Below are positions 1 through 52,856 of a stretch of 52,856 bases of DNA, piece after piece. This DNA is from an uncultured bacterium (GTDB lineage Bacteria > Bacillota_I > Bacilli_A > RFN20 > CAG-826): NCBI GenBank assembly GCA_949299335.1, contig CASGAD010000014.1, positions 130,330-183,185 on the forward strand, read 5' to 3'. Every line of letters starts with the position of its first letter. The stretch's first letter is position 1. Below the pieces are notes generated by a model that had not been told where the DNA came from, did not search any database, and was given only the letters and a program-made list of their open reading frames with translations. Both the position numbers and the translations under genes were made by a program.

Positions 1-1635
1 ACGTTTATTACCTATTCCGTTTATATCATCAAATACGCTATTAAACATCGATTTATTTCTCTTTTTAATGTGAGTAGAAATAGCATATCTATGCACTTCA
101 TCTTGCATTCTAGTTAATAAGAAGAATAAGTTTTTATCATCATCTAAATAGTGTTCATTATAGTTTGAATCAAGTAATCCACTCGTTCTATGCTTATCAG
201 TTTTAAATAATCCTGCTACAGGAATAGATAAATTTAAAGACTTAATAACTTCGTTAGCCACTTCAACCTGGTTTTTTCCTCCGTCAACAATAATTAAGTC
301 CGGCATCGAGTCATTTTCTTGCTTTAATCTAGAATATCGTCTAGTCAATGTTTCTTTCATGCTTGATAAATCATCTTTTTTATTGAACCCTTCAATATTA
401 AATTTTCGATACATCTTTTTAACAGGTTCGCCATTAATAAAAACAACCATTGCTCCTATGGCATTAGTGCCTTGCAAATGGGAATTATCAAATAATTCAA
501 TTCTTAAAGGTGTTTTAATATTTAAAATTTTACCTAATCTATCAAGTAAACTTAACTTATCGTCTTCTAATCTTGCAGTTAAAAAGTGAGCATCTAAGGC
601 TTCTTTAGCATTAATTTCAACAGTTAAAATGACATCATGTAATTTCCCTTTACTAGGGAAAATAATTGATGCATCTAATGTATTCAGCAATAGTTCTTCA
701 ATTTCACTATTACTTACAATTACTTCTTTAGGGATGGTATTTAATGAGTAATACTGATAGATAATTTCGGAAACGAATTCATTAATATCTCCAATTAATT
801 CATAACAAAACGATCTTTTAGAAAGTAAAATTCCTTCCCTATAAATAAAACAAGCAATTGAAATATAGTTATCTCGTGAATAAAAAGCAAAAACATCACG
901 ATTGATATTATCTTTAAATTCAACATTTTGTTTTTCGTTAATATGCAAAATCGAATCAAGCATAGATTTATAATCTCTAGCTGATTCAAAATCCAAATTT
1001 TCCGAAGCTTTTTTAATTTTTATCTTTAATTCATTAATTAACTCACTATTATTCCCTTTTAAAAATTCTCTGACCTTAGAAATAATTAAATCATATTCTT
1101 CTTTAGTTATTTTATTTATACAAGGCCCTAAACATTGCCCAATATGATAATATAGGCATGGCGTTTTAGGCAAAGTTTTGCATTTTCTTAATGGATATAG
1201 TTTATTGATTAAATCAATGATTTCATAAGCTGCTCCACTATTAGGAAAAGGCCCATAATATTCGCATTTTTTGTCCTTAATATTACGTGCTAAACCTATA
1301 AAAGGATCTTTAACATCTTTATGAATTGCTATATAAGGATAATGTTTATCATCCATTAACATGATGTTATAACGAGGATGATGGGTTTGAATTAGATTCA
1401 TCTCTAAAATCAAAGCTTCTTTTTCACTTTTAGTAATAATTGTCTCAAAATGATCAACATGAAAAACCATCGCCGCTGTTTTACCACTTTGTGGGCGTAA
1501 AAAATATTGAGAGACTCTTTTTTTAAGGTTTTTTGCCTTTCCAATATAGATGATCTCATCATCGCTATTATGCATTAAATAGCATCCAGGTTTATCAGGT
1601 AATAATTCTATTTCTTTTTTTAATAAATCGTTCAT
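1..1635 (-). CDS. uvrC: UvrC, excinuclease ABC subunit C (C-terminus outside window)
   Basis: UvrC makes the dual incisions in nucleotide excision repair together with UvrA and UvrB. I translated 545 uninterrupted codons from the ATG at 1635 to the window edge. The N-terminus has a GIY-YIG nuclease (GCYLMH..., IIYIGKAKNLKKRV), then a Cys-containing middle region (CLYYHIGQCLGPC), a UvrB-binding UVR region, and an RNase H-like nuclease half with ELFDNSHLQGT. The last readable residues (INGIGNKR) are the start of the helix-hairpin-helix, so only about 50-60 residues are missing. The start overlaps the mutS2 stop by 4 bases (ATGA), so the two genes are probably translationally coupled. Family identity is very clear; only the 3' end is unseen. 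Confidence 0.96.
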   Translation of the reverse strand, partial: MNDLLKKEIELLPDKPGCYLMHNSDDEIIYIGKAKNLKKRVSQYFLRPQSGKTAAMVFHVDHFETIITKSEKEALILEMNLIQTHHPRYNIMLMDDKHYPYIAIHKDVKDPFIGLARNIKDKKCEYYGPFPNSGAAYEIIDLINKLYPLRKCKTLPKTPCLYYHIGQCLGPCINKITKEEYDLIISKVREFLKGNNSELINELKIKIKKASENLDFESARDYKSMLDSILHINEKQNVEFKDNINRDVFAFYSRDNYISIACFIYREGILLSKRSFCYELIGDINEFVSEIIYQYYSLNTIPKEVIVSNSEIEELLLNTLDASIIFPSKGKLHDVILTVEINAKEALDAHFLTARLEDDKLSLLDRLGKILNIKTPLRIELFDNSHLQGTNAIGAMVVFINGEPVKKMYRKFNIEGFNKKDDLSSMKETLTRRYSRLKQENDSMPDLIIVDGGKNQVEVANEVIKSLNLSIPVAGLFKTDKHRTSGLLDSNYNEHYLDDDKNLFFLLTRMQDEVHRYAISTHIKKRNKSMFNSVFDDINGIGNKR

Positions 1636-3923
1636 TTTAATTCGATTAAGGTAGAACCAGGTCCTCCATCTAATTGATCACCAAGTTTAAAAGATTTAAC
1701 ACTCTTTTTAGTTTTTAAATATTCGTGAATTGCCTTTTTTAATTGCCCACTACCAAATCCATGAATAACTTTTACATTTTTTAAACCTTGTAAAATACAA
1801 TCATCTAAATATTTGTCTAAAGCAGCAATTCCTTCATCAATATGATAGCCAACAAGATTTAACGAATGACTTACACTTTTTTGGCCCATTATAAATTTAT
1901 CGATATTTATCGTACTTTTTAAAGCTTGTTTAGGGGCTTCAATGATCTCACATAAATCTTTAGTAGCATTAAAAGAAAATCCATCACTAGATGTAATTGT
2001 GACCTTATTGCCATTCATTCTAGTAACTTTTCCTTTTATACCTAAAGTTTTAATTTCAACATAATCGTTTATAGTTATATTCTCATTTTTCTTCTTTTTA
2101 ACATTAATTTTATCTAACTTAGCTTCTGCTTTTTTAAGATCTTTAGTTTTCATGAATTCTTGATAAATATTCATAATTTCGTTGTATTTATCATTTAAGA
2201 ATACATCGAATTTATCGATTTTTTGACCTTTTAGTTTATTTTCTTTATCTCTTAATTCTTTATCTTTTTTATTTAACTCTTCACGCAAAGAAGCTAAAAC
2301 CTCTTGTCTAGACTTTAATTTTTCCTCTTTTTGAAGCAAGTAACGTTCTTTTTCGTCTATTTTAGCTATCTTTCTATCGTTTTCATTTTCAAAACTTGAT
2401 TCATAAATATTTCTAGCATCATCGATAATCGATTGCTCAAGTCCAAATTTTTTACTAATCAAAAAACCATAGCTTTTTCCACTTACGCCAAGAAGAATTT
2501 TAAAAGTTGGTGTGACTGTTTTTTCATTAAATAAAAATGATGCGTTTAAGACATGGTCATTGGTGAAACCAAATTTCTTTAATAATGGATAGTGTGATGA
2601 AATTAGGGAAATTGACTTCTTTTCAATCAAGAATTTTGCTATTGCAACTGATAAAGCTTCGCCTTCACGAGGGTCGGTTCCGTTGCAAAGTTCGTCAATA
2701 ACAACTAAATCTCTACTAGTTATATACTGAAATATAACTGATAAATTACTAATGTGGCCACTAAACGTTGATAAATTACTTTCTATCGATTGTGCATCGC
2801 CAATTTCAGCATAAATGTTTTCAAATACCGGCACTACACTATCAATATGTGTAGGAATGGCAAGTCCAAGCTTAACCATGTAGCATAAAGTAGCAACAGT
2901 TTTTAAAGCAATCGTTTTGCCTCCGGCGTTAGGTCCACTTATAATCATTAAAGTTTTGCCATCATTACCTAATCTAAAATCATTAGGGACACAAACATCT
3001 TTATCAATTAATGGATGTCTAGCATTAACTAAACTGAGTTTGTATTCTTTAGTCAATAAAGGAATATTCGCATCAATTTCTTTAGCATATTTTGCTTTAG
3101 AATCAATAAAATCAAGTTCACCAAGTATCTCGTTATTTTTAATTAATTGAGAAGAATTCTCTACTACTAAATCTGTTAATTCACTTAAAATTTTTGATAC
3201 TTCATCTTTTTCTTTAAGCTCATAAACATACATTTCGTTTTCTAAAGCTAAAACTTCTTTTGGTTCAATAAATGTTGTTTGCCCACTATCAGAAACATCC
3301 TGAATAATTCCTTCTACACTAGCTTTTAATCCAGTATTAATAGGTATAGCATATCGTCCATTTCTTATGACAAAATTATCTCCAGTAACTTTATCATGAT
3401 ACTTAGACATCAATCTAACTAATGTATTATGTATTTCTCTATTGAAATAAGCTAATTTTTGTCTAATTTCTGCTAGTTCTTTGCTAGCACTATCTTTAAC
3501 CTTATTTTCAATACTAATTGCACTAGAAATCTTACTATATAGTAATTCATCTGCTTTTAACCCAACAAAAAGATTTTCTAAATACTTGGTGTCATAATCA
3601 ATCCACATCGAATACTTGATAACTTCTACTGTATTTTGTATTTCGCTTTTAATTAAATTAAGTTTAAGTTCATCAAAAACATTTCCCTTTTTAGCGTATT
3701 GAATTTCTTCATACATATCTAATTCGCCTTTAATTGGTAAATCTCCAAATGAACTAGTAATTTCCATCATTTCTTTTAATTTTAAAAATTCGTTATTAAG
3801 ATAATTAAAATCTTTGCTTGGCTTTAATTCATTAACTAAGCGAGCACTAATTGGAGTTTTAGTATATTTGGCAATATTTTCTTTGATTTTTTGAATTTCT
3901 AAGATACTTTCGATACTTTTCAT
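1632..3923 (-). CDS. mutS2: MutS2 endonuclease / ribosome-rescue ATPase
   Basis: MutS2 is a MutS-family ATPase with a C-terminal Smr domain. It is linked to suppression of homologous recombination and, in Bacillus, to splitting of collided ribosomes. The protein (763 aa) has the MutS core with Walker A (SGPNAGGKT), Walker B (LVVIDELCNGTDP) and the following SSHYPLL switch. A long charged coiled coil lies at about residues 510-630, and a C-terminal Smr domain carries VIHGFGSGQLKKAIHEYL. A TTG lies two codons upstream at 3929, but I prefer the ATG at 3923. An extended -10 (TGGTAAAAT) ends 7 bases before that ATG, so the message would start at the ATG itself. It is divergent from rnhC and overlaps uvrC downstream. 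In Bacillus these genes share one neighbourhood. Confidence 0.95.
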   Translation of the reverse strand: MKSIESILEIQKIKENIAKYTKTPISARLVNELKPSKDFNYLNNEFLKLKEMMEITSSFGDLPIKGELDMYEEIQYAKKGNVFDELKLNLIKSEIQNTVEVIKYSMWIDYDTKYLENLFVGLKADELLYSKISSAISIENKVKDSASKELAEIRQKLAYFNREIHNTLVRLMSKYHDKVTGDNFVIRNGRYAIPINTGLKASVEGIIQDVSDSGQTTFIEPKEVLALENEMYVYELKEKDEVSKILSELTDLVVENSSQLIKNNEILGELDFIDSKAKYAKEIDANIPLLTKEYKLSLVNARHPLIDKDVCVPNDFRLGNDGKTLMIISGPNAGGKTIALKTVATLCYMVKLGLAIPTHIDSVVPVFENIYAEIGDAQSIESNLSTFSGHISNLSVIFQYITSRDLVVIDELCNGTDPREGEALSVAIAKFLIEKKSISLISSHYPLLKKFGFTNDHVLNASFLFNEKTVTPTFKILLGVSGKSYGFLISKKFGLEQSIIDDARNIYESSFENENDRKIAKIDEKERYLLQKEEKLKSRQEVLASLREELNKKDKELRDKENKLKGQKIDKFDVFLNDKYNEIMNIYQEFMKTKDLKKAEAKLDKINVKKKKNENITINDYVEIKTLGIKGKVTRMNGNKVTITSSDGFSFNATKDLCEIIEAPKQALKSTINIDKFIMGQKSVSHSLNLVGYHIDEGIAALDKYLDDCILQGLKNVKVIHGFGSGQLKKAIHEYLKTKKSVKSFKLGDQLDGGPGSTLIELK

Positions 3924-3971
3924 GTTCAATATTTTACCATTTTTTTAGATTGTTATGGTATAATTTAACTA
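3924..3971. promoter_or_regulatory. Divergent extended -10 promoters of mutS2 and rnhC, both leaderless
   Basis: On the minus strand TGGTAAAAT (box at 3931-3936) ends exactly 7 bases before the mutS2 ATG (3923). On the plus strand TGGTATAAT (box at 3959-3964) ends exactly 7 bases before the rnhC ATG (3972). Both have the TGn extension and neither has a good -35 or a Shine-Dalgarno site. The normal distance from -10 to the transcription start puts +1 at or next to each ATG. Confidence 0.7.
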
Positions 3972-4901
3972 ATGATTACCATAAAAGTTACAAAAGAGAC
4001 TTTAGATCAAATCGAAAAGGAATATTATGATAATATAACTGAGCGAAATGTTGGTTATATTCTTTTTGCTATCAAGACTGATGAAAACATCATAACAGCA
4101 TACGACAACAAAAAGAAAACTCAATTTAAAGTAACTATTCAAGGTGATAATGCCATAGAACTTGCTAAAAAATATAGCTACTGCCCTGAAGCACTCCCAA
4201 AAAAGCAAAAAAACGAAAAAGATAATCTTTTATTTTTAGATGTTGATCAACAAATTGGTAGCGATGAAGTTGGAACAGGTGATTTTTTTGGACCTATTGT
4301 TGTTTGTGCAGCCTATGTTGACCACGACACAATGAAAATTATTTATGAATATGGCATTTCAGATTCAAAAACATTCTCAGATGCTAAAATCAAAGAAATT
4401 GTACCTTTAATTCTTAAAAAAGTTCATTTTGTGTGCAAAATTTTAACTCCTGAAAAATATAATAGTCTTCAAGAAAAAGGCTGTAATATGAATAAAATTA
4501 AAGCTATCATGCATAATTATGTATTATTAAAACTTCATGCTAGATGCCCTTATGTTAAAAATGTTTATATGGATCAATTTACCCCTGGAGATAAATATTA
4601 CGAGTATTTGCATGGTGCAGTGCCTATTGTTTTAAAAAATATTATTTTTAGGGAAAAAGGTGAGGTTCATTTCCCTAGCGTAGCTTTAGCAAGTTGTATT
4701 GCTAGATATACATTCTTACAAGAAATTGACTTCATTAATAAAAAATATAATGTCAAATTACCTCATGGAGCTGGTAATAATGTAAATGAATTCGCTAAAA
4801 AGTTTATCGCTAAGTTTGGCATAGATGAATTTAATAAAATTACGAAAAAAAACTTCAAGAATTATCTTGAAGTTACTACCGAAAAGGTTTCTTTAATTTA
4901 A
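3972..4901 (+). CDS. rnhC: Ribonuclease HIII
   Basis: RNase HIII cleaves the RNA strand of RNA:DNA hybrids in the cytoplasm. The N-terminal domain of about 80 residues (starting MITIKVTKETLDQIEKEYY) matches the TBP-like substrate-binding domain typical of RNase HIII. The catalytic core begins with GSDEVGTGDFFGP, the DEXG motif of type 2 RNases H, followed by GISDSK and the later MDQF acidic residue. The motif VHFPSVALASCIARY is also typical. The length of 309 aa is normal. The start codon is immediately preceded by a TATAAT box, so the gene appears leaderless. Its 3' end overlaps the convergent pseudouridine synthase gene by 9 bases. Confidence 0.95.
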   Translation: MITIKVTKETLDQIEKEYYDNITERNVGYILFAIKTDENIITAYDNKKKTQFKVTIQGDNAIELAKKYSYCPEALPKKQKNEKDNLLFLDVDQQIGSDEVGTGDFFGPIVVCAAYVDHDTMKIIYEYGISDSKTFSDAKIKEIVPLILKKVHFVCKILTPEKYNSLQEKGCNMNKIKAIMHNYVLLKLHARCPYVKNVYMDQFTPGDKYYEYLHGAVPIVLKNIIFREKGEVHFPSVALASCIARYTFLQEIDFINKKYNVKLPHGAGNNVNEFAKKFIAKFGIDEFNKITKKNFKNYLEVTTEKVSLI

Positions 4902-5801
4902 GTTATTAATTATTTCTTGAAAGTATGGAGGGATTTCTGAAGTTAATGAAATCTCTTTTTTTAATATAGGATGATAGAAAGTTAATTTATAAGCATGTAA
5001 TAATTGTCCATTATCATAAATATACGTAGAACCACCATAAAGTTTATCACCTACTAAAGGATGACCAATCGAAGTAAGATGAACTCTAATTTGATGAGTT
5101 CTGCCTGTTTCTAGCTTACATTCGATTAAAGTGTATTTAGAAAATCTTTTTAAAACTTTAAAATGGGTGATTGCTTCTTTGCCAGTTTGATTATTAATAG
5201 CCATTTTTAATCTATTTGAAGGATCTCGCCCAATTTTACCTACAATTTTACCATCATTACAATTAATGCATCCATCTACTAAAGCAATATATTCTCTATG
5301 CATAGAATGATCTTTTAATTGCTTAGCAATTTCATTATGAACAAAATCATTTTTGCAAATTAATAATAACCCACTTGTGTCCTTATCTATTCTATGAACT
5401 ATTCCAACTCGATTAATTCCATTAACTTTTGAAAGTTCTTTTTGGTTATAGATTAAAGCATTAACTAAAGTGTCTTCATGATGTCCATCTCCTGGATGAA
5501 CAACTAATCCTCTTGGTTTATTAATAACAAGTATATCATCATCTTCATAAACTATATCTAAAGCTAATTCATAAGGCTTTAAATCTAAATTAGAATCTTT
5601 TTCTTTATAGCTTACTTCTATAACATCATTATTTTTAACTTTATAAGATGGAGAAACCTTAATGCCATTAACTAAGACTTCTCCTTCTTTAATTAAATTT
5701 GAATAATAAACTCTAGAATAATTAGAATCAAAAAGAGTTAAGGCTTTATCAAGCCTTAACGTCTCTATTTTTTCATCAACAACAAATTTATTTTTCATCA
5801 T
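4893..5801 (-). CDS. rluD: RluD-family 23S rRNA pseudouridine synthase
   Basis: This enzyme isomerises uridine to pseudouridine, most likely in large-subunit rRNA. Residues 1-75 form an S4-like RNA-binding domain (KALTLFDSNYSRVYYSNLI...). The RluA/RluD catalytic motif HRIDKDTSGLLLICKN carries the catalytic Asp. The downstream conserved segment LETGRTHQIRVHLTSIGHP is typical of the family. At 302 aa the length is normal. The gene overlaps lspA by 14 bases, and in Bacillus the equivalent gene ylyB also follows lspA. M1 and M2 (5801/5798) are both possible starts. The exact rRNA target cannot be read from sequence. Confidence 0.92.
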   Translation of the reverse strand: MMKNKFVVDEKIETLRLDKALTLFDSNYSRVYYSNLIKEGEVLVNGIKVSPSYKVKNNDVIEVSYKEKDSNLDLKPYELALDIVYEDDDILVINKPRGLVVHPGDGHHEDTLVNALIYNQKELSKVNGINRVGIVHRIDKDTSGLLLICKNDFVHNEIAKQLKDHSMHREYIALVDGCINCNDGKIVGKIGRDPSNRLKMAINNQTGKEAITHFKVLKRFSKYTLIECKLETGRTHQIRVHLTSIGHPLVGDKLYGGSTYIYDNGQLLHAYKLTFYHPILKKEISLTSEIPPYFQEIINNLN

Positions 5802-6453
5802 TTTTAAGTTCGTTATCTGGGTTTTCTATTTTTTCAGTGTTCGTTTTAGTGTCGATTACATCATTACTATTTGAATTTTTAATAATTTTCTCGTTTTCTA
5901 ACTTTTGTCTTTTTTGTTCTTTTACTTCATCAACAATGAAATAAATTATAAGTAGGAATAAACCAACAACTAAACAAGAATCTGCGATATTAAAGATTCC
6001 AAAATTAGGGAACCAAGATTGAATAGAAATAAAATCAATAACTCCTCTATTAAAGAAAAATGTGCGATCAATTAAGTTTCCAAAGTTTCCACCATATATT
6101 AGGGCAAGTGAAACACCAAATAAAGAGTCTATCTTTTTATTTTTAGCCATTAAATATACAATGTATCCACTAATAAATAAAAATACTATCCAAGAGATAG
6201 AGACAAGTATGATTCTAGACCATATTTCATCTCCTCCCATACCCCGTGCTGCACCAGTATTATAAACAAGCACAAATTCAATAAAATGAGGTATAAATGT
6301 TACAGTACCTTTACCAGCCAATAAAGCCTCTGCAATATATTTACTAGCTTGGTCAAAAGCTACAGAGAAAACAAAAATTAAAGCAAAATAAATTAAAAAA
6401 ACTAAATAATCTTTAATTTTTATTTTTTTAATGCATTCAAGCATCTTGTGCAT
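5788..6453 (-). CDS. lspA: Lipoprotein signal peptidase (signal peptidase II)
   Basis: LspA cleaves prolipoprotein signal peptides after lipid attachment at the lipobox Cys, in the membrane. Four membrane segments are visible. The conserved blocks are the NTGAARGM segment, GNLIDRTFFFNRGVIDFI and FNIADSCLVVG, which include the two catalytic Asp residues. The protein is 221 aa, longer than the usual 150-170, because of a hydrophilic N-terminus and a C-terminal tail of about 45 residues rich in Asn, Lys and Glu. The start at 6453 is supported by AAGGAG 7 bases upstream, encoded inside the ileS zinc-finger codons. The enzyme has many clients here: at least six lipobox proteins lie in this window. 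Confidence 0.94.
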   Translation of the reverse strand: MHKMLECIKKIKIKDYLVFLIYFALIFVFSVAFDQASKYIAEALLAGKGTVTFIPHFIEFVLVYNTGAARGMGGDEIWSRIILVSISWIVFLFISGYIVYLMAKNKKIDSLFGVSLALIYGGNFGNLIDRTFFFNRGVIDFISIQSWFPNFGIFNIADSCLVVGLFLLIIYFIVDEVKEQKRQKLENEKIIKNSNSNDVIDTKTNTEKIENPDNELKNDEK

Positions 6454-9167
6454 AAATGTACTCCTTCAATTTCATGGATTTCATTTTCATCAAAATAGTT
6501 CCAGCATCTTTCACATTTAACGCCACTATGTTTTCTAACATCAAATGAACCAATATCTGAACTATTTGTTGTCACAGAATCATCAAATTTTACATCGCTA
6601 ACAATGAATATTCTTTCAAGTTCTTGATGTGAAAAGTTTTTAAGTTCTTCTTTTATCTTTTCATCCTTAATATTCATCAAAACAGCTGCTTCTTGAGAAC
6701 TACCAATTAATCCACTAGTTCTAGCGATTTCTAATGAACCTAAAACTTTTTCTCTTAATGTTTTGATTAATTTATATCTTTCTAAATAACTTGAATCATA
6801 ATTATGACTAACTTTTGGGTATTCATAATACATCACATTATCTTTAGTTGCTAATGGATAATTTTTATTAACTTCATCCATAGTAAATGGAATAATTGGA
6901 TTTAATAATCTCATTAAAATAAATGTAAGTTCATTTAAAACGGTTTGAACTTGTAATCTACGTTTAGAGGTTTTTTCTTCACAATAAAGGATATCTTTTG
7001 CAATATCTAAATAGAAACTAGAAAGGTCATCACTCATGAATTTCATGATTTCGCTTGTCGCATTTATAAAGTTATAATCGTCTAAATTTGCAATAACTTT
7101 ATTTTTTACTTCTTCTAATCTAGCCAATATAAATTTATCAATTTCTTCTAATTCTACTTGAATATCTTCTTTTACAAAATGATCTTCTAAAGTGCCATTT
7201 GATAAGTTTCCAAGCAAGAATCTAAAGGTATTTCTTATCTTTCTATATTGATCACTAATAGTTTTAATAATTGATTCGCTAATTCTTACATCTTGTTGAT
7301 AATTAGTTAATGCGGCCCATAATCTTAATACATCACTACCATAGACATTAATAATCTTTAATGGATCTAAACCGTTTCCTTTTGATTTAGACATCTTTTC
7401 CCATTTTTCATCAACAACAAAGCCATGACTTGTAACTTCTTTATAAGGAGCTTCTCCAGTAGTTGCTAAAGAAACAATTAATGAAGAATTAAACCAACCT
7501 CTATATTGATCACTACCTTCTAAATATAAGTCAGCAGGATATTTTAAACCTCTTTCTCTTAAAACACCATTCCAGCTAGAACCACTATCAAACCAAACAT
7601 CCATGATATCTTTTTCTTTTTTAAAGATACCATTTGGTGAATGTTCATTAGTATAACCCTCTGGTAAAAGGTCTTTTTCATCTAATTTATACCAAATATT
7701 TGAACCATTCTTTCTTACTAATTCAATAATATGATCAAATACTTTCTCATCGATAATTGGAGTTCCGTCTTCGCAATAGATAATTGGAATTGGTACACCC
7801 CAAGCTCTTTGACGTGAAATACACCAATCAACACGATCTTTAATCATGTTAACCATTCTTGTTTCACCCCAACTTGGATTCCATTTTATATTATGGATTG
7901 CTTTAATTAAGTCTTCTCTAATTGGATCGATTGAGCAGAACCATTGTTGAGTAGCTCTAAAAATAACTGGTTTATGTGTTCTCCAATCGTGAGGATAACT
8001 ATGGACAATATCTTCTTCTTTTAATAAATGTCCATTTTCTTCTAAGATTTTTAAAACTTCTGTATTTGCATCTTCATAGAATAATCCTGCGAGTCTTGGA
8101 CCACAGTCTTCCATCATTTTTCCATGTTCATCAACAGGACAATATGGTTTAATTCCATATTTTAAACAAACTAAATAGTCATCTGTACCATGTCCTGGGG
8201 CAATATGGACAAGTCCAGTACCAGTTTCTCCAGTAACATAATCTCCATTAATAACAACTGAATCTCTATCATAGAATGGGTGATTACAATCTATTCCATC
8301 CAATTCTTTGCCTTTAAATTCTTTTAATAATTCTAATTTAGTTAAGCCTAATAATTCTTTTAAAGCACTGCTTAAATCGACTAAAAAGACTAATTTACCT
8401 AAATTTGTGTCAAATAAGCCATATGTAAACTCTGGGTTAGCACAAATTGCTAAGTTTGCAGGTAAAGTCCAAGGAGTTGTTGTCCAAATAATAAATTTTG
8501 CACCGTTTGGAACAACATTTTTACCATCTTTTACATCAAAAGAGACATAAATGGTATAAGCTTTAACATCTTGATATTCAATTTCTGCTTCAGCTAAAGC
8601 ACTTTCACTACTTGGTGACCAATAAACAGGCTTTAATCCTTTATATATATAGCCTTTTAAAGCCATTTCTTTAAAGCATTCTAATTCTCTTGCTTCAAAT
8701 TCAGGTAATAAAGTTAAATAAGGATGATCGTAATCGCCTAAGCAACCAAGACGTTTAATATCAGCTTTTTGTTTTTCTACTTGAGTAAAGGCGTATTCTT
8801 TACATTTTTCTCTAAATTCAAAAATTGGAGTAGTTTTACGATTAACTCCACTTTTAGTAACCATATTTTCAATTGGTAAACCATGAGTATCCCACCCAAA
8901 AATGAATGGTGTCTTATATCCACTCATATTTTTATATCTAACAACAAAATCTTTTAAAACTCTATTTAACATATGCCCGCAATGCATTGCACCATTAGCA
9001 TATGGTGGGCCATCATGTAACATAAATTCAAGGTCTTTCCCTTCATTCATTTTTTGATAAACATGATCTTTTTGCCATTTATCTACAAGTAATGGTTCTT
9101 TTTGTGCTAAATTTCCTCTCATCTCAAAAGATGTTTTTGGCATTAATAGCGATTGCTTAACTTCCAT
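6420..9167 (-). CDS. ileS: Isoleucyl-tRNA synthetase
   Basis: A class I aminoacyl-tRNA synthetase that charges tRNA-Ile. The HIGH-type motif is in PPYANGAMHCGHMLNRV, the large CP1 editing domain follows, and KMSKSKGNGLDP is the KMSKS loop. The C-terminus holds a zinc finger (CERCWNYF ... CTRCLNAL) as in bacterial IleS. I take the ATG at 9167 (915 aa), because GGAGGA lies just upstream and the N-terminus (MEVKQSLLMPKTSFEMRG) then matches the family. Reading further upstream would enter the T-box leader. It overlaps lspA by 34 bases, so ileS-lspA-rluD is one operon, as in Bacillus with fewer genes between. Confidence 0.97.
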   Translation of the reverse strand: MEVKQSLLMPKTSFEMRGNLAQKEPLLVDKWQKDHVYQKMNEGKDLEFMLHDGPPYANGAMHCGHMLNRVLKDFVVRYKNMSGYKTPFIFGWDTHGLPIENMVTKSGVNRKTTPIFEFREKCKEYAFTQVEKQKADIKRLGCLGDYDHPYLTLLPEFEARELECFKEMALKGYIYKGLKPVYWSPSSESALAEAEIEYQDVKAYTIYVSFDVKDGKNVVPNGAKFIIWTTTPWTLPANLAICANPEFTYGLFDTNLGKLVFLVDLSSALKELLGLTKLELLKEFKGKELDGIDCNHPFYDRDSVVINGDYVTGETGTGLVHIAPGHGTDDYLVCLKYGIKPYCPVDEHGKMMEDCGPRLAGLFYEDANTEVLKILEENGHLLKEEDIVHSYPHDWRTHKPVIFRATQQWFCSIDPIREDLIKAIHNIKWNPSWGETRMVNMIKDRVDWCISRQRAWGVPIPIIYCEDGTPIIDEKVFDHIIELVRKNGSNIWYKLDEKDLLPEGYTNEHSPNGIFKKEKDIMDVWFDSGSSWNGVLRERGLKYPADLYLEGSDQYRGWFNSSLIVSLATTGEAPYKEVTSHGFVVDEKWEKMSKSKGNGLDPLKIINVYGSDVLRLWAALTNYQQDVRISESIIKTISDQYRKIRNTFRFLLGNLSNGTLEDHFVKEDIQVELEEIDKFILARLEEVKNKVIANLDDYNFINATSEIMKFMSDDLSSFYLDIAKDILYCEEKTSKRRLQVQTVLNELTFILMRLLNPIIPFTMDEVNKNYPLATKDNVMYYEYPKVSHNYDSSYLERYKLIKTLREKVLGSLEIARTSGLIGSSQEAAVLMNIKDEKIKEELKNFSHQELERIFIVSDVKFDDSVTTNSSDIGSFDVRKHSGVKCERCWNYFDENEIHEIEGVHLCTRCLNALKK

Positions 9168-9177
9168 ATTTTCCTCC

Positions 9178-9374
9178 AAATTTAACTGATAAATAAAAAA
9201 ATCCCTAGAAAACTCTAAGGACGCTTTCACGTGGTACCACCTTAGTTACTAGTAAAACTAGTCACTCAATACTCATTTAAAAATATAGAAAGTGATACCC
9301 TAAAGTTGAATATTATTGCCTCGCACCATACGCAACTCGCTTGAAGTTCTACTCTTTAAGACGTGTCTTTCAAT
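9178..9374 (-). promoter_or_regulatory. T-box riboswitch, isoleucine (ileS leader)
   Basis: The minus strand carries the T-box AAGGTGGTACCACG (about 9230-9243). An intrinsic terminator follows: TCCTTAGA pairs with TCTAGGGA, then a run of seven T. The likely specifier in the stem I bulge is ATC (9294-9296) followed by A, in GGGTATCACT, matching isoleucine. An AGTAG loop-E-like element sits near the 5' end. Uncharged tRNA-Ile would favour the antiterminator and switch ileS-lspA-rluD on. Confidence 0.93.
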
Positions 9375-9380
9375 GCAAAT

Positions 9381-9409
9381 ATATTAAAATAATAAAAATT
9401 TTAAATCAA
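9381..9409 (-). promoter_or_regulatory. Promoter of the ileS operon
   Basis: TTGATT (9404-9409) is separated by 17 bases from TAATAT (9381-9386) on the minus strand. This would start transcription near 9374, just before the T-box leader. The same pair of hexamers with the same spacing precedes the tRNA-Arg gene. Confidence 0.7.
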
Positions 9410-9456
9410 GCATTACAATTTTTAACGTTTAAATATAAATATTTAACCTATGATAA

Positions 9457-10632
9457 TTAAAACTTTCCATCTAAAAAGTCTGGAATAATACTATCATCAT
9501 CTAAAGGATTCTTTTCCTTTTCTTTGTCTAAGTTTGTATTGCTAAATAAGTCTCCTTGAATTGAGCCTTTGTTAGTTTCGAATGCAGCTCTATTTCCTTT
9601 ATTAAATGCATTAGAAAATAAGCCAAAATCATTTGCTTGTTGACTTGTTCCGGATTGTTTAGGAATACCAAAAGTAATATCGTTAGTGAAATTACTTGCA
9701 ATAATACTTAACATAATTTGGTCAGTTAATTGATCATTAATTGAAATACCGAACTTTAAGTCTAATTGTCCCCCACTTTGTTCAATAATCTTTTGAACAG
9801 TTTCTTGACATTCATAAAGACTGACTTTTGGCCCACAAGTAATATGACAAATGGCTCTTCTAGCACCTTGTACGCTTTGTTCGATCAAAGGGCAATTTAA
9901 AGCAGTCATTGCTGCATCATCTGTTCTAGAATCACCTTGACCCATACCAAAACCTATTAAAGCAACTCCACTATCTTTTAAAGTATTTTTAACATCAGCA
10001 AAGTCTAAATTAATAACAGCTGGCATTAAAATTAAATCCGTAATAGTTCTAACACTTTGTGCTAAAACTTTATCTGCTTCACTAAAAGCTTCTCCAATTG
10101 GTAAATTGCCTGAATTCATCAAAAGTTTATCGTTACTTACAACAATTAAACTATCTACATTAGCTTTTAAATCATTTAATCCATCGATAGAATATGTTGT
10201 TCTTTTATTTCCTTCAAAACTGAATGGTCTAGTAACAATCGCTATTGTTAAGCAGCCTTCATCTTTAGCAAACTTTGCGATGACTGGAGCCGCACCTGTA
10301 CCAGTACCTCCACCCATACCAGCAGCAATAAAGACCATGTTAGCGCCTTTAACGATTTCTCTAATTTCTTTTTCACTTGCTTCAGCAGCTTCTTTACCGA
10401 CTTTTGGTTCGCCACCAGCGCCAAGTCCATTAGTAATGGACTCGCCTAAAATTAATCTATTAGGAGCTTTAGATAAAGAAAGTGCTTGTTTGTCTGTATT
10501 TGCGACGAAAAATTCAACATGTTGAATTTCTTCATCAATCATACGATTTACTGCGTTATTTCCAGCTCCACCAACACCAATTACAACTATTCTTGCAACC
10601 GGTTCAAAGCTATCTAATTCATCACCAAACAT
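9457..10632 (-). CDS. ftsZ: Cell division GTPase FtsZ
   Basis: The tubulin homologue that forms the cytokinetic ring. The nucleotide-binding domain has VGVGGAGNNAVNRM and the tubulin signature GGGTGTGAAP. The T7-loop region and the C-terminal domain (GQLDLKFGISINDQL) follow. After a Gln/Asn-rich linker the last residues (DDDSIIPDFLDGKF) form the conserved C-terminal peptide that binds partners such as FtsA. The length of 391 aa is normal. It follows ftsA by 11 bases with an AGGAG site before the ATG, so the two are co-transcribed. Confidence 0.97.
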   Translation of the reverse strand: MFGDELDSFEPVARIVVIGVGGAGNNAVNRMIDEEIQHVEFFVANTDKQALSLSKAPNRLILGESITNGLGAGGEPKVGKEAAEASEKEIREIVKGANMVFIAAGMGGGTGTGAAPVIAKFAKDEGCLTIAIVTRPFSFEGNKRTTYSIDGLNDLKANVDSLIVVSNDKLLMNSGNLPIGEAFSEADKVLAQSVRTITDLILMPAVINLDFADVKNTLKDSGVALIGFGMGQGDSRTDDAAMTALNCPLIEQSVQGARRAICHITCGPKVSLYECQETVQKIIEQSGGQLDLKFGISINDQLTDQIMLSIIASNFTNDITFGIPKQSGTSQQANDFGLFSNAFNKGNRAAFETNKGSIQGDLFSNTNLDKEKEKNPLDDDSIIPDFLDGKF

Positions 10633-10643
10633 ATTTCTAGCTC

Positions 10644-11912
10644 CTATAATTCATCTCTTAATTCGTTATATTTTTCTTTTGCTCTTTCTTTTTGAGGATC
10701 AGAATCGCTAATTCTATTTAATTCCGAAACATGATTCTTATTTTCATCCTCTAAAGCACCACGATATGTACTTGAAAGATATATAGCACCAAGACATCCA
10801 ATAAATTCGCTGCTTCTACAGCCAACTGTTGGGATAGTTAATATTTCAAGTGGATTAGAGTTATACATCTTTAAGACATATTCTTTTAATCCATTTAATC
10901 TACTTCCTTCACCAACAAACACTAAAGGAATTTCAGAAGCTAGACTTTCATATTGATCTAATATTGTTTTAAAGCATCCATTAAAGAAATTAATCCAATT
11001 CTTTAAAAAGATTAAAGTTGAATTACTGATATCTTCTTTGTTATATCTTCTTCTAACCCCATCATTACCGACTGAATCAATAATTGGTGGATTATATTCG
11101 GTCTTTCTTAAATCAAGGCCATAGATATTTTTAATTTCGGTTGCTTTTTCTCTAGTGATTTGAAAATCGTTCATGTATTTTTCAATCAAGTCATCAATAC
11201 CGATCGAGAAGAAATTGCTAGCATAGACTGTATTTCTACCAACAAACGACAAAGTTGTTGTCTTATTTGAAAAATCAACAAGTAAATATGTTGGATATTT
11301 AAAGTTATTTCCAGCTAGCAAATTGCTAATGCCAATAGGCGAAATAACTTCTCTACGTACTCTTAATCCTGCTCTTTCACAGACAGTTTTCATATCTGTA
11401 ACCATCTTTTTAGGCAAAGTATAAACATTTGCATCGATTGTAATGTTTTGAGATACTTCGTTTAAAGGTGGAACAGTATATTGTTTATTGTCATCAAGAA
11501 TAAACCTATTAGGAACAATATCGACTAGTATATTGTTTAAATTAGGTAATTTTTCTTTCTTAACTAACGCTAAAGCATTAGATATATCGATTCGATCGAT
11601 TTTTGAAATATTTGATACTGTGTTTGTTGTTTTTACTGTTTTATAAACTTCTAACCCGTATGAAGGCAATACAAGTACAATTTCGTTTACAGTGATTGTT
11701 AATTTGTGATTTGAAGCTGTAACTTCAATATTATTAATCTTACTTAAATCGTCACTTAATGATCCTAAATCAAAGATATCTCCATCTTTAAATGGAACAC
11801 TTAATTGGTGTTTCACTTTATAAAGAATATCTACTTTATTATCCAAAACGTACCCGATAACTAATTCATAATAGCGATTAGATATTTCTAGTGCTGCAAT
11901 CTGTTTTCCCAT
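10644..11912 (-). CDS. ftsA: Cell division protein FtsA (divergent)
   Basis: An actin-fold ATPase that tethers FtsZ to the membrane and recruits the divisome. The assignment rests on position directly before ftsZ and on the actin-like layout: an N-terminal AALEISNRYYELVIGY block, a 1C-like subdomain near residues 90-165, a phosphate-2-like loop (LLVDFSNKTTTLSFVG), and a late GEGSRLNGLKEYV block resembling the adenosine motif. It is more divergent than ftsZ. The C-terminal helix (ERAKEKYNELRDEL) is highly charged, and I see no clear amphipathic membrane-targeting helix. The ATG lies 7 bases after a TATAAT box, so the transcript appears leaderless. Confidence 0.87.
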   Translation of the reverse strand: MGKQIAALEISNRYYELVIGYVLDNKVDILYKVKHQLSVPFKDGDIFDLGSLSDDLSKINNIEVTASNHKLTITVNEIVLVLPSYGLEVYKTVKTTNTVSNISKIDRIDISNALALVKKEKLPNLNNILVDIVPNRFILDDNKQYTVPPLNEVSQNITIDANVYTLPKKMVTDMKTVCERAGLRVRREVISPIGISNLLAGNNFKYPTYLLVDFSNKTTTLSFVGRNTVYASNFFSIGIDDLIEKYMNDFQITREKATEIKNIYGLDLRKTEYNPPIIDSVGNDGVRRRYNKEDISNSTLIFLKNWINFFNGCFKTILDQYESLASEIPLVFVGEGSRLNGLKEYVLKMYNSNPLEILTIPTVGCRSSEFIGCLGAIYLSSTYRGALEDENKNHVSELNRISDSDPQKERAKEKYNELRDEL

Positions 11913-11948
11913 ATAAATTATTATATGCTAGTTTTGTAAAAACTACAA
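11910..11948 (-). promoter_or_regulatory. Promoter of ftsA-ftsZ, leaderless
   Basis: TTGTAG (11943-11948), a 17-base spacer, then TATAAT (11920-11925) on the minus strand. The box ends 7 bases before the ftsA ATG at 11912. There is no Shine-Dalgarno site. Confidence 0.65.
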
Positions 11949-11992
11949 TCAAAAGAAAAGTCTATAATTAGTAGTAAACTAGTAATTAATTA

Positions 11993-12038
11993 GTAAAAAA
12001 TTAGTAGAAACAAAATTTCTCGTTGCTTCTACTAATTT
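11993..12038 (-). terminator. Intrinsic terminator after the mraZ-rsmH operon
   Basis: A perfect 12-base stem (AAATTAGTAGAA at 11998-12009 against TTCTACTAATTT at 12027-12038), followed in the minus direction by a T run. It lies between the 73-codon gene and the ftsA promoter, so mraZ-rsmH-orf73 and ftsAZ are separate transcription units. Confidence 0.8.
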
Positions 12039-12057
12039 TCCTATAGGGAGGAATATA

Positions 12058-12279
12058 TTAAAAGGCTAATAAATTATTTATTTTTCCTTCTACTTTAGTA
12101 GTATCTTTATCAGCGTTATCTTTTGTAGTTTCAACAACGGTATTTCTCATACTAGCTGCAATAGATACTGGTATAGCAACAGCAACGAATGCTCCAACAA
12201 AAATTGAGAAACAAATTCCTGCTTTTTTGAAATAGTAATAAACTGCTTTATGATGATATTTAACTAATTTGTCTTCCAT
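12058..12279 (-). CDS. Small single-pass membrane protein in the ftsL position
   Basis: Seventy-three residues. A basic N-terminus (about 20 residues, HHKAVYYYFKKAG) precedes one membrane segment (about residues 21-43, CFSIFVGAFVAVAIPVSIAA). A short charged, Lys/Asp/Thr-rich tail follows. The topology and the place right after rsmH are those of FtsL, the small bitopic divisome protein. However, FtsL has a longer external coiled coil, which is absent here. I do not recognise the family, so the FtsL role is inference from position. Preceded by rsmH (16-base gap, with GAGGGTTC upstream of the ATG) and followed by a strong terminator. Confidence 0.7.
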   Translation of the reverse strand: MEDKLVKYHHKAVYYYFKKAGICFSIFVGAFVAVAIPVSIAASMRNTVVETTKDNADKDTTKVEGKINNLLAF

Positions 12280-12294
12280 AATTGAACCCTCTTT

Positions 12295-13239
12295 TTACTT
12301 AACTTTCTCTAATATTCGTAACTTTGCACTTTTACTTCTACGATTTCTTTCGAGTTCCTCTTCACTCGCAATTATAACTTTTCGATTAATTTCTTTAAAA
12401 TCTGGGGTCCTAATATCTTTAGGATTTATGAAGTCATTTCTTCTATCACCTTCAACAACACTTACAGCTTTAAACGTTTGCTTAACGATTCGATCTTCTA
12501 GGCTTTGGAATGTAATGACTACGATTCTTCCACCTACTTTAATGGCTTTTAAGGATGCTTCTAAGGCTTCCTTTAAGGCATTTAACTCATCATTAACTTC
12601 GATTCTTAAAGCTTGAAATACTTGTTTTGCTGGGTGCCCAGGCTTCGAAAGTTCTTTTTGAGGTTTGCTAGATTTTATTATTTCAACCAATTCTAAGGTT
12701 GTACTAATCTCCCCATTTGCTCTAGCTTTGACAATATTTTTAGCGATTTGGTATGCAAACTTCTCTTCACCATACTCTCTAAATATTTTTGTCAATTTTT
12801 TTAATGGATAAGTATTAATTATTATTTTGGCTGTTAATGGATTGTCGAGATTCATTCTCATATCAAGCTCTGAATCTTTATTATATGAGAAGCCTCTATA
12901 ATCTTCATCGAATTGAGGAGATGATACTCCTAAATCGAATAGGATTCCATCGACTTTATTAACACCAAGATCATCTAATACTTCTAGTATTTGTCTAAAA
13001 TTGCTTTTAACAATTTTGAAATTAGAACGTATCTTACTTAATTTTGCTAATGAATATTCAATTGCTTCATCATCTTGGTCAATTGCTATTAGAAGTCCTT
13101 TATCATCAAGTCTTTTAAGAATTTCTGAGCTATGTCCTGCTCTTCCAAGCGTCATATCTACATAAATTCCATCACTTTTGATGTTTAATCCACTAATTGC
13201 TTCCTCAAGCATTACTGGTATATGGAAATCAGTTTTCAT
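12295..13239 (-). CDS. rsmH: 16S rRNA (cytosine-1402-N4) methyltransferase RsmH
   Basis: RsmH (MraW) is a SAM-dependent enzyme that methylates C1402 in the decoding centre of 16S rRNA. The N-terminal block HIPVMLEEAISGL, the SAM loop VDMTLGRAGHS, the IAIDQDDEAI acidic strand, GILFDLGVSSPQFD, and the C-terminal SLEDRIVKQTF block are all present. The length of 314 aa is typical. It overlaps mraZ by 11 bases, the standard arrangement of the division cluster, and should share the mraZ promoter and operator. Confidence 0.96.
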   Translation of the reverse strand: MKTDFHIPVMLEEAISGLNIKSDGIYVDMTLGRAGHSSEILKRLDDKGLLIAIDQDDEAIEYSLAKLSKIRSNFKIVKSNFRQILEVLDDLGVNKVDGILFDLGVSSPQFDEDYRGFSYNKDSELDMRMNLDNPLTAKIIINTYPLKKLTKIFREYGEEKFAYQIAKNIVKARANGEISTTLELVEIIKSSKPQKELSKPGHPAKQVFQALRIEVNDELNALKEALEASLKAIKVGGRIVVITFQSLEDRIVKQTFKAVSVVEGDRRNDFINPKDIRTPDFKEINRKVIIASEEELERNRRSKSAKLRILEKVK

Positions 13240-13663
13240 TTGAACTAATTAAACTTTCTGCATCAATCTCGAAATTCTTCTCATTCTCTTCCTTGTAAGC
13301 ATTCCATTTACCAATGTCCCAAATTTCTAAATGATCTAATGAACCAAGAAGTAAGACATTTTTACCAATGTTATACTCTTTTAAAGTTTTAACAGGAATG
13401 AGGATTCTCCCGACCTTGTCGATTGATAATTCAACAACTGATTGAAGAAGAATTCTTGCATGTTGACGTACTTTAGCTTTTTCGTAAGGCAAGTTTTGTA
13501 TATTTGTGATATATATTTGGAAATCGTCCTCTTTGTATAAGGAGATACAACCTTCATAGCCTTTGATTAAATAAAGTCTTTCTCCTATTTCATTACGAAA
13601 ACGGCTTGGAATTGAAATTCTACCTTTCTCATCTATCGCATATTCGTAACTACCGAAGAACAT
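13229..13663 (-). CDS. mraZ: Transcriptional regulator MraZ
   Basis: MraZ is a ring-forming AbrB-fold DNA-binding protein that represses its own division-cluster operon. Two MraZ half-repeats are visible: GSYEYAIDEKGRISIPSRFR near the N-terminus and ELSIDKVGRILIPVKTLKEY in the second half. I chose the ATG at 13663 (144 aa, MFFGSYEY...), because family members begin this way. A GTG at 13678 would add five residues but lies inside the operator repeats. The start codon itself is part of the third operator repeat. Confidence 0.94.
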   Translation of the reverse strand: MFFGSYEYAIDEKGRISIPSRFRNEIGERLYLIKGYEGCISLYKEDDFQIYITNIQNLPYEKAKVRQHARILLQSVVELSIDKVGRILIPVKTLKEYNIGKNVLLLGSLDHLEIWDIGKWNAYKEENEKNFEIDAESLISSNEN

Positions 13664-13690
13664 TCCACTTTCACCCACTTTCTACCACTT
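13661..13690 (-). promoter_or_regulatory. MraZ operator: three 10-bp direct repeats
   Basis: Three in-register decamers on the minus strand, AAGTGGTAGA, AAGTGGGTGA and AAGTGGAATG. They have an invariant AAGTGG core spaced by one helical turn. This matches known MraZ boxes (GTGG-type repeats). The array covers the region from about +3 to the start codon and includes the only Shine-Dalgarno-like stretch, so bound MraZ could block both transcription and ribosome access. Confidence 0.9.
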
Positions 13691-13699
13691 GTTACTTAT

Positions 13700-13728
13700 A
13701 TTCTATTCTAAATCATTATTTAAGACAA
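13700..13728 (-). promoter_or_regulatory. Promoter of the mraZ operon
   Basis: TTGTCT (13723-13728), a 17-base spacer and TAGAAT (13700-13705) on the minus strand. Predicted start is near 13693, directly before the MraZ repeats. Confidence 0.7.
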
Positions 13729-13765
13729 CTTTAAATTGCAATTTTTTTAAAAAAATTTTATGGTA

Positions 13766-13810
13766 AAAAAAAGCCGCAAAAGTTAACCAGTTTTAACTCT
13801 GCGGCTTTTT
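13766..13810 (-). terminator. Intrinsic terminator after pheST-yceD
   Basis: AAGCCGC and GCGGCTT arms with an inner AGTTAA/TTAACT stem. T runs follow on both strands, and the minus-strand run has seven T. It ends the pheS operon just before the mraZ promoter. Confidence 0.85.
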
Positions 13811-13832
13811 AGATTTTTAGTTAATATTTTAG

Positions 13833-14390
13833 TTATTTATCGATAGAATCAGTACTTTCCTCTTCTAGCTCTAAGCTCTCTTTGACTTCACTAGAATCAT
13901 CTAAATCAAGATCTTTTAATGCATCAAAAGGACTTCTTTCATCTTCATCTTTTTGAGCTAGATATTCGTCTTCGGATAATACTTTGTAATTTTCTCCTTC
14001 AGGATAAGTTTCAAAGCGCTTATGAAGCTTTATAGGTAAATTAGCAACAAGCAATGAATAGACAACTTCTTCGATTTCGATATAATCTTTTTCTTCTAAA
14101 ATTATATAATCGGCTGTAGCATATGATTTTCTACTTGTATAGCATAAAACTTCATCGATTTTTTCCTTATAGGAAAAAGGTTCATTACTTACTGAACTCA
14201 AAACAGTTAAATTAGCAACAATTTTAAATCTAATAACACAAACTTCTTCGACTCTTTCAACTAAAATTTTTCCACCTACACTATTAAAAGAAACAATGTT
14301 TTTAGTGTGATTTAACTCATTATATATTTCTGGTTTGCCTTTATAATTGAAAACCTCTTTCTTTTGTATGTTGAAAAAAGATAATCTCAT
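13833..14390 (-). CDS. YceD/DUF177 family protein
   Basis: DUF177 (YceD) proteins affect 23S rRNA accumulation and usually sit just before rpmF (ribosomal protein L32). The features that match are the central strand region ending in FSYKEKIDEVL and the acidic segment KDYIEIEEVVYSLLVANLPIKLH (family pattern: D..EL....LPxxxxH, split here across two motifs). The DERSPFDALKDLDL tail resembles the family's D-P-R-x-x-L-x-x-L ending. The usual Cys pair is not obvious, and no rpmF follows: a terminator comes next. The start overlaps the pheT stop by 4 bases, so it is coupled to pheST. The acidic C-terminal tail is longer than usual. Confidence 0.7.
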   Translation of the reverse strand: MRLSFFNIQKKEVFNYKGKPEIYNELNHTKNIVSFNSVGGKILVERVEEVCVIRFKIVANLTVLSSVSNEPFSYKEKIDEVLCYTSRKSYATADYIILEEKDYIEIEEVVYSLLVANLPIKLHKRFETYPEGENYKVLSEDEYLAQKDEDERSPFDALKDLDLDDSSEVKESLELEEESTDSIDK

Positions 14391-16777
14391 TGACGCATTT
14401 CTCCCCTAAACTTCATTGTTATTATATCACGAATTTTCTTATCAACCACATTAATTTCTTCATCCTTTAGGGTGTGGTCTAATGACTCTAAAATTACGTT
14501 AATTGCCATGCTAAGATGACCTTTTTCAATATGTTCACCTTTATAAATATCAAAAATATTAATTTCTTTAATTAATCCACTAGCTTTTTTGATTTCATGC
14601 TTAATATCTTGATAACTTACTTTCTCATCAATTATAAAAGCATAATCTCTAGAAACACTTGGGAATTTAGATATATCGCTAAATTTATTTTGTGCAGTTC
14701 TTGTTTTAAATAATAAACTTAGATTCATTTCAAAGCATATTAAGACATCATTTTTAGTTAAAGAAAATTCTTTTTTAATTGAAGGATGCAATTCTCCAAA
14801 AACTGCAAGTAACTTCCCATCTAAAGTTACTTTAGCACTTCTTCCTGGATGGAATTCATTTCCTGAATCAATTCTAAAATATTTAATTCTAGACTCTTGG
14901 ATGTTAAACATTTTTAAGATTGTTTCGAAAACACCCTTTGCATCAAAGAAATTATATTCTTTAGCATTTAATTTTGAACTTTCATATTTTTTACCTACAA
15001 ACGCAAAAGCTAAGTGTTGATCATAACTTTTTGTAGTTTGAACTCTTGATATTTCGAATATTTTAAAATCTTCATTTTTACGGTTTAAGTTATATTGAGC
15101 ACATCTAAGAAGAGAGGTTAATATGTTTTTACGGACATATTTTCTATCTTCTGTTAATGGATTAAAAACAACATAGCCTTCTTCAATATTAATATAATTA
15201 AATAATTCGTTGTCTTTTTTATTAATTAAGGTGTAAGAAAGAGTTTCATCAAATCCTTGTTCAAGTAAATAATCTTCAATAGCTCTTTCTTTTCTTTCTT
15301 CATCTTTTAATCCACCAACAGTTGTTTCCATGTTTGGTAAAGAAGAAATGACATTATTAAATCCATTATATCTAACAACTTCTTCGCTTAAGTCAGCTTG
15401 ACCTTCTATATCAATTCTATAATCAGGAACTATGACTTCAAATTCATCATCATTTAAGTCCTTAAAGGCAAAATGTAATGATTCTAGCGTACTTTTTATG
15501 ACTTTTTTAGAAAATTCTGTTCCTAATCTTTTATTGATATAAGCATATGAAGAATGGATTACTTTTGGCTCATGAGTTCCTTCATCATAATTAATATTTT
15601 TAGAAATTTCTTTAGCGTCAGCTAATTCAACGCATAATCTAGCAACTAAATTTAAAACATCATTATATTGGTTAGGATTTATTCCTTTAACAAATCTTTG
15701 AGATGAATCGCTAACTAGTCCTAATCTAGAAGATGTTCTTCTAATCGATGCATGATCAAAATTTGCAACCTCAACTACTATATTTTTAGTGCTTTCATCA
15801 ATTTCAACATTTTCTAATCCCATAATACCTGCAATCGAAACAACTTTTGAATCACTAGTTATTACTAAATCGCCTTTTTGAATTGCGTATGTTTTATCAT
15901 CTAAAGCAACTACTTCGCCTTCATAATCATCTTTTACAATAAGCTCGTTTTTCATAAGTTTATCGTAATCATACATATGAATCGGTTGACCAGTAAGTAA
16001 CATAGCATAATTGCCAATATCAACGATATTATCAATACTTCTTATGCCTTGACTACGTAAAACTTCTTTTAAATATTTAGGCGAATCCTTAATTTTTATA
16101 CCTTTAATTACTTTGCCACTAAATTGTTTACATTTTACTGTTAAACTGCCAACCTTAAACTTTCCTTCGAAAGTGCCTAATTCATTTTCTTTAGGAATAC
16201 TTACTTTTCTATTAAATAAAGCTCCTATTTCTTTTGCAACATTATATAAGGAATAGCAATCACTCCTATTAGCAAGTAAATTTAAATCTAAAATTGTATC
16301 ATCTAAACCTAAGTATTCTAAAACATTAGTGTTTCCAACTTCTGCATCTATTGGTAACTCTTCAATTCCTTTAATTTGCTCTTCTTTTAAGTATTTTGGA
16401 TCAACGCCTAGTTCATTAAGAGCGCAAAGCATACCATTACTTTCTTGTCCACGGATAGAGCCTCTTTTAATTTCTCCTCCTGGCAATTTAGCCCCAGCTC
16501 TAGCGACGATAACCTTAAGTCCCTCTCTACAATTAGGAGCTCCACAAACAATATCTAAAATTTCTTCACCAACATTAACTTTGCAGCAATGTAAATGATC
16601 ACTATCAGGATGAGCAACACAACTTAATACTTCACCAATAACTAAGCCAGTTGCTGTTGATAAATGTTTAATTTCTTCAACTTCAATTCCACTAAAAGTA
16701 AGACGTTGAGCTATTTCTTCAGCACTTAAAGAAGAAATATCAACATATTTAGAAATCTCTTTTAAACTAACTAACAT
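14387..16777 (-). CDS. pheT: Phenylalanyl-tRNA synthetase beta subunit
   Basis: The beta subunit of the alpha2-beta2 enzyme, responsible for editing and part of tRNA binding. The order is an N-terminal EMAP-like tRNA-binding domain (VIGEVLSCVAHPDSDHLHCC), the B3/B4 editing domain, the B5 domain, the catalytic-like core, and a C-terminal anticodon-binding FDX-ACB domain (FPSVSRDYAFIIDEKVSYQDI). The length of 796 aa is typical. It lies 3 bases after pheS with GAGGA before the ATG, so the pair is one transcript under the T-box upstream of pheS. Confidence 0.97.
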   Translation of the reverse strand: MLVSLKEISKYVDISSLSAEEIAQRLTFSGIEVEEIKHLSTATGLVIGEVLSCVAHPDSDHLHCCKVNVGEEILDIVCGAPNCREGLKVIVARAGAKLPGGEIKRGSIRGQESNGMLCALNELGVDPKYLKEEQIKGIEELPIDAEVGNTNVLEYLGLDDTILDLNLLANRSDCYSLYNVAKEIGALFNRKVSIPKENELGTFEGKFKVGSLTVKCKQFSGKVIKGIKIKDSPKYLKEVLRSQGIRSIDNIVDIGNYAMLLTGQPIHMYDYDKLMKNELIVKDDYEGEVVALDDKTYAIQKGDLVITSDSKVVSIAGIMGLENVEIDESTKNIVVEVANFDHASIRRTSSRLGLVSDSSQRFVKGINPNQYNDVLNLVARLCVELADAKEISKNINYDEGTHEPKVIHSSYAYINKRLGTEFSKKVIKSTLESLHFAFKDLNDDEFEVIVPDYRIDIEGQADLSEEVVRYNGFNNVISSLPNMETTVGGLKDEERKERAIEDYLLEQGFDETLSYTLINKKDNELFNYINIEEGYVVFNPLTEDRKYVRKNILTSLLRCAQYNLNRKNEDFKIFEISRVQTTKSYDQHLAFAFVGKKYESSKLNAKEYNFFDAKGVFETILKMFNIQESRIKYFRIDSGNEFHPGRSAKVTLDGKLLAVFGELHPSIKKEFSLTKNDVLICFEMNLSLLFKTRTAQNKFSDISKFPSVSRDYAFIIDEKVSYQDIKHEIKKASGLIKEINIFDIYKGEHIEKGHLSMAINVILESLDHTLKDEEINVVDKKIRDIITMKFRGEMRQ

Positions 16778-16780
16778 ATA

Positions 16781-17824
16781 TTAATCCTCAACTTTCTTAT
16801 TGAATTCTTCGATAAAACGAATATCAGATTGATAGAATCTTCTAATATCATCAATTCCATATCTAAGCATAGCAACTCTTTCAATACCTACACCAAAAGC
16901 AAAGCCACTATATATTGCAGGGTCGTATCCACTCATTTTTAAAACATTTGGGTGAACCATACCAGCGCCTAAAATTTCAATCCAACCAGTACCTTTACAA
17001 GTTGGGCAGCCTTTGCCATGGCAAGCAAAACAACTGACATCAACTTCAACACTAGGCTCTGTAAATGGGAAGTAACTACTTCTAAATCTAACTTTAGCAT
17101 CTTTACTAAACATTTTTTTAGCAAATAGTTCTAAAGTTCCTTTCAAGTTACCTAAATTAATGTTTTTATCAATGACAAGTCCTTCTACTTGAGCAAATTG
17201 ATGAGAATGAGTCATATCATCATCATCTCTACGATAAGTCTTACCAGGACAAATAATCTTAATTGGCTTGCCATTAGCCTTTTCCATTACGTGTGCTTGA
17301 ATTGATGAAGTATGACTACGTAATAAAGAATTATTATCTATATAAAGAGTATCTTGCATATCTCTAGCAGGATGATCCTTAGGAATATTTAATAATTCAA
17401 AGACATATTTATCTAAATCAACTTCAGGACCAGTTTCAACGGTATATCCCATTGAGACAAAGATATCTTCAATTTCTTTTTTAACCTTATAAAAAGGATT
17501 TTCAGCACCTCGATGATAGTTATTACCTGGCAAAGTAATATCAATCTCTTCTTCTTTTAGTTTTTCATTAATTTTATCCTCATTTAATTTAGTGAATTTT
17601 ACATTATAGTTATCTTCAATTACTTTTCTAGAATTATTGAAAGCTTCACCAAAAGCTTTTTTATCACTAGCTTCACGAATTTTATTCATGAGTTGAGAAA
17701 ATTCACCTTTTTTAGAAAGATACTTATTTTTAATTTCCGTTAAATCTTCTAATGTTTTAGCTTCTAAGATTAATGAAACAATTTTTTCTTCTAAATCTTT
17801 AAATATTGGACTATAGTTTTCCAT
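16781..17824 (-). CDS. pheS: Phenylalanyl-tRNA synthetase alpha subunit
   Basis: The catalytic alpha subunit, a class II synthetase. An N-terminal coiled coil (about residues 1-85) is followed by the catalytic core, with RSHTSSIQAHVME, the GKTYRRDDDDMTHSHQF block (motif 2 region), RFRSSYFPFTEPSVEVDV, and motif 3 (GFAFGVGIERVAMLRYGI). I set the start at the ATG at 17824 (347 aa), with GGAGG 5 bases upstream. A second in-frame ATG at 17836 overlaps that ribosome site and is unlikely to be used. Confidence 0.97.
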   Translation of the reverse strand: MENYSPIFKDLEEKIVSLILEAKTLEDLTEIKNKYLSKKGEFSQLMNKIREASDKKAFGEAFNNSRKVIEDNYNVKFTKLNEDKINEKLKEEEIDITLPGNNYHRGAENPFYKVKKEIEDIFVSMGYTVETGPEVDLDKYVFELLNIPKDHPARDMQDTLYIDNNSLLRSHTSSIQAHVMEKANGKPIKIICPGKTYRRDDDDMTHSHQFAQVEGLVIDKNINLGNLKGTLELFAKKMFSKDAKVRFRSSYFPFTEPSVEVDVSCFACHGKGCPTCKGTGWIEILGAGMVHPNVLKMSGYDPAIYSGFAFGVGIERVAMLRYGIDDIRRFYQSDIRFIEEFNKKVED

Positions 17825-17837
17825 AATTACCTCCATT

Positions 17838-18058
17838 TACAAAATAAAAAAGGATAATACTTAGGAACGAAATTTATTCCGTGGTACCATCCTAATTCTT
17901 TTAAATAAAAGCACTTAATTTTAACTTAATCGCTAAGTCAAACGGGTTCATCAAACCAGCTCCAAGGCGAATTCATTAACCATTATATAGAGTGTTCTCA
18001 CTTATCACTCCTCCCTTTAATATAATTAAATTAATTACTACTCCTTTTCAACGCTACT
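17838..18058 (-). promoter_or_regulatory. T-box riboswitch, phenylalanine (pheST leader)
   Basis: The minus strand has the T-box core AGGATGGTACCACGG, followed by a terminator formed by the CCTAAGTATTATCC region and a T run. Upstream is a long stem I with GAGTAG and GGGAGGA elements. The best specifier candidate is TTC (17969-17971) within AATGAATTCGCC, matching Phe. That reading is less certain than for ileS. A TATAAT box at 18061-18066 fits as the -10. Confidence 0.88.
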
Positions 18059-18060
18059 TA

Positions 18061-18066
18061 ATTATA
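18061..18066 (-). promoter_or_regulatory. -10 box of the pheST operon
   Basis: TATAAT on the minus strand, directly upstream of the pheS T-box leader. The -35 (TTTTAA at 18084-18089) is weak and lies within the tail of the preceding gene region. Confidence 0.5.
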
Positions 18067-18089
18067 CATTTTTAATTTTAAAATTAAAA

Positions 18090-21000
18090 CTAATTACTTC
18101 CGCCACCAGTTAAATCATTAATTGGGTTTTTGTTAGTAAATATAGCTAAAGCTATATAATCATCACTAACTTCACCAGAAGCATCTTGAGAAGCATTTCC
18201 AGCATAAATAGCATTATCCGAGTCACTAGAATCTACAATAATATAAATAGTTCTAATTGTTGTTTCGCCTTCAAATATAACTTTATAAATAATGAAATTA
18301 AATTTAGTTAAGATATTATCATTATCTGGATTAATTTGAGAAGGTGTAAATCCTGGAGCGAATTCAAAAGCTTTTTCTTCTACTTTACCAGTTACTTCAT
18401 TTTTATAGAATAAATATTTTTTACCATTTCTAACGATATGACGATAAGCAAATAAGTGATCTGTTGTAGCATTTGATGGCCATAAATCACTAAAATCTGA
18501 TTTGTACACTTTAACCATTTCTTGAGGTAAGAATAAGCTAAAGCTATCCTCATCATTATCGCCTTTTTTCATAACAAACTTATATTTTGTACCATTATAG
18601 GTGAGTTTATCTTTTAATACGCCAAAACTATAATCAGCTAAATCGTTATAACGTAAAGCGTTTTCGCCTTCAATTGATTGATACCAAACATCATTAATTA
18701 AGAAATAATAATAGAAATTAGTACTGCCAGCATTACTCTTACATAACCCTTTATGTAATTCATCAACTCTAGCCCAAGAAGATTTTGATTTTAAGTAAAT
18801 AAATTTACCAGTAGAAGAATCGATTTGCTTTAATTCCCAATTTAATCCTCCATCAAATTCCTCTAATCTATTTTCATTTGTATATGCAAAAGTTCTTTGT
18901 TCAGTTGAGCCATCATAATTATAAGTGGCAATATGGGTTGTAGAGTCATATTTTAATAAAAGTTGATAGCTTCCTTCGATTAATCCAAAATAGCTATTAT
19001 TCGCATAAGAGGATATAGAACGATATACATTGTAGTTATCATAAACTTCTACTTGGAACCATTCTGATATATCATAGTAGTCAAATGTCAATTTAGCATA
19101 AATTTTATTTGAATTACTTGCTTTAAAGAAAGTACCCTCAATTGGTGTATTTTCAATAATATTTCCCTCAACTAATTCACTTGAATTAATTGGATTAATA
19201 TATGTTTTTCCATCGACAGTATATAATCCATCAGTAGACATTCCTCCAGCGTATTTCCAATTATATTCTCCATCAACGTTACTTAAAATGTAGCTAGTAT
19301 ATCTATAAATATAACTTGTAATTAAATTTTCTTTAGAAATAGTTGTTTCTACTGAAGTTCCATCGTCATAAGCGTACCAGTAACTAGAAGTTTCATCATA
19401 AGAAGCAAGATTATCATCAGCATTATTATATAATCCACCGCTAGCACCATTTGATGTTAAATAATAGTAATATCCGTTAGAATTTTTAATGATCTTATTG
19501 ACATACTCTTTACTTGAAGTACCTTCATAAACTTCTAAAGAATATACAATTTCATTAACGACACTTGTATCACTTTCATCAATTGATTTTTCAGTTGCTA
19601 CACAAGTTAAATTTCCATCTCTTGTTTTTAAGAATTGAAGTATTGAAGCCAAAGAATCAGTTCTTATGCTTCCTGCAATTGTAGCTTTTACATCAGTATC
19701 AACTAGGCTAATACTTCCAGTAACGTATAAAGCATTATCACCTGTAGAAACAATATAACCATTGTTACCCATTACAAGATTATTAATAATCAAATTAGAA
19801 TCGCTAGATACTTTTACTTTAGTATTAATAGTTAAATTTCCAATGCTCACATCAAATGTAGCATTAGCAATTGCAAACGATGAATCATTAGTTCCGAATT
19901 CATCTTCTTCGACTAAAAACGAGGAATCATCTTTAATTGTTAATAATGTTATCGCATTAACTGCAACCTTAGTTTCATTATCAATACTACTAATTTTCGA
20001 CTTATTAACTACTAATTTTCCACTATTAATTTGGAAAAGCGAATTATCCGCATCAGAAATAAAATTAATTGTGTTTTCGTTATAGGAATCATCACCTACA
20101 TAATCGATATGAGTTTTAATAGTCGCACCTTTATTAACTTCAACATCAACTAATAAAGAATTTAAACTATATTTATCAAATGGAGCAATGCCTTCTTCGA
20201 TTCTAGAATAGACATGGTTAAAATCAAGATAATCATTAATTGTTAAATTAGTTGATAAAGTACTACCACTTTCAAGAACTACTTTACCTTCGTTTTTTGA
20301 GTCATAAATATAGCCATCACCAATAATAGACCCACCATTTTTAATTGTTAAATTATGACCATTTAAATCTAAAGCAGCAAAGTTTCCTACATTGACTCCG
20401 CTCTTACCACTAGTTTGTCCAATTTGTGAACCAATAATAATTTGTCCACCATCACTAATTGTTAAATCACTATCAAGTTTTAAAGTAATAAACGCTTCAC
20501 TCACTGCACCTTCTTTAGCGCTCTTAGTTGTAGTAACTTGTCTAGAATCAGTTGTATCTAAAGAATAAACTTCGTGAGGCAAGTAAATTACTTGTCCATT
20601 AGCTAGAGTATCAACATCTAAATTTAATGAATATTTCTTGTTATCATCACTAAGCATATCCATCTCATAGAATGGATTAATAATTTTTGTATAATTGAAA
20701 GCTTCTTCAAATGTTTTAAATTTATCAGTCGAACTTACCCCATCTTTATTGTGATAAATTTTAAGAGCTTCGTTAATTCCGTTAGTTGAACTTAAATTAA
20801 TTGTTGAAGAATAAGGGAAAGAATTTATATTCAAATTATCATAATTTTCAAAATAGATGTTTTCAATGTTCGTATGTGAAAATGAACCTGTTACATTAAG
20901 TTCAATTGCTTCGTTTCCGGTTTGAAATTCTAAAGTAGCTTCACCAAAATCTACTGTTTCAAAAGCAGTTTCAATATTTTGATCATTATATGTTTTAGGA

Positions 21001-22094
21001 ACATAAAGATTCTCTAAATCCAAGTTACTAAAAGCATTAAATTGGACAGTAGATAAGCTTGAAGGCAAATAGACATTTTTAATACTACTTGTTGAAAGTT
21101 CTTCATCACTTGTTCTAGAACCATCAAAAGCAAAAAATGAAATAGTTTTAACTCCTTCACCAATGTAAATCGTATCTACATCATGAATTCTTGAAGTTGT
21201 ATCACTTTCACTATTATCTCCGTCCATTAAACTACTAATAATTTTATTGATTAATGAGAAAGGTCCTACAACAACTTCTCTTGAATCTTCAAAATTAGTA
21301 TAGTGTGTACCTTCAATAGTAAGCGAAGAAGGCATCTCATCGTTAGATTTTAAACCTTTACTTTTTCTATAGAGGCCATTAAAAATATCGCTTACTGAGA
21401 TAAAGTTTTGAAATTCAGTTGGAATCATTGCTTCTTCCAAATTAGCAATTTGTGAGTAGACATCTTTTCTTAGAATGCAAACATCTTTACCTTCAAAATT
21501 TAATAAGGAATCTGTGTAATCACTTAACCCATCAATTGAAATCGATAAATCATTAATGTAGAAAAAATCTGGATTATAGGCTTTGGCGTTTGAAGTATCT
21601 AGGACTTCACCATCTTTATTAACCATTGAATAAGTAGCGATTGAACCATCTGATAAGGTTTCATGAAGAACTAAAGGAAGGTTATTTAAAAAAGTTTTAA
21701 CATCAAATTCGACATTTCCATCAACTGTATTAACAAAATCACCTAATGTAACTCCATCAATACTCCCATCATTATCAGAATCTTCAACCTTTAAAGGCAA
21801 ATTTCCGATGTCAGCAAAATAATTTGTGCTTTCACTAAAAGTAAAATCAGTTATTTTAAATTGACCTAAAAAACTTACTTCATTTTCACTTCTAACTAAA
21901 GCGCCTCTTAAAGTTTCAATATCAAAATAGAATAAAGGATCCTTAGTTAAACTAGGATTGTCTTCATAAAATTTCTTATAAGCTGCTTTCGCTTCGTTTT
22001 TAAAGTCTAAAAATGGGTCTTTGTCATAAGTACAAGAGCTTAAGAGTAAACTTAATCCTGCCATCCCAAGTAACCAAATATTCTTATTTCTCAT
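18090..22094 (-). CDS. Very large surface lipoprotein with leucine-rich and beta-helix-like regions
   Basis: A 1334-residue exported protein. The signal peptide ends in a lipobox (LLLSSC, Cys 21), so it should be lipid-anchored outside the membrane. About residues 305-390 resemble BspA-type leucine-rich repeats (VDTIYIGEGVKTISFFAF, NVYLPSSLSTVQFNAF). About residues 560-780 have beta-helix-like short repeats (ALDLNGHNLTIKNGGSI, GKVVLESGSTL). The last 450 residues are Tyr/Ser/Asn-rich and I see no known domain. No catalytic motif is visible, so an adhesin or surface-display role is inference. The start at 22094 has AAGGTGA upstream; an ATG at 22109 would overlap that site. It follows the methyltransferase gene with a 1-base gap. 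A 20-base AT palindrome follows the stop, but no strong terminator. Confidence 0.8.
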   Translation of the reverse strand: MRNKNIWLLGMAGLSLLLSSCTYDKDPFLDFKNEAKAAYKKFYEDNPSLTKDPLFYFDIETLRGALVRSENEVSFLGQFKITDFTFSESTNYFADIGNLPLKVEDSDNDGSIDGVTLGDFVNTVDGNVEFDVKTFLNNLPLVLHETLSDGSIATYSMVNKDGEVLDTSNAKAYNPDFFYINDLSISIDGLSDYTDSLLNFEGKDVCILRKDVYSQIANLEEAMIPTEFQNFISVSDIFNGLYRKSKGLKSNDEMPSSLTIEGTHYTNFEDSREVVVGPFSLINKIISSLMDGDNSESDTTSRIHDVDTIYIGEGVKTISFFAFDGSRTSDEELSTSSIKNVYLPSSLSTVQFNAFSNLDLENLYVPKTYNDQNIETAFETVDFGEATLEFQTGNEAIELNVTGSFSHTNIENIYFENYDNLNINSFPYSSTINLSSTNGINEALKIYHNKDGVSSTDKFKTFEEAFNYTKIINPFYEMDMLSDDNKKYSLNLDVDTLANGQVIYLPHEVYSLDTTDSRQVTTTKSAKEGAVSEAFITLKLDSDLTISDGGQIIIGSQIGQTSGKSGVNVGNFAALDLNGHNLTIKNGGSIIGDGYIYDSKNEGKVVLESGSTLSTNLTINDYLDFNHVYSRIEEGIAPFDKYSLNSLLVDVEVNKGATIKTHIDYVGDDSYNENTINFISDADNSLFQINSGKLVVNKSKISSIDNETKVAVNAITLLTIKDDSSFLVEEDEFGTNDSSFAIANATFDVSIGNLTINTKVKVSSDSNLIINNLVMGNNGYIVSTGDNALYVTGSISLVDTDVKATIAGSIRTDSLASILQFLKTRDGNLTCVATEKSIDESDTSVVNEIVYSLEVYEGTSSKEYVNKIIKNSNGYYYYLTSNGASGGLYNNADDNLASYDETSSYWYAYDDGTSVETTISKENLITSYIYRYTSYILSNVDGEYNWKYAGGMSTDGLYTVDGKTYINPINSSELVEGNIIENTPIEGTFFKASNSNKIYAKLTFDYYDISEWFQVEVYDNYNVYRSISSYANNSYFGLIEGSYQLLLKYDSTTHIATYNYDGSTEQRTFAYTNENRLEEFDGGLNWELKQIDSSTGKFIYLKSKSSWARVDELHKGLCKSNAGSTNFYYYFLINDVWYQSIEGENALRYNDLADYSFGVLKDKLTYNGTKYKFVMKKGDNDEDSFSLFLPQEMVKVYKSDFSDLWPSNATTDHLFAYRHIVRNGKKYLFYKNEVTGKVEEKAFEFAPGFTPSQINPDNDNILTKFNFIIYKVIFEGETTIRTIYIIVDSSDSDNAIYAGNASQDASGEVSDDYIALAIFTNKNPINDLTGGGSN

Positions 22095-22095
22095 A

Positions 22096-22836
22096 TCATT
22101 CACCTTCATTACAGGCCTTATTCATAATGATTGCCCCCGCTACTGCTACATTTAAACTTTCAATATGGTTGATATCGATTTTTAATGTAATGTCGCAGTA
22201 GTCAAGGATATCTTTAGATATACCTTGACCTTCATTACCTAAGATTATCGCATATTTATCGTTTTTATTAAACCCAAAGTCATTTAAACTAATAGTTTTT
22301 TTATTAAGTGCGGTGCCAATTATTTTATATCCTTGTTTTTTAAGTTCTTTTAATGTTTCAAGAGAACCATTTCTTAAATTAAGTTTAAAAATGGCGCCTT
22401 GAGAAGCTTGTATAACCTTAAAATTATATTTAAAAGCAGTTTTTGATGAAGAAATTACAGTTAAAAAGTTAAAACCAAGTGCAGTTCTAAAAAGTGTTCC
22501 TACATTACCGGGATCTTGCACATCATCTAAAAATAAGACATTTTGTGACAATTCATCATTTTCTTTTAAGTACGAGCAAACTCCAATCATTCTTGCAGCA
22601 CTTTTTCCTTCACTTAATTTTTCCAAAATTTGTTTTGAAACAATGTATTGATTTGGGAATTTATTTTCATCTACCTTTTTTTCAACTAACACATACAAAA
22701 GATATTCACCAGCCATTTCACAAAGGTGTTCACTTTCAATAACAAATTTCTTTTCTTCTTTAGAAAATGAATTATTTTTGAGTTTATAAATGTATTTAAT
22801 TAAAGGGTTGTCTTTGCTTTTAATTTCTTCAATCAT
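22096..22836 (-). CDS. TrmH/SpoU-family RNA 2'-O-methyltransferase
   Basis: A SPOUT-fold enzyme that methylates ribose 2'-O in rRNA or tRNA using SAM. An N-terminal substrate-binding domain (residues 1-90, FVIESEHLCEMA) is followed by the three SpoU motifs: DDVQDPGNVGTLFRTA, AIILGNEGQGIS and ESLNVAVAGAIIM. The length of 246 aa is typical of RlmB/TsnR-like members. The exact target nucleotide cannot be told. Its start overlaps the metallopeptidase stop by 4 bases (ATGA). Confidence 0.94.
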   Translation of the reverse strand: MIEEIKSKDNPLIKYIYKLKNNSFSKEEKKFVIESEHLCEMAGEYLLYVLVEKKVDENKFPNQYIVSKQILEKLSEGKSAARMIGVCSYLKENDELSQNVLFLDDVQDPGNVGTLFRTALGFNFLTVISSSKTAFKYNFKVIQASQGAIFKLNLRNGSLETLKELKKQGYKIIGTALNKKTISLNDFGFNKNDKYAIILGNEGQGISKDILDYCDITLKIDINHIESLNVAVAGAIIMNKACNEGE

Positions 22837-23474
22837 TTGAAAACTCCTTTTCTAAGTTTTTTATCTAAAATATCGTAATTTGGACAATATCTATACACTA
22901 CATCATAGAAGTTACTTGAATGATTTCTATGAAAATCATGTGCTAATTCATGAATGATGACAGAATCAATAATTTCAGGAGAAAAATGTATCAAAATAAT
23001 GTTAAATGCAACAGTCTTTGTGCAAGAACTATTCGATCCATAGCGTGTTTTTACATTTTTTAGAGAAACTTTGTAATTTGTTTTAACATTCATTATTTTT
23101 GAATAATGTCTTACTCTTGACTCGAAATATGGCTTAGCAATTACCTTCATTTTTTTATAAAACATCTCTTTATTTCCAAATAAGTAATTCTTTCCATCAA
23201 ATTTAAAAAAGCCATCTTTCAATGAGTATAATTCACCTAAAATATAGACGCCATCTTTTGTAAAATAATTATTATTTACTTTAGAAACTAGTTTATCAAT
23301 TACGGTATTTAAACTATTAATTATGCTTTGCTCACTAGTAAATGCGTTTGCACTAACAAAAATTGTATTATCTCTTAATCGATAGTAATTATTTCTTTGT
23401 CTACTACTTTTATAATCAATATGAACTAAGTACTTTTTATCGTTATGAATATAATAAAATTCTTTACTACGCAT
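22833..23474 (-). CDS. YgjP-like zinc metallopeptidase
   Basis: A cytoplasmic protein of 213 aa with the zinc-binding motif HELAHDFHRNHSSNFYDVV, where HExxH plus a later His provide the ligands. This is the layout of the YgjP/DUF45 (SprT-like) family. The preceding KTRYGSNSSCTKTVAFN strand region also fits, where family members usually have WGSC. Substrate unknown. The ATG lies 8 bases after a TATAAT box with no Shine-Dalgarno site, so it appears leaderless. Divergent from the DUF523 gene. Confidence 0.85.
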   Translation of the reverse strand: MRSKEFYYIHNDKKYLVHIDYKSSRQRNNYYRLRDNTIFVSANAFTSEQSIINSLNTVIDKLVSKVNNNYFTKDGVYILGELYSLKDGFFKFDGKNYLFGNKEMFYKKMKVIAKPYFESRVRHYSKIMNVKTNYKVSLKNVKTRYGSNSSCTKTVAFNIILIHFSPEIIDSVIIHELAHDFHRNHSSNFYDVVYRYCPNYDILDKKLRKGVFK

Positions 23475-23475
23475 A

Positions 23476-23511
23476 TGGAATTATTATAAAGATTTCTTTA
23501 TAATATTCAAA
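23476..23511. promoter_or_regulatory. Overlapping divergent promoters
   Basis: Minus strand: TATAAT (23483-23488) ends 8 bases before the metallopeptidase ATG. Plus strand: TGGAAT (23476-23481), a 17-base spacer and TATAAT (23499-23504) before the DUF523 gene. The two -10 boxes are arms of a near-palindrome (TATTATAAAGA / TCTTTATAATA), so the promoters occlude each other. Confidence 0.6.
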
Positions 23512-23530
23512 GTTAAAAGGCGGAAGATTT

Positions 23531-23977
23531 ATGGAAACTATTTTAGTAAGTGCTTGTTTATTGGGTGATAATGTTAAGTATAATGGTAAAAATAATTACG
23601 ATGAAAGAATCGAAAAATTAAAAGAACTATACGATATAGTTCCTATATGCCCTGAAGTATTTGGAGGCTTACCTACACCTAGAATTCCTAGTGAAATAAA
23701 AGGTGAAAACATCATCAATAAAGAAGGAAAAGATGTTACCTATGAATTTAATAAAGGTGCACATAAAGTTATTAACATTGTTAACTTTTGCCACGTAAAG
23801 AAAGCTTTACTAATGGATCGTTCCCCTAGTTGTGGTGTTACAAAGGTTTATAATGGAAAATTTAACGGAACATTAATTGATGGTATGGGATATACAGCCA
23901 AACTTTTAAAAGCTAAAGGTGTTGAGTTATATACATTAGACACAATCGATGAACTAATTAGCGCTAAAGGAAAATAA
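23531..23977 (+). CDS. DUF523 family protein
   Basis: A 148-residue cytoplasmic protein with the DUF523 signature: an N-terminal SACLLGDNVKYNG, then PICPEVFGGLPTPR and LLMDRSPSCGVTKVY. The conserved Cys residues suggest a metal or thiol role, but the biochemical function is not established. AAGGCGG lies before the ATG. It is followed 1 base later by the ECF S-component gene, so the two are co-transcribed. Confidence 0.9.
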   Translation: METILVSACLLGDNVKYNGKNNYDERIEKLKELYDIVPICPEVFGGLPTPRIPSEIKGENIINKEGKDVTYEFNKGAHKVINIVNFCHVKKALLMDRSPSCGVTKVYNGKFNGTLIDGMGYTAKLLKAKGVELYTLDTIDELISAKGK

Positions 23978-23978
23978 T

Positions 23979-24545
23979 TTGAAAACTAAAAATATTATTT
24001 TAAGAATTTCTTTTATAGCCATAATATCTGCTCTCATATTTATAGCCACTGCTTTTATTACGATTCCTTATGCTGGCGGAATCGGTTATTTTAATGTCAG
24101 CGATGGCTTGATAATGTTTTCTACAGTATTTTTAGGACCAATTGTTGGAATATTTAGCGCAATAATAGGATGTAGTTTTGGTGATTTATATGCAGGTTTT
24201 GCTAACTGCATACCTTTTACAATTTTAGCTAAAAGTTTAGAAGCAATCGCTGTTTTTTTGCTATATAATTCATTATCGAAGACAAAATATCTAAAATATA
24301 TTTCCTATTTTATAAGTCCTCTGTTTATGGTTTTAGGATATATTCCTTATTATCTTATCTATGATGATGGTCAAGGCGTGTTAGCTTTAATCTCTTCTTT
24401 GTTTGATTTGATACAAGCTCTTGCTGGTGGAGTCATTGGTATAACTTTACATCAAATGTTATCGAAAGTGCATCTACCTTCATATTATAGAAAAGAAGCT
24501 TTATTTAAATCCAAAGATAGCAGTACAAACACTAATAACAATTAA
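23979..24545 (+). CDS. ECF transporter substrate-binding (S) component
   Basis: Membrane vitamin-binding subunit of an energy-coupling factor transporter; the A, A' and T subunits must be encoded elsewhere. Five to six membrane segments are visible, with the S-component hallmark block of an aromatic-x3-D segment (YFNVSDGLIMFSTVFLG) followed by GPIVGIFSAIIG. The length of 188 aa is normal. It begins with TTG at 23979, 1 base after the DUF523 stop. The vitamin specificity (riboflavin, HMP/thiamine or other) cannot be read, and no riboswitch precedes it. The C-terminal tail is Lys/Ser/Asn-rich. Confidence 0.87.
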   Translation: MKTKNIILRISFIAIISALIFIATAFITIPYAGGIGYFNVSDGLIMFSTVFLGPIVGIFSAIIGCSFGDLYAGFANCIPFTILAKSLEAIAVFLLYNSLSKTKYLKYISYFISPLFMVLGYIPYYLIYDDGQGVLALISSLFDLIQALAGGVIGITLHQMLSKVHLPSYYRKEALFKSKDSSTNTNNN

Positions 24546-25200
24546 ATCAATTAAAATTAAATAATTCATACACAATATAACTTATTTTAGATTAATAATA
24601 TTAATAGATAATATTTAATTATTTTAAAATTAACTCGATTTCATCGTATATTTTTTAACATGTTATTCTATTAGGCAATTGTATTATGTTGTAATAATAT
24701 ATACACTTAATTAAATATTTTTATGAGTGTTGTATAATTGAATTTAAAATAATGTATAAATATAAATTTAATCCTATTTTTTTGTTGTCTCAATATCCAA
24801 TCAAACCCTATTAAAAGCTATTCATTAACCTCAAAATTTTTAATACCTGCTAATGTTCTTATTAAATATGGCTCTTTTAAATACATTTTTTATACAAAAT
24901 TATTACGACAATATAGCCGAGAATCAAGATTGCAATTAAAACATACCTCGCTTAAATCCTAATCGCAGGTAGCAGCAAAAAAATAAACATACATTTAATT
25001 AGTTATACAACATTTGATTAATTTCAAGTATTATGTGTAAAATAGATTTTAGTTAAATATATGAAGAGTTTCATTAAAAATGAATAAATTTATTTGTATT
25101 TATCGTTATTTTTTTAAATTTTCATTAATTTAATGTTTATTTTTTGTTTAATATTTTTTTATATAATGTAGCATAATTAATATTATTAAAGTTATAAATA
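24546..25200. other. Gene-poor AT-rich stretch
   Basis: No supported gene. A run of 24 codons on the minus strand near 24890-24960 would encode one hydrophobic helix but has no ATG or ribosome site. No terminator of the usual quality follows the ECF gene. Confidence 0.6.
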
Positions 25201-25238
25201 AATTTTCATATATTATAAATTTATAATAAATGAAAATT
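25201..25238. repeat. 38-bp AT-rich inverted repeat
   Basis: AATTTTCAT and ATGAAAATT form perfect outer arms, with ATTATAA/TTATAAT inner arms. It lies just past the stop of the 57-codon ORF (minus direction), so it could act as its terminator, but there is no clean T run. Confidence 0.5.
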
Positions 25239-25253
25239 AAGTAAAATATATTT

Positions 25254-25427
25254 TTAATCGGTCTTAAGCAACATTGTTAAAAGATTACCTTCACCAATTT
25301 TAACGCCTCTAGAATCTCTTGTTACCCTTCCATCAAATTCACCTAATTTAATACCTCTACGATCTCTTAATACCTCGATAGTCATTATCCATCTTCTTAT
25401 TTTTGTTATGTAATTTTCTGCTTTCAT
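25254..25427 (-). CDS. 57-residue ORF with G-x-x-x-G repeat, unknown
   Basis: An ATG-initiated 57-codon ORF in the middle of the 1.7 kb gap. Its translation is not random: a repeated D-R/S-R-G-(I/V)-K-(L/I)-G-E unit appears twice (DRRGIKLGEFDG, then DSRGVKIGEGN), followed by LLTMLL. Such units of about 15 residues (D-x-x-G-x-x-x-G) resemble the short beta-strand repeats of small beta-flower-type proteins. That link is pattern-based inference. The G+C content is visibly higher than in the surrounding sequence. It may be a small real gene starting at M1 or M15, or the end of a decayed longer gene. No strong ribosome site. Confidence 0.5.
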   Translation of the reverse strand: MKAENYITKIRRWIMTIEVLRDRRGIKLGEFDGRVTRDSRGVKIGEGNLLTMLLKTD

Positions 25428-26206
25428 TTTATCATTGCCTTACTACTTTAATTAATTAAAGTTTAAATGTATTTAAATTTTGAATTTAATTGGTCATTTT
25501 ATTTTAGATATAAATAATTAAGAATAAGAATTCGTTAGATTTATACTAACATTGTTAATTGATCAAAACTCTATTTCGCAATTGATTCATTATTAATTAT
25601 TCATTGGTTGTAAGATTAAATTTACTGTTACTATCACTTTCTCTATAATCGATTCTAAAATCGCTCTATATACGCCTTATATCATAGTCTAATCACTTTC
25701 TATAACTAACTTCATACAATTAATATATAACGATGTAATAGAAGACAATAAAGTTTATCTAAGTATATTTATTTAATTCAAGATTAATATCACAAAGTTG
25801 CAAGAATAACACTTATTGAAAATAATAAAAGATAAGTAAAAAAAATTACTTAATTTTTACTATCTGTTAGTTCACTTATAGCATTAATAATACTAAGTAA
25901 CGTAACTAAATCTAAAGAAGAATAAATTATTCAAATTAAGGTTATTATGCTAATTGAAATAAAATAAACATGTATAACTGATATACTTCATTCACACTCA
26001 TCATAACTTAATAGATATTAAATAAGTTTAACGACAAATATAAACATAGGTGTACTGATAATTTGTTTAAAATCTTTTAAGTTATAAAATATCTATAAAT
26101 CAATTTATTTATTAGATATTCGTTAGTAACAAAAAGTCTATTTTTATCTCTAACCAATAATTGATGATTAAAACTTAAACAATCTATTCTATTGATGTTT
26201 AAGCAT
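25428..26206. other. Gene-poor AT-rich stretch
   Basis: No supported gene on either strand. Stops are frequent in all frames. I see two loosely related ATCACTTTCT copies (near 25634 and 25690) and a weak AGTAA/TTACT hairpin near 25835-25855, but nothing that amounts to an RNA or mobile-element signature. Confidence 0.5.
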
Positions 26207-26244
26207 TAAAAAAGCTGTTAAGTTAGACTCAACTTACCAGCTTA
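26207..26244 (-). terminator. Intrinsic terminator of the symporter gene
   Basis: AAGCTGttAAGTT pairs with AACTTacCAGCTT, with T6 on the minus side. It sits 22 bases past the stop of the symporter gene. Confidence 0.85.
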
Positions 26245-26265
26245 ATAGTTTAAATTAATAAATAA

Positions 26266-28206
26266 TTAAATATTATTTTCTAAAGCAAACTTTTGTGCTT
26301 TTTCACGTAATGTTTTGAATTCTTCTTCAATTTTTTCTTCTCTTAAAGCTTCTTTAGCCTTACGAGCTTCAATCTTAGCGTTATATGCATTACGTTCTTC
26401 TTCAGACATAGCAGCAATACGATCTTCTTTAGCTTTAATTGCTTCAGCTTTTTTAGCTTCCATAGCAGCTTTCTTTTCTTCTTTTGCTTTGATAGCAGCT
26501 GCTTTCTTTTCGTTATACTTTGCTAATTCTTCTTCGTAATTAAGGCCTTGTTTTTCGCATCTCTTCTTTAAATTAGCAATTGATTCAGCTTCAGCGATTT
26601 CTTCAGCTTCTTTTTGCTCTTGAAGCATTCTTTCTTGAGGAGAAACAAATACTCCTCCTTCAGCTTCAACTTTAGCCTTTTGATCTTCAACAATTGTTCT
26701 ATGATCAATCTTTGAGAATTTTTCAACATTCATGAAAATGAAGATAATACCCATAATCAAGTAACATAATGCTTCTCCACCAAAGAAGATGAATGTATGA
26801 ACAAGTTTTGCGATTTCATTAGGAACACTATTTTCTAATCCATAAATTATTGCGTTTGCAATACCTGGCATAGCAACCATGATTGATCCATAAAGTGCCA
26901 TTGTAAATCCATCGGTTCTCTTACCATATAAAGCTTCTTGATGGTCAAGAACATCGCTCATTAATGCTAGAGAAATATACATTGCAGGAACAGTTCCTAA
27001 AGCTTTTAAACAGAACCCTGCGATTGAAATTCCGAATATCGAAGTTGTATCTGTTCCAAAAGGAATAACTAAAAATCCTGTTAATCCTAATAAGAATGCA
27101 ATGAAGCAACCGGTTCTAATAGTATTGGCTTTTCCGAATTTATTAGCTAAAGGCCAAATAACTACCATTCCTAATGCTGTTGGAATAGCACCAACAATAT
27201 TAATAGTTCCTTGTAATGAAAGGTCACCAACCCAAGCTTGGGAATATAATAAGCAGTCATTATTCTTCAACATACCACCGAATTGATACAAGAAGAAGAA
27301 TATAATAATCATCCACCAATATTTGTCATGCATACAAATTTTGATTTGTGATTTCATTGGGATTTTTTTAGTTTCTTTTTCTTCAAGTTTTTGAGTAGTT
27401 TCTCTTGTAGATTCAGTTAATTTAATATTTTCTTCTGTAATTCTTTCTCTAGAGAAGAAATATTCAATTAAAGATCCTAATAAGAAACAACAGAACATAA
27501 TGCAAATAACAATAATCCATTTGCTATTAGCATCGGCTCTTAAAGCTTCATCAGCTAAATTTCCATTTTCTCCACTAGGTAATAGTCCAAGAGCATCAAT
27601 AATAAATGGTCCAATCATACTTGCTAAACCAATAGCTCCAAGTTGTGAAGCATTTGAAGCAGTTGCAAGTAACGATCTCTTACTGCTATCTCTAGTACTT
27701 AAATTAACTAATGACGAATGGGATGTATAATAGAAAGGATAGGCAACAGCATAATATAAGTTATAACCTATAGCAACCATCGTTAATGTTAAAATATTTG
27801 GATTTTCTATGGTGGCACCTTCTGGGAATGGTACAGCAAATAGTACAACTAATGCGATTGCAATTAATGGTAAAGCAACTAAGATTAATGGTCTAACTTT
27901 ACCTGCAACGCTAGGTTTTCTTTCTGCTAATCTACCAACAAGTAAATTGCCTAATACGATTAAAATTGATGAAACTAAAAATAAAATTGTGCTAAATAAA
28001 GGAGCCCATGATTTTAATCCCAAAACTGTATTCCAATATTGTGCTAAATAAGTGTTAACAACAGCATTGGAAGTTAAGGCTAGCATTGGTCCAACTAAAT
28101 AACCTAAACCAGCTTCAGGAAAGAGCTTTACATTAGCCGATTTTATTTTAGTCGACAAAAGAGGATTTTCAAAAATACTCTTCTTTTTTGTCTTTTGACT
28201 TTCCAT
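26266..28206 (-). CDS. GPH-family (MelB-like) sugar:cation symporter with long charged C-terminal tail
   Basis: An MFS-type importer of the glycoside-pentoside-hexuronide group. Twelve hydrophobic segments span about residues 25-510. Conserved stretches include YNLYYAVAYPFYYTSHSSLV and, in the second half, ALMSDVLDHQEALYGKRTDGF, a typical GPH signature. The last 130 or so residues are a hydrophilic Ala/Glu/Lys-rich coiled coil (EEERNAYNAKIEARKAKEAL), far beyond the normal family end. The start at 28206 (646 aa) is preceded by AAGGAG; the ATG at 28236 lies upstream of that site. Expression should depend on the operator at 28272-28283. A substrate linked to the GH3 glycosidase product is inferred from the shared operator. 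Confidence 0.9.
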   Translation of the reverse strand: MESQKTKKKSIFENPLLSTKIKSANVKLFPEAGLGYLVGPMLALTSNAVVNTYLAQYWNTVLGLKSWAPLFSTILFLVSSILIVLGNLLVGRLAERKPSVAGKVRPLILVALPLIAIALVVLFAVPFPEGATIENPNILTLTMVAIGYNLYYAVAYPFYYTSHSSLVNLSTRDSSKRSLLATASNASQLGAIGLASMIGPFIIDALGLLPSGENGNLADEALRADANSKWIIVICIMFCCFLLGSLIEYFFSRERITEENIKLTESTRETTQKLEEKETKKIPMKSQIKICMHDKYWWMIIIFFFLYQFGGMLKNNDCLLYSQAWVGDLSLQGTINIVGAIPTALGMVVIWPLANKFGKANTIRTGCFIAFLLGLTGFLVIPFGTDTTSIFGISIAGFCLKALGTVPAMYISLALMSDVLDHQEALYGKRTDGFTMALYGSIMVAMPGIANAIIYGLENSVPNEIAKLVHTFIFFGGEALCYLIMGIIFIFMNVEKFSKIDHRTIVEDQKAKVEAEGGVFVSPQERMLQEQKEAEEIAEAESIANLKKRCEKQGLNYEEELAKYNEKKAAAIKAKEEKKAAMEAKKAEAIKAKEDRIAAMSEEERNAYNAKIEARKAKEALREEKIEEEFKTLREKAQKFALENNI

Positions 28207-28261
28207 AAAACGTAAACTCCTTAAACTTGCAATCAAAAAAAAGATTGCTTTTCATGTAATT

Positions 28262-28284
28262 ATTATATCAAGTAAGCGCTTACA
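28262..28284 (-). promoter_or_regulatory. Extended -10 promoter and CRE/LacI-type operator of the symporter
   Basis: The palindrome GTAAGCGCTTAC (28272-28283) lies 4 bases upstream of an extended -10, TGATATAAT (TATAAT at 28262-28267). Read as TTGTAAGCGCTTACTT it fits the catabolite-response consensus with one mismatch. A bound regulator would cover the promoter. Confidence 0.8.
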
Positions 28285-28523
28285 AAAAAAGTAGTATTTA
28301 TAGCACTTATTTTCATAATTTAAATAAAATTCTTCCGATGGAATCGATACTTTTGCAATAATATCATTATTTAAATCTTTTATTGTAATATGAAACTTTT
28401 TAATCTTATTTTTTATTAAAAGATACATTTACAATAAAGAAATATCATTGCAAAAAATAAAGATAAAAGCGCTTAAATAACGCTTGCAACATATTTATTG
28501 CATATCTTAAATATATAGTATCT
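28285..28523. other. Upstream region of the symporter, with a second operator-like core
   Basis: No gene. The 8-base palindrome AAGCGCTT, the core of the neighbouring operator, recurs at 28467-28474, about 195 bases upstream of the main site. It could be an auxiliary site, but the flanks do not match. Confidence 0.4.
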
Positions 28524-29882
28524 TTACTTGATTTCTTCTAAGGCCTTATCAGGAAAAATGATCGAAACAGTAAAATAATTTTCTTTCCAACCACATTTAA
28601 CATTTCCATCATATTTTTCCACTACTTTAATAATAGATTTCATTCCATAACCATGGTATCTTTTATCTTTTTTAGTAACTGGAAAATCTTTATAAAAATC
28701 TGGTCTAATTGAACAATAGTTTCTTATGTAAATAAAGATTGATTGCTTTTCTTTATAGCACTGTAAATGAATAACCCTATTTTTCTCTTCTTCATCATTA
28801 ACAGCGTTTATAGCGTTATCTATTAAATTATCAAATAAAGAAACAACATCTTCACTATCCATGAAATTTAATATATTTCCATCAATAAAATAAGTAAAAT
28901 CTATTTTATTATTAAGTGAAGTTAAGTAAGTAGACATAAGTATAGTGTCAATTCCTGCATTTCCAGTTTTGACAAAAGAATCATACACCGAGACTGTTTT
29001 TTTAATATTTTCAATCTCGTCATGATTTATTGAACTATTAGCATTTTCTTCTATTCTTTTTAATTGCTTTTTAATGTCATGAAACTTGATATTAATTAAA
29101 TCTATATTTTCTTTAGATACTTGATTTAATCTATTTTGTTCTTTAATCAAAAGATCTAACGTATGATTGTTAGATTTTAATTTAGATTCTAAGAAAAAAG
29201 AAAATTGCATGTATAAGCAAAGGAAGCAACCAAATATAGCATAAATGTTACAGATAACATTTATAGTAAATTCGTTTATTGTTCCATTTAAAGAAAAACC
29301 TTTAAAGATAGATAAAACCATACAAATAAGTAAGTTAAGAATTGATATACCTAAAATACGATTATCAATAATTTCATATGTTTGATATTTTTTATGATAT
29401 TTTCTTACTAGGAAAATATATATTAGAACTATTAAGCAAATTTTAAATAAAAGATTAAAACATATATCAACTACTAAAGAAGGCATGGTTAATCCAGAGT
29501 GTTCAATAAAATACAAAATTATAGCTTCGATACCATTTGATAAATGTTCAATTGAATAAGCCGCGACAGTATAAAAAATTGTCTCTTTAAAACTTAATTT
29601 AAATGAAAAGAATAACAAAAAAGAAATTAAAAATACTTCAAACAAAAAGAAAATTAGCTGGAAAATTAGCCCAAGAATTGCATAGTTTTTAGTTAAATCA
29701 GTTAAATAAAGTGTCAATAAGCAAAAAGCAGTTTGTAGAGTTATCATCCCAATAACCCCTACACCTACTCTAATATAAAACTTATCTTTTCTTGGACAAT
29801 TTAAAGTAAGTAAAAATGCACTAAATAATAAAGTAATCGACCATATTAATGGAACTCTAAAAGCAAGATAAAGTAAATCCAC
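28524..29882 (-). CDS. AgrC/LytS-type GHKL sensor histidine kinase
   Basis: A membrane sensor of 452 aa. About six membrane helices fill residues 1-230, followed by a coiled-coil dimerisation region with the phospho-acceptor motif KFHDIKKQL. A GHKL ATPase follows, with the N box (LFDNLIDNAINAV) and G box (HGYGMKSIIKVVEKYDG). This is the arrangement of AgrC-like kinases that pair with LytTR regulators, which is exactly its partner here. It begins with GTG, 3 bases after the regulator stop. The signal is unknown; no peptide pheromone gene is evident next to it. Confidence 0.92.
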   Translation of the reverse strand: MDLLYLAFRVPLIWSITLLFSAFLLTLNCPRKDKFYIRVGVGVIGMITLQTAFCLLTLYLTDLTKNYAILGLIFQLIFFLFEVFLISFLLFFSFKLSFKETIFYTVAAYSIEHLSNGIEAIILYFIEHSGLTMPSLVVDICFNLLFKICLIVLIYIFLVRKYHKKYQTYEIIDNRILGISILNLLICMVLSIFKGFSLNGTINEFTINVICNIYAIFGCFLCLYMQFSFFLESKLKSNNHTLDLLIKEQNRLNQVSKENIDLINIKFHDIKKQLKRIEENANSSINHDEIENIKKTVSVYDSFVKTGNAGIDTILMSTYLTSLNNKIDFTYFIDGNILNFMDSEDVVSLFDNLIDNAINAVNDEEEKNRVIHLQCYKEKQSIFIYIRNYCSIRPDFYKDFPVTKKDKRYHGYGMKSIIKVVEKYDGNVKCGWKENYFTVSIIFPDKALEEIK

Positions 29883-29885
29883 ACT

Positions 29886-30605
29886 CTACATCCAACCCTT
29901 TCTCTCACCAAAATAATTAAATAAATCATCAATAAATTCTTTTTTACGATGTCTTGCAATTGGCAAGGTTACCCCTTTTAAGTATACAGAATCTTGGGTT
30001 GTTTTTTCTACATAAGCTAAATTTACTAGTATTCCTTTCATGCAATAAGAGAATGCATTTTCATGTAGTTTAGATTCAAACATACTAAATGACCCTCTAA
30101 CTCTATATTCTTCTTTTTCTGTATGAAAAATTAAATAGTTACCATCTTTTTCGATATATAAAATGGTATCTAAATCACAGACAATATTAGTAGAAGCATT
30201 AATTTTTAAAAGGATACTCTTATCTTTACTTCTTTTTTTGATGTTTAGAACTCTATTTAATCGATGTTCTATATTTGTATAGTTAAATGGTTTAATGATA
30301 TAATCCAAAGCATTTACTTCATATCCTTTTAAGGCAAATTTAGATAAATTAGAGACAAAAATAATTGTGACATCTTCATCTTTTTCTCTAATTCTTTTGG
30401 CTAAATCCATACCATTAATATTTGGTAAATCTATATCAAGAAAAATAATGTCTTCATGACACTTAAATGCATCTAGCATTTCTAAACCATCTTGAAACAC
30501 TCTAATAGCACATTCTCTTTCAGCTCGTTCAAAGAATAATCTAACGTATTTCTCTAACTTATCGCTATCAGACAACGTATCTTCAACAATTATAATGTTA
30601 TACAC
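29886..30605 (-). CDS. LytTR-family response regulator
   Basis: A 239-residue regulator. The receiver domain has the acidic pocket (IIVEDT), the phospho-acceptor Asp in FLDIDLPNING (about residue 57) and the conserved Lys in LDYIIKPF. The LytTR DNA-binding domain follows at about residues 135-235 (ILYIEKDGNYLIFHT, ending RHRKKEFIDDLFNYF). It starts with GTG, with AAAGGAGGG just upstream. It forms a two-gene operon with the kinase. A 19-bp inverted repeat lies immediately before its ribosome site. Its targets are unknown; LytTR sites are paired direct repeats. Confidence 0.93.
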   Translation of the reverse strand: MYNIIIVEDTLSDSDKLEKYVRLFFERAERECAIRVFQDGLEMLDAFKCHEDIIFLDIDLPNINGMDLAKRIREKDEDVTIIFVSNLSKFALKGYEVNALDYIIKPFNYTNIEHRLNRVLNIKKRSKDKSILLKINASTNIVCDLDTILYIEKDGNYLIFHTEKEEYRVRGSFSMFESKLHENAFSYCMKGILVNLAYVEKTTQDSVYLKGVTLPIARHRKKEFIDDLFNYFGERKGWM

Positions 30606-30617
30606 GTTCCCTCCTTT

Positions 30618-30668
30618 TATACAAAAAGGTTTTATTATCTAAAATAAACAATAAAACCTTTTTGTATA
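30618..30668 (-). terminator. Perfect 19-bp inverted repeat before the response regulator
   Basis: The arms at 30618-30636 and 30650-30668 are perfect complements (core ACAAAAAGGTTTTATT), with a 13-base loop. The 3' arm ends in CCTTTTTGTATA, so T5 is within the stem. It sits between the stop of the small membrane gene (30672) and the regulator ribosome site (30609-30616). It probably attenuates transcription between the two units. Confidence 0.7.
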
Positions 30669-30671
30669 TTT

Positions 30672-30911
30672 TTATTTTGATACAACTTCTATTTCAGCCT
30701 TCTTTTTTAAAACCATTGGTATAAAATCAATTAATGTACAAGCTAACATTATTGCAGCTATTACAACTTCAATTATTCCTTTCATACCACCATAAGCATT
30801 AAAATCAGCACTTCTAAAGGTAATAATATTAATTTTTGATGACATCACAATTAGTGGAATACCTATAATAAGTATAGCAAATAAATAATTGACTCTGCTA
30901 AATAACCCCAT
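30672..30911 (-). CDS. Two-helix membrane protein, probable C-terminal part of a frameshifted gene
   Basis: Seventy-nine residues with two membrane segments (about 8-27 and 45-70) and a Lys/Glu-rich end. No known family. It overlaps the preceding 153-codon gene by 49 bases in the -1 frame. Its ATG lies exactly at an A5 run (30911-30915), where one added A would join it in frame to the upstream protein. No good ribosome site precedes its ATG. I think both are halves of one four-helix membrane protein of about 218 residues. Confidence 0.6.
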   Translation of the reverse strand: MGLFSRVNYLFAILIIGIPLIVMSSKINIITFRSADFNAYGGMKGIIEVVIAAIMLACTLIDFIPMVLKKKAEIEVVSK

Positions 30912-31324
30912 TTTTGAACTTCGCCCAAAATTTTATTTTCTTTTATAGGTTTGATTTTACTAATTACAAACATTGCGATTTCATAAACTAAGGCAATTAT
31001 TAATAAACTTACTGCCATGAGGCTTAATACTGCTAAGAAATCACTTGCTCCTGTTCCAGTTTTAGAGTCAATACCCATAACTGCTCTCCATTGACCAGAG
31101 TATAATCCAAAAGCATTAAAATTATCGGTCCAAAAAGTTCCAAAGAAGAATTTTACTGCTGAATTTCCTGATGAGTCACCTGTTAAACCAGGATTACCAT
31201 AAGTCATAAAGTGTTGTGCACCATTTCCTAATGCGTCCCAAATTACTAAAGGGAAAGCAGCAATTAAAATTAAGCCTATAATAGCAAATATTAAACGTAA
31301 AATTTGTGTTTTTCCTTTTTTCAT
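30863..31324 (-). CDS. Membrane protein, probable N-terminal part of a frameshifted gene
   Basis: A 153-residue protein with membrane segments at about 10-30 and 93-118, with an extracytoplasmic Gly/Ser/Phe-rich loop between them (SAVKFFFGTFWTDNF). Beyond residue 139 the sequence (WGYLAESIIYLLYLL) runs in the shifted frame of the next gene, and this is probably not the native end. AAAGGAT lies before the ATG. It lies in the glycosidase operon, downstream of the lipoprotein and after a strong hairpin. Function unknown. Confidence 0.65.
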   Translation of the reverse strand: MKKGKTQILRLIFAIIGLILIAAFPLVIWDALGNGAQHFMTYGNPGLTGDSSGNSAVKFFFGTFWTDNFNAFGLYSGQWRAVMGIDSKTGTGASDFLAVLSLMAVSLLIIALVYEIAMFVISKIKPIKENKILGEVQKWGYLAESIIYLLYLL

Positions 31325-31344
31325 ATTTATCCTTTCTCACTTAA

Positions 31345-31376
31345 ATGATAAGTGTTGCGTCTGCAACACTTATCAT
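31345..31376 (-). terminator. Strong hairpin between lipoprotein and membrane-protein genes
   Basis: A perfect 14-bp stem (ATGATAAGTGTTGC / GCAACACTTATCAT) with a 4-base loop. No T run follows in the minus direction. This is more like an mRNA-stabilising or partial terminator element that separates expression of the GH3/lipoprotein part from the genes downstream. Confidence 0.65.
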
Positions 31377-31382
31377 ATTTAA

Positions 31383-32138
31383 TTAAGCATTTGCGACAAA
31401 ATTTGATCTAATTTGCATGTCCCAATCTCTAATGACGTAAGTATCACCAGGTTGTAATTCGGTTTTGTTTCCATCAGTAACAACATAATTACTGAATTCA
31501 TAACCTTCTCTAGTGTATTTACATTCTGGGAGAGTAATTGTATCACCAACATGACCTTCAAAATTATATTCGGACATGTCACCAGTTAATTCGCCAACTT
31601 TAGTTTCGCCTGCCCAACCAGATTGCCAAATTCCATTATCAAAAGTAATTTCAAATGTTGGTTGTTCAGGAAGTGTTTCATTAGCTCCAAATGCTTCATT
31701 ATAAGCACTTAAGAAATCATATTTTGACATATGGTTTTTATGATATTTAAAACCTGTTCCTCTATCGTCTGGATGGGAGAAAGTCCACGACCAAATTCTT
31801 GCATCGGTAGTACCATCAATTACAACAGCTTCATTTCTTTCAAAACCATTCATGTCTAAAAGGGTCATTTTCAATTCACCTGATTCAATGCTCCAACTTC
31901 CAGAAAAATCAGCAAACATTGCTTTTCCAGTTGCATGGGCTTCCCAAGTGTTGTCTTTATGGAATATTGTTTCTGCAGGAGAAGGACCTAAATCCCCCTT
32001 ACCTGCCATAACAAAATTACCTGCGTTTTCACAATATGATTGATAAATATCATCACTACTAGCTCCACATGAAGCAAGTGCAATAGATCCCAAGATAATG
32101 CTACAAGCACATACCTTACTTAAAAATTTATTTTTCAT
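31383..32138 (-). CDS. Lipoprotein with C-terminal InlB-like repeat
   Basis: A 251-residue exported protein. The lipobox is IALASC (Cys 24). A Trp/Gly-rich middle (GSWSIESGELKMTL) resembles a small beta-barrel ligand-binding fold. The C-terminal 60 residues (GHVGDTITLPECKYTREGY ... MQIRSNF) resemble a Listeria-Bacteroides type repeat. The start at 32138 is supported by AAGGAG 8 bases upstream; a start at 32159 lies before that site. It is 20 bases after the GH3 stop and probably co-transcribed. A role as accessory glycan-binding lipoprotein is inference from context. Confidence 0.75.
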   Translation of the reverse strand: MKNKFLSKVCACSIILGSIALASCGASSDDIYQSYCENAGNFVMAGKGDLGPSPAETIFHKDNTWEAHATGKAMFADFSGSWSIESGELKMTLLDMNGFERNEAVVIDGTTDARIWSWTFSHPDDRGTGFKYHKNHMSKYDFLSAYNEAFGANETLPEQPTFEITFDNGIWQSGWAGETKVGELTGDMSEYNFEGHVGDTITLPECKYTREGYEFSNYVVTDGNKTELQPGDTYVIRDWDMQIRSNFVANA

Positions 32139-32158
32139 AATTTTATCTCCTTTTTGCA

Positions 32159-34888
32159 CTATTTAGTTTCGCCTTCTGGTAATGCTTTTTCTTTTTTACT
32201 AAGAATGTAAGATGCAATTAGCATTCCTAAACTTCCAGCAAATATGACACCGAAGACACTTTCTACTGAAACAATGGCTACTTTCCACCATGGAGTAATT
32301 GAAACAATTCTTGTATTTGGTGATAATCCATTAATTGTATGGGTTCTTGAAGCAACATAGAGCATTTTAACAGCTGCGTTAACAAGAGCTTTATTAATAA
32401 CTGGATCGTTTCTATATTTATCACTTGTTAATAATCCATATGAGTATGGGTTTAAAGTTGTGTGTAACCACATTGAAGTTTCACCTAATAATCCATCGAT
32501 AACATCTTGGTGATTAACTTCAAACATATCAGTAACAATTGCACCCTTAAATCCTAATTCGTTATATAAGTAACCTGTTTGTGAACCATAGTCTTCACCA
32601 GACCATAACATACCAACTCTATTAAACGAGTTCATAAGTCCAAGTCCATCAAATTTAGAAATACCGTATTCAAATCCTTGGAGGTAAACTTCTCTAACTG
32701 TTTGTTCATTAGCCCAAGTTGTAATACCATGTCTATGGTCTTCTTGATCGTTTAAGAAATAGTGTTTTGCATAGCAGTTAGAACCTTTTTCTCTCATTCC
32801 ACCGATTGCATAACCACAAGCCATACCTGTGATAAATCCATCTTCTGAGAAGTATTCACCATTTCTTCCACCATATGGAGTTCTGTGGATATTTGGTGAG
32901 AATCCATATAAACCAACTGATTTAACTGTTTTTGTTGATGAGTGTAAGTTTTGTTCGCCTTCAATTAAACCAATATCTTTCATTATTTCTGCATTAAATG
33001 TTGCAGCTCTCATATCACCAGAAGTAAAGTCAGTTCCAACTAAACCTGTCGCTGAGAATGGATTGACACGGCCCATTGAAGAGTCTTGGTCTGTTTCTTG
33101 AAGTTTGCCAACTGATGGAACAGCAATACTACCATACCAACAATCCATAACTAATGAAGCTGTTTCTTCATATGTCATTTGTTCAGCAAGTTTCCACCAT
33201 TGTTCATCACCCCATGGTGTATCTTTTAATTTAACAACTGTTAAGCCATTATTTTGTCCATATTTTGGCATTTCTGTTGCTGCTTGTTCTTCAGGATCAG
33301 CAACATAAGTAATGGACATAGCTTGTTTTAACATATCTTTGTTATATGTTACTCTATATGTCTCAGTTGGATATGTTCCTGTCCAGTCATTTCTTGATAA
33401 GTATTTGAAATCGCCATTATCTTTTTTAGCGTATTCATCTCTTAATAAGTCAACACTATCAAATTGATTTTCAACTTCATTTCCTGAAGCATAGTTTGTT
33501 GAGAAAATTTCTGTATCTAATTTATCATTAGTAATTTTCTTAGTTAAGTTACTATCTCCACCAATAACTGAATAGCCTTTAGCAGCTAATATATTATTTG
33601 TTGCTTCATGAGAATCACCAGCAACTGTGAAATAGTAATCTCCACTATCATAGATATAAGTACCAGCGCTATAAGCATCATATGTTCTTAATTGCCATTT
33701 ATCAACTTCCATTGTAACTGTAGTTGTTGCGCCTGGTTCAACTACATCAGTTGTTTTTCCAAAGCCAACTAAATTTACAGCAGCTTGTTCAATATGATTC
33801 TCTTTAGCGTAATCTGTATATGGTTTTTGCAAGTAAACTAAAACAGAATTTTTACCTGCAACTTTACCAGTATTTTTGACATCGACTGTAATCTTATATA
33901 CATCTTCATCTGAATCGTCAAGTTTCATATTTGAATATTCAAATGTTGTGTATGATAAACCATGTCCAAATGGATAAGCAACATATGAATCATAATCAAA
34001 TGTTCCTACTTTTGGAGTGTTCATGACAACGTCTTCATATCTTGTTTCATAATATTTATAACCAACATAAATGCCTTCTTGATAGACAACTGCTCTATCC
34101 CATGAAGATTGTTGTGGGTTATCACTATAAGTGTAAGCGTCAACATTGACTGCATCATAATCAGCTTTAGTTATATCGTCAGTAAATTCTGCACTATAAG
34201 TACCAAAGTTAACCATAGCAGGATTTAACATATTATCAGTATAAATTGTATCGACAAGTCTGCCAGATGGATTAATGCTACCATCTAAAATATTGACTAA
34301 ACCTTCTGTACCATATTCTCTTGACATTTGCCCGACCCATAAAGCGGAGTCAATTCCGTATTCAGGATTGGTTAAGAAATCACCTGCGATAGCATTAGAT
34401 GTTGAGAAAATAACAACTATCTTTCTAAATTTACCTTGATCCTTTAATGCTTTAATTCCTTTAAGCATTGTGTCTTCAGTAGTTGCTAATGATAAATAAT
34501 CACCATTTGGGAATTCTGTTTCATTAGCTTTATTAATTGAACCTTGGACTTGGCTTGAGGCAAATTCTGTATCAATTGTTGTTTGTTCATGAGCACAATC
34601 TGTACCTTCACCAGCTCTTCTTCCTAAAACTACAAGTGCAACATCGCCTTGGCTAGATGGTACTGTAGACCAATCTGGTAAATTGACAGATGTTCTTGCT
34701 ACTGGTTTTTTTGCTGCATATGCATCCCAAACTGAACTATCAACTGTATATCCAGCTTTAGTTAATACACCATTTAAATTTGTGAAATAAGCTTGTGCTC
34801 CATTTCCATAAACAGTAATTTTCTTATCTGTAGCAGCTAATGGTAATGCACTATTATCATTTTTCAAAAAGTGCTGTACCTTCTTCAA
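32159..34888 (-). CDS. GH3 glycosidase with swapped domain order and C-terminal membrane anchor (main part, frameshifted at 5' end)
   Basis: A glycoside hydrolase family 3 enzyme, likely a beta-glucosidase type. Domains run in reverse order: GH3 C-domain first (residues 1-230, ALPLAATDKKITVYGNGA), a fibronectin-III-like domain (about 320-430, VDVKNTGKVAGKNSVLVYL), then the catalytic barrel (about 530-860). Catalytic landmarks are NIHRTPYGGRNGEYFSEDG, CYAKHYFLNDQEDHR and the nucleophile in VTDMFEV (Asp about 787). One membrane helix (about 871-895) ends the protein. No proper start exists: the first codon of this frame is TTG without a ribosome site. A single-base change in a T5 run (34866-34870) would fuse it to the upstream fragment, giving the family motif EEGTALF-LKNDNSALPL. 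Confidence 0.88.
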   Translation of the reverse strand: MKKVQHFLKNDNSALPLAATDKKITVYGNGAQAYFTNLNGVLTKAGYTVDSSVWDAYAAKKPVARTSVNLPDWSTVPSSQGDVALVVLGRRAGEGTDCAHEQTTIDTEFASSQVQGSINKANETEFPNGDYLSLATTEDTMLKGIKALKDQGKFRKIVVIFSTSNAIAGDFLTNPEYGIDSALWVGQMSREYGTEGLVNILDGSINPSGRLVDTIYTDNMLNPAMVNFGTYSAEFTDDITKADYDAVNVDAYTYSDNPQQSSWDRAVVYQEGIYVGYKYYETRYEDVVMNTPKVGTFDYDSYVAYPFGHGLSYTTFEYSNMKLDDSDEDVYKITVDVKNTGKVAGKNSVLVYLQKPYTDYAKENHIEQAAVNLVGFGKTTDVVEPGATTTVTMEVDKWQLRTYDAYSAGTYIYDSGDYYFTVAGDSHEATNNILAAKGYSVIGGDSNLTKKITNDKLDTEIFSTNYASGNEVENQFDSVDLLRDEYAKKDNGDFKYLSRNDWTGTYPTETYRVTYNKDMLKQAMSITYVADPEEQAATEMPKYGQNNGLTVVKLKDTPWGDEQWWKLAEQMTYEETASLVMDCWYGSIAVPSVGKLQETDQDSSMGRVNPFSATGLVGTDFTSGDMRAATFNAEIMKDIGLIEGEQNLHSSTKTVKSVGLYGFSPNIHRTPYGGRNGEYFSEDGFITGMACGYAIGGMREKGSNCYAKHYFLNDQEDHRHGITTWANEQTVREVYLQGFEYGISKFDGLGLMNSFNRVGMLWSGEDYGSQTGYLYNELGFKGAIVTDMFEVNHQDVIDGLLGETSMWLHTTLNPYSYGLLTSDKYRNDPVINKALVNAAVKMLYVASRTHTINGLSPNTRIVSITPWWKVAIVSVESVFGVIFAGSLGMLIASYILSKKEKALPEGETK

Positions 34889-35153
34889 CTATACTTCTAT
34901 AAAGATTTTTACCATCTTCGACAAGCTTTTCTTCACCTTTTTGATCATAAGTGTACTCGGATTTATAATATTCGGTATCAATTTGATCAGCATTTGGATC
35001 TTCAACGATTTGTGTTGTTGATGCGTTTAACATTGAGTTAATAGCTGGCTCAAAATAATTTGTTACTCGTTCACCTACGACTAGTGCGCCGAATAATACG
35101 CCAGTAATTGCTGTCGCTGAAATCCATAATTTACGATTTTTAATGACTTTCAT
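34857..35153 (-). CDS. N-terminal anchor fragment of the GH3 glycosidase
   Basis: Ninety-eight residues. A membrane helix (about residues 8-28, LWISATAITGVLFGALVVG) is followed by a Tyr/Glu/Lys-rich stretch ending VEDGKNLYRSIVEEGTALF. That final stretch is the conserved lead-in of a GH3 C-domain (EEGxxLLKNxxxALPL), whose continuation is in the overlapping frame downstream. So this is the 5' end of the same gene, with a one-base frameshift at T5. The start at 35153 has AAGGAG 6 bases before it; the region upstream carries the operator. The intact protein would have a membrane helix at each end. Confidence 0.82.
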   Translation of the reverse strand: MKVIKNRKLWISATAITGVLFGALVVGERVTNYFEPAINSMLNASTTQIVEDPNADQIDTEYYKSEYTYDQKGEEKLVEDGKNLYRSIVEEGTALFEK

Positions 35154-35226
35154 ATATGCTCCTTTTTTCATTATTAGGTTACGCGTGGCCACTTGTAATC
35201 TTTTGTGCCTTCATATTATTTAGAAT

Positions 35227-35240
35227 TGTAAGCGCTTACA
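35227..35240 (-). promoter_or_regulatory. CRE/LacI-type operator of the GH3 operon
   Basis: A perfect 14-bp palindrome, TGTAAGCGCTTACA. On the minus strand it overlaps a -35-like TTGATG and precedes a TAATAT-like -10 near 35215-35220. It shares the 12-base core GTAAGCGCTTAC with the symporter operator 7 kb away. Confidence 0.82.
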
Positions 35241-35536
35241 TCAATTTTGGTATGAAATGTCTTTTTTTAGGTAAAAGTTGACAAAAAAATGACAAGTTAA
35301 TTAAAAAAGTGACATATTTTGCATTTAATCATTAAAAATAGGATAACCAATGTTAGTAATATCTTTAAGTAATTGAAAATTAAATTATCGCTATATGAAA
35401 AATCAATATATTATGTCGCAAAACAAGCTTACTCAACTATTAAAGTTATTTCATAAAGTTGATTAACATTATTAATTGTTAAAAACTAAATGTTTGAATA
35501 TATATTTGGATGGTCCAATTTTTTACATTTTAAAAT
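35241..35536. other. Intergenic region with phased TGACA repeats
   Basis: No gene. TGACA occurs at 35279, 35290 and 35310 (plus strand), spaced 11 and 20 bases, i.e. on one face of the helix. It lies just upstream of the GH3 promoter. The rest is AT-rich without visible structure. Confidence 0.45.
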
Positions 35537-35585
35537 AAGAAAAAAGTTCGAACAACTTCGGAAACCTCTAAAGTTGTTCGAACTT
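35537..35585 (-). terminator. Intrinsic terminator after tRNA-Arg
   Basis: A perfect 15-bp stem (AAGTTCGAACAACTT / AAGTTGTTCGAACTT), with a T6 run in the minus direction, 13 bases past the tRNA CCA end. Confidence 0.92.
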
Positions 35586-35597
35586 ATTGTTCAATTA

Positions 35598-35674
<77 letters not shown>

Positions 35675-35684
35675 AACTTTAATC

Positions 35685-35713
35685 ATATTAAGCCAAACAT
35701 CATTAAAAATCAA
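35685..35713 (-). promoter_or_regulatory. Promoter of tRNA-Arg
   Basis: TTGATT (35708-35713), a 17-base spacer, TAATAT (35685-35690) on the minus strand, with +1 about 4-5 bases before the mature tRNA 5' end. Identical hexamers and spacing to the ileS promoter. Confidence 0.75.
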
Positions 35714-35765
35714 TAAATATCTATAAATAAATCGACAATGATTTTCAAAAATAAACACAATAGTT

Positions 35766-36170
35766 CTATTTATTGTTTAATATTAATTGAATCAATTCTT
35801 CTAAGCCATCACTTAAATGATAGTTATTTTTGTCTTTAGAGTAATTAACCCACATTACCTCACCTTCTTCACTAGAAGTAAGTTCACCATTAAATTCATT
35901 GGTGTAATATAAAAATCCTAAGTATCTAGTATCATTACCCCAATCCCATTCTTTAACATAACATAGTTTTGGGTTTTTAATATCTAGCCCAGTTTCTTCT
36001 TTCATTTCTCTAATTACACTATCAATTAATGTTTCATTACTTTCAACATGTCCTCCAGGGAGATTAAGACCTGGCCAATCATTTTTATGACGATTAATAA
36101 AGCAATACTCCCCTTTAGAGTTTTCTACCATACACATATTGCTTAATATGACTTTACTAACTTTTTCCAT
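35766..36170 (-). CDS. Nudix hydrolase (MutT-like)
   Basis: A 134-residue cytoplasmic pyrophosphohydrolase of nucleoside diphosphate-linked compounds. The full Nudix box is present: a Gly, Glu and the REMKEETGL core after LPGGHVESNETLIDSVI, fitting GX5EX7REUXEEXGU. Length is typical of the 8-oxo-dGTP diphosphatase type, but the substrate cannot be fixed from sequence. It starts 6 bases after the zinc-ribbon gene stop and is probably co-transcribed with it. Confidence 0.92.
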   Translation of the reverse strand: MEKVSKVILSNMCMVENSKGEYCFINRHKNDWPGLNLPGGHVESNETLIDSVIREMKEETGLDIKNPKLCYVKEWDWGNDTRYLGFLYYTNEFNGELTSSEEGEVMWVNYSKDKNNYHLSDGLEELIQLILNNK

Positions 36171-36176
36171 GCAAAA

Positions 36177-37220
36177 CTAAACTTTTTTCTCTTTTCTAAT
36201 AAAATAATATATTAAAGTTAAAGAAGATTGAATCAAGTTAAACACAATAAAACTAATTAATGGAGTTACCTCAAATCCATAAGCATTAGTAGTAAATATA
36301 GCTAGTATAGCAATAAAAGTTGCTATATATCCTAAAATACTATTTGAAAAATATTTACCCTTAAAAATTAAGTATATTGAAGCTAAAGACATAATCATCA
36401 ATACTAAAATAGGTATATATACTAAAAAGAAACTTGGAACATCAAATAAGTAAATAAATCCAAATATACTAGAAGTATATACATGGTTTAGATGGTCTAC
36501 ATTATTATCTATAGCAGTATAAACCATCCCGGTGATAACACTAAAAGCAATAAATGTAGATAATAAAGCCCCATCATTTAATAACACATACTTTTGCTTA
36601 TCTAAATCATTAAATCTAGTAATGAATATATGAATAAAGTAAGCAAGTAAAATAATTACCAATTCAAAATTAATAAATACTTCTCCTATTCCACTTAATG
36701 AATATACGTAAAGAAGAATGAAACTAATCATTACTTCTATCATTAAAACTAGTTTTCCTTTTTTTGAAGCCTTCATTTTAGCTAGATCAATCGTATTAAA
36801 AATAATGCCTAAAAAAGATACACAAAGTAAAGCGAATAAAGTGATTAAGCAAGTAATTTCTACTCCTATTTGGAAGGCTTCTTTATGTGCACCATTCCCA
36901 GTAACGGATTTAAATGCATTCAATATACTTATATAGCCAAAACTATAGTGATTAAAAAAGTCTATATTCCAAACGCTAAAGACTGAAGCGAATAAAGTAA
37001 TAGAAAATACTAAAGTAAAAACTAGGTAAAATATATTAAACCATTTACCTTCATATTTCCTTTTATTTGTTGTAACACTATTTATCTCTTTAGAATTATG
37101 TATAGCTTTATTATTAGCATTACTAGTATCACTTAAAACTTCATTTAAATTATGCCCACAGTGTTCACAATAATTATTTAAATCATTATTTTCATGTCCA
37201 CAAAAACTACATTTTTTCAT
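36177..37220 (-). CDS. Zinc-ribbon multi-pass membrane protein
   Basis: A 347-residue protein. An N-terminal zinc ribbon has two C-x2-C pairs (CSFCGHENNDLNNYCEHCG), followed by a Ser/Asn-rich linker and about nine membrane helices. Zinc-ribbon membrane proteins of this layout are common in low-GC Gram-positives and mostly uncharacterised. GAGGT precedes the ATG. No specific function can be assigned. Confidence 0.8.
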   Translation of the reverse strand: MKKCSFCGHENNDLNNYCEHCGHNLNEVLSDTSNANNKAIHNSKEINSVTTNKRKYEGKWFNIFYLVFTLVFSITLFASVFSVWNIDFFNHYSFGYISILNAFKSVTGNGAHKEAFQIGVEITCLITLFALLCVSFLGIIFNTIDLAKMKASKKGKLVLMIEVMISFILLYVYSLSGIGEVFINFELVIILLAYFIHIFITRFNDLDKQKYVLLNDGALLSTFIAFSVITGMVYTAIDNNVDHLNHVYTSSIFGFIYLFDVPSFFLVYIPILVLMIMSLASIYLIFKGKYFSNSILGYIATFIAILAIFTTNAYGFEVTPLISFIVFNLIQSSLTLIYYFIRKEKKV

Positions 37221-37300
37221 AATTTACCTCTAACTTCATTATTATATCATTATGTATTTCTTATTACATTTAGAAAGTTTGATATGGGTTTAAATCAATT

Positions 37301-37327
37301 AAAAAGGCTATAGCGTTTGCTATAGCC
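37301..37327 (-). terminator. Intrinsic terminator after the 74-codon gene
   Basis: A perfect 9-bp stem (GGCTATAGC / GCTATAGCC) with a 4-base loop, followed on the minus strand by T5. Confidence 0.88.
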
Positions 37328-37364
37328 GAAATTTCCAAACAGTTTTATAATAAGTTTGAATCAA

Positions 37365-37589
37365 TTAAAAGAACTTATTTGTCCTATATCCTTTGAACTC
37401 TGGATCACCATCAATAACTTTCGCAGCCTTAAATGGTTTAGAACCTAAAGTAGTCATATTTGCCTCATATTTGCAAAATTCTTTAAATTCATTATCATTA
37501 AGAAGATCAAGAACAACATTTTTATCATTGATTCGAACGCTTCTAACGTCATTCTCTCTGTTTAGAGCATTTCTTTTCTCATCTGCCAT
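37365..37589 (-). CDS. Small conserved-looking basic protein, unknown
   Basis: Seventy-four residues, charged and soluble, with no membrane segment. Notable features are an N-terminal EKRNALNREND helix and an RVRINDKNVVLDLLNDNEFKEF-like central part (read as SVRINDKNVVLDLL then NEFKEFCKYE). A well-placed AAAGGAGA precedes the ATG and a strong terminator follows, so it is a real, independently ended gene. I do not recognise the family. Confidence 0.72.
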   Translation of the reverse strand: MADEKRNALNRENDVRSVRINDKNVVLDLLNDNEFKEFCKYEANMTTLGSKPFKAAKVIDGDPEFKGYRTNKFF

Positions 37590-37649
37590 AAATTAAATCT
37601 CCTTTCAATATTATAATAACATAAAACAAAAGCTTTACAACCATCATCA

Positions 37650-38279
37650 TTAATAGAATATATCTTTAATTTTATCAATCACTTTAAACTTTTCTTTGTA
37701 AGGCGAAAGGATTTTTTGAAACAATTTTACATCAACTTGTCCACTCATTTCCCAGTAGTTTATATCAATAGAAACACTTTGCATATCATCAAGTACTTCT
37801 TGAACTTTATGTTTCATTTGTGAAAGTTTAGTATATGATTGCTTCAATATTCTTCTTTTAAACAAATTGATTGTATAAATTGCAGAGACAACTCCTTTAT
37901 TATTTAAATCAGCATCATTAAATATAAGACATTTCATCATGTCTTCATATAATGTAACAAAAGAATCTGTAAGTTTTAGAATGGACTGATATTTTTCAAA
38001 TAGGCTAATTGTAAATTTAATTCTTTCTTTTTTTGCAAGTGAATTATTCTTGCATAAAATTACGAGTTGAATTATACCAGCTGTAGCTCCAACAAAAAAC
38101 GTTCCTGCCGCAGCAATATAATCAATAGGATTATCATATAGATGTGCAAGTACTATTAAAGTTATACCTTTTCCGAGGCAAAATAAAAGAAGCGATATAA
38201 CAAAAACATAAATAAATATTGATCCTATAACCGAAAATGTAAACTTCTTTTCTGTTGTTTTAATTATTTTGTATCCCAT
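37650..38279 (-). CDS. Two-helix membrane protein with cytoplasmic helical domain, unknown
   Basis: A 209-residue protein with membrane segments at about 17-42 and 55-75. The following 130 residues are helical and charged, and probably cytoplasmic. No known domain. It lies downstream of the fibre/signal-peptidase operon, 66 bases after the 1018-codon gene. There is no Shine-Dalgarno site; instead a TAACAT box with TGn extension ends 6 bases before the ATG, so it may be leaderless with its own promoter. Confidence 0.7.
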   Translation of the reverse strand: MGYKIIKTTEKKFTFSVIGSIFIYVFVISLLLFCLGKGITLIVLAHLYDNPIDYIAAAGTFFVGATAGIIQLVILCKNNSLAKKERIKFTISLFEKYQSILKLTDSFVTLYEDMMKCLIFNDADLNNKGVVSAIYTINLFKRRILKQSYTKLSQMKHKVQEVLDDMQSVSIDINYWEMSGQVDVKLFQKILSPYKEKFKVIDKIKDIFY

Positions 38280-38345
38280 AAATTTATGTTAACACCAATC
38301 ATTAAAAAAGCAATATGAATTACGAACTTTATATTTTAAACTGCT

Positions 38346-41300
38346 TTAAATATTTAATGAATTTTTAAGCATATTATTCTCATAATAGGTTTCACTTACT
38401 ACATAAAATACATAGTTTTTACTTAATGAAAGGTCTTTTGCGAATTCAACGCTAGAAATAATCGTACTTTGTGAATCTGAATTTGTTGTACATTTAGCGA
38501 CGCCCAAGACTCTTTCGGAAACAGAATCAACTAAATAGTATGCACTATAGCCATTACTATCAACAGGATCTTTATATTCGCTATCTGTTGAATTAGAATT
38601 AAGTCGTTTCTCAACATAATATTTAAATATATATTCCAAATTTTGTGGATTTGTTACTTCAGTACTATTTGTAGGAGTATATAGATCATTTGTCGTATCA
38701 ATTGAATTTCCAGCATAATATTCACAGGTAAAATACTCTCCTTCACTATGGTTTAAAAACCCGTAGTTATCTTCGGTTCCTACCTCATACGTGTTAGGCT
38801 TTTGATCAAAGACTTTTACAAATATATTTTTAAATCTATAACAATAAACATTGAACTTTTGAGTCGATGAATCAAATTCAAATATAAAACTATAGTATCC
38901 TTTAGCATTATCCTTATCATTAAGCGGCTTCAATTTTAAGATGTTATATTTGATTTGATTACCGTTTTCATCTTTTTCAGCAGTTTCAGTCTCACATAAG
39001 TCAACAAAATCATCAGCATTAGTAAAAATTATTTCATCATCGGACAAAACTTTATTATCTGTAATTGTTTCAGTATTTGAAACTGAAATTAATCCTTTTT
39101 TACCACCTGAGTTATCATCACCCAAAGGACTAATATTAAAGCCCATTTGATTATTCATTTTTCCATTTGCAGTAATAGCAAATGTTAATGTATTAGAGAA
39201 TCTAAAATCAACTCCATCAATTCTATAAATATATGGATTATTTTCAGAAATATATGAAACATTATTTATAACATTTTGATTACTAGAATTAGTAGAAATC
39301 GTACCAGTATATAGATTATCAGTATTCATTGCTAAGCCTCTAGAATTAGAAACTTCATTAGCAACATATTCATTAATTGGATTATTTGTATCTTCTGTAT
39401 AAATCGTATTTCCCTCATCATCAGTAGATTCTACTATACTTATATCTTGAACTAAACGTAAATCAGCTACCTTTTCATAAAGAATAGTATATACACCGTA
39501 AACATAATTACCACCAATTACATATGTTCCTAGATTGTAAAGTTGTTTCCCTTCTAAATCTTTTATTGGAAAGTCATCACCAGTTTTTAATTTATTAGTA
39601 AGTTGGTTATCTTCTTTAGCATAAAGAGCATCTTTTAAATCATTAAGAGCATCCCGTTGATAAGTATAATAATATTGATTATTACTAATATTAATGTCTC
39701 TTTGACATGTTACAGCATAAATATTATATAACTGATTTTTTGATAGAAGATCTATTATCTTAGTTGTCCCTTTTGTATCTAACGTGATATCCTCGCCAAG
39801 CGCTCCTGAGTCATTTGAGTTGCCGTTTCTAAAATCTAACCAGTCTTTACCTTTATGAGTAATTCCACCATTAGTTTCTGTTACTTGAATCCAAGTATTA
39901 TCCCTAATTTTTGTACCTCTTAATTCAATAGCTTTTGTATTTTCACTAAAAGAAAAATTATTAATAGAAGCGTAATTAAGAGTCAAACTATTACCATCAA
40001 CGGTACATTTATAATTGGTTTTTCCTTTAAAAGAAAAGAATCTTGTCTCCATTGAAAGAGTCTCATCATTGTTTTCACTTGCATAAACATTAAAATAATC
40101 GAGTCTTATACCATCGCGATATCCTTCTTCAGGCTTTTTGTCAGAAGTATTTTGGACCGCATTATAATTTTTGCCGTTAGAAAATGTAGGAAATAATCTA
40201 ATAACATATCTACCAGTAGTCTTGTCCAATTCAGCGTATTGCTTTAAATTCGACATAAAATCAAACAAATTATCTTGATCCTTATATTCAAATCCATCGA
40301 TAGGCAAAAAATCTTTATAATTTTCTCTTTGGTTTGATGTTACACTAATCCAACCAGAAAATTTAGATGTAAACCAACCATTTGAATCTCCCATATCAGT
40401 TTTAGGATCTCCAATATATGTATTAATTAAATTATAATCGATGTAACTATCAAAACTTAACTTGATTGGTAAATACCTACCATCAGCAACATCTAATTGT
40501 GGCCAGTAGCCAAGCCTATCATCTATTTCTAATACCTGATAAAACGGATCCGGAATTTCAAGTTTACTATACTTTTCATATATATTTTTAGATGTTAGTA
40601 GGTTTCCAACTCGATTTCCGTTCTCATCTACCTCAGGCAAATTTTTATTATCTTTTTGTACGACACTTACATCACTAAAATCATCCTCATCATTTTGCTT
40701 ATTTCCTAATCCACCATCTATTCGATCATTTTCAGAGCCTTCATAATTAACATTTATGACTCTTTTTTTCTTTGTTTGCGAACCCCCAACCAATGTAAAA
40801 TAAATATCTGTTTTAGCATCTGCCAATTGAATATAACTGGAATAATTAGCTTTATTACCATTTGAATCGTTATTGTAATCAATAGATAAATATGTTCCTT
40901 TAGTTTCTCTATAAGTAGTTGACCCTCCTCTATAATCTTCATCAGTATCATTTTCAAATTTATCTAAATCACTAAAAGCATATTCATTAGTTAAACCGTT
41001 GATATCTATGTGATATTGATTACCTGCTTGAATACCATTTGTAGCACTTGCGTCGCCTTCAACTTTGACAATTTTTTTAGTCTCATTGTTGTATTCAAGA
41101 TATCCATAGATATTTTCTGGTTTATCAGTTGGCACTGCAACCTTCCCATTTACATCTTTTTCGCTATTAGCATATCTATATAAATAATAAGTAGAAGGGA
41201 AGAAATAAATATCATACTTATCTGTTATTGATTCTTTACCAAAAGTATAATTCTCATAAATATTATCTATATTACTTTCAGAATTGATTTCTTTATTAAA

Positions 41301-41402
41301 ACCTTGAGCATAGACCCAATAAGAAACACCTGCTCCTACACCAATAACAACAAAAGCTACTAATGAAAGTATTACATATTTAATTTTTCTAAAAATAAAC
41401 AT
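38346..41402 (-). CDS. Large exported protein with SipW-type signal motif
   Basis: A 1018-residue protein. The N-terminal membrane segment (residues 8-33) carries GAGVSYWVYA, the same G-x-G-x3-W-x-aromatic pattern as in the other exported proteins of this operon. This is the place where SipW-type peptidases cut their clients. The rest is extracellular-type: rich in Asn, Tyr, Asp and Ser, poor in Cys, with many short beta strands and no recognised domain. GGGAGGGG precedes the ATG. It is the last gene of the operon. It is probably a structural surface or matrix component; this is inference. Confidence 0.72.
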   Translation of the reverse strand: MFIFRKIKYVILSLVAFVVIGVGAGVSYWVYAQGFNKEINSESNIDNIYENYTFGKESITDKYDIYFFPSTYYLYRYANSEKDVNGKVAVPTDKPENIYGYLEYNNETKKIVKVEGDASATNGIQAGNQYHIDINGLTNEYAFSDLDKFENDTDEDYRGGSTTYRETKGTYLSIDYNNDSNGNKANYSSYIQLADAKTDIYFTLVGGSQTKKKRVINVNYEGSENDRIDGGLGNKQNDEDDFSDVSVVQKDNKNLPEVDENGNRVGNLLTSKNIYEKYSKLEIPDPFYQVLEIDDRLGYWPQLDVADGRYLPIKLSFDSYIDYNLINTYIGDPKTDMGDSNGWFTSKFSGWISVTSNQRENYKDFLPIDGFEYKDQDNLFDFMSNLKQYAELDKTTGRYVIRLFPTFSNGKNYNAVQNTSDKKPEEGYRDGIRLDYFNVYASENNDETLSMETRFFSFKGKTNYKCTVDGNSLTLNYASINNFSFSENTKAIELRGTKIRDNTWIQVTETNGGITHKGKDWLDFRNGNSNDSGALGEDITLDTKGTTKIIDLLSKNQLYNIYAVTCQRDINISNNQYYYTYQRDALNDLKDALYAKEDNQLTNKLKTGDDFPIKDLEGKQLYNLGTYVIGGNYVYGVYTILYEKVADLRLVQDISIVESTDDEGNTIYTEDTNNPINEYVANEVSNSRGLAMNTDNLYTGTISTNSSNQNVINNVSYISENNPYIYRIDGVDFRFSNTLTFAITANGKMNNQMGFNISPLGDDNSGGKKGLISVSNTETITDNKVLSDDEIIFTNADDFVDLCETETAEKDENGNQIKYNILKLKPLNDKDNAKGYYSFIFEFDSSTQKFNVYCYRFKNIFVKVFDQKPNTYEVGTEDNYGFLNHSEGEYFTCEYYAGNSIDTTNDLYTPTNSTEVTNPQNLEYIFKYYVEKRLNSNSTDSEYKDPVDSNGYSAYYLVDSVSERVLGVAKCTTNSDSQSTIISSVEFAKDLSLSKNYVFYVVSETYYENNMLKNSLNI

Positions 41403-41421
41403 ATTACCCCTCCCATCAATC

Positions 41422-42381
41422 TTAATCTACATAAGTAGTTACAAAATCAAAATTTATTTTCCATAAAGAGCTATCATTTGTGATTGCTTCTTTAATTTCT
41501 TTTAGTTTTGCACTAGTATTTGGTTTTTTACCAGGTTTATAAGAAAACATATCTTGCAAATCAAGCTCAAAATTAAAAACTTTGCAATTGCTAAAATCTT
41601 CAATATAATCACTAAAAACAACTTCATTGGATGTTGTAGTTGTTGTATTATCTGAAGTCGAATCATCAGAAGATGTATCTTCTTGTTTTGGAGTAGCATC
41701 CTCAAATTTAAAAAAACTATCTGTAAGATCCAAAAAATTTACATAACTTCCATTATGATAAATTGAAAATGTTGGATTATTAGAATTATCTGGATTATAT
41801 TTTTCATCAAGTTCTAAGTAATCAGAAATTGCCATTCCGTTACCAACAGAAGGCATTGTAACTCTAAGGCCTATTTTAAATTTCATTCCACTTTTTATAA
41901 TAGCTTCATATTGATCAGATGGTACAAAAGCGTATCCACCTCTAACCTCATTTTCTCTAATATATGTTCGTATATCTAAATCTTTATCTCTTTTAAAACG
42001 ATAAAAAGTTAAACCATCCTTTAAACTATTAGAATCTTCATTTCCTTCAGTAAAAACAATTTTACGAGTTGTATACATTTTTATAAGATTGTCAATCTTA
42101 ACACCATCATTAGTTTGTAGACTATCCCACTTATCTTCTGTTGCATCTCCAAGTTTATTATTTTCTTTATAATCTTCTTTCACTTCTTGCTGGGCTTCAA
42201 GATTACCAATAAGCCTTAATTTGCCAACATCAGCTAGTGCACTTACCTCTATTTTAGCTTCAGTAGATAAGCTAGTTTCCCACCCAGCACCAAAAACCCA
42301 CATACAAAAACCACTACCAATAATAGTGCTCATTCCACAAATAGCAACTAAACCTGTTATTAATCTATTGAGTAATGGCAT
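41422..42381 (-). CDS. TasA-like exported protein B with SipW-type signal motif
   Basis: A 319-residue protein. The signal segment has IIGSGFCMWVFG followed by STEAKIEVSAL, matching the sister protein at 43430-44179 in layout. The mature part is acidic, with a Ser/Thr/Asp-rich low-complexity stretch (about residues 238-256) before a final beta-rich segment. The ATG overlaps the signal peptidase stop by one base (TAATG), so translation is coupled. I see no enzyme motif. A fibre subunit role follows from its pairing with a SipW-type peptidase. Confidence 0.75.
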   Translation of the reverse strand: MPLLNRLITGLVAICGMSTIIGSGFCMWVFGAGWETSLSTEAKIEVSALADVGKLRLIGNLEAQQEVKEDYKENNKLGDATEDKWDSLQTNDGVKIDNLIKMYTTRKIVFTEGNEDSNSLKDGLTFYRFKRDKDLDIRTYIRENEVRGGYAFVPSDQYEAIIKSGMKFKIGLRVTMPSVGNGMAISDYLELDEKYNPDNSNNPTFSIYHNGSYVNFLDLTDSFFKFEDATPKQEDTSSDDSTSDNTTTTTSNEVVFSDYIEDFSNCKVFNFELDLQDMFSYKPGKKPNTSAKLKEIKEAITNDSSLWKINFDFVTTYVD

Positions 42382-43388
42382 TACTTCACCTCACTAGTAA
42401 CAAAACCAAGTTTCTTATCTAACTCATGAGAAATAAGTAATATACGTTTATAATAGTTCGTCTCAATCTTGTCTTCAGTTACATTATATGTAATTAAGAA
42501 GATCAAAGCTGCTGCCATAGCAACAATACCAATTGTTGATTGTAAATATGTTAATGTAACACCTAGTCCATAATTTTGGAAACCACTATATTTACCAACA
42601 ATTTCATCTAAAGTTATGGTTAACTCAAAAGATAATGACTCACTATTTGCATCACCTCTAAAGGTATAATAAGTTATACCTGTTTGAGGATTAGTATATT
42701 TTCTAATTATTCTATGAACATAAATTGTATCATCATGTTCATATGCAGCTATATCATAAAGATTCAACTCGTCATCACTAGTAACTTTATTTAACGTAAT
42801 AATAGAATATTGTTCTATTTGGTCATTCAAGTTATTACTTGTAATATAAGTATTGGACTCATTAACAGTTTCCATAGAACCTGTTTTAATAGTTAATAAA
42901 GTTGTGTTTCCAAAATAAAAAGTCTCCCCCATTAACTTATATGAAACTGATACTATTATCATCACACCAAGAACAAAATAAAAAACCCCAAATATAATAT
43001 TTAATAATATTTGATACTTTTTATTTTTTTCTTTACTTCCAACAATTGTATCGTAAATTGTAACTGGTTTTGAATCAATTTTTAACGAATCATTAGCAGG
43101 ATCTCTTTCTAAAACATGAGTTTCTACTGTTTCAGTTTTTTGGAAGAGGCGATATTTAAACGCCTCTTCCTCAACTACTTCATGTTTTAATTGGCCTTCA
43201 ATGATTTTACGATATTTTCTTCTAATATCTTTTTCTACTAGTGGGTCTTCATGTCCATTTTTAATATTTGCTATTTTGTATCTCCCATAGAGTAAAAATA
43301 GAATACTAAAAGTTATGGCCATACCTATAATAACAAGCATGGACACAACAAAAGCAATGGATTGTAATTTTTCTTGACCGGCTAGCAT
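42381..43388 (-). CDS. SipW-like (ER-type) signal peptidase I with unusual N-terminal extension
   Basis: An S26 family signal peptidase of 335 aa. The catalytic Ser lies in KTGSMETV (Ser 171). The ER/SipW-type His lies in IYVHRIIRKY (His 225), replacing the Lys of ordinary bacterial enzymes. The conserved Asp lies in RGDANSES (Asp 246). A C-terminal helix lies at about 280-301. Unusually, an extra membrane helix (about 12-35) and a charged cytoplasmic segment of about 95 residues precede the normal N-terminal helix (about 128-150). SipW of Bacillus has no such extension. It sits among three genes with matching signal motifs, so it most likely processes them. Confidence 0.88.
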   Translation of the reverse strand: MLAGQEKLQSIAFVVSMLVIIGMAITFSILFLLYGRYKIANIKNGHEDPLVEKDIRRKYRKIIEGQLKHEVVEEEAFKYRLFQKTETVETHVLERDPANDSLKIDSKPVTIYDTIVGSKEKNKKYQILLNIIFGVFYFVLGVMIIVSVSYKLMGETFYFGNTTLLTIKTGSMETVNESNTYITSNNLNDQIEQYSIITLNKVTSDDELNLYDIAAYEHDDTIYVHRIIRKYTNPQTGITYYTFRGDANSESLSFELTITLDEIVGKYSGFQNYGLGVTLTYLQSTIGIVAMAAALIFLITYNVTEDKIETNYYKRILLISHELDKKLGFVTSEVK

Positions 43389-43429
43389 AAATCTCTATGT
43401 TTTGTTAAATACTTAATTGACCTTATAAA

Positions 43430-44179
43430 CTAACTATTAGGAACAATTTTTACTTGAACATCAAATTTAATTCCACAATTAGGATCAGCGCTAATCTCTC
43501 TTTCCATAGTATCATAAACATCTTTACTGGTTGGCTTTTTATTATCTTTAAATTTAAGCATTTTGTTAGTAAACTCAGTTGTAGAAACATCGAAATTCCA
43601 GTTATTATTTTCTTCTACACTATTCAAAGTACATTCAATTTTATTGCTGTTACCACTAGCGAATTGAAATTGACCTATAGAAGTTGAAAAAGCTGAATCT
43701 GGCATCGCTGGTCCTTCCGCAGCAGCTGTCTTATTGAATTCTATGTAATCAGCAACTTTGCCTACAATTTCAACACTAAAAGCAACAGAAACAGTGTAAT
43801 CAGCACCTATAAAAGAATCATAATCCTCAATATCATATGTGAATCCTATCTTACCTAAGTCGCTCTTGCTACTTGTTTCAATAAAAGATATGCCTTTAGT
43901 AACGTCACTTGCATTTGCAACAGTTCCTTGATCTAATTGAAGTTCTATGACTGTCATTGGCGTTGTGAACGTAAAACTTTGTTTATCCTCTGAAGCACCA
44001 ACAGTATAATACGCTGATAATTCTCCAAACTCAGCTCCATCTGTTATAGAAACACCAATTTTACCAGATTGAGCAGAACCAGTTAATGTTCCAAAATACC
44101 AAGCAGAGAAACCTGATCCAACGACTGTTGCGGCAGCAACTACAGGAAGTACGGCTGCCAAAATTTTTCTTTTTAACAT
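43430..44179 (-). CDS. TasA-like exported protein A with SipW-type signal motif
   Basis: A 249-residue protein. A basic start (MLKRK) and a hydrophobic stretch lead to VVGSGFSAWYFG, followed by SGKIGVSITDGAEFG. This is the typical start of SipW-dependent matrix proteins (TasA/camelysin group), which have GG-x-W-A-x-F at this spot. The mature part is beta-rich, with few Cys and many Asp, Ser and Thr. AGGGGA precedes the ATG. First gene of the operon, and so probably the most expressed; likely the major fibre subunit (inference). Confidence 0.78.
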   Translation of the reverse strand: MLKRKILAAVLPVVAAATVVGSGFSAWYFGTLTGSAQSGKIGVSITDGAEFGELSAYYTVGASEDKQSFTFTTPMTVIELQLDQGTVANASDVTKGISFIETSSKSDLGKIGFTYDIEDYDSFIGADYTVSVAFSVEIVGKVADYIEFNKTAAAEGPAMPDSAFSTSIGQFQFASGNSNKIECTLNSVEENNNWNFDVSTTEFTNKMLKFKDNKKPTSKDVYDTMEREISADPNCGIKFDVQVKIVPNS

Positions 44180-44326
44180 ATTAATCCCCTTTAATTGTAT
44201 TAAAAAAATCTTTTTACAAAATTATTTTAAATAAAAATCAAATTAATTCAAAGAATAATTAAGTGTTATCTATTAAGATAAAAATGACAATTTTAGGCAT
44301 TTCATCGGAAAAATTAAACTTTACAA

Positions 44327-44363
44327 TAAGGTTTTGTAAGGTTTTTTGATAGACATTAAGGTT
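44327..44363 (-). promoter_or_regulatory. Phased TAAGGTT direct repeats upstream of the fibre operon
   Basis: TAAGGTT occurs exactly at 44327, 44337 and 44357 (plus-strand reading), spaced 10 and 20 bases, on one helical face. It lies about 150-185 bases upstream of the fibre operon's first ATG, in a 395-base gene-free region that otherwise shows only AT-rich sequence. Such an array suits a dimeric or oligomeric regulator. A weak promoter candidate (TTGAAT, 16 bases, TAAAAT) lies further downstream. Confidence 0.5.
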
Positions 44364-44575
44364 ATTTTGTCTATTTTGCGCATTTTTACAATATTTATTT
44401 TTTGATATTTATTTCAAATTATGATATTACAAAAATCTATCAATTTATTAGAAAAACTTATCGTTTCGTTAAAAACCATACAAAGCTTAATTTTCTTTTA
44501 GTAATGAATTGAATCTTTATTAATTCAATGAAATTTCTTAAAATATTGGTAATTATATGTTCTTTAGGAGAAAAT

Positions 44576-45034
44576 ATGGCACCAAAAATATATAGGACAA
44601 CCTTAATTTTATTACTACTTTCTTTAATAGGAATAAGTATATATTTTATAGTAGATATATTTAAAGTAGATACTACTGGACAATACTTCTTAAATGTCAT
44701 TGCTCTAGTTGTTTTAATAGTATTTTCAATAATAGAAATATTCTTTTTAACTAAAGGCTTCTTTAAAGATGATATCATCATTCGTCCTATAGTATATGAA
44801 GGTGAAAAAATAAATAAAGGTCCATTTATTATTAATAATGTATTATTAGTTATATCATTAGCTTTAGTTATAACTTTATCTACTTTATGTGCCTTAAAAA
44901 TAGGAGATAAACAATATTCTTTCTATGTATTAATTAGTATATTTAGTTTACTTTTAATTAATGATATATATTACGATTTATATATTGTTGTAAAGCGAAT
45001 TAAAGACAAAGACATATATAAATTAATGAAGTAA
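44576..45034 (+). CDS. Four-helix membrane protein, unknown
   Basis: A 152-residue protein with four membrane helices, in two pairs separated by a soluble segment (KDDIIIRPIVYEGEKINKG). No recognised family. I place the start at the ATG at 44576, because AGGAG lies 5 bases upstream. An ATG at 44528 would add 16 residues before that ribosome site. It is the only plus-strand gene in this region and ends at a bidirectional terminator shared with the starch locus. Confidence 0.72.
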   Translation: MAPKIYRTTLILLLLSLIGISIYFIVDIFKVDTTGQYFLNVIALVVLIVFSIIEIFFLTKGFFKDDIIIRPIVYEGEKINKGPFIINNVLLVISLALVITLSTLCALKIGDKQYSFYVLISIFSLLLINDIYYDLYIVVKRIKDKDIYKLMK

Positions 45035-45041
45035 CTACTAA

Positions 45042-45066
45042 AAATGACCCTGAATAAGGGTCATTT
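45042..45066. terminator. Bidirectional intrinsic terminator
   Basis: A perfect stem (AAATGACCC / GGGTCATTT), with T-rich tails on both strands. It lies between the convergent ends of the four-helix membrane gene and the starch-binding lipoprotein. Confidence 0.88.
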
Positions 45067-45087
45067 ATTTAGTTTAGTCATTAATTT

Positions 45088-46866
45088 TTAGTTATTGTAG
45101 GTACTCCATTCACCTGCATATACTTTGTTATTAATAACAGTATTATTTAAGATATAGAAATTATTCTCTTTACCGACAAAATCACTAAATTTAAGATCTT
45201 GAGTTTGACCAACTATATTATCTGACCAGCCAATTGAGAATATGATTGTGTCATATAAACTTGGATCGACACCTTCTATTTTCCAAATAGTTGTATTAGT
45301 AGCTTCATCATATGAAACTTTTGTCATCGCTTCACCAGGCCAAGAAGCACTATTACTACCATCATTTGAATTAAACATGTAAGCAAAAGCTCCTGGTCCC
45401 CATTCTTCTAATTCAGAAATAGTTTTAAAGTAAAGAGTGTACTTTTCAACTGTTCCTTCTTTAAAAGTAACTTCAATTTCATAAGTTTCGCCTTTAACAG
45501 TATCAATAGTTCTAGTAGTTGAGTCAACTACTTCTCCATTAATCTTAATAGTATCGACTACATAGCCTTCATTAGGAGTGATTGTAAAGCTAATAGTTGA
45601 ATCAGCAAAAGCTAAACCATTTAATTTAACTTCACCTTTAGTATCATCATAAGTAAAGTTAACTTCGCATAAATCTCTAGTTATATCTGTTAATTCGATT
45701 TTACTCCAAGTGACTTGAGCATAGTTACCATCTCCACTCCATTTAGCTTCATCAGAAAGAGTTGCGAAATTATTTTCCTTACTTATAGCTAAAATATCAG
45801 TTCTAGCACCCCAATCAGTTGTTCCATCACTAGAAGTACGAATAAATTGCACATAATATACTTCATTTAAGTCAACTTCATAACTCCAATAGTTACATTC
45901 TTGATAATAACCTGGGTTATCAAGATAATTCATGCTTTCACCTAAATAATTAGTAGTGTCTATTGCAGTAGTAATTATATTTTTCTCTTCATCGTATAAA
46001 ATGATACTAGTTGAAGCACCGCTATCATTCCACCATTTACTATCTTTAAAGTAAATTGTTTTCTTATTTTCTTCAGGAACTATAGACTTTTTAAATAAAA
46101 CAGTGACTTTATTTTCGCCTTTAACAAGATTAAATTTCTTACTATCAGTAATATCTACATCATTATGTTTAAGCCATTCTAATTCATATCCTTCATCAGG
46201 AGTTACAGTGATAATAACTTCATCACCAACATTACCACTAGTTTTACTAGCACTAATAGTACCATGTTCAGCTTGTGTTAAAGTGACTGTACCAGTTTCA
46301 ACAGGAACTTGCACAACTTTAAAAGCTACTGTGACTTTATTTTCACCTTTAACTAGATTAAATTTTTTAGTTGATGTGATATCGATATTATTATGTTTTA
46401 AATAGTCTAATTCATAACCGCTATCAGGTGTAACTGTTATAGTGATTTCATCACCAACATTACCACTAGTTTTACTAGCACTAATAGTACCATGTTCACC
46501 TTGAACCAATGTAACTGTTCCAGTTTCAACAGGTGTACTAACTTCTTTAAAAGTGACTTCTACAGTGTTTGTGCCTTCCTTAGGCTTAAATTCTCTAGTA
46601 GTATTTTCTACACTAGTACCATTAATTTTAATTGTATCTACTTCGTAATTTTCTTTAGGGGTAATCGTTAAAGTTACTTTATCTCCAACACTCCCGCTAG
46701 TTTCGCTAGCCGTAACTGTACCTTTTGTACTATCAAAATTTAATGTTACAGTAAACTTTGTTTCAGTTGTTTGATCAGTACTATCACCACAACTTGACAA
46801 AGTTGTACCAACTAATGTACCAAAAAATACTAAGCTACTAACTAGAAATATTTTTCCTTTTTTCAT
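45088..46866 (-). CDS. Starch-binding lipoprotein with InlB-like repeats and CBM26-type modules
   Basis: A 592-residue lipoprotein (TTLSSC, Cys 26). Three tandem beta-repeats of about 76 residues follow (residues about 34-270, each with GTISASKTSGNVGDEI-type and GYELDYLK-type blocks), as in divergent InlB B-repeats. A first carbohydrate-binding-like module has YFKDSKWWNDSGA and RTSSDGTTDWGARTDI. A fourth repeat and a C-terminal CBM26-like module (about 470-592) follow, with SWPGEAMTKVSYDE and GWSDNIVGQTQDLKF. CBM26 binds starch. Repeats 2 and 3 are nearly identical at DNA level. AAAGGAAA precedes the ATG. It is probably a surface starch receptor serving the pullulanase upstream. Confidence 0.85.
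   Translation of the reverse strand: MKKGKIFLVSSLVFFGTLVGTTLSSCGDSTDQTTETKFTVTLNFDSTKGTVTASETSGSVGDKVTLTITPKENYEVDTIKINGTSVENTTREFKPKEGTNTVEVTFKEVSTPVETGTVTLVQGEHGTISASKTSGNVGDEITITVTPDSGYELDYLKHNNIDITSTKKFNLVKGENKVTVAFKVVQVPVETGTVTLTQAEHGTISASKTSGNVGDEVIITVTPDEGYELEWLKHNDVDITDSKKFNLVKGENKVTVLFKKSIVPEENKKTIYFKDSKWWNDSGASTSIILYDEEKNIITTAIDTTNYLGESMNYLDNPGYYQECNYWSYEVDLNEVYYVQFIRTSSDGTTDWGARTDILAISKENNFATLSDEAKWSGDGNYAQVTWSKIELTDITRDLCEVNFTYDDTKGEVKLNGLAFADSTISFTITPNEGYVVDTIKINGEVVDSTTRTIDTVKGETYEIEVTFKEGTVEKYTLYFKTISELEEWGPGAFAYMFNSNDGSNSASWPGEAMTKVSYDEATNTTIWKIEGVDPSLYDTIIFSIGWSDNIVGQTQDLKFSDFVGKENNFYILNNTVINNKVYAGEWSTYNN
46219..46498 (-). repeat. 228-bp tandem repeat within the starch-binding lipoprotein gene
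   Basis: A 52-base block is identical at 46219-46270 and 46447-46498, offset by exactly 228 bases (76 codons). Flanking sequence is similar but diverged. This marks a fairly recent in-frame duplication of one InlB-like repeat. Confidence 0.85.
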
Positions 46867-46877
46867 TATTTTCCTTT

Positions 46878-47671
46878 CTATATTTCTCTAAATTTTTTAT
46901 TAACTAATTCGTTATAAATCGCGAAAATCACAATTATAACGCTAAACTAGAAATACAAAATAAGCCATAAGGAGATTGTAAATATAAGGTTACATAGCCT
47001 ATATATTTACAACTTCCTACAACTTTTCCCTTAACGTCTTTAAAGTTAATCAATCCATCATTACTGTTTTTAGCATCTCCTTGAGTAATTACTTAGTATG
47101 TTGTATTTTTCTCCACTTTTCTATTACTCTATGACAAACTAATGTTTCTCCATTAAAGTAAGTGACTACATCATTAACTTCTACTTCATTAAATGATTCA
47201 TATTCTTTAGTAAGTATAATATCTCCTTTAGCATATTGATTTGTGATTCCTTCAAGTCTAGTTTCATTACTAGCGTCTACATAGGACATTGATTGACTTG
47301 AAATAACACTTAATCTATAACCATCAATAGAAACGTTATAATTACTAAATTTATCAGCAAAACTAAAAACTTCTATTATTAATTAATTTTGAAGAGTCTG
47401 TTAAAGTTAAAGTATGATTAATTTATCTAGTTACTTCATTACTTGCACTCCAATCAATATTAAGTTGCCTAAATTGATATGATGAAGTAGCTAAATCAGT
47501 AATTGGAGAAACATTTTATATCTTCACCCCGTTTTAAAACTAATGCGCCATCAGTGGTAACAGTTCCTGTTTGATTTGCTTCTTTAAAAATGAAACTAGA
47601 CGCAGTTGCTGCTCCACCTAAAGCCGATACGGCGGCTATGGATAAAAAGAGCTCTTCATACTAAACTTCAT
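46878..47671 (-). pseudogene. Decayed fibre-protein plus SipW-like signal peptidase module
   Basis: The reading begins at ATG 47671 behind AAAGGAA. By changing frame one recovers SIAAVSALGGAATASSFIF and TVTTDGALVLKRGED (an exported-protein start), then a short middle with in-frame TAG/TAA stops. A truncated S26 peptidase follows, with ISSQSMSYVD (Ser), LVCHRVIEKW (ER-type His), VITQGDAKNSNDG (Asp) and a C-terminal helix (VIIVIFAIYNELV). At least four frameshifts and two stops interrupt it, and the peptidase N-terminal helix is missing. The longest intact piece is 66 codons (47089-47289). It lies between the two starch-binding lipoprotein genes. Confidence 0.85.
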
Positions 47672-47731
47672 ATTATGTTTATTCCTTTCTAATCTATTTA
47701 CGACTTCCCTATAAGTCGATAGAAGTTAAAT

Positions 47732-48925
47732 TTAAGCCTCGTAAGCACTCCAAGTGACAGAGTCTTTGTCAACCTTGGAGTCGCTATTTAATCTAGCAAT
47801 AATTGAGGCATCTTTGCCATAAGTTGTAGGAACTTTAATATCTGCGGTTTGATAAGTTGCACTACTTCCATTAACTTTAGCAAAAATACAATTCATATAT
47901 AACGATGTATCAAATTCAATGCTATAAAGAGTATCACTAACTTTAGTCATAGCCTCTCCTGGCCAACTTGTTTTTGGATTTTCACCCCAAATATAGCAAT
48001 AAACTTCTCCACTAATCGCATCCCACCAATCTTTAGTTTCAAAATATAAAGTATATATTCCATTATCTTCAATTACTGGGTCGTTAGTAGGATCATATTT
48101 TCCAACTGTTGCTTCAGCGAATATATGAGGTTCAGTATCACCATACCAGCTTTCTACATCAGTTAAAATATACATATCGTTTGGTGCTTCAGGGACATCT
48201 AAAATATCGGTTTTAGCTCCCCAGAATGAAGTACAATTTCCATCAGTTCTAATAAATTGGATACTTTCAGCATTATCACCATCGATATCAATATAGAAAT
48301 AATTAAATCCTCCAACAGCGTTATAACTCATGTGAGTCATTTGATCACCTAAAGTGTCATTTTCACTAATTACTTCACCATTTTCATTATAACTAATGAC
48401 ACCTACTCCAGCTTCACCTTGATTCCACCAACTTGCATCTTTAAAGTAAATTCTTAAAGGATTTTCATAAGTTGGTTTATCTTCTCCTGGAACAGGGATA
48501 GGATCTAATTCATCGCTTAACTCTCCATCTGGAAGTATTTCTTCATTTGATGGTCCAATAATATCACTATCACTAGTAATTACTTCTTCATAATACATTG
48601 TAATAGTAAAAGTATTTTCACCTTCTTTTAAAGTAAATGGATATCTATATTTAGTAGTTTCGTCTTCATATAATTTAAATAAGTCGTTTTGAACAACATC
48701 CATTACTCTATAGTTTTTATTTTCTGGAGTAATAGTTAAATATCCTTCATCACCAACTTTTCCAGATTGAATTGATGATGTGACTGTTGCGTGTTCGGTA
48801 GGCAAAATTTTAACTGTACCGGTTTTTTCTTCGTCATTAGGATTTTTTGTTTGATTCGAGCAAGCACTAATCGCTAAAGTTAATAAACTAGCACTAAAAG
48901 CAAAAGCTAATAATCTTTTTTTCAT
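47732..48925 (-). CDS. Starch-binding lipoprotein, paralogue of the 592-residue protein
   Basis: A 397-residue lipoprotein (LAISAC, Cys 22). It has one InlB-like repeat (about 35-110), an acidic Pro-rich linker, then two carbohydrate-binding-like modules. The first has IYFKDASWWNQGEAGVGV and RTDGNCTSFWGAKTDI. The second is CBM26-like, with KTSWPGEAMTKVSDTLYSI. Both correspond block by block to the larger paralogue at 45088-46866. It follows the pullulanase gene by 14 bases, so it shares the operon. GGTGATAG before the ATG is a moderate ribosome site. Likely role: surface starch capture. Confidence 0.85.
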   Translation of the reverse strand: MKKRLLAFAFSASLLTLAISACSNQTKNPNDEEKTGTVKILPTEHATVTSSIQSGKVGDEGYLTITPENKNYRVMDVVQNDLFKLYEDETTKYRYPFTLKEGENTFTITMYYEEVITSDSDIIGPSNEEILPDGELSDELDPIPVPGEDKPTYENPLRIYFKDASWWNQGEAGVGVISYNENGEVISENDTLGDQMTHMSYNAVGGFNYFYIDIDGDNAESIQFIRTDGNCTSFWGAKTDILDVPEAPNDMYILTDVESWYGDTEPHIFAEATVGKYDPTNDPVIEDNGIYTLYFETKDWWDAISGEVYCYIWGENPKTSWPGEAMTKVSDTLYSIEFDTSLYMNCIFAKVNGSSATYQTADIKVPTTYGKDASIIARLNSDSKVDKDSVTWSAYEA

Positions 48926-48939
48926 ACTATCACCTCTTA

Positions 48940-51900
48940 TTAACCTTTAATAATTACTAAAGAATATGGCCCTTTTGCGTCAAATCCATCAATATCACTT
49001 GTGATTTCTGCACTAGAATTATTAAATACAGTTTCGCCTTCGCAATAATAAGTACCCTTATCTTTTCTTGCAGTTAATAGTACATGATATGCACTACCAT
49101 CTTTACCTTTACGATATATAGCTAATTGGCAATCATGTGTATTAGCAGTTTCTACATTGATTGCATCACCACTTTTATAAGTGCGTGTGGAATCATCCCA
49201 AGTAACAATTTCATCACTAAAGGTTAATTCCTTTTTAAGATCTACTAAATCACAATACATATTGTAGTAATCTAATAATTCAGCTTTTCTTGAATAATCA
49301 TAAGCATTAGTTAAATCACTTGATTTATATGAGTTATGGGTAATACGTTTTCCATACATCATGACTTCATCAGGTTGAGTTTCTTCAGCGTATTCAATCT
49401 TTGTTCTAAATAACTCTTCTCCACCATTAATAAAACTAATTCCATTACTCATTAAGACCATACCATTAACTGAAACACTTGCTTTAGCAACTACCTCAAT
49501 ATCAGGTTCGGTAATACCACCATCATCACTTAATGTGTAATTTAATTGATCAAATAAGGTGTAATTATCATGGCATGAAACATAGTTAACATTTTGAAGT
49601 GGATTCCATGGACAACCATCATATCCGTTAGCTCCAAGCATCATTTTTGCAGCTCTATTTCTAACTTCATCATTATCTTCACCTTTAGCGATAAATCCCC
49701 AATATGAACCATTACTCATACTATTATCGCCTTTTAAGGCATCTCTTCCGCCATTATTAAAGCCACCTACATAACCACTACCAATATATTTGGCATCGCT
49801 ATCTATAGCATCTCTACCAGGATATAAATTATTTCCTATATTTTGATTTACTGCACATAACGAACCTTTTAATCTTGGCGCTGCAGCATACCATCCTTCT
49901 CCATAAACTACGATGTCAGGATCAACTTGATATAAAGCATTAGCAACTTGATTCATTGTTTCTAAATCGATTGCTCCCATTAAGTCAAATCTAAATCCTT
50001 TAATTTTATAATGAGTTGCCCAGTGTACGACGCTATCAACAATGAATTTTCTCATCATTGGTGCTTCAGTTTTAACTTCATTCCCACATCCACTAGCATC
50101 ACTATAACTACCATCAGCATTATATCTAAAGTAATACTTAGGCATCAATTTTTCAAAATTTGATGTTGGTGCACTTGAAACGTGATTATAAACAACATCC
50201 ATGATAATACGAGTATGATTTTCATTGGTTGCAAATTTTGTAATTAATTCTCTAAATTCTTTTATTCTAACGTATCCATCACGAGGATCTGTTGAATAAC
50301 TTCCTTCTAAAACATTATAGTTAAGAGGATTATAACCCCAGTTAAACTCACCCAAAGTAGAATAATCTACTATTTGTGCAGTATATTCATCTTCTTGACC
50401 TTCATTATAAGTTACTTCTTTTCTTGCTCTTTCACCATTATCTTGATCAAAGAAAGGAAGTATTTGAATAGCGTTAACTCCATATTCAACTAAGTGATCA
50501 TAACCAGTTTTTACTGTAACTTCTTGACCATCTACATTTGTTGAATAAGTCGTTCCTTCTTCAATAAACCCTTTAAAAGTCCCCTTTAATTCTGGATTTC
50601 CACCCCATGTGTCTGACATAGTTAAATCGCGGATATGAACTTCGCTAATCGCTAATTCTTGAGGTGTAGAGATATCATAATCTTCCACCCCATCCCATTT
50701 TAATGGGACTTCATCATATCCATCTGGAGTAGCTTCTATTGAATCAAAATCAACAACCATTCCTCTTTGTCCATCAACACTTGCGCTATAAGCATAAGGG
50801 TCAACAACTTCGCTAGTTCCTAAAGTGTTATAGACTTTATAGGTATAATATTTTCCACTTAAATCTTCGTTAATAGTATAATTCCAAACAAAGTCATGTG
50901 GATCTAAAGTCATTTCATAAGATCTATAGCTAGAGCATTTAGATTGTTCAAATACATTATTATATGCTGATTCATCTAAAAAGTTAGCATCGTATCCAAC
51001 ATCATAAACCTTTAAAACCATTCTTGAAGCTGTAGGCGCCCATACTTTGAAAGTTGTTTTACTTTCGTTACCATTTTTAATGACTCTACTACCTAAATCA
51101 TCACCATCATACGATAAAGCTAAAAATTCAGGAGTATTATAAAGGTTATCATACCCAACAGTATAAGATGTCACTTTATCTGGTTTATCTTTAAAAGTTA
51201 ACTCTAAAACATATTTACAGTTTATGGTTAATTTATTTTCGAATTTAATAGCGACATTTTGCTTATTAATGTTACTAGCACTAAATAATAAATATTTACT
51301 CTTATTAGTCTCTTGACTTTCAATTGACATACTTAAATAACTACCAGTAAATTTATAAAGTTTTAAATCTGTGATAAAACTTTCTCCATTACCAGTACCA
51401 TCTTTAGTATAAATATTTAACTTTTTATAATCTGAACTAATAAAAGCTGTTTGAACTTGATCTGATTGAGCATCTTCTTTAGTTTTGTATATATCTAGAC
51501 TAGTACCATTAGCTAAAGCGTATAGTTCAAGTACATATTTTCCTTCGTTTTCTCCACTAGTAATAAGTGTAGGAGGATAATCAACATAAGAAATAGGCAC
51601 TTCTACTGATTTACCATCCCAAGTACCAGTAGTTTTAACCATAAAAGAAAAACTATTGGTCTTAATTTTAAACATTTCAAGTGGTGAGAAGGTAAATGAA
51701 TAAGTATAACCATCCTCATCTGCTGTCATATCAAATTCAGTTTCAGGAGCAGCTCCATCACACCAAATCCAAAAACGTTTGCTAAGGTAATCGTTATCAT
51801 CTCGATGGTACCTTAAAGTAATTAAGTCGGGGAAGATATATGTTTCATCTTCATCTTGAGCTTTCATTACACCTGTTTCTTTATTAAATAAAGTTGGAAA

Positions 51901-52017
51901 AGGATCAGTTGTATCTATGATTGTTGTTCCTAACGAATCATCTTTCATATTATAAGCTGAACAACTTGTAACTAATAAAGAACAAGCAATTAGAGCTAAA
52001 CCTCTACTTTTTTTCAT
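48940..52017 (-). CDS. pulA: Type I pullulanase, lipoprotein
   Basis: A GH13 debranching enzyme that hydrolyses alpha-1,6 links in pullulan and branched starch, lipid-anchored outside the cell (LLVTSC, Cys 19). Starch-binding/immunoglobulin-like N-terminal regions are followed by a CBM48-type domain (TFKVWAPTASRMVLKVYD). The GH13 barrel shows FNWGYNPLNY (pullulanase signature), region I MDVVYNHV, region II GFRFDLMGA (nucleophile Asp), region III VYGEGW (acid/base Glu) and region IV YVSCHDN. The total of 1025 aa is normal for multidomain PulA. AGGAG precedes the ATG. It overlaps the upstream lipoprotein gene by 14 bases. Confidence 0.95.
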   Translation of the reverse strand: MKKSRGLALIACSLLVTSCSAYNMKDDSLGTTIIDTTDPFPTLFNKETGVMKAQDEDETYIFPDLITLRYHRDDNDYLSKRFWIWCDGAAPETEFDMTADEDGYTYSFTFSPLEMFKIKTNSFSFMVKTTGTWDGKSVEVPISYVDYPPTLITSGENEGKYVLELYALANGTSLDIYKTKEDAQSDQVQTAFISSDYKKLNIYTKDGTGNGESFITDLKLYKFTGSYLSMSIESQETNKSKYLLFSASNINKQNVAIKFENKLTINCKYVLELTFKDKPDKVTSYTVGYDNLYNTPEFLALSYDGDDLGSRVIKNGNESKTTFKVWAPTASRMVLKVYDVGYDANFLDESAYNNVFEQSKCSSYRSYEMTLDPHDFVWNYTINEDLSGKYYTYKVYNTLGTSEVVDPYAYSASVDGQRGMVVDFDSIEATPDGYDEVPLKWDGVEDYDISTPQELAISEVHIRDLTMSDTWGGNPELKGTFKGFIEEGTTYSTNVDGQEVTVKTGYDHLVEYGVNAIQILPFFDQDNGERARKEVTYNEGQEDEYTAQIVDYSTLGEFNWGYNPLNYNVLEGSYSTDPRDGYVRIKEFRELITKFATNENHTRIIMDVVYNHVSSAPTSNFEKLMPKYYFRYNADGSYSDASGCGNEVKTEAPMMRKFIVDSVVHWATHYKIKGFRFDLMGAIDLETMNQVANALYQVDPDIVVYGEGWYAAAPRLKGSLCAVNQNIGNNLYPGRDAIDSDAKYIGSGYVGGFNNGGRDALKGDNSMSNGSYWGFIAKGEDNDEVRNRAAKMMLGANGYDGCPWNPLQNVNYVSCHDNYTLFDQLNYTLSDDGGITEPDIEVVAKASVSVNGMVLMSNGISFINGGEELFRTKIEYAEETQPDEVMMYGKRITHNSYKSSDLTNAYDYSRKAELLDYYNMYCDLVDLKKELTFSDEIVTWDDSTRTYKSGDAINVETANTHDCQLAIYRKGKDGSAYHVLLTARKDKGTYYCEGETVFNNSSAEITSDIDGFDAKGPYSLVIIKG

Positions 52018-52750
52018 TATTCAACTCCTCTATGTCATAATAAGTATCGAGCTTATCATAAGTTGCTTTTACTATAGTTGTTGCTTCTAAAGTTCCTGGA
52101 AATTCTTTAGTAGAAGTCTCTTGACTTAAAAGCATTCCATAACTATTAACCATAAAAGTATTATTTATTAAAACATCTTCAACTGTATTATCATTAACGA
52201 TTGTAAATGTTAAGGTTTGATTTTCTTCATCAAAATCAAATTCTCTCCAATACATCTTATTAATTTTAATACTATCTCCATAATAGTATCCGTTAGTATA
52301 TATCTCACTAGTTGATTGAGTATAGAAAAAATTTTGAATCAAAGACTTAATTTGATTCTCACTAATTGTTTCAATACTTATTTCTTCATCACTATTTAAG
52401 TATACTTTATATTCATTATTGATTTTATGAATTACTCTTTCTTTATAAGATGGTTCATCTGGATATTCTTCTAATAAAGAGCCACTTCTAGAAGTAATGG
52501 AATGATAATAAATAGAATCATCATCATTTTTATCAAACTCAATTACTTTGGTTTCTTTACCGATTTCTTTTCCATCATCTAATAAAGTAGAAACTTGAGT
52601 TAAACTAGCAATATTTACATTATTTAGTGCTTCAGTTGCACTGAAGGACTCGATGAAAGTGTTAGTCACTTCATCGAATCCATCAGAATAACAACTTGTT
52701 AAAATAAGTAACGGACTAATAATTATTAAAAATTTTGATTCTTTAAGCAT
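52004..52750 (-). CDS. Lipoprotein of unknown function in the starch operon
   Basis: A 248-residue exported protein (LLILTSC, Cys 20). The mature part is acidic and beta-rich, with no recognised domain. The pattern near the end (NSYGMLLSQETSTKEFPG ... IVKATY) resembles the tail of the gene just upstream (YNDEGLLVEEVAETTNFD ... AFKCTY). They are therefore probably tandem paralogues of an outer-surface lipoprotein resembling LolA/LppX-type folds in length and pattern, though I cannot confirm the fold. Its ATG overlaps the upstream stop, and its end overlaps pulA by 14 bases. Confidence 0.75.
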   Translation of the reverse strand: MLKESKFLIIISPLLILTSCYSDGFDEVTNTFIESFSATEALNNVNIASLTQVSTLLDDGKEIGKETKVIEFDKNDDDSIYYHSITSRSGSLLEEYPDEPSYKERVIHKINNEYKVYLNSDEEISIETISENQIKSLIQNFFYTQSTSEIYTNGYYYGDSIKINKMYWREFDFDEENQTLTFTIVNDNTVEDVLINNTFMVNSYGMLLSQETSTKEFPGTLEATTIVKATYDKLDTYYDIEELNNEKK

Positions 52751-52856
52751 AGGTATATGTGCATTTAAATGCTGCTTTTGTTAAATCATTTGTATCAAAG
52801 TTAGTTGTTTCAGCAACTTCTTCAACAAGTAATCCTTCATCGTTATATGTTAATGA
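52743..52856 (-). CDS. C-terminal fragment of a related lipoprotein (cut by window edge)
   Basis: Thirty-seven in-frame codons plus a TAA at 52743-52745, running off the window. The readable end (LTYNDEGLLVEEVAETTNF ... KAAFKCTYTYA) resembles the C-terminus of the 248-residue lipoprotein downstream. The stop overlaps the next ATG, so the starch operon extends further upstream than the window shows. Confidence 0.7.
   Translation of the reverse strand, partial: SLTYNDEGLLVEEVAETTNFDTNDLTKAAFKCTYTYA

Follow-up and report, generated by a model that had tools for sequence, protein, structure and literature searches.

The DNA analysed here (the window, 52,856 nucleotides from an uncultured gut bacterium) carries a gene for a surface GH3 glycosidase that is split between two overlapping reading frames, and the question raised by this locus is whether the gene has been lost, has been misread in the assembly or is corrected during expression. 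The original prediction left these three options open. The comparison with orthologs, with the neighboring genes and with the rest of the genome indicates that the split is probably a recent and genuine inactivation of a permuted GH3 gene located in a decaying cassette, most likely a case of ordinary gene decay and not of a new mechanism.

Structure of the Split GH3 Gene

The split of the surface GH3 gene is confirmed in the sequence, with two frames overlapping on the minus strand at positions 34857-35192 and 32159-34888. These frames and the T5 run at their junction (Table 1) had been described in the original prediction and were found in the sequence as stated there. The upstream fragment is preceded by a good ribosome site (AAGGAG at about 35159-35164, five bases 5′ of the ATG) and encodes a basic N-terminus, then a hydrophobic anchor and finally the first part of the GH3_C (sandwich) domain. 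At its end the TGA is followed by TAA and TAG (TGA-TAA-TAG), which corresponds to the out-of-phase reading of the lead-in Asn-Asp-Asn-Ser. The 3′ fragment is devoid of a start, of the anchor and of the first ~95 residues of the GH3 protein. As had been claimed, the downstream frame offers only a TTG: inspection by eye revealed no Shine-Dalgarno-like site before this codon (34888), and the next Met in the frame is residue 141. No other stop or frameshift was detected within the 909 codons, as a young break would give.

Two orthologs, L039 (972 aa; horse-faeces MAG contig JAKSVD010000104.1, genome G214, which comprises L039/L040) and L045 (983 aa; genome G275), carry the GH3 gene as one frame together with the same neighbor gene. 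Since both cross the break point in a single frame, the pair of frames is more than two chance ORFs, and the proposal of one split gene holds. In tblastn searches, the L039 protein matched the 5′ part over residues 1-94 (64% identity) and the 3′ part over residues 95-971 (70.5%), and the L045 protein gave 53% over residues 1-102 and 68.7% over residues 101-983. The gapless fit of both fragments to these proteins and the absence of any other stop in the large frame indicate that the break is young, in agreement with the earlier statement that both parts are otherwise intact.

In the 3′ fragment the Pfam domains are ordered as GH3_C (8-277), Fn3-like (349-426) and GH3_N (658-795), all above cut-off. 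The published description of the ruminal GH3 β-glycosidase GlyA1 (PDB 5K6L-5K6O; PMC5104943) gives the same order, likewise in a gut setting, and assigns Asp-709 as the nucleophile and Glu-143 as the acid/base. By alignment of L039 with GlyA1 (PDB 5K6L) and transfer of the residues to the split gene, both were placed at conserved positions of the large 3′ fragment, so that the catalytic residues are present as first claimed. Unlike in GlyA1, the frame is broken here and hydrophobic segments occur at both ends, and the similarity is moderate (phmmer E 2.9e-36 with L039 as query). NCBIfam equivalog matches of the GH3 protein were far below their cut-offs and point to no substrate.

Table 1. Position of the features discussed in the text (window coordinates unless a locus is named).
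Feature	Position	Strand	Description
GH3 gene, 5′ fragment	34857-35153	-	98 aa; ATG at 35153, TGA stop at 34857-34859
GH3 gene, 3′ fragment	32159-34888	-	909 codons open; permuted GH3; no plausible start; C-terminal hydrophobic segment
T5 run (sense strand) in CTT TTT GAA	34866-34870	-	Where the one-base excess fits best
Glu at the aligned position of the acid/base residue Glu-143 in GlyA1	34607-34609	-	Glu of AGEGTD, identical in L039 and the split gene
Asp at the aligned position of the nucleophile Asp-709 in GlyA1	32528-32530	-	Asp of VTDMF, identical in L039 and the split gene
Five-gene cassette, GH3 as gene 1	26266-35153	-	MFS sugar transporter follows gene 5
Gene 2, lipoprotein-like	31383-32159	-	Intact; likely start ATG 32138; 51% identity to the L045 gene (264 columns)
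Gene 3, 5′ fragment of membrane protein	30863-31324	-	58% identity to the intact L047 protein (214 aa) over its residues 3-154
Gene 3, 3′ fragment	30672-30911	-	Different frame; matches residues 125-206 of the 214-aa L047 protein
Second lesion, in gene 3	30878-30888	-	4 nt fewer than L047, at an ATTT/TTTA repeat (compared by eye)
Gene 4, LytTR response regulator	29886-30605	-	Intact; PF00072, PF04397
Gene 5, GHKL-type sensor kinase	28524-29882	-	Intact; PF14501
Signal-peptidase-I-like (SipW-like) gene fragments, probable pseudogene	46934-47292	-	Two frames, break near 47065-47092; NCBIfam matches below cut-off
Two-component response regulator, plainly an older pseudogene	L063:16090-16600		Own genome; several frameshifts and stops

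Sign and Placement of the Indel

The original prediction proposed that the frame would be rejoined by adding one T to the T5 run, and in this respect it has to be corrected. The codon phases differ (35153 mod 3 = 2, 34888 mod 3 = 1) and the downstream frame lies +1, meaning that the GH3 gene carries one surplus base (or lacks two); it is not one base short. An extra T in the run would only put the TGA into the upstream frame. Similarly, the peptide that had been offered as the joined product, EEGTALF continuing into LKND, is one residue longer than the orthologs, while with a net −1 at the junction both sides abut L039 and L045 without a gap.

As any change within about 34857-34871 produces the same two frames, the indel may be placed only within that interval, and the fit favors the T run. 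The residue found at the critical place of the GH3 lead-in was Leu in 26, Val in two, Ile in one and Phe in none of the 29 recognized lead-ins. These were obtained from a survey of GH3-like ORFs with a minimum length of 700 aa, a set of 58 that includes the fragment of the split gene itself, some genes in duplicate, ORFs truncated where a locus ends and ORFs with the other domain order. The 29 ORFs without a recognized lead-in are the split gene and 28 others that are cut by locus ends, have another domain order or do not match the motif; a looser second look at those 28 recovered some additional permuted genes, with L, L, M, M, and V read by eye at this place, again with no Phe. The first survey alone was unable to find a split gene because the ORFs had been chosen as open frames; the split in L011 described below came to light only from the second look onward.

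A further permuted GH3 gene, in another member of the genus (L011:827-3879, G014:C27), is also divided into two frames, and each of four GH3 queries matched one of its pieces in frame 2 and the other in frame 1. The division lies at about L011:1303-1435, some 110 codons past an intact lead-in, thus at a different point, suggesting that breaks in the GH3 family arise independently (by indels or errors) and not at a conserved shift site.

Constraint and Distribution of the GH3 Gene

Against the two orthologs, the 3′ part of the split gene showed a dN of 0.23-0.24 and an NG86 dS of 0.83 (L045) and 3.2 (L039), a ratio that is indicative of past constraint. For the 5′ part dN was 0.27 and 0.41, with dS saturated or 1.3. 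In a three-way comparison of the 3′ part, 123 residues were unique to the split gene, 49 to L039 and 61 to L045, which may reflect faster change in the split gene or its position as the outgroup.

At E 1e-160 the GH3 gene was matched in one of 26 genomes of the genus, its own. Wider searches gave matches in 6 of 224 genomes of the family (E 1e-155), 8 of 279 of the order and 1 of 395 in a sample of the class. Apart from the own genome, relatives at ~70% identity were found only in G214 and G275, the remaining matches being at about 41-42%. A search of genome contigs returned a single relative, L039, and none was found among the viral contigs searched. The gene shows the same degree of similarity to a genome of the same family as to one of another family, and is absent at E 1e-160 from the other members of the genus, which suggests horizontal transfer; the accessory cassette, whose gene order is retained in a genome of another family, was probably acquired horizontally.

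A Second Lesion in the Cassette

The GH3 gene is the first of a cassette of five (Table 1), and the same gene order is kept in G275 (L047), where GH3 is followed by genes of 265, 214, 238, and 447 aa. No Pfam matches were obtained for genes 2 and 3. The pieces of gene 3 were recovered in frame −2 (L047 residues 3-154) and frame −1 (125-206), and the own genome holds only this broken copy. The lesion of gene 3 is independent of that in the GH3 gene, and the whole cassette therefore appears to be decaying. As a separate observation, the ortholog of gene 2 in the horse-faeces MAG (L039:5055-5769) is interrupted by an internal frame-changing deletion, although this lies close to where the 5.8-kb contig ends.

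Breaks in the Rest of the Genome

A homology scan for frameshifts was performed with the ORFs of two genomes of the same genus (400 kb each) against 469,634 bases of the own genome, which is assembled in 37 contigs. Among 293 relative ORFs that were matched, four frameshift-like rows fell at three places, none of them in the GH3 gene, which has no ortholog in those relatives. Two of these places are the signal-peptidase-I-like fragments and the response regulator listed in Table 1; the third (L061:8416) is a weak row resting on a 28-bit piece. In the reverse scan (own ORFs against the DNA of the relatives) 253 queries were matched with no frameshift-like row. Thus, the own genome shows somewhat more breaks than the two relatives, a difference to be expected from decay as well as from a poorer assembly. 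When loci of other relatives were used as queries, genes 1 and 3 of the cassette both appeared as broken, evidencing that the scan is able to see such breaks. These results supersede an earlier scan with fewer relatives and stricter score limits (153 and 175 queries matched, no frameshift-like rows). All Pfam GH3 matches elsewhere in the own genome fall within uninterrupted frames, 821-1077 aa long. Most of the genes compared are intact, with decay in a few accessory ones, which favors real decay, short of proof for the GH3 base itself.

An intrinsic hexamer scan left 121 of 260 junction pairs in the own genome and 163 of 284 in a relative without a start preceded by a ribosome site; being too noisy, it served only to notice the region 47000-47500. 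A promoter scan was uninformative (25 sites vs 25.2 expected). Elsewhere in the window, a T-box leader (RF00230, 111.5 bits) was detected at 17860-18060 on the minus strand, a short distance 5′ of two ORFs on that strand, 16781-17836 and 14387-16777.

Origin and Consequences of the Split

In the mechanism proposed, a gain of one base (modulo 3) at or beside the T5 run would have inactivated the membrane-anchored GH3 gene, with replication slippage as the probable origin. Translation from the ribosome site of the ATG at 35153 would yield only a short anchored peptide ending at the TGA, and the 909-codon remainder, having no usable start, would be expected to give no surface enzyme. The split, the intactness of the orthologs, the second lesion and the conservation of the catalytic residues are seen directly in the sequences, whereas we infer that the indel is present in living cells, that it arose by slippage and that function has been lost.

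An error of the assembly or of the consensus, or a collapsed mixture of strains, would mean that the gene is intact and its GH3 product normal in the cells. A single miscalled base in the consensus would be indistinguishable from the lesion observed, and a single homopolymer indel in an otherwise intact gene with no further decay is what such an error predicts. Antonov et al. (2013, PMC3711429) regarded unclustered frameshifts with BLAST support as errors or recent indels, with singletons expected to be errors rather than genuine indels. The division of the assembly into 37 contigs points the same way. The GH3 split resembles the singleton frameshifts and young pseudogenes of that study in being supported by homology, unshared by the orthologs and free of a conserved recoding signal, but differs from a typical singleton in that a second lesion is present in the same operon, making genuine decay likelier. 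Besides, five Ts make a short run for a homopolymer error, and 789 such runs occur in the 234 open ORFs of at least 250 aa in the sample of the own genome (T8 and T9 being absent); the adjoining lesion in gene 3 involves 4 nt and is no homopolymer miscount; and frameshift-like rows were few in the scan, one of their places being plainly an old pseudogene. On this evidence genuine decay is favored over an error, which is the main rival and has a smaller but appreciable probability.

Explanations in which the broken gene still serves the cell are improbable even when taken together. The gene for prfB uses a programmed +1 frameshift, and the shift here is in the same +1 direction; unlike in prfB, the best-fitting shift point lies at least two sense codons before the stop, is not conserved and has no identified stimulator. 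Restoration of the full-length enzyme by programmed +1 frameshifting or by transcriptional slippage could draw on a simple +1 step at CUU-UUU just before the in-frame stops and on the intactness of both parts. However, the site is unsplit in L039 and L045, no recognized GH3 lead-in showed a split at this place, the 234 ORFs contain 28 copies of CTT-TTT-G in this phase, and the second frameshift of the operon would need correction too. For transcriptional slippage the run is also short of the about nine A/T at which, as reported by Baranov et al. (PMC1088944), selection against A/T runs shows in many genomes. Such recoding is thus very improbable, and the expression correction contemplated in the original prediction is disfavored by the unconserved site, the ordinary T5 run and the second indel, whereas its option of true decay is retained ahead of the assembly error.

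Reversible phase variation, in which slipped-strand gain and loss at short repeats would switch genes 1 and 3 of the cassette on or off from cell to cell, would suit a surface enzyme, and both lesions do fall at simple repeats (T5 and an ATTT unit). Both tracts are nevertheless very short compared with the A/T tracts of at least 7 demanded by the screen in PMC3711429, which cites long repeats as the known cases, and two genes of one operon would be off simultaneously. Switching of this kind is improbable, and slightly more so is its extended form, a surface GH3/two-component cassette whose genes 1 and 3 are both slippage-switched at very short repeats so that the cells of a population would possess the enzyme system at one time and lack it at another. 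Finally, the two fragments might be two functional proteins, the 3′ one being re-initiated and working by itself, as it keeps both predicted catalytic residues and its TTG overlaps the stop region. This arrangement is the least credible of all: no ribosome site precedes the fragment, no in-frame ATG occurs before residue 141, no export signal was found at its start, the missing N-terminal residues include the start of the sandwich domain, and neither ortholog is so organized.

Implications

Recent inactivation, the preferred reading, has a practical consequence for annotation: unless reads support an intact frame, this genome should not be credited with an active GH3 enzyme, and the sign of the indel given in the original prediction needs to be corrected. 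The cassette occurs with a GH3 gene of about 70% identity in a genome of another family and not at that level in the other 25 members of the genus. It would thus represent a small example of how gut bacteria gain and lose genes for sugar degradation.

Follow-up and report, generated by a model that had tools for sequence, protein, structure and literature searches.

What do an ER-type signal peptidase and three exported proteins of very different length, encoded side by side in an uncultured bacterium, do together? The question is raised by four ORFs on the minus strand, packed in the transcribed order A-P-B-C within positions 38346-44179 of the window, by which we mean the whole 52,856-nt stretch of DNA analysed here. 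We examined the gene calls, the peptidase, the predicted cut sites of its clients, the recurrence and variation of the locus in relatives and the cell envelope of the host.

Gene arrangement

The ORF calls place client A at 43430..44179 (249 aa), peptidase P at 42381..43388 (335 aa), client B at 41422..42381 (319 aa) and client C at 38346..41402 (1018 aa), all on the minus strand, with A, B and C exported. They confirm the four tightly packed genes of the original prediction, a SipW-like peptidase with clients of 249, 319 and 1018 aa. A gap of 41 bp separates A from P, P and B overlap by 1 bp and 19 bp lie between B and C; with such tight spacing, a single operon A-P-B-C is likely. Elsewhere in the window, lipoproteins with InlB-type repeats and a starch-binding module are encoded at 45088-46866 and 47732-48925 (CBM26 match of 7e-10 in the latter), adjoined by a 1025-aa lipoprotein that by eye resembles a starch-debranching enzyme.

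The peptidase and its predicted cut sites

In an alignment of 18 sequences (P and 17 relatives), Ser171 (codon 42876..42878, in KTGSM), His225 (42714..42716, in VHR) and Asp246 (42651..42653, in RGDAN; all minus strand) are invariant, giving a catalytic Ser-His(-Asp) set and not Ser-Lys. The P profile matches the SEC11 subunits in PDB at 4e-6. Judged by these invariant residues and this match, P is an ER-type (SipW/SEC11-type) signal peptidase I. P itself matches the SipW model NF046067 at 6e-8 and TIGR02228 at 2e-5, both under the curated cut-offs, so that the SipW equivalog cut-off is not reached; both models are matched by 17 of the 18 family members. The earlier description of P as a SipW-like, ER-type enzyme is thus borne out. 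P carries an additional N-terminal transmembrane segment and a linker ahead of the catalytic domain. Some relatives of P have very long C-terminal extensions (L073:7983-10337, L149, L142 and L147; 628-897 aa in total), and in L073 the domain is apparently duplicated.

The signal regions of all three clients contain the shared SipW-type motif that had been proposed: GSGFSAWYF in A (44093..44119, minus strand; predicted cut after Ser25), GSGFCMWVF in B (42292..42318, minus strand; after Cys26) and GAGVSYWVY in C (41310..41336, minus strand; after Ser27). Searched as a DNA pattern, the strict motif has three matches in the 1.42-Mb genome, one in each of the three clients, and the reversed control has none. 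We then compared 58 clients, comprising A, B and C types and the clients of two other SipW-type loci of the genome, in a motif-anchored alignment. Assuming a cut between Ser and Ala of G-F-S-A-W-Y-F, all 58 have Gly or Ala at P3, Ser, Ala, Cys or Gly at P1 and Trp or Phe at P2′, and the common pattern is [GA]-[FYLV]-[SACG]-x-[WF]-x-F, with the predicted cut after the third position. Small P3 and P1 residues, an aromatic P2′ and a gene beside a sipW-type peptidase are the marks of a SipW client, and the clients show all of them. TasA, a SipW substrate that is resistant to LepB, carries Phe at P2′, and an aromatic P2′ generally hinders LepB (PMC10269814); the client sites therefore suit SipW-type and not LepB-type peptidases. 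P very probably cuts A, B and C.

Had the motif been common in unrelated exported proteins, this would have refuted the original reading. Across 38 loci and 493 ORFs, however, all matches to the signal profile but one fall in client genes of SipW-type loci, the sole exception being a 114-aa ORF in L140; P was not called in three of the SipW-type loci that hold such matches (L143, L144 and L156). The other single-helix exported proteins of the window with a recognisable cleavage signal have lipoboxes. A motif scan of viral contigs matched 15 stretches, with no relatives among them.

Other SipW-type loci of the genome

The genome carries two further SipW-type loci, L054 and L055, whose clients bear a looser form of the motif, so that A-P-B-C is not alone in having this class of signal. 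L054 (G000:C17:30000-48000, positions 4496-9452) encodes five tandem clients of 226-275 aa followed by a 358-aa peptidase, and downstream of the peptidase lie genes for an AAA-type ATPase-like protein and for ABC transporters. L055 (G000:C14:232000-250000, positions 7843-12047) encodes a 312-aa peptidase and a single client of 1021 aa, which shows a weak InlB-like repeat, and adjoins the gene of a 1022-aa lipoprotein with Big_2 domains; a starch-binding module considered for the 1021-aa client was not confirmed by Pfam, and the idea was let go. In relatives, the number of clients in loci of the array type ranges from one to six, with seven in L160; loci of the large-client type have clients of 803-1043 aa, except that L167 has two, of 623 and 334 aa.

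The 51 peptidases placed in a tree fall into three groups that correspond to the three locus types, with supports of 93/85 for the quartet clade, 100/99 for the array clade and 100/100 for the single-large-client clade. Additional loci for this tree were picked by match features of their peptidases, so that selection accounts in part for the clades, though not for their agreement with client content.

Client proteins

We aligned orthologue sets of 17 (A), 16 (B) and 18 (C) sequences. Over their mature parts A and B are paralogues by profile comparison (hhalign, probability 97.7%, E 1e-11), while the homology of C to A and B is limited to the signal region. None of the three has a match in Pfam, NCBIfam or PDB by sequence or profile search, which for C upholds the original statement that it lacks a recognised domain and places it in an undescribed family.

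Compared by hhalign with a single TasA sequence, checked against 8AUR, mature A and B score within the range of shuffled TasA. They show no TasA/camelysin (Pfam M73) mature-domain match, and we rejected their membership of that family on sequence; a TasA-like C was likewise dropped, as mature C matches neither A nor B. AlphaFold models built on four-row alignments are unusable, with a pLDDT of 33 for A and 32 for C. The relation to TasA thus rests on peptidase, signal and operon logic and not on fold. A weak PDB match of B to a superantigen fold (E 0.05) and the PDB profile matches of A (E 0.25 or worse) were treated as chance.

Recurrence and variation among relatives

Relatives of A occur in 22/146 and relatives of C in 12/146 genomes of the family. 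In most loci read from family f1, A, B, C and P are found together, in the orders A-P-B-C, A-C-P-B and B-C-P-A; the four are conserved as a unit across genera despite shuffled gene order. Among the 279 genomes of the order, profiles find SipW-type peptidases in 149 and C relatives in 50, the latter spanning 12/56 genera and four families. C relatives adjoin P in every locus read in which P was called, and the loci of other genera and families combine C and P with one or more small clients of the A/B type, in varying number. Outside the order C is rare (4/26 matching genomes in a class sample, with one strong match).

Between the window and its relative L071, identity is 92% for P, 88% for B, 57% for C and 71-81% for flanking genes, and for A it drops to 37% (signal 87%, mature part 30%). 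Between L056 and L062, P is 96% identical and the flanking genes are 93-99% identical on one side and 75-88% on the other; the signals are 90-100% identical and the mature parts 56% (A), 57% (B) and 41% (C). In these two closest informative pairs, signals of 87-93% identity stand against mature A parts of 30-56%. In a third pair, L059 and L061, A (81%) shows no excess variation over P (85%), and hypervariability of A is therefore not universal. C is best conserved over its first ~75 residues (68-100% identity per 25-column block), ahead of a variable body, and residues 46-63 hold four of its seven invariant columns. We read the steep divergence of the mature parts, in which recombination and point change are pooled, as that of exposed, diversifying bodies behind a constant export signal.

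B of the window (41422-42381) differs from its closest relative (L071:2917-3885) mainly in the first ~45 residues, that is, in the signal and the new N-terminus, the reverse of the pattern in A and a hint at segment exchange. Variation of A by recombination with silent copies was considered and found unsupported, the genome holding one A match.

Cell envelope of the host

The draft genome is 98% complete in 37 contigs. No MurG, no penicillin-binding transpeptidase and no PF04203 sortase match was found in it, and control families were detected; the sortase result also speaks against a sortase-assembled pilus, whose mark is a pilin sortase gene. A TIGR02227 match, indicating a LepB-type peptidase, is likewise missing from the genome, and all type I peptidases found in it are SipW-type. 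Transpeptidases occur in just 30/279 genomes of the order. Genomes of the genus give either no LepB-family match or a weak one (1e-4 to 1e-6), which may stem from the SipW-type genes, and family f2 mostly lacks such matches; in many other f1 genera they are clear, alongside SipW-type loci. Given the lack of MurG, transpeptidase, sortase and LepB matches, which in a draft of 37 contigs falls short of proof, the host is probably wall-less and equipped with signal peptidase I of the ER type only. Its envelope pattern resembles that of the peptidoglycan-deficient, sortase-less families of RFN20, an order in which a survey took the lack of sortases to indicate lowered expression of surface proteins (PMC10868615).

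Discussion

We consider, with a probability of about 60%, that the locus is a dedicated SipW-type export operon whose products A, B and C most likely form a sortase-independent heteropolymer on an apparently peptidoglycan-free cell. P would cleave A, B and C at the common cut-site pattern and so remove their signal peptides, and the freed proteins would co-assemble outside the membrane without a sortase. In such a polymer, A would be the main, fast-evolving chain subunit, B its less variable paralogous partner in the chain and C a large, non-homologous end subunit with a variable exposed body. The conserved N-terminal segment of C is a candidate strand for docking into the A/B polymer, in the position that TapA or CapP would hold in Bacillus. 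The sequences show the likely operon, the peptidase class, the common cut-site pattern, the conservation of the quartet, the paralogy of A and B and the variability pattern; from there we infer cleavage, polymerisation, the roles of A, B and C and a surface function, with fibre formation suggested by the type of operon.

The polymer is favoured because the SipW clients TasA, BsaA and CalY are filament formers (PMC9674648, PMC7395162, PMC13082335), and because of the cut sites kept in 58/58 clients, the confinement of the motif, the retention of the quartet, the three matching clades, the constant signals and the lack of sortase. Against it we count that mature A and B are unlike TasA in sequence and have no database match, that the L059/L061 pair shows no excess variation of A and that C shares homology with A and B in the signal only.

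Its main rival is a variable, non-fibrous coat, in which A, B and C, cut or partly uncut, would remain at the bare membrane and, as monomers or as a sheet, shield it from phage or host. The probable absence of peptidoglycan and the steep divergence of the mature parts behind constant signals fit such a coat, and the only evident membrane anchor is the signal helix, which would need to remain; the cut site kept in all 58 clients points instead to release, and characterised SipW clients polymerise (PMC9674648, PMC7395162), which leaves the coat unlikely in our view. We are similarly sceptical of a fibre made of A and B only, with C an independent secreted protein (adhesin, binding protein or enzyme) that uses the same peptidase. 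Although the body of C is unrelated to A and B and very variable, C is found with A-type clients and P in nearly all Q-type loci read, despite rearrangement, and the N-terminal segment is its best-kept part, which suggests a conserved partner.

It is also conceivable that P is the housekeeping signal peptidase of a genome without a TIGR02227 match, in which the type I peptidases found are all SipW-type, that its linkage to A, B and C is merely convenient and that the clients are unrelated secreted proteins. We regard this as improbable, since the three peptidase clades each follow one client type, the signal class is confined to client loci and a clear LepB is kept beside SipW-type loci in many other f1 genera. 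A bolder version of the heteropolymer, which we put forward as a speculation, holds that a wall-less genus lost LepB and leaves all signal cleavage outside lipoproteins to three ER-type peptidase/client systems inherited together; the quartet would then build a hypervariable heteropolymeric pilus of a new class on the bare membrane, and C would nucleate it or serve as its tip adhesin.

The locus has parallels among known systems. In TasA fibres the N-terminal strand of each subunit completes the next, and TapA may give the first strand (PMC9674648). As in tapA-sipW-tasA of Bacillus subtilis, an ER-type peptidase here adjoins exported clients with small P3 and P1 and aromatic P2′ residues, and the pairing of a chain-forming client with a non-identical helper is paralleled by the proposed roles. 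Unlike SipW of B. subtilis, P has 335 aa with the extra N-terminal transmembrane segment and linker (the NF046067 model has 189 positions); the locus has three clients, one of them 1018 aa long, mature A and B are unlike TasA in sequence, and no match to MurG, transpeptidase or LepB was found in the host genome.

In Clostridium perfringens, sipW-bsaABCRSD encodes BsaA and the putative secreted proteins BsaB, BsaC and BsaD; BsaA polymerises, and pellicles are weaker in bsaB and bsaC mutants (PMC7395162). It shares with the quartet the arrangement of SipW with several exported proteins in one operon. The BsaA polymers are sortase-independent (PMC7395162), and a sortase-free polymer would be expected here from the genes. 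Unlike the clostridial operon, the quartet has no two-component genes, and A, B and C match no NCBIfam model. The closest organisational parallel to A/B/C is TasA/CalY/CapP of Bacillus cereus, where TasA and CalY co-polymerise with the help of CapP and all three are described as SipW-processed (PMC13082335): two paralogous filament subunits and the non-homologous helper CapP resemble the split between A, B and C. CapP is described as chaperone-like with a disordered C-domain, whereas C is fast-evolving and 670-1020 aa long in relatives; the quartet probably forms a single operon, unlike sipW-tasA/calY/capP. Given BsaA-D (PMC7395162) and TasA/CalY/CapP (PMC13082335), the original count of one or two small clients for known TasA/SipW loci is inaccurate, and three clients are not unusual in themselves, three-client SipW operons being already known.

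The export logic is a known one; to it the locus adds undescribed client families, including one of ~1000 residues, and an unexpected setting that is apparently wall-less and LepB-less. Among the top-ranked papers of the literature searched, we found none that joins SipW with wall-less Bacilli. Hardly anything is known about surface structures in uncultured, reduced Bacilli that lack a wall. In such genomes as many as three dedicated loci of ER-type peptidase and variable clients have been kept, and one of these genomes shows no LepB. A fast-changing protein fibre or coat on the cell surface is the most likely product of the quartet, which offers a testable model of polymer display by a wall-less cell and may be an example from nature of bacteria that export proteins with eukaryote-type signal peptidases only.
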